DNA from: Beijerinckiaceae bacterium | GTDB lineage: Bacteria; Pseudomonadota; Alphaproteobacteria; Rhizobiales; Beijerinckiaceae | Assembly (NCBI GenBank): GCA_947380915.1 | Contig: CANCSY010000062.1 | Coordinates: forward strand, 1 to 14,028 | DNA length: 14,028 nucleotides | Direction: 5' to 3' | In this document: positions 1 to 14,028 of the stretch, piece after piece | Layout of the letters: each line of letters begins with the position of its first letter | Numbering within the stretch: position 1 is the first letter of the stretch | Program-made: the position numbers and the translations under genes | Notes under the pieces: generated by a model | Told to the model about the DNA's origin: nothing | The model's database searches: none | The model's input: only the letters and a program-made list of their open reading frames with translations

Positions 1-591
1 GTGCAGGCGACCTTCGCTGGCAAGGCTGTTCAGTACAAGATCACCCAGGAAGACATCACGAAGTCTTTGAGTGGCCAGGCCGCGGACGCTTTGTCAACGA
101 CTGTGGCGAATGCGCTGCAGGCCAAGCTGGACACGCCCCTGTGGAACGACTCCTATACCGCTTCTGTTGTTGGCAACAAGTTGCAGGTAATCCCGAAGGT
201 CGGTGTTTCCGGCGTGACGCCGCTTTCGGTCGGCGCCACCGGCAATGCGTCAGCCAAGTTCGTGGAAGGCGACCTCTCGGATATCGCGCCTTCAACGGTG
301 ACTTCGGCGAAAAACGCCTACGATGCGCTTCAGAATATCGACAGCGTTCTGCAGACCGTCAACGCCGCCCGCTCCAACATGGGCGCCATCATCAGCCGGC
401 TGCAGTTCGCTTCCGACAATCTGTTCAGCGTGATGACCAAGGCGACGGAATCCCGCAGCCGCATCGAAGATACCGATTATTCCTCGGCGACCACGGAACT
501 CGCCAAGCGCAACATCATCCAGCAGGCCTCGCAGGCGATGTTGGCCCAGGCCAACCAGGCTCCCCAGATGGTGCTCCAGTTGCTGAAGTAA
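1..591 (+). CDS. fliC: Flagellin, C-terminal part (5' end outside window)
   Basis: This is the 3' part of a flagellin gene whose product polymerises into the extracellular filament. The reading frame is open from base 1, and the GTG there is very probably an internal valine, because the first residues align inside the second flagellin (VQATFAGKAVQYKITQED against VIVEANLDGKKFQYQITQKD). About 196 residues are present: the end of the variable outer domain (about 1-95), then the conserved helical D1/D0 C-terminus with SRLQFASDNL, SRIEDTDYSSATTELAKRN and the terminal QAPQMVLQLLK. No cysteine is visible, as is usual for flagellar axial proteins. It is the upstream member of a tandem pair and ends in its own terminator, so it is probably transcribed separately. 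The family is certain. The symbol is generic, since alphaproteobacteria name several flagellin paralogues differently. Confidence 0.96.
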   Translation: MQATFAGKAVQYKITQEDITKSLSGQAADALSTTVANALQAKLDTPLWNDSYTASVVGNKLQVIPKVGVSGVTPLSVGATGNASAKFVEGDLSDIAPSTVTSAKNAYDALQNIDSVLQTVNAARSNMGAIISRLQFASDNLFSVMTKATESRSRIEDTDYSSATTELAKRNIIQQASQAMLAQANQAPQMVLQLLK

Positions 592-613
592 GGCCGACTG
601 GCTGATTGATCCC

Positions 614-645
614 GAGGGCGGGGTGTTCTCCCCGCCCTCTTTCTT
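614..645 (+). terminator. Rho-independent terminator of first flagellin
   Basis: A perfect 10-bp GC-rich stem (GAGGGCGGGG at 614-623 with CCCCGCCCTC at 630-639) closes a 6-nt loop and is followed by TTTCTT. It begins 22 nt after the flagellin stop codon. The stem core is the same as that of the terminator after the second flagellin, consistent with duplication of the whole unit. Confidence 0.92.
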
Positions 646-832
646 CGAGTCTGACCTGGATTGACGGCGCCGCCCCGACCCCTTCCAACGCCGGAAACCT
701 GAGCAAAAACCGAAATCTCACTGTAAGGCTTAAGATGAAAATCAAATAAAGCAGCCCCGATGCAAAATTAATCTCTGAAGATGGGGCGAATTTACCATTT
801 TCTTCACGATTCGATAAAACGGCCGCCTGACC

Positions 833-859
833 TAAATGTCCCTTGGGGGGAGCCGTTCT
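833..859 (+). promoter_or_regulatory. Candidate sigma-28 (FliA-type) promoter of second flagellin
   Basis: TAAA (833-836), exactly 15 nt, then GCCGTTCT (852-859). The enteric sigma-28 pattern is TAAA-N15-GCCGATAA, so the -35 core and the GCCG of the -10 match with correct spacing, and five of the eight -10 bases agree. Transcription would begin near 866 and leave a leader of roughly 75 nt. The rest of the 350-nt gap (592-941) holds the upstream terminator and an AT-rich stretch (about 720-820) in which I see no gene. I found no well-spaced sigma-54 element here: the GG and GC in TGGACTGATGTTGC are one base too close. Confidence 0.5.
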
Positions 860-863
860 CTAA

Positions 864-913
864 CTCAACGGTGGACTGATGTTGCACCGCGCTCAACGGC
901 GAGGGGTCGTTGA
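864..913 (+). promoter_or_regulatory. Flagellin leader: repeated octamer and small hairpin
   Basis: The octamer CTCAACGG occurs at 864-871 and again at 892-899, 28 nt apart. The second copy overlaps the left arm of a 6-bp hairpin (TCAACG 893-898 with CGTTGA 908-913, 9-nt loop containing GAGGGG). The start codon follows 28 nt later, with GGAG at 931-934 as the ribosome binding site. In alphaproteobacteria such as Caulobacter, FlbT acts on the flagellin mRNA leader, so a structured leader is a reasonable candidate for that control. The link to FlbT is inference, and flbT is not in this window. Confidence 0.35.
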
Positions 914-941
914 TCTACTGAGTTCGAATCGGAGATAGGCT

Positions 942-2216
942 ATGGCTGTCATCAACACCAACACCGGCTCGCTTTATGCGCAGCAGTCCCTGAACACCAA
1001 TGCCCGTGGCCTATCCACCGTCATGCAGCAGTTGTCGACCGGCAAGCGCATCAACAGCGCAGTGGACGACGTCGCGGGTCTGGCCATCAGCACCCGTTTG
1101 ACCTCCCAGATCCGTGGTCTCAACCAGGCTGTGCGCAACGCCAATGACGGCATCTCGCTGATCCAGACGGCGGAAGGCGCCACCGAGCAGGTCACCAACA
1201 TGCTGCAGCGCATGCGTGAACTGGCCGTTCAGTCGTCCAACGATACGAACAATGACAAGGACCGCAGCTTCCTCAACGGTGAATTCCTCCAGCTGCGCGC
1301 TGAAATTGATCGTATCGGTCAGAACACCCAGTGGAACGGCGCGAACATCCTTGATGGCACCGGCGGCAATTCCCATGACGGCAAGTTCGCTTTTCAGGTT
1401 GGCGCTAATTCACGTCAGACCATTGAGATGACGCTGCCGAACCTGCAGACGGGTAAGCCTTCTGATGTAACACTTGGCACTCTTGCTGTCCCGACTACGA
1501 CTACAGTTCACAAGACTGAGTACGACTTCGCTGCGGTCGATGGTGACGCGACAACCGCCGACAAAACGCAAAACTATCTTGGTGTCATCGTTGAAGCCAA
1601 TCTTGATGGGAAGAAGTTCCAGTATCAGATAACCCAGAAGGACGTCGACGCTCACAAGGCTGAACTCGCTAACGGTGGCAGCGGCACGAAACTGTCTGAC
1701 TCAATCGCCATGGGTCTTGAGACAAAGTTCCATGCCGCCTATGGCGCCGGCGATTCCGTCTATGATATTGTCCACGGGGCTGCGTCCGGGAAAGTGTCTC
1801 TGGATAATACTAACGGAAGTGGTGTTGACTTTTACACGGCCGACTCGGCCGATGGAAAGCACTTCAAGCCGTCCGTCAGTTATGTGACTGGCGATCTTTC
1901 TTCGATCGCTGGTAATCTCGATATCACGACGGCTGAAAATGCCTACGCTGGTCTTCAAGCTATCGACTCCGCGCTCCAGGTTGTGAACGAGAAGCGTTCG
2001 TTTATGGGCGCGGTGATCAGCCGCCTCCAGTTCGCCTCTGACAATCTGTCGAATGTCGCCGCCAAGGCCGCCGAATCGCGCAGCCGCATCGAAGACACCG
2101 ACTATTCGATGGCGACGACCGAACTGGCAAAGCGCAACATCATCCAGCAGGCTGCCCAGGCCATGCTGGCCCAGGCCAACCAGGCTCCCCAGCTTGTGCT
2201 CCAGCTCCTGAAGTAA
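942..2216 (+). CDS. fliC: Flagellin, complete (424 aa)
   Basis: Structural subunit of the flagellar filament, exported through the flagellar type III channel and polymerised under the FliD cap. The conserved N-terminus (about 1-168) shows MAVINTNTGSLYAQ, LSTGKRINSAVDDVAGLAI, RNANDGISLIQTAEGA and LQRMRELAVQSSND. The variable outer part spans about 170-330. The conserved C-terminus (about 331-424) ends SRIEDTDYSMATTELAKRN ... QAPQLVLQLLK. There is no signal peptide and no cysteine, both normal for the family. The start is the ATG with GGAG seven bases upstream and the family-typical MAxINTN. The residues forming the enteric TLR5 site are kept (R90, L94, E114). The middle of the gene uses leucine codon CTT far more than the ends (7 of 11 leucines against 3 of 25), suggesting a different history for that segment. 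Transcription is probably monocistronic. Confidence 0.98.
   Translation: MAVINTNTGSLYAQQSLNTNARGLSTVMQQLSTGKRINSAVDDVAGLAISTRLTSQIRGLNQAVRNANDGISLIQTAEGATEQVTNMLQRMRELAVQSSNDTNNDKDRSFLNGEFLQLRAEIDRIGQNTQWNGANILDGTGGNSHDGKFAFQVGANSRQTIEMTLPNLQTGKPSDVTLGTLAVPTTTTVHKTEYDFAAVDGDATTADKTQNYLGVIVEANLDGKKFQYQITQKDVDAHKAELANGGSGTKLSDSIAMGLETKFHAAYGAGDSVYDIVHGAASGKVSLDNTNGSGVDFYTADSADGKHFKPSVSYVTGDLSSIAGNLDITTAENAYAGLQAIDSALQVVNEKRSFMGAVISRLQFASDNLSNVAAKAAESRSRIEDTDYSMATTELAKRNIIQQAAQAMLAQANQAPQLVLQLLK
2081..2216 (+). repeat. Direct repeat of flagellin 3' ends (partner 456-591)
   Basis: The last 136 bases of this flagellin align without gaps to bases 456-591 of the first flagellin. They share long exact runs, including AAGCGCAACATCATCCAGCA and GGCCCAGGCCAACCAGGCTC. 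This reflects tandem paralogues with strongly conserved ends and is a possible site for homologous exchange between the two genes. Confidence 0.8.
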
Positions 2217-2245
2217 GCATGGGTAGCTGATTGAAAATTGACGGA

Positions 2246-2275
2246 AGGGGCGGGGATCAAACCCCGCCCTTTTTC
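2246..2275 (+). terminator. Rho-independent terminator of second flagellin
   Basis: An 8-bp perfect stem (GGGCGGGG 2248-2255 with CCCCGCCC 2262-2269) can be extended outward by a G-T and an A-T pair. The loop is 6 nt (ATCAAA) and a run of five T follows. It starts 29 nt after the flagellin stop and separates the flagellin from the fliD operon. Confidence 0.92.
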
Positions 2276-2290
2276 ATTTAATGTTCATGA

Positions 2291-2303
2291 AATCAATGAT
2301 TTA
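2291..2303 (+). promoter_or_regulatory. Candidate IHF binding site
   Basis: AATCAATGATTTA matches the IHF consensus WATCAANNNNTTR at every fixed position. It lies just upstream of the -24 element of the candidate sigma-54 promoter of fliD. IHF bending commonly assists sigma-54 promoters, including flagellar ones in Caulobacter. The site is nearer the promoter than is typical, so it is only a candidate. Confidence 0.4.
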
Positions 2304-2306
2304 TTG

Positions 2307-2323
2307 CTGGCCTGCAAATTGCT
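2307..2323 (+). promoter_or_regulatory. Candidate sigma-54 promoter of the fliD operon
   Basis: CTGGCCTGCAAATTGCT fits YTGGCACG-N4-TTGCW, with the essential GG (2309-2310) and GC (2321-2322) separated by exactly 10 nt. Transcription would start near 2334, only about 11 nt before the fliD ATG, with the ribosome site GGAGG (2335-2339) at the very 5' end of the message. A similarly close element precedes the lytic transglycosylase on the other strand, which supports the call. Confidence 0.6.
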
Positions 2324-2344
2324 ACATCCGCGCTGGAGGCACTC

Positions 2345-3775
2345 ATGGTCGCTATATCCCAGAATATCGTCAATAGTCTGACAGGCAGTACGCTGGACAT
2401 CCAGAAGCTCGCGACGGAGCTGACGGCAGCCGTGCGCGCGCCCCAGCAGGCGGCTTTGGACACCAAAAAGTCACTCGCCGACGCGCGTGTCTCCTCCATC
2501 GGCAAAATCACCAGCTCCGCCAACAATCTGAAGACGGCGATGGCGGGCTATGGTGATCCAAAGGCGATCGCCTACAAGCTTGTTCCCGATAAAAACGCAA
2601 GTTTCCAGTTCCATGTGGCTTCGCCCCCGAGAGCTGTCGATTTCACCTTTCAGGTGAACCATCCGGCCAGCGCCAATTCTCTCATGCTCGCCGGATTTCC
2701 AAACGATGGAACGCTGGCTGGCGCTGACGGCTCGGGCGTGCTGAATATTTACGGCGGCACAAGGCCTGCGGATCCCCTGGAAAGCAAAGCGCTTATTGCA
2801 TCTTTCAAACTTACGGACTATGCGACGCTGGATGAGCTGAAAACCGCCATCCAGAATCAGACAGGATTCAGCGCTTCCATCGTAAGTTCCGGCTCCGCCA
2901 TCGGCTCTCTTCAATATCTCACTATCTCCCATGGTCTAGGCACTGATAACAAGTTCTACGTCGAGACGATGAAGAGCGACGGCTCCGCTCTGGCGGATGG
3001 CTTGAAGCCCTCGAGCGATGCGGCCGCGCAAACCACCGGTCAGGACGCCGAGGTGAGTTATAACGGGATCACCTTTACATCCCCGACGAACAAGTTCGCA
3101 GATCTTGTGCCAGATCTCGAGATCACCATCAACGCCGATACGCCAGCCAATACGACTGTTCATCTGTCCACGACCAGCAATACGCAGACCTGCAAGGAAG
3201 CCTTGCAGGACATCGTGACCGCCTACAACAGTCTTTTGACCACGGTGAAAACCGAGGCCAAATATGACAAGGATGTAAAGCTGCGCGGTGGACTGGCCAA
3301 TGATGCGGTCGCCAGAGGGCTGCTGAATCAGATGCGGCTCTTGAGCACTGATCCCATCAAGCTGCCCGGTGGGAAAACGGTGACGCTTGCTGAAGTCGGC
3401 GTCAGGACCAATCTTGATGGATCTCTGGCGATCGACACCGTTTTGATGGACAAGGTGATCGCCAACAGTCCCGGCTTGCTCGAATCCGTGGTTGCCTCTG
3501 GCGATACGCCCGGCGCCATCGAGCGTTTCACCAAGCTGACTGATGTCGTTGTTGGACCGTCGTCCTCCTTCAAATCGATTTCCGACACGGTGACCAATAC
3601 GGAATTGCCCAAAATCGCGGACGCCATCACCAAACTGAATGATGAGATGGACGCGCTGCAGGCGAAATATCTCAAGCAATTCTCGGCGATGCAGACGATC
3701 GTGAACGCTTCGAAAAATGTGCAGGACAGCCTGACCCAGTCCATGTCCTCATGGACCGCGGGCCTTAAAAACTAA
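2345..3775 (+). CDS. fliD: Flagellar filament cap protein FliD (HAP2)
   Basis: FliD forms the cap at the tip of the growing filament and folds incoming flagellin into place. The 476-residue protein matches the family in length and order. A FliD N-terminal region (about 15-115) contains STLDIQKLATELTAAVRAPQ followed by the helical KKSLADARVSSIGKITSSAN. A variable beta-rich middle runs to about 235. The FliD C-terminal region (about 235-460) includes EVSYNGITFTSPTNKFADLV, DIVTAYNSL and VGVRTNLDGSLAIDT, then a long terminal helix likely to form a coiled coil (about 415-470). There is no signal peptide, as expected for a type III export substrate, and one cysteine (C283). The ATG has GGAGG five bases upstream. 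It leads an apparent operon with the two small genes downstream and probably depends on sigma-54. Confidence 0.95.
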   Translation: MVAISQNIVNSLTGSTLDIQKLATELTAAVRAPQQAALDTKKSLADARVSSIGKITSSANNLKTAMAGYGDPKAIAYKLVPDKNASFQFHVASPPRAVDFTFQVNHPASANSLMLAGFPNDGTLAGADGSGVLNIYGGTRPADPLESKALIASFKLTDYATLDELKTAIQNQTGFSASIVSSGSAIGSLQYLTISHGLGTDNKFYVETMKSDGSALADGLKPSSDAAAQTTGQDAEVSYNGITFTSPTNKFADLVPDLEITINADTPANTTVHLSTTSNTQTCKEALQDIVTAYNSLLTTVKTEAKYDKDVKLRGGLANDAVARGLLNQMRLLSTDPIKLPGGKTVTLAEVGVRTNLDGSLAIDTVLMDKVIANSPGLLESVVASGDTPGAIERFTKLTDVVVGPSSSFKSISDTVTNTELPKIADAITKLNDEMDALQAKYLKQFSAMQTIVNASKNVQDSLTQSMSSWTAGLKN

Positions 3776-3799
3776 GCCTTGCAATCAAAGGAGATCAAG

Positions 3800-3988
3800 A
3801 TGCAGAAGTTCGTTGTCAAGTGGTTGGTGGATGGCGAAATGGTCGTTGAGGCCCCTGACCTGGAAACTGCCGAGCAATTCGTGCAACAGCAACTGGTTGC
3901 AACAATTACTGACCCTGACAGATGGCCCGCTGAACTCGGCGCTAATGGCATCCAGGGCGCCGCTACGCTTGCTGATAATCAGGCCTGA
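3800..3988 (+). CDS. Small protein of unknown function (62 aa) downstream of fliD
   Basis: I do not recognise this family. The start chosen is ATG 3800, because AGGAG (3789-3793) sits six bases upstream. An upstream in-frame TTG at 3779 would have no such site. The product is soluble, 62 residues. It opens with a strand-like MQKFVVKWLVDGEMVVEA, followed by an acidic helix DLETAEQFVQQQL and a tail with no clear pattern. This beta-beta-alpha beginning recalls many small alpha/beta domains, but no function follows from it. It begins 24 nt after fliD and ends 14 nt before the next gene, so co-transcription is likely. The position is where fliS or fliT often sits, but the protein is too short for a normal FliS and shows no clear similarity to either. 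Confidence 0.75.
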   Translation: MQKFVVKWLVDGEMVVEAPDLETAEQFVQQQLVATITDPDRWPAELGANGIQGAATLADNQA

Positions 3989-4002
3989 AAGTCGACTGAC
4001 CC

Positions 4003-4548
4003 GTGAAATCTCCCCGCAAAGCGGCCGCGAATTCCATCAACAAGCTGGAAGCGCTCGATCTTTCGATGTTATCGGAAGAAGAGCGTCTCTCGGCCGTCGC
4101 GGAAGTGCGGGCATTGATCGTGGAAGTATCCGCAGACAAGCGCCCCGACGCGCCGATTCTCGAACGCAAGCTCGCCTTGCTGCGGCTTTGGCAACGGCTC
4201 GTGCAAATGCGTATCGTCGATGTCCGGGCTGAAAAGCCGCCGCCAGATGTCAGACCTGACGTTGCGCGCATGTTCCCGCCGGATCCAGAGCCTGAGCCAG
4301 CGCCTGCGCCAGTTGAAGCCTCTGTGGAGGCGCCTGTTCCTGCGCCGACTCCCGCACCCAAGCGGAAGGCGTCTGCACAGGTGAGTGTGAAGCTTGTTGA
4401 AGAAGCCGTCATCAAAGGCAAAACCTTCGCCGCCGACGAAGTGGTGCAGGTATCGCGCAAGGAAGCTGACGGTCTCGTCGAAGCGGGCAAGGCGACTGTC
4501 GTCGATGATGCGGCGAAGCCCCAGACGGCGGAAGAATCAGCCGAATAA
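4003..4548 (+). CDS. Unknown protein with helical N-terminus, Pro/Ala linker and small C-terminal module (181 aa)
   Basis: I do not recognise this protein. It has three visible parts: an N-terminal helical segment (about 8-75) with heptad-like leucines and charged residues (NKLEALDLSMLSEEERL ... ERKLALLRLWQRLVQMRI); a proline/alanine/glutamate linker (about 79-120); and a compact module (about 127-168) of the form VSVKLVEEAVIKGKTFAADE, then VVQVSRKEADGLVEAGKATV. That last module resembles small beta-rich domains in which a gap between strands carries a KG..F..DEVV pattern. There is no signal peptide or membrane segment. The GTG start, 14 nt after the preceding stop, lacks a clear ribosome site, so translation may be coupled. 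As third gene of the fliD operon it could be an export chaperone or regulator. That is inference from position only. Confidence 0.75.
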   Translation: MKSPRKAAANSINKLEALDLSMLSEEERLSAVAEVRALIVEVSADKRPDAPILERKLALLRLWQRLVQMRIVDVRAEKPPPDVRPDVARMFPPDPEPEPAPAPVEASVEAPVPAPTPAPKRKASAQVSVKLVEEAVIKGKTFAADEVVQVSRKEADGLVEAGKATVVDDAAKPQTAEESAE

Positions 4549-4609
4549 AAGGCCGTAGTTCGCGTGGTTGCGGTAACGAAATCCCTGGTTTGACTATCAA
4601 TGAAGTCGC

Positions 4610-4650
4610 AACCGCCTTCGATCTCGCTTGGATCGAAGGCGGTTTCTTTT
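4610..4650 (+). terminator. Strong Rho-independent terminator of the fliD operon
   Basis: A perfect 14-bp stem (4610-4623 with 4631-4644, left arm AACCGCCTTCGATC) with a 7-nt loop is followed by TCTTTTT. It lies between the convergent fliD operon and the transglycosylase gene, whose stop is 15 nt away. There is no A-run on the left side, so it should work mainly on the plus strand. I see nothing else in the short gap from 4549 to 4609. Confidence 0.93.
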
Positions 4651-4658
4651 TGCAACGA

Positions 4659-5627
4659 CTAGCGTGGATCGGCGGCTTTCAAAATAAGACGCGCACCGGA
4701 CGCCAGGGGCGATACGCTCCCTTCGCCCATCGGTTCATGAGCGCCGGAATTGGCGGCGCCTTTGGATGCGTCGCGCATATGAGCATCGCTCACCTGGGCC
4801 ATTCCGCTGGCGTGATCCACAAGCGAGAAGTTCTTGAGATATTGCATCATCGCAGCTTCGGTGACCGGAGGGGCCGCCGATGTGTCTGGCGCCTCTGGCG
4901 AAGACTGCGGGCGGCTTGACGCAATTGCGGTCGCCACCGCCTGCTTGAGACGCGCTTCGAAGGCGCCCAGATTTTCAACCGCAGCCGCAGCCGTTTCCTT
5001 GAGCGTTGGCGCCGTGGTGGCGATGGTTGCCGAAGCGTCAGCGAACTTCTGCGCGAAGCGGTTGTAGATGTCCTGGTAGGACAGGGGCGTTCTGTTGGCG
5101 TAGAAGACCGATTTGTTTGCAGCGGCAGCCAATGGAAGCGCATTTGCTGCGGGTTCCGATGGTTTGTCACGCAATCCATTGAGGAAGGTGTTGGCGCCTG
5201 ACGCCCCCAGGAAATGCGCCATATATAGCTCGGTCGGGCCAATCGATTTGTGACCCGCAGCAGCGAGCGACTGCGCATTATCCGCCGCCAGATGCGCAGC
5301 CAGGGAGGTCGCCACATAGGGCTCGTTTCGGAGGTTGAGAATCTGTGCGCGCTCATCTCCTGAAAGCATATTCGCACGCAGGCTTTGGGCCTCGGACGCC
5401 AGGCCCACCTTGTCGCCATGACGCTTGACCATGTTCATCCACGTTCCCGAGGTGAATTGAAACAGGCCTGACGCGGAACTCGTGGGAGCCCTGGCGCGCG
5501 GGTCAAGTCCGCTTTCCACCTTCGCCTGGTTCAACAGGTACTGGAAATCTGCGTTCTGCGTATTCGCAACCCTGCGAATTGTGGAGATAATGTTATCGCG
5601 AGTGTCGGGGACTGGCTGAATGGGCAT
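4659..5627 (-). CDS. Lytic transglycosylase (SLT domain), probably flagellum-dedicated
   Basis: Cleaves peptidoglycan glycan strands, probably to open the wall for the growing rod. Numbering from the chosen ATG (322 aa), the SLT domain covers about 25-150. AKVESGLDPRA carries the likely catalytic Glu38, SSASGLFQFTSGTW is the next family motif, and YMAHFLGASGA corresponds to the third. After a helical region comes a Ser/Pro/Ala-rich linker (about 236-258) and an unassigned tail. I chose ATG 5627 because an upstream in-frame TTG (5663) lies inside the -12 box of a good sigma-54 promoter and GTG 5657 is also before the predicted transcript start. The chosen ATG has only a poor ribosome site (GGA 11 nt away). 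I see no Sec signal peptide. The neighbouring flgJ lacks a muramidase domain, so this enzyme could supply that activity, as SltF does with FlgJ in Rhodobacter sphaeroides. Confidence 0.88.
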   Translation of the reverse strand: MPIQPVPDTRDNIISTIRRVANTQNADFQYLLNQAKVESGLDPRARAPTSSASGLFQFTSGTWMNMVKRHGDKVGLASEAQSLRANMLSGDERAQILNLRNEPYVATSLAAHLAADNAQSLAAAGHKSIGPTELYMAHFLGASGANTFLNGLRDKPSEPAANALPLAAAANKSVFYANRTPLSYQDIYNRFAQKFADASATIATTAPTLKETAAAAVENLGAFEARLKQAVATAIASSRPQSSPEAPDTSAAPPVTEAAMMQYLKNFSLVDHASGMAQVSDAHMRDASKGAANSGAHEPMGEGSVSPLASGARLILKAADPR

Positions 5628-5658
5628 TTCTGGTATCCATTGATTGCCTTGGTTCACT

Positions 5659-5675
5659 AGCAAATTCCAAGCCAG
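5659..5675 (-). promoter_or_regulatory. Candidate sigma-54 promoter of the lytic transglycosylase
   Basis: On the minus strand CTGGCTTGGAATTTGCT fits YTGGCACG-N4-TTGCW, with GG and GC exactly 10 nt apart. Transcription would start near 5648, about 21 nt before ATG 5627. The element matches the fliD promoter at most fixed positions (TGGC, G, TTGCT). Placing the start codon at TTG 5663 would put it within this promoter. Confidence 0.6.
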
Positions 5676-5684
5676 ATCATAGGC

Positions 5685-5713
5685 TTGCGCGATGTTTGAT
5701 TTCAGAATACAAT
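5685..5713 (+). promoter_or_regulatory. Candidate sigma-70-type promoter of the 148-aa membrane protein gene
   Basis: TTGCGC (5685-5690), 17 nt, then TACAAT (5708-5713), with ATG 5744 about 24 nt after the expected start point. The -10 is good (5 of 6) and the -35 weak (3 of 6). The gap is only 116 nt and also carries the opposing sigma-54 element. A TATAAT at 5740-5745 overlaps the start codon and is probably chance. Confidence 0.3.
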
Positions 5714-5743
5714 TATCATCGAAACTGAAACTCGGACAGTATA

Positions 5744-6190
5744 ATGGACATCTTCGTTACTGTAATGATGGTTGCGATGGTGCTGCTCGTGGTGGTGGTT
5801 GGCGCCGCCGTGTTCTTGCAGCAAAGCGCCACTTTGCGTGACATCCAGAACAAGCTTGATCTTGCGCAGGAGCACGCCCGCCAAAGAAAGGATCCAGAAG
5901 TCTTGCGCAAGGAGCGGCTGGCCTTGCTGGATCCGCTCATGCTGCTTGAATCACAGATTTACAGCAGGAAGCCGCAAGTCTTGAGCGACGAGGAAATCGA
6001 GCTGATATCCTCGACGCGCACGCGCATGATAAAGCTTTGTGATGATCTGAAAGCCGCCGACGCATGGTTGGGTGCGCCCTATGATCTCGAATGGTTCGAA
6101 TATCTTGAGCGCATCCCCGTCTTGAAGACGCTTTATCTGAATTCGGGATTTTCTGAAGAACAACCCCCGCAAATCACTTCAGGTAGTTGA
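5744..6190 (+). CDS. Single-pass membrane protein of unknown function (148 aa)
   Basis: I do not recognise this family. The N-terminus has one strong hydrophobic segment (about 3-26, VTVMMVAMVLLVVVVGAAVF). A charged, helical, probably coiled-coil stretch follows (about 28-62, LRDIQNKLDLAQEHARQRKD), then a further helical region and a short polar tail. With no cleavage motif after the hydrophobic segment, a membrane anchor is more likely than a signal peptide. The start ATG has only a weak GGA upstream. The gene is divergent from the transglycosylase and convergent with flgL, overlapping its last 17 bases. Its length and TM-plus-helix layout recall small accessory proteins of envelope machines, and the setting suggests a flagellar role, but neither shows a function. 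It is the least certain gene-function call here, though the frame itself looks real. Confidence 0.7.
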   Translation: MDIFVTVMMVAMVLLVVVVGAAVFLQQSATLRDIQNKLDLAQEHARQRKDPEVLRKERLALLDPLMLLESQIYSRKPQVLSDEEIELISSTRTRMIKLCDDLKAADAWLGAPYDLEWFEYLERIPVLKTLYLNSGFSEEQPPQITSGS

Positions 6191-7079
6191 ACAAGGAGAG
6201 CTCAGCGATCTTGACGAAGGAAGCCTGCGCAGCGTCGAGTGTTGTGAGCTTTTGTTTCAGCTCGCTGATCGCCTTCTCCATGTCAGTATCCTCAAGGAGG
6301 GATATCTGAGCTGTTGTAGAGGTTTTGGAGCTGTCCAGCTTCTCCTGGGCGGAATCAAGGATAGCTGTTCGTGAGCCCACAAGCGCCAGTTGACCGGTTA
6401 AATGGTCAAGCGCGGCATTGATTTCATCTTTCCCTGTCGCAGGTGTTTCGCCATTCGCCAGTGCGTCCCCCATGGACTTCACGATGTCGAAAACCGATTT
6501 CGACGGGCCGGACCCCATCGGCACCCGGTCGAACACCTCATGCCCGGAAAAGCCGACAGTCACTTTTTCGTGGTCGCCAACCGCTTGTTCGACTTCATAG
6601 GCGTCACCCTTGTAGAAGACAGGCCCATCCTCAGTCGCTTGTTGAAAGGGGAGGCCGGATTGAAAGCCGCCAAAAATTGGCAAGCCATTGGCGTCAAGAG
6701 TATTGGCCAACCCCATCAGGCTCTTGGAAAGGCCCTTTACTTCATTCGCCATCAGCTTGCGATCAGACGCATTCAGTGTGTCATTGGAGCCCTGAATGGA
6801 AAGCTCGTGCAATCGTGTGAGAATGTTCGTCGCTTGCGAAAGCGAGGACTCCTCCAACGACAACCTTTGACGGGCCACGTCTATGTTGCGCCCATATTGC
6901 TTCAGACGAGAGTCGCGGGCCTTCAGCATCGCGAGATCGGAGAATGCGACAGGATCGTCGGAAGCGATATTCACCTGTTTGCCAGTTGCAATGGTTTCCT
7001 GCAACTTGACGGTTTGGGTCTTCAGATCCTGAATATTCTCAGTTTGGCTGCGAAAATAGGCGTTCGTGCTGATTTGCAT
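6174..7079 (-). CDS. flgL: Flagellar hook-filament junction protein FlgL (HAP3)
   Basis: FlgL forms the second junction ring between hook and filament, adjacent to the first flagellin subunits. At 301 residues it is close to the enteric length. The flagellin-like N-terminal helix region includes MQISTNAYFRSQTENIQDLK and IATGKQVNIASDDPVAFSDL. The next region has LTRLHELSIQGSNDT and ANTLDANGLPIFGGFQSG, a family hallmark. The C-terminal helices carry ISLLEDTDMEKAISELKQKL and end AELSLFNYLK, parallel to the flagellin C-terminus. There are no cysteines and no signal peptide. It starts 8 nt after flgK, with GAGG overlapping the flgK stop, so it is the last gene of the flgIJKL operon. No terminator is visible after it, and its end overlaps the opposing 148-aa gene by 17 bases. 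Confidence 0.95.
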   Translation of the reverse strand: MQISTNAYFRSQTENIQDLKTQTVKLQETIATGKQVNIASDDPVAFSDLAMLKARDSRLKQYGRNIDVARQRLSLEESSLSQATNILTRLHELSIQGSNDTLNASDRKLMANEVKGLSKSLMGLANTLDANGLPIFGGFQSGLPFQQATEDGPVFYKGDAYEVEQAVGDHEKVTVGFSGHEVFDRVPMGSGPSKSVFDIVKSMGDALANGETPATGKDEINAALDHLTGQLALVGSRTAILDSAQEKLDSSKTSTTAQISLLEDTDMEKAISELKQKLTTLDAAQASFVKIAELSLFNYLK

Positions 7080-7087
7080 GGCGAACC

Positions 7088-10000
7088 TCAGAAGGACTTG
7101 AGAATGGTTGAGAACATCTCACGCGCGGCCATGATGACCTGCGCTGCTGCTTGATAGGCTTGCTGGTAACGAATGAGGTCGGAGGCTTCTCTATCGAGAT
7201 TGACGCCCGTTTTGCCCTCATATGCGGCCTTCAGATCAGACGCCGCCTGCGATGTTGCGCTGGCTCGCATATTTGACGCCTGAACCGCCGAACCAAGCCG
7301 AGAGGTGACGCCGGCATAGACATCCTGAAAGGAGCCCTGGCCTTTGCCGAAAATCGAGGTTGTTGCAAGTTCCGCGATCCGGAGCGCATTGCGGTTATCT
7401 GACGTGCGCGTGCTGTCATTTCTTATGGTGTACAGGTCGCCTGCATTGGCGTTACCGTGGATCGTAAAGCTCATGCCAAGGTAATTGACCGGGATATCCT
7501 GCTGCCAGCTACGTTTGGCGAGGCTAGCACCAGACTCTGGATCAATAATCTCAAGTTGGCCGCCAGAGAGGATCTTGATTTGCAGGTCGGGTCTGAGGGG
7601 AGCCGGTGGAACGGCGGCCATATCGATCTTCGCGGCCACGCGCCTCAGTCCGTCAGCACTTAGATTTCTGACATCGACAACGAGATCCTCGGGGAGCCCC
7701 CCATCAAACTGAATGGCTTGACCAACATGGGAGACTGTCGCCCTGGAATCGGCAAGGTCCGTAATACGATCAGTCGCCGTTGATGTGAGGCTGAGCCTCG
7801 CGGACTCGACTTTCTTGTCGCTACCATCGCCCATGAAGCCAAGCGCCTGCGCATTACGGGCGCCGGTTTGACTCACCTTCACCTTGAAGCTTGCATCGGT
7901 GCTGCTGAGCATCAACCTGTCGGCAACCGCATCATAGGACCAGGACACGCCATTCGCCGGATCAGTCCCGGAGAGCTTGTTGATCGTGACCGGAGCATCG
8001 CCATTGTCACCAGTTGAAATTGTAAATTGCAGGCCCGAACCGGACTCGACCATCCCGGAGGCGACGCTTTTGACGGCTATGATTTGCGTTCCTGCCGCTT
8101 CCTGACCCGTGAAGCCAAGCGCTTTCGCCATTGCAAGGGTGTCTGTCGTGGCTGTATCGAGTTTGAGGGTTGCGTCAGTGCTGGTCAGCGTCAGTTTGCC
8201 ATCATACAGAGACCAGGTCACCCCATTATAGGTTCCGTTCGGTCTATCGATCGTAAGCACCTGTGCGCCAATCTTATCGCCCTTGACGTGAAGGCTTGGC
8301 TGTTTAACCGCCAGGAGCGAAGGGATAAGCTTGTTCGCACTGGTGATCGTGCTCTCGATGCTCAGATCCAGGTCTGATCCATTGAAGCCAAGCATCTTTG
8401 CGGTGTCTCGTTGCGCCTGCGTGGTTCCCTTGATCAGGAGCGCACTTTCTCCTGTTACGAAAGCAAGCCTGCCATTTTGAACCTTCCATGAGACGCCGCT
8501 GTGGGCGTCAAAGCCTGAAGATGAATCTATCTTGAAGCTGTAGAGGCTCTGGTTGTCGACGCTGCCGACCAGGACGGAAATCTCGGGCTGGGTGACGTTA
8601 AGAAGCGCGTCCGCAACAGCGCTGCCTGCAATCAGGGGGCTATTGATTTGCGTGGGCTGGAACCCAAGCTTTTCAGCCTCCAAATCGTTGCTGGCGCTGC
8701 GGTTGAACCTCACTGAAAGATCATCACTTGACAGCACAAGTTTCCCGTCGACGGTGGCCCAGGACACGCGACCCTGAGAGCCTGACGGCGCATCTATCTT
8801 GACCGCCAAATCGCCGATACTGTTTCCAGTCAGATGGAGCGTTGGCTTGAGAGAAGACAACAGAGACGTCGTCAGGTCCGTCGGGCTTGTGACGCTTGTC
8901 GCGAAGGGCTTGCCGTCGGCCAGTCCCATCGTGCTGAGGCCAATGGCGCCAACCTGCGAGCCGATGATTGTGCTATCGGGCGTTTGTTGATCAGAAAAAC
9001 CGAGGGCGTTCGCAAGGGTTTTCTTTTGCAGTGTGGATGTATCAATCCCGATGTAACTGCCATCATCGCTTTGAAGCGACAGTCGACCGCCGTCGACCTT
9101 CCAGCTGATTCCATTGCTTTTGCCCTGTGTGGCGTCAATCGTGAGGCGGAAGCCACTGGAGCCACGCGTGACATAAATGGAGGGTTTAGTTTCAGCCAGC
9201 ATTGACGCCGAGAGGAGGCTCGCGGGCGCCACCGAGATTTGCGGAGCGGTGGTTCGTAATTTTTGAGGAATAGTGATCAACACCCGTGAGGCGCCGGCCC
9301 ATGAGTTCTGCATGGGGGGGCTGAGTGGAGGTGCAGGATCTATGGCGGTGGGTGCTGAAAGGTTTTCCCTTCCATTCGGAGTAATCTGGAAGGCTGACAA
9401 CCGAGCAACCTCGTCGGACCCCATGAGGGGTCTGTCGAAAGTTACTGATCCGGCCGTCGCTTCAGCAGCAGTCAAGGTCTTCGTCGCCAGAACCTGGGAC
9501 CCATCCGAACTCATGAGTTCAACGGTCTGGCCTGGCAGGCTCCCGGCTTTTAAGGCAACCTCAAGTCTTGTGACATTATACTTGTCTTCAGGCCCACCTG
9601 TGACCAGGCTGACTTGCAAATCCGTGGCGCCACCCAGATCGAAAGTGCCGGTCTCGCGGAGCAAGCTACTGATACGCGTTGCAGTGTATGGGGGGCCTTG
9701 CTCCGAACCGTCAAAGCCAAGCGCCGTGTAATCAAGAGACGGGTCTATTGCGATTGATATATCCGAGCGACTGCTGACCTGTAGTTTTCCATCCACATAG
9801 GCCCAGTCGACGCCCTTGCTGGTGCCCGCGGATTTATCAATCGTGATTTCCTGTTCGCCGATGAGGTTGCCAGTGACCTTTAGTTTCAGGTTTCTTGGTT
9901 CCTGAGAGCGCTGGAAGGTGATTGTCTGCGGCGGTTGGCGGCCATCGATCGAAACTTCGAAAGCGATCTTCGAAGGCATATTGTCTGTAAAGTTTATGGG

Positions 10001-12340
10001 AGCGCCAAGCCAGGAAACGCGCGGCGCCTGTGCGTTCATCCTGGCGGCAATGGCCGCTGTTATCTCGGCCGGCCCGGCACCTGCGAGGCTGTCGCCCGCC
10101 AGACGGATAGGGTCGAGGCCATCGACATTCAGGGCATAGACGGCGCCCGTCAAGGGCGCCTGCCCATAGCCAGCCTGTGGCATATCGAACGACGATTGGG
10201 TTGACACATCGATCTTGGCGCTGGTGTTCAGCGTTGATGCATTGGTGTCATAATTCGTCGTGGCGAGGAGCTTGGAGGCCTCGGTGGAGGTTATGCGAGG
10301 ATATCCGATCGCAAGATAATTTTTGTTGTATTCGGCATCCGAGAGGAAGCCATTCGCCGGGGTTACGAACGCGTCGCCTTCGGAGGCCGGATCGAACGGG
10401 GGGCCGGATATTTGGCGACCATCGCGTGTGAAAACGCGCATAACCGCAGCGCTGCTCCCGGGTTCATTTGCGCCCTTGATCTGGTTGGGGTCGCCATTGG
10501 CGTCGAAACCAGAGCCGATGAGAGCGCCAGTCGTTACCTGTTTTCCGTTCAGCGCGGTTATGGTGAGGGTGCCATTTGAAACGCTGGCGTAAAGCGCATC
10601 CTTGAGATCGGTGTCGCCATTCGCCGCAGCCTTCTGGGCGGCGGCATTAATGGCGTCGGCGACATCGTTCAGGCCTGATCCTTTTAAGAACAGTGGAAGA
10701 TCTTTTTTTGTGCCGTTGACTGCGTTAGTGGCGCCGGTCACAAAAATGGAAAGCGACAACTTCGAGACGCCATAGCCGTCAGCACTGGTGAGAGCGCTGA
10801 TTTGCGTGCCGGTCGCGTTAAAGTGCACCGCAGATATATCGCCAAGCGAGGTGAGCGTCGCTGAGGAGGCGCCAGCGGGTAGAATGAAGGCGGAGCCATT
10901 TTTCAGGAAATCATTAACGGGGTTCTCGCTGTCAAAGACTGATGTAGCGGGAGGAACCTGTGTCGCCGCATCAGGCTCGGTGCGCTTGAGCGGACGCAAG
11001 TCAGCGTTTCCCGAATTTGCCGGCGATGGATCCACATACAAAGGCAAGGCAACCGCAACTTCGGCAGGGGTCTTCACAAGAAACCGCATTGAAGATGCCG
11101 CGCCCAGAAGCGGAGATACCGTGAAAGTGTCCCCATCCTTCGCCTGCCCATCGAATTTGAAGGAAACGCCTCCCATCGACAAGTTGTTCTGATCGGTAAC
11201 AGTTTTACCTTCGCTTGATTTGATCGTCCAGGCATTCTGGCTTTGGTTGAAGCGGGCCGTATAAGTGACATTGTTGATGGAGGCTGCGTTATCGATGGTC
11301 AATATAAGCTTCGCGTCGCCCAGATTGTTCTTGGCGGCCACAGCGTTGAGACCATCCGTGGAGAACAGGTCGCCGCCCTGATTCCCGTTAAGATCTACGC
11401 CCTGCTTGTGTTGCTCGTTGACGGCGACAGAAAAACCGACTGCGAGGCGGTTGATGTCGTCTCGCAGCAATTTTATCTGGGCGCGAAAATCCATCAATCC
11501 CGCAACCGTGCCGCTTGTGAGCTGATTGGTGGGCGCGGGCGCCGAATTGGGGTCCATGGTGATTTCGAGCTTATCGCCACTCTCGATGATCCCGAGGGGA
11601 TGAGATCCGTCGGCATAGACCAGAGGACGGCCGCTTGCGGTCTCGCCCAGATAGACCATCACTGCGCCCGACGGCTTCTCGCTATATGAAAAGTTCGCCA
11701 GATTGGAGAGGCTGGTCAGCAGCTTGTCGCGTTGATCGAGAAGGTCATTAGGCTTTTGCCCGCTTGTTGCGGCGCTCTGGATTTGGACGTTTAGCAGGCC
11801 AAGCTGGGTGGTGATGCCATTGACGGCGGTGAGACCGGCGTCGAGGCCCGAACGAATGGCGCCAAGGCTATCTTCGATAGCCGATGCAGCCGACGTGAAT
11901 ACGTTGGCAACCTGCTTGCCGGAGTCCAGAACTGAAATGCGCGCAGCGGCGGAAGTCGGCGCATTGGCGACATCGTTGAACCGACTATAAAAGTCCTGAA
12001 CGATCGAACCGGGATTGCTGGTTGTGGCGAAAAGGGTCTTCTCGATTTGGGTGAGAGAATCCGCCAGGGTCTGGGATTGCAGATTCAGCGAATTTGCTTT
12101 GAGCGCCTGCACCTGCAGGAAAGCGTCGTTTGCACGACGAACCATATCCACCATGACGCCTGAGCCGCTGGTGTTCGAGGCCGCAGTTGGCAGCATCGCG
12201 CTATCGCCGGCTCCGCTGAGCACGACGTCGCGACGCACATAGCCTTCGGTATTGGCGTTGGTGATATTGCCGCCCACTGTCTCCAGAAGCTTGCGATAGG
12301 CTGTGAGGCCGGACGCGCCAATGCCCAGAATATCGACCAT
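7088..12340 (-). CDS. flgK: Giant flagellar hook-filament junction protein FlgK (HAP1), 1750 aa
   Basis: FlgK forms the first junction ring on the hook. The N-terminus is canonical (MVDILGIGASGLTAYRKLLE, GNITNANTEGYVRRDV) and continues to about 410 with NDLLDQRDKLLTSLSNLANF and GGVSFKFDGQAKDGDTFTV. The C-terminus (about 1585-1750) is also canonical: VNYLGMSFTIHGNANAGDLY, DNRNALRIAEL and ASDLIRYQQAYQAAAQVI. Enteric FlgK has about 550 residues, so roughly 1,175 are extra. The insert has an early unit (about 470-690, with VMRVFTRDGRQISGPPFDP), segments resembling flagellar IN-type motifs (about 555-603 and 745-785), and six copies of a Trp/LGF module. No cysteine is visible. The frame is unbroken for 5.25 kb and keeps flagellum-like Ser/Thr/Asn/Ala/Gly composition, so this is not a fusion by sequencing error. 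It starts 4 nt after flgJ, with GGAG nine bases upstream. Confidence 0.95.
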   Translation of the reverse strand: MVDILGIGASGLTAYRKLLETVGGNITNANTEGYVRRDVVLSGAGDSAMLPTAASNTSGSGVMVDMVRRANDAFLQVQALKANSLNLQSQTLADSLTQIEKTLFATTSNPGSIVQDFYSRFNDVANAPTSAAARISVLDSGKQVANVFTSAASAIEDSLGAIRSGLDAGLTAVNGITTQLGLLNVQIQSAATSGQKPNDLLDQRDKLLTSLSNLANFSYSEKPSGAVMVYLGETASGRPLVYADGSHPLGIIESGDKLEITMDPNSAPAPTNQLTSGTVAGLMDFRAQIKLLRDDINRLAVGFSVAVNEQHKQGVDLNGNQGGDLFSTDGLNAVAAKNNLGDAKLILTIDNAASINNVTYTARFNQSQNAWTIKSSEGKTVTDQNNLSMGGVSFKFDGQAKDGDTFTVSPLLGAASSMRFLVKTPAEVAVALPLYVDPSPANSGNADLRPLKRTEPDAATQVPPATSVFDSENPVNDFLKNGSAFILPAGASSATLTSLGDISAVHFNATGTQISALTSADGYGVSKLSLSIFVTGATNAVNGTKKDLPLFLKGSGLNDVADAINAAAQKAAANGDTDLKDALYASVSNGTLTITALNGKQVTTGALIGSGFDANGDPNQIKGANEPGSSAAVMRVFTRDGRQISGPPFDPASEGDAFVTPANGFLSDAEYNKNYLAIGYPRITSTEASKLLATTNYDTNASTLNTSAKIDVSTQSSFDMPQAGYGQAPLTGAVYALNVDGLDPIRLAGDSLAGAGPAEITAAIAARMNAQAPRVSWLGAPINFTDNMPSKIAFEVSIDGRQPPQTITFQRSQEPRNLKLKVTGNLIGEQEITIDKSAGTSKGVDWAYVDGKLQVSSRSDISIAIDPSLDYTALGFDGSEQGPPYTATRISSLLRETGTFDLGGATDLQVSLVTGGPEDKYNVTRLEVALKAGSLPGQTVELMSSDGSQVLATKTLTAAEATAGSVTFDRPLMGSDEVARLSAFQITPNGRENLSAPTAIDPAPPLSPPMQNSWAGASRVLITIPQKLRTTAPQISVAPASLLSASMLAETKPSIYVTRGSSGFRLTIDATQGKSNGISWKVDGGRLSLQSDDGSYIGIDTSTLQKKTLANALGFSDQQTPDSTIIGSQVGAIGLSTMGLADGKPFATSVTSPTDLTTSLLSSLKPTLHLTGNSIGDLAVKIDAPSGSQGRVSWATVDGKLVLSSDDLSVRFNRSASNDLEAEKLGFQPTQINSPLIAGSAVADALLNVTQPEISVLVGSVDNQSLYSFKIDSSSGFDAHSGVSWKVQNGRLAFVTGESALLIKGTTQAQRDTAKMLGFNGSDLDLSIESTITSANKLIPSLLAVKQPSLHVKGDKIGAQVLTIDRPNGTYNGVTWSLYDGKLTLTSTDATLKLDTATTDTLAMAKALGFTGQEAAGTQIIAVKSVASGMVESGSGLQFTISTGDNGDAPVTINKLSGTDPANGVSWSYDAVADRLMLSSTDASFKVKVSQTGARNAQALGFMGDGSDKKVESARLSLTSTATDRITDLADSRATVSHVGQAIQFDGGLPEDLVVDVRNLSADGLRRVAAKIDMAAVPPAPLRPDLQIKILSGGQLEIIDPESGASLAKRSWQQDIPVNYLGMSFTIHGNANAGDLYTIRNDSTRTSDNRNALRIAELATTSIFGKGQGSFQDVYAGVTSRLGSAVQASNMRASATSQAASDLKAAYEGKTGVNLDREASDLIRYQQAYQAAAQVIMAAREMFSTILKSF
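7826..8038 (-). repeat. FlgK insert module R6 (residues 1435-1505)
   Basis: SGLQFTISTGDNGDAPVTIN, then NGVSWSYDAVADRLMLSSTD, ending QALGFMGDG. Marker tryptophan W1467, LGF at 1500-1502. A three-residue insertion replaces the usual DGKL turn. After it comes an IN-like segment and then the normal FlgK C-terminus. Confidence 0.77.
8099..8299 (-). repeat. FlgK insert module R5 (residues 1348-1414)
   Basis: PSLHVKGDKIGAQVLTID, then NGVTWSLYDGKLTLTSTDAT, ending KALGFTGQE. Marker tryptophan W1376, LGF at 1408-1410. It is the clearest example of the consensus. Confidence 0.8.
8372..8587 (-). repeat. FlgK insert module R4 (residues 1252-1323)
   Basis: PEISVLVGSVDNQSLYSFKI, then SGVSWKVQNGRLAFVTGESA, ending KMLGFNGSD. 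Marker tryptophan W1285, LGF at 1317-1319. It is longer than the others before the tryptophan. Confidence 0.78.
8654..8845 (-). repeat. FlgK insert module R3 (residues 1166-1229)
   Basis: PTLHLTGNSIGDLAVKID, then GRVSWATVDGKLVLSSDDLS, ending EKLGFQPTQ. Marker tryptophan W1194, LGF at 1225-1227. This is the first of four copies with exactly 91 residues from tryptophan to tryptophan. Confidence 0.8.
8987..9184 (-). repeat. FlgK insert module R2 (residues 1053-1118)
   Basis: PSIYVTRGSSGFRLTID, then NGISWKVDGGRLSLQSDDGS, ending ANALGFSDQQ. Marker tryptophan W1080, LGF at 1113-1115. It lies 114 residues (Trp to Trp) before R3. Confidence 0.78.
9701..9892 (-). repeat. FlgK insert module R1 (residues 817-880)
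   Basis: First copy of the recurring module: LKVTGNLIGEQEITID, then KGVDWAYVDGKLQVSS, ending ALGFDGSE. The marker tryptophan is W846, and LGF is at 874-876, 28 residues later. It is separated from R2 by about 170 unrelated residues and is the outlying copy. Confidence 0.75.
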
Positions 12341-12344
12341 TTAC

Positions 12345-12833
12345 TCAGTCTCCGCTAATGAATTTCGGCGCCGTTCTAGACGCAGCGAGGCCTGCTGGCA
12401 TGTTGGATGCGGCGGTGGATCGGATACCAAGGCTCTGTCCAGCTGCGACACTGGCGGAAAGACCACCCGCGAGAGCATCTGACTGGCTGCTCGTGAGTTT
12501 AACCGGGTTCAAAGGCATCAGCCCTGTCGCCTTTGATCCTGTTTTTGGAGCAAATTGACGGTTGATAGCCTCCGCAAGACCAAGTTTCGTCGTCTTGACG
12601 GAGAGCTCGGAATAGGCGCCGTCCAGCATGGACTGAAAGGGCTTTGAATGTTCGCTATCCAGAAGGCCACCCTCGATCTGTGCATCACGCATGGATTTCA
12701 GGATCGTCTGCATGAACATGGTTTCAAAGGCCTTGCCCACCTGGTCTAAAGTGGATTTGTGGCCGTATTGACGACTTTGATCCAGCGAGAGAGAGTTCAG
12801 GGGGCCTGTCGAGCGGGGAGGGAGAGCGTCCAT
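12345..12833 (-). CDS. flgJ: FlgJ, rod-capping (rod-binding) domain only
   Basis: FlgJ caps the growing rod in the periplasm. This 162-residue protein carries the rod-binding domain at about 30-95: GKAFETMFMQTILKSMRDAQ, then GGLLDSEHSKPFQSMLDGAY and KLGLAEAINRQF. The remaining 65 residues are a low-complexity Ser/Ala/Gly tail. The glucosaminidase domain of enteric FlgJ (about 313 aa) is absent. That is common in alphaproteobacteria, where a separate lytic transglycosylase does the cutting, and one is encoded at 4659-5627. There is no signal peptide, as expected for a type III exported protein. It starts 7 nt after flgI, with AGGA overlapping the flgI stop, and ends 4 nt before flgK. I assign it on the rod-binding motif and its operon position. 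Confidence 0.9.
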   Translation of the reverse strand: MDALPPRSTGPLNSLSLDQSRQYGHKSTLDQVGKAFETMFMQTILKSMRDAQIEGGLLDSEHSKPFQSMLDGAYSELSVKTTKLGLAEAINRQFAPKTGSKATGLMPLNPVKLTSSQSDALAGGLSASVAAGQSLGIRSTAASNMPAGLAASRTAPKFISGD

Positions 12834-12840
12834 GGTTTCC

Positions 12841-14001
12841 TCAGATCACAATGAGGTCGGCATGCAGGGCGCCTGCCTGCTTGAGAGCTTCCAGAATCGC
12901 GACGAGATCACTGGGGGATGCGCCCACAGCATTTACTGCGTCAACGATGCTGGCGAGTTGCACGTCTGGAGCAAAGAGGAAGGTGCGCACGGGGGCCAGA
13001 TCGGCGACAATCTGGCTGTCGCGGGTAACCGCAGTCTGGCCGGCCGCGTTTGTGTTGCCGATGCCACCACCTCCAGCATTGGGTTGCGAGACGTTGAGGT
13101 TTTCCTTGATGCGCACGGTCAGGCTGCCATGTGACACCGCAGCCGGCGTCACGCGCACACCTTCGCTGATGACAATGGTGCCTGTGCGCGAATTGACGAT
13201 GACGCGGGCAGGGGGCGCCGATGGGGTCACCATAAGGTCTTCAATCGCCGCCATGAAGGAAACGCGGCGGTCGAGATCCTTTGGCGCGATAACCTTCACA
13301 GTTGTGGCGTCAAGGGCTATCGCAGTGCCTGCACCGAAATTGCCATTGACAGCCGCAGCCAAGCGCATGGCGTTCGTGAAATCGGGCGAGTTCAGATTCA
13401 GCATAAGGGATTGCGCTGTTTCAAACGGACTCGCAACCATACGCTCAACGGTGGCGCCATCGGGAATGCGACCAACGGTCGGAATGTTGACGGTCAGCGT
13501 CGAACCATCCTTGCCCGTAATGCCGAGACCGCCGACAGCCAGATTTCCCTGCGCGACCGCATAGGTTTCGTTGTCGGCGCCGACCAACTGGGTAATGAGC
13601 AGGCTACCGCCTCGCAGGCTTGAGGCCTTGCCCATGGAGGACACTGTTATATCGATTTTCTGACCAGGCTTGGCGAAGGCCGGCAACTCTGCCGTCACCA
13701 TCACAGCCGCGACATTCTTGGCGTCAATGTTACTTGTCTGGGGTATGGACATGCCGAAACGTTGCAGCAAGCTCTGAACGGTTTGTTTCGTCGCCTCGAC
13801 GTTGCCGTCGCCCGTGCCATTGAGGCCCACGACGATTCCATATCCGACCAGTTGGTTGGAGCGCACGCCGCCAATGGAGACCATGTCCTTCACGCGGTCG
13901 CGGGCAGGAGGCGGGGCTTGCGCAAATCCCTTGTCAGAAAGGTTTGGCAGAAGGATCGACGCAAGTATTGTGGCGACGGCAAACTTGTTTGTGTTGGTCA
14001 T
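12841..14001 (-). CDS. flgI: Flagellar P-ring protein FlgI
   Basis: FlgI forms the P-ring, the bushing in the peptidoglycan layer through which the rod passes. The 386-residue protein has a Sec signal peptide (hydrophobic stretch about 8-20, likely cleavage after the AQA ending at residue 29). The family core follows: RVKDMVSIGGVRSNQLVGYG then IVVGLNGTGD (about 36-65), AAVMVTAELPAFAKPGQKID, SSLRGGSLLITQLVGADNET and YAVAQGNLAVGG. The C-terminal part has VNSRTGTIVISEGVRVTPAA, VSHGSLTVRI and the final LVAILEALKQAGALHADLIV. Enteric FlgI is about 365 aa, so the length is normal. The ATG has AGGA about seven bases upstream. It is the first operon gene visible; only 27 bases remain upstream, so whether flgA precedes it cannot be seen. 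Confidence 0.97.
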   Translation of the reverse strand: MTNTNKFAVATILASILLPNLSDKGFAQAPPPARDRVKDMVSIGGVRSNQLVGYGIVVGLNGTGDGNVEATKQTVQSLLQRFGMSIPQTSNIDAKNVAAVMVTAELPAFAKPGQKIDITVSSMGKASSLRGGSLLITQLVGADNETYAVAQGNLAVGGLGITGKDGSTLTVNIPTVGRIPDGATVERMVASPFETAQSLMLNLNSPDFTNAMRLAAAVNGNFGAGTAIALDATTVKVIAPKDLDRRVSFMAAIEDLMVTPSAPPARVIVNSRTGTIVISEGVRVTPAAVSHGSLTVRIKENLNVSQPNAGGGGIGNTNAAGQTAVTRDSQIVADLAPVRTFLFAPDVQLASIVDAVNAVGASPSDLVAILEALKQAGALHADLIVI

Positions 14002-14028
14002 GTCATCGATCCTAGATGGGCGTAATCA

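What the first reader, a model, noticed from the sequence alone, without database searches (positions are those of the whole stretch)
7088..12340. FlgK three times the usual size
The gene keeps complete, canonical FlgK ends (about residues 1-410 and 1585-1750), but between them lies an insert of about 1,175 residues. FlgK assembles as an 11-mer ring at the hook-filament junction, and its central domains point outward. If every subunit carries this insert, the junction would bear a large protein collar. Plausible roles are adhesion, mechanical reinforcement or shielding, or an attachment point for surface structures. None is shown by sequence.
Basis: partly seen in the sequence, partly recalled or inferred. 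Interest (0 to 1): 0.8.

Follow-up and report, generated by a model that had tools for sequence, protein, structure and literature searches.

The report
Giant FlgK with stacked repeat modules
A bacterium related to Beijerinckiaceae encodes a flagellar joint protein about three times the usual size, whose extra part is a chain of small repeated folds that varies in number among relatives and goes together with an equally oversized hook protein, so the joint probably carries a large outer collar whose purpose is untested.

Summary
ORF 7088-12340 (-) encodes a 1750-aa FlgK with canonical ends, between flgJ and flgL. It is not an assembly error: four homologues of 1737-1752 aa are 73-74% identical over the whole length. 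The middle is modular: a confidently predicted beta-rich stack (pLDDT 85, pTM 0.80), six copies of an about 87-aa module without a significant Pfam or PDB sequence match, and one Ig-like module. Over 76 homologues FlgK length is about 1157 + 87 per copy (r 0.93; 1-7 copies); by parsimony on a core tree copy number rose at least three times. In the 7 of 7 relative genomes with an uncut giant FlgK and flgE on a held contig, FlgE is giant too (frames 1330-1699 aa); it was 416-860 aa in the 44 of 49 genomes with ordinary FlgK whose FlgE was listed. FlgE and FlgK inserts are not detectably homologous. The Ig module also occurs in another hook-type protein. Best reading: an outer collar on the FlgK ring continuing an enlarged hook surface, probably mechanical reinforcement; adhesion or shielding remain open. 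New variant of a known kind.

The parts
7088..12340 (-). giant flgK, 1750 aa, no cysteine, calculated 182 kDa
11336..12340 (-). N-terminal D0/D1 core, residues 1-335 (FlgK_D1 at 96-326)
   Evidence: the border 335 is my reading
7091..7435 (-). C-terminal D1/D0 core, residues 1636-1750 (Flg_bbr_C at 1711-1747)
   Evidence: the border 1636 is my reading
10451..10843 (-). beta domain, residues about 500-630, of a fold seen in FliD D2/D3 and in phage tail proteins
9686..9898 (-). module copy 1, residues 815-885
   Evidence: repeat HMM built from these six copies
9329..9589 (-). Ig-like module, residues about 918-1004; among the FlgKs compared only in P0001-P0006, and also in a second hook-type protein
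8966..9193 (-). module copy 2, residues 1050-1125
8630..8854 (-). module copy 3, residues 1163-1237
8357..8599 (-). module copy 4, residues 1248-1328
8081..8308 (-). module copy 5, residues 1345-1420
7808..8038 (-). module copy 6, residues 1435-1511
6174..7079 (-). flgL, 301 aa, ordinary size, 8 bases after flgK
   Evidence: TIGR02550 231.9 bits, cut-off 127.2
12345..12833 (-). flgJ rod-binding domain protein, 162 aa, 4 bases before flgK
12841..14001 (-). flgI by position and sequence (not scanned with a library; annotation recalled)

Best explanation
A true FlgK of a flagellum whose hook protein (FlgE) and first junction protein (FlgK) have both gained large outer domains. Each FlgK keeps the D0/D1 core that packs into the 11-subunit ring. 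Its outer part is a stack of beta domains with an array of about 87-aa modules (six here) and one Ig-like module. Eleven copies would form a collar of roughly 1.5 MDa (11 x 135 kDa, canonical D2 included) around the distal end of the hook, continuing the surface made by the giant FlgE. The likeliest job is mechanical: extra contacts between neighbouring subunits and with FlgE stiffen and strengthen the hook and its joint, as functional experiments suggest for domains D3/D4 of Campylobacter FlgE. Module copy number would set the reach. Shown here: gene, homologues, modular growth, co-occurrence of giant FlgE in relatives, purifying selection, predicted fold. Inferred: ring, collar, contacts, mechanical role, and that the window's own FlgE is giant.
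Against: No experiment and no multimer model. The window's own flgE lies outside the window. Within the seven genomes read directly FlgE length and FlgK length do not correlate significantly (rho 0.43, p 0.34), nor FlgE length and copy number (rho 0.23, p 0.62), which speaks against tight matching. The co-occurrence probably rests on one origin, so it is not seven independent events. FlgE and FlgK inserts are not detectably homologous. Ig-like and beta modules are also what adhesins use.
Confidence: 0.5

Rival explanations
1. Adhesive collar: the modules and the Ig-like domain are binding domains that hold the cell to particles, algae or polysaccharide at the base of the filament.
Confidence: 0.2
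2. Shield: the bulky hook and collar protect the joint from phages, enzymes or grazers, and changing modules reflect escape.
For: The insert evolves faster than the N core (84% against 91% identity, G036 and G046); repeated copy-number change.
Against: Low dN/dS, no sign of diversifying selection at this resolution. No data on phages or grazers.
Confidence: 0.13
3. Drift ratchet: outer domains of axial proteins tolerate insertions because export needs only unfolded chains, and modules pile up by duplication with little benefit.
For: Copy number varies widely among relatives (1-7); P0012 with 3 copies falls beside P0009 with 6, though at support 0.11 only.
Against: dN/dS 0.08-0.13 and intact frames. 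Whether lineages revert to ordinary size was not tested: the homologue search leaves out proteins under 0.55 of the length.
Confidence: 0.15
4. Assembly or prediction artefact.
For: None found.
Against: Homologues of the same length and 73-74% identity; continuous frame.
Confidence: 0.01

Closest known systems
FlgK (HAP1) of Salmonella and Burkholderia pseudomallei (PDB 2d4y, 9go6, 4ut1)
   Different: 553-673 aa against 1750; the array module has no significant match among PDB sequences
Campylobacter jejuni hook protein FlgE (865 aa) with extra domains D3/D4, and its diverged FlgK (PMC5069557, PMC5097172, PMC5691160; abstracts and passages)
   Same: outer domains added to an axial protein, FlgK changed along with FlgE
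   Different: there the FlgK chain has 608 aa; here FlgE frames of relatives are 1330-1699 aa and FlgK 1183-1814 aa (P0001-P0079 without the partial P0067); homology of the extra domains was not tested
FliD (cap) D2/D3 and flagellin D2 domains
Second FlgEFG-type protein of the same genomes (362-499 aa)
   Same: carries 1-3 copies of the Ig-like module
   Different: has FlgE/F/G ends, not FlgK's; function unknown

Membership tests
FlgK (flagellar hook-associated protein 1) | flgK_ends equivalog model over cut-off | tested here: met
   260.2 bits, cut-off 170.75
FlgK (flagellar hook-associated protein 1) | FlgK_D1 helical domain and Flg_bbr_C end over cut-off | tested here: met
   PF22638 177.7 bits, PF06429 34.7 bits
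FlgK (flagellar hook-associated protein 1) | N-terminal Flg_bb_rod over cut-off | tested here: inconclusive
   19.9 bits against 20.7
FlgK (flagellar hook-associated protein 1) | place between flgJ and flgL | tested here: met
FlgK (flagellar hook-associated protein 1) | core fold of solved FlgK | tested here: inconclusive
FlgK (flagellar hook-associated protein 1) | 11-subunit ring at the hook-filament junction | not testable with these tools
   needs microscopy or a multimer model
Reinforced hook of the Campylobacter kind | enlarged FlgE in the same flagellum | tested here: inconclusive
   seen in relatives, 7 of 7; the window's own flgE is outside the window
Reinforced hook of the Campylobacter kind | extra domains homologous to FlgE D3/D4 | not tested
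   -
Adhesin | known adhesion or carbohydrate-binding domain | tested here: inconclusive

The most novel reading that the evidence does not exclude
A lineage of bacteria builds an armoured hook: both FlgE and FlgK, but not FlgG or FlgL, are enlarged with unrelated outer domains, and the FlgK collar grows or shrinks by whole beta modules, with an Ig-like module traded between axial proteins. The flagellar joint would then have an evolvable, length-tunable outer collar of more than a megadalton.
Probability: 0.45. Interest if true: 0.75.

Novelty: new variant of a known kind. Interest (0 to 1): 0.62.

Why it matters
Hook and junction are often treated as nearly fixed machine parts; a 2016 paper aa one of the longest hook proteins (PMC5069557, passage). 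In this lineage FlgE reaches 1695 aa and FlgK 1814 aa, with module counts from 1 to 7 across natural relatives. That is a ready natural series for testing how outer domains set hook stiffness, joint strength and export limits, and whether axial proteins exchange domains.

Full report
What is there. The window's minus strand carries flgI, flgJ, flgK and flgL close together; flgK (7088-12340) starts 4 bases after flgJ and ends 8 bases before flgL. The product has 1750 residues and no cysteine. It passes the flgK_ends, FlgK_D1 and Flg_bbr_C cut-offs and falls just short for Flg_bb_rod. G+C in the insert, 0.54-0.61, is that of its surroundings. No own genome is held.

It is real and inherited. A search of 5.8 billion proteins gave 96 homologues (only proteins of 0.55-1.75 times its length are candidates). 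Four have 1737-1752 aa with 73-74% identity over the whole length, and a fifth has 1814 aa. Relatives in named genomes are Beijerinckiaceae and Hyphomicrobiales assemblies, L001-L006; that these come from fresh water is recalled from the isolate names, not shown. Among the other 74 loci kept in that call no FlgK frame exceeded 822 aa except L071, a frame of 1061 aa.

The middle is modular. Six window segments share a module of about 87 residues with the pattern GVSW, DGKL, a run of strands and a helix ending in ALGF (strands and helix). An HMM of these six finds 1-7 copies in 76 of the 95 homologues kept (P0067, a partial, was dropped; copies counted at domain E under 0.05). FlgK length is 1157 + 87 per copy, r 0.93. 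The control was clean: 0 of 207 shuffled sequences and 0 of 103 FlgKs under 1000 aa matched. On a tree of the cores (206 sequences, FastTree, midpoint root) six or seven copies appear separately in the window's clade and in that of P0023, P0027 and P0033, and L002 with five copies sits among two-copy relatives. This is read by parsimony; losses were not modelled. The tree of single modules was drawn without support values and is not relied on.

A shared module. Between copies 1 and 2 lies an Ig-like module, residues about 918-1004. Of the 207 FlgKs compared only P0001-P0006 have it, two copies in P0006. A relative of it was found in a second hook-type protein of G001 (43% identity, E 1.2e-10). 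Single-sequence search hits this protein at E 3e-5 or better in 3 of 6 genome regions read (G001, G002, G036) and at 0.014-0.076 in the other three (G003, G011, G046). An iterated HMM, which took in such proteins as it grew, finds 1-3 copies in 6 of 6. The protein (362-499 aa) passes the FlgEFG subfamily cut-off in the two copies scanned; motA and motB beside it were confirmed by Pfam in G036 only. So axial proteins seem to have exchanged a domain; direction unknown.

The hook is giant too. In gene clusters of relatives FlgE has 1368 (L113), 1695 (L115), 1372 (L117), 1378 (L120), 1591 (L123), 1387 (L124) and 1397 aa (L127), and G003 has a second FlgE of 1491 aa (L119) (three of the seven and the second one of G003 were checked with Pfam or NCBIfam besides L123). 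FlgL has 300-302 aa in nine loci and FlgG 261 aa in ten, as I read the ORFs. In a survey of 101 genomes around G001, 60 have a FlgK over cut-off: 49 of ordinary size (frames 483-754 aa), 9 giant (1283-1709) and 2 cut at contig ends (G004, G006). FlgE frames were 1330-1699 aa in all 7 giant-FlgK genomes with flgE on a held contig (G001, G002, G003, G023, G032, G036, G056); in G011 and G046 the contig ends before flgE. They were 416-860 aa in 44 of the 49; in the other 5 none was listed or only a fragment (a capped list). Frames are stop to stop. The giant genomes probably share one origin, so this is one event rather than seven. The two closest relatives on long contigs seem to pair FlgK of 1737 and 1743 aa with FlgE of 1370 and 1418 aa, judged by equal contig length. 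Over 16 such pairs lengths correlate (rho 0.64, p 0.008, no kinship correction, and both searches admit only long proteins); over seven genomes read directly they do not (rho 0.43, p 0.34). FlgE and FlgK inserts show no homology.

Origin. On the core tree the long FlgKs (95 taxa, 1183-2319 aa, support 0.81) lie next to mostly beta- and gammaproteobacterial FlgKs and apart from 32 ordinary FlgKs of relatives (443-745 aa; support 1.0). A second group of long FlgKs (P0088-P0096, 985-1306 aa) lies with L057 of a Comamonadaceae assembly. So long FlgKs arose more than once, and this flagellum may differ in descent from the ordinary one of its order. Rooting and sampling make this weak evidence.

Function. 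In Salmonella 11 FlgK subunits form a layer about 190 angstroms wide above the hook (PMC12221982, passages). Extra FlgE domains in Campylobacter bring stability to the hook, and its FlgK is thought to have diverged to fit (PMC5097172, PMC5691160, abstract and passages). By analogy the enlarged FlgE and FlgK would form one reinforced outer layer ending at FlgL. Residues 336-1635 weigh 135 kDa, so 11 copies amount to about 1.5 MDa. Purifying selection on the insert (dN/dS 0.08-0.09 in one pair at dS about 1 or above, 0.125 in a second, more saturated pair) says that it matters, not how.

Verdict. Observation confirmed; the collar is a good inference; the function is open, reinforcement first. 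New variant of a known kind.

Noticed in passing
L129:10592-11854, L130:8624-9910, L131:7760-9259, L132:7778-8866, L133:3771-5039, L134:7601-8914: A second hook-type (FlgEFG subfamily) protein of 362-499 aa with 1-3 Ig-like modules, beside motA/motB in G036; possible extra axial component of unknown function.
   Followed up: partly
L119:2940-7415 (G003): A second giant FlgE paralogue (1491 aa) on another contig than the main flagellar cluster.
   Followed up: partly
P0081, P0082: FlgK homologues of 2316 and 2319 aa without a repeat-module match, 29% identical to the window over 39%; even larger FlgKs exist.
   Followed up: no
window 1-591 and 942-2216: Two flagellin-like genes in a row (the first cut by the window edge, read by eye; the second confirmed by Pfam), then fliD at 2345-3775; none of these is enlarged.
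   Followed up: partly
window 5744-6190 and 4003-4548: Two small ORFs between flgL and fliD, with similar ORFs in several relatives' clusters; not identified.
   Followed up: no
window 4659-5663: Lytic transglycosylase (SLT) gene near flgL, while FlgJ shows only the rod-binding domain; it may supply the missing peptidoglycan hydrolase.
   Followed up: no
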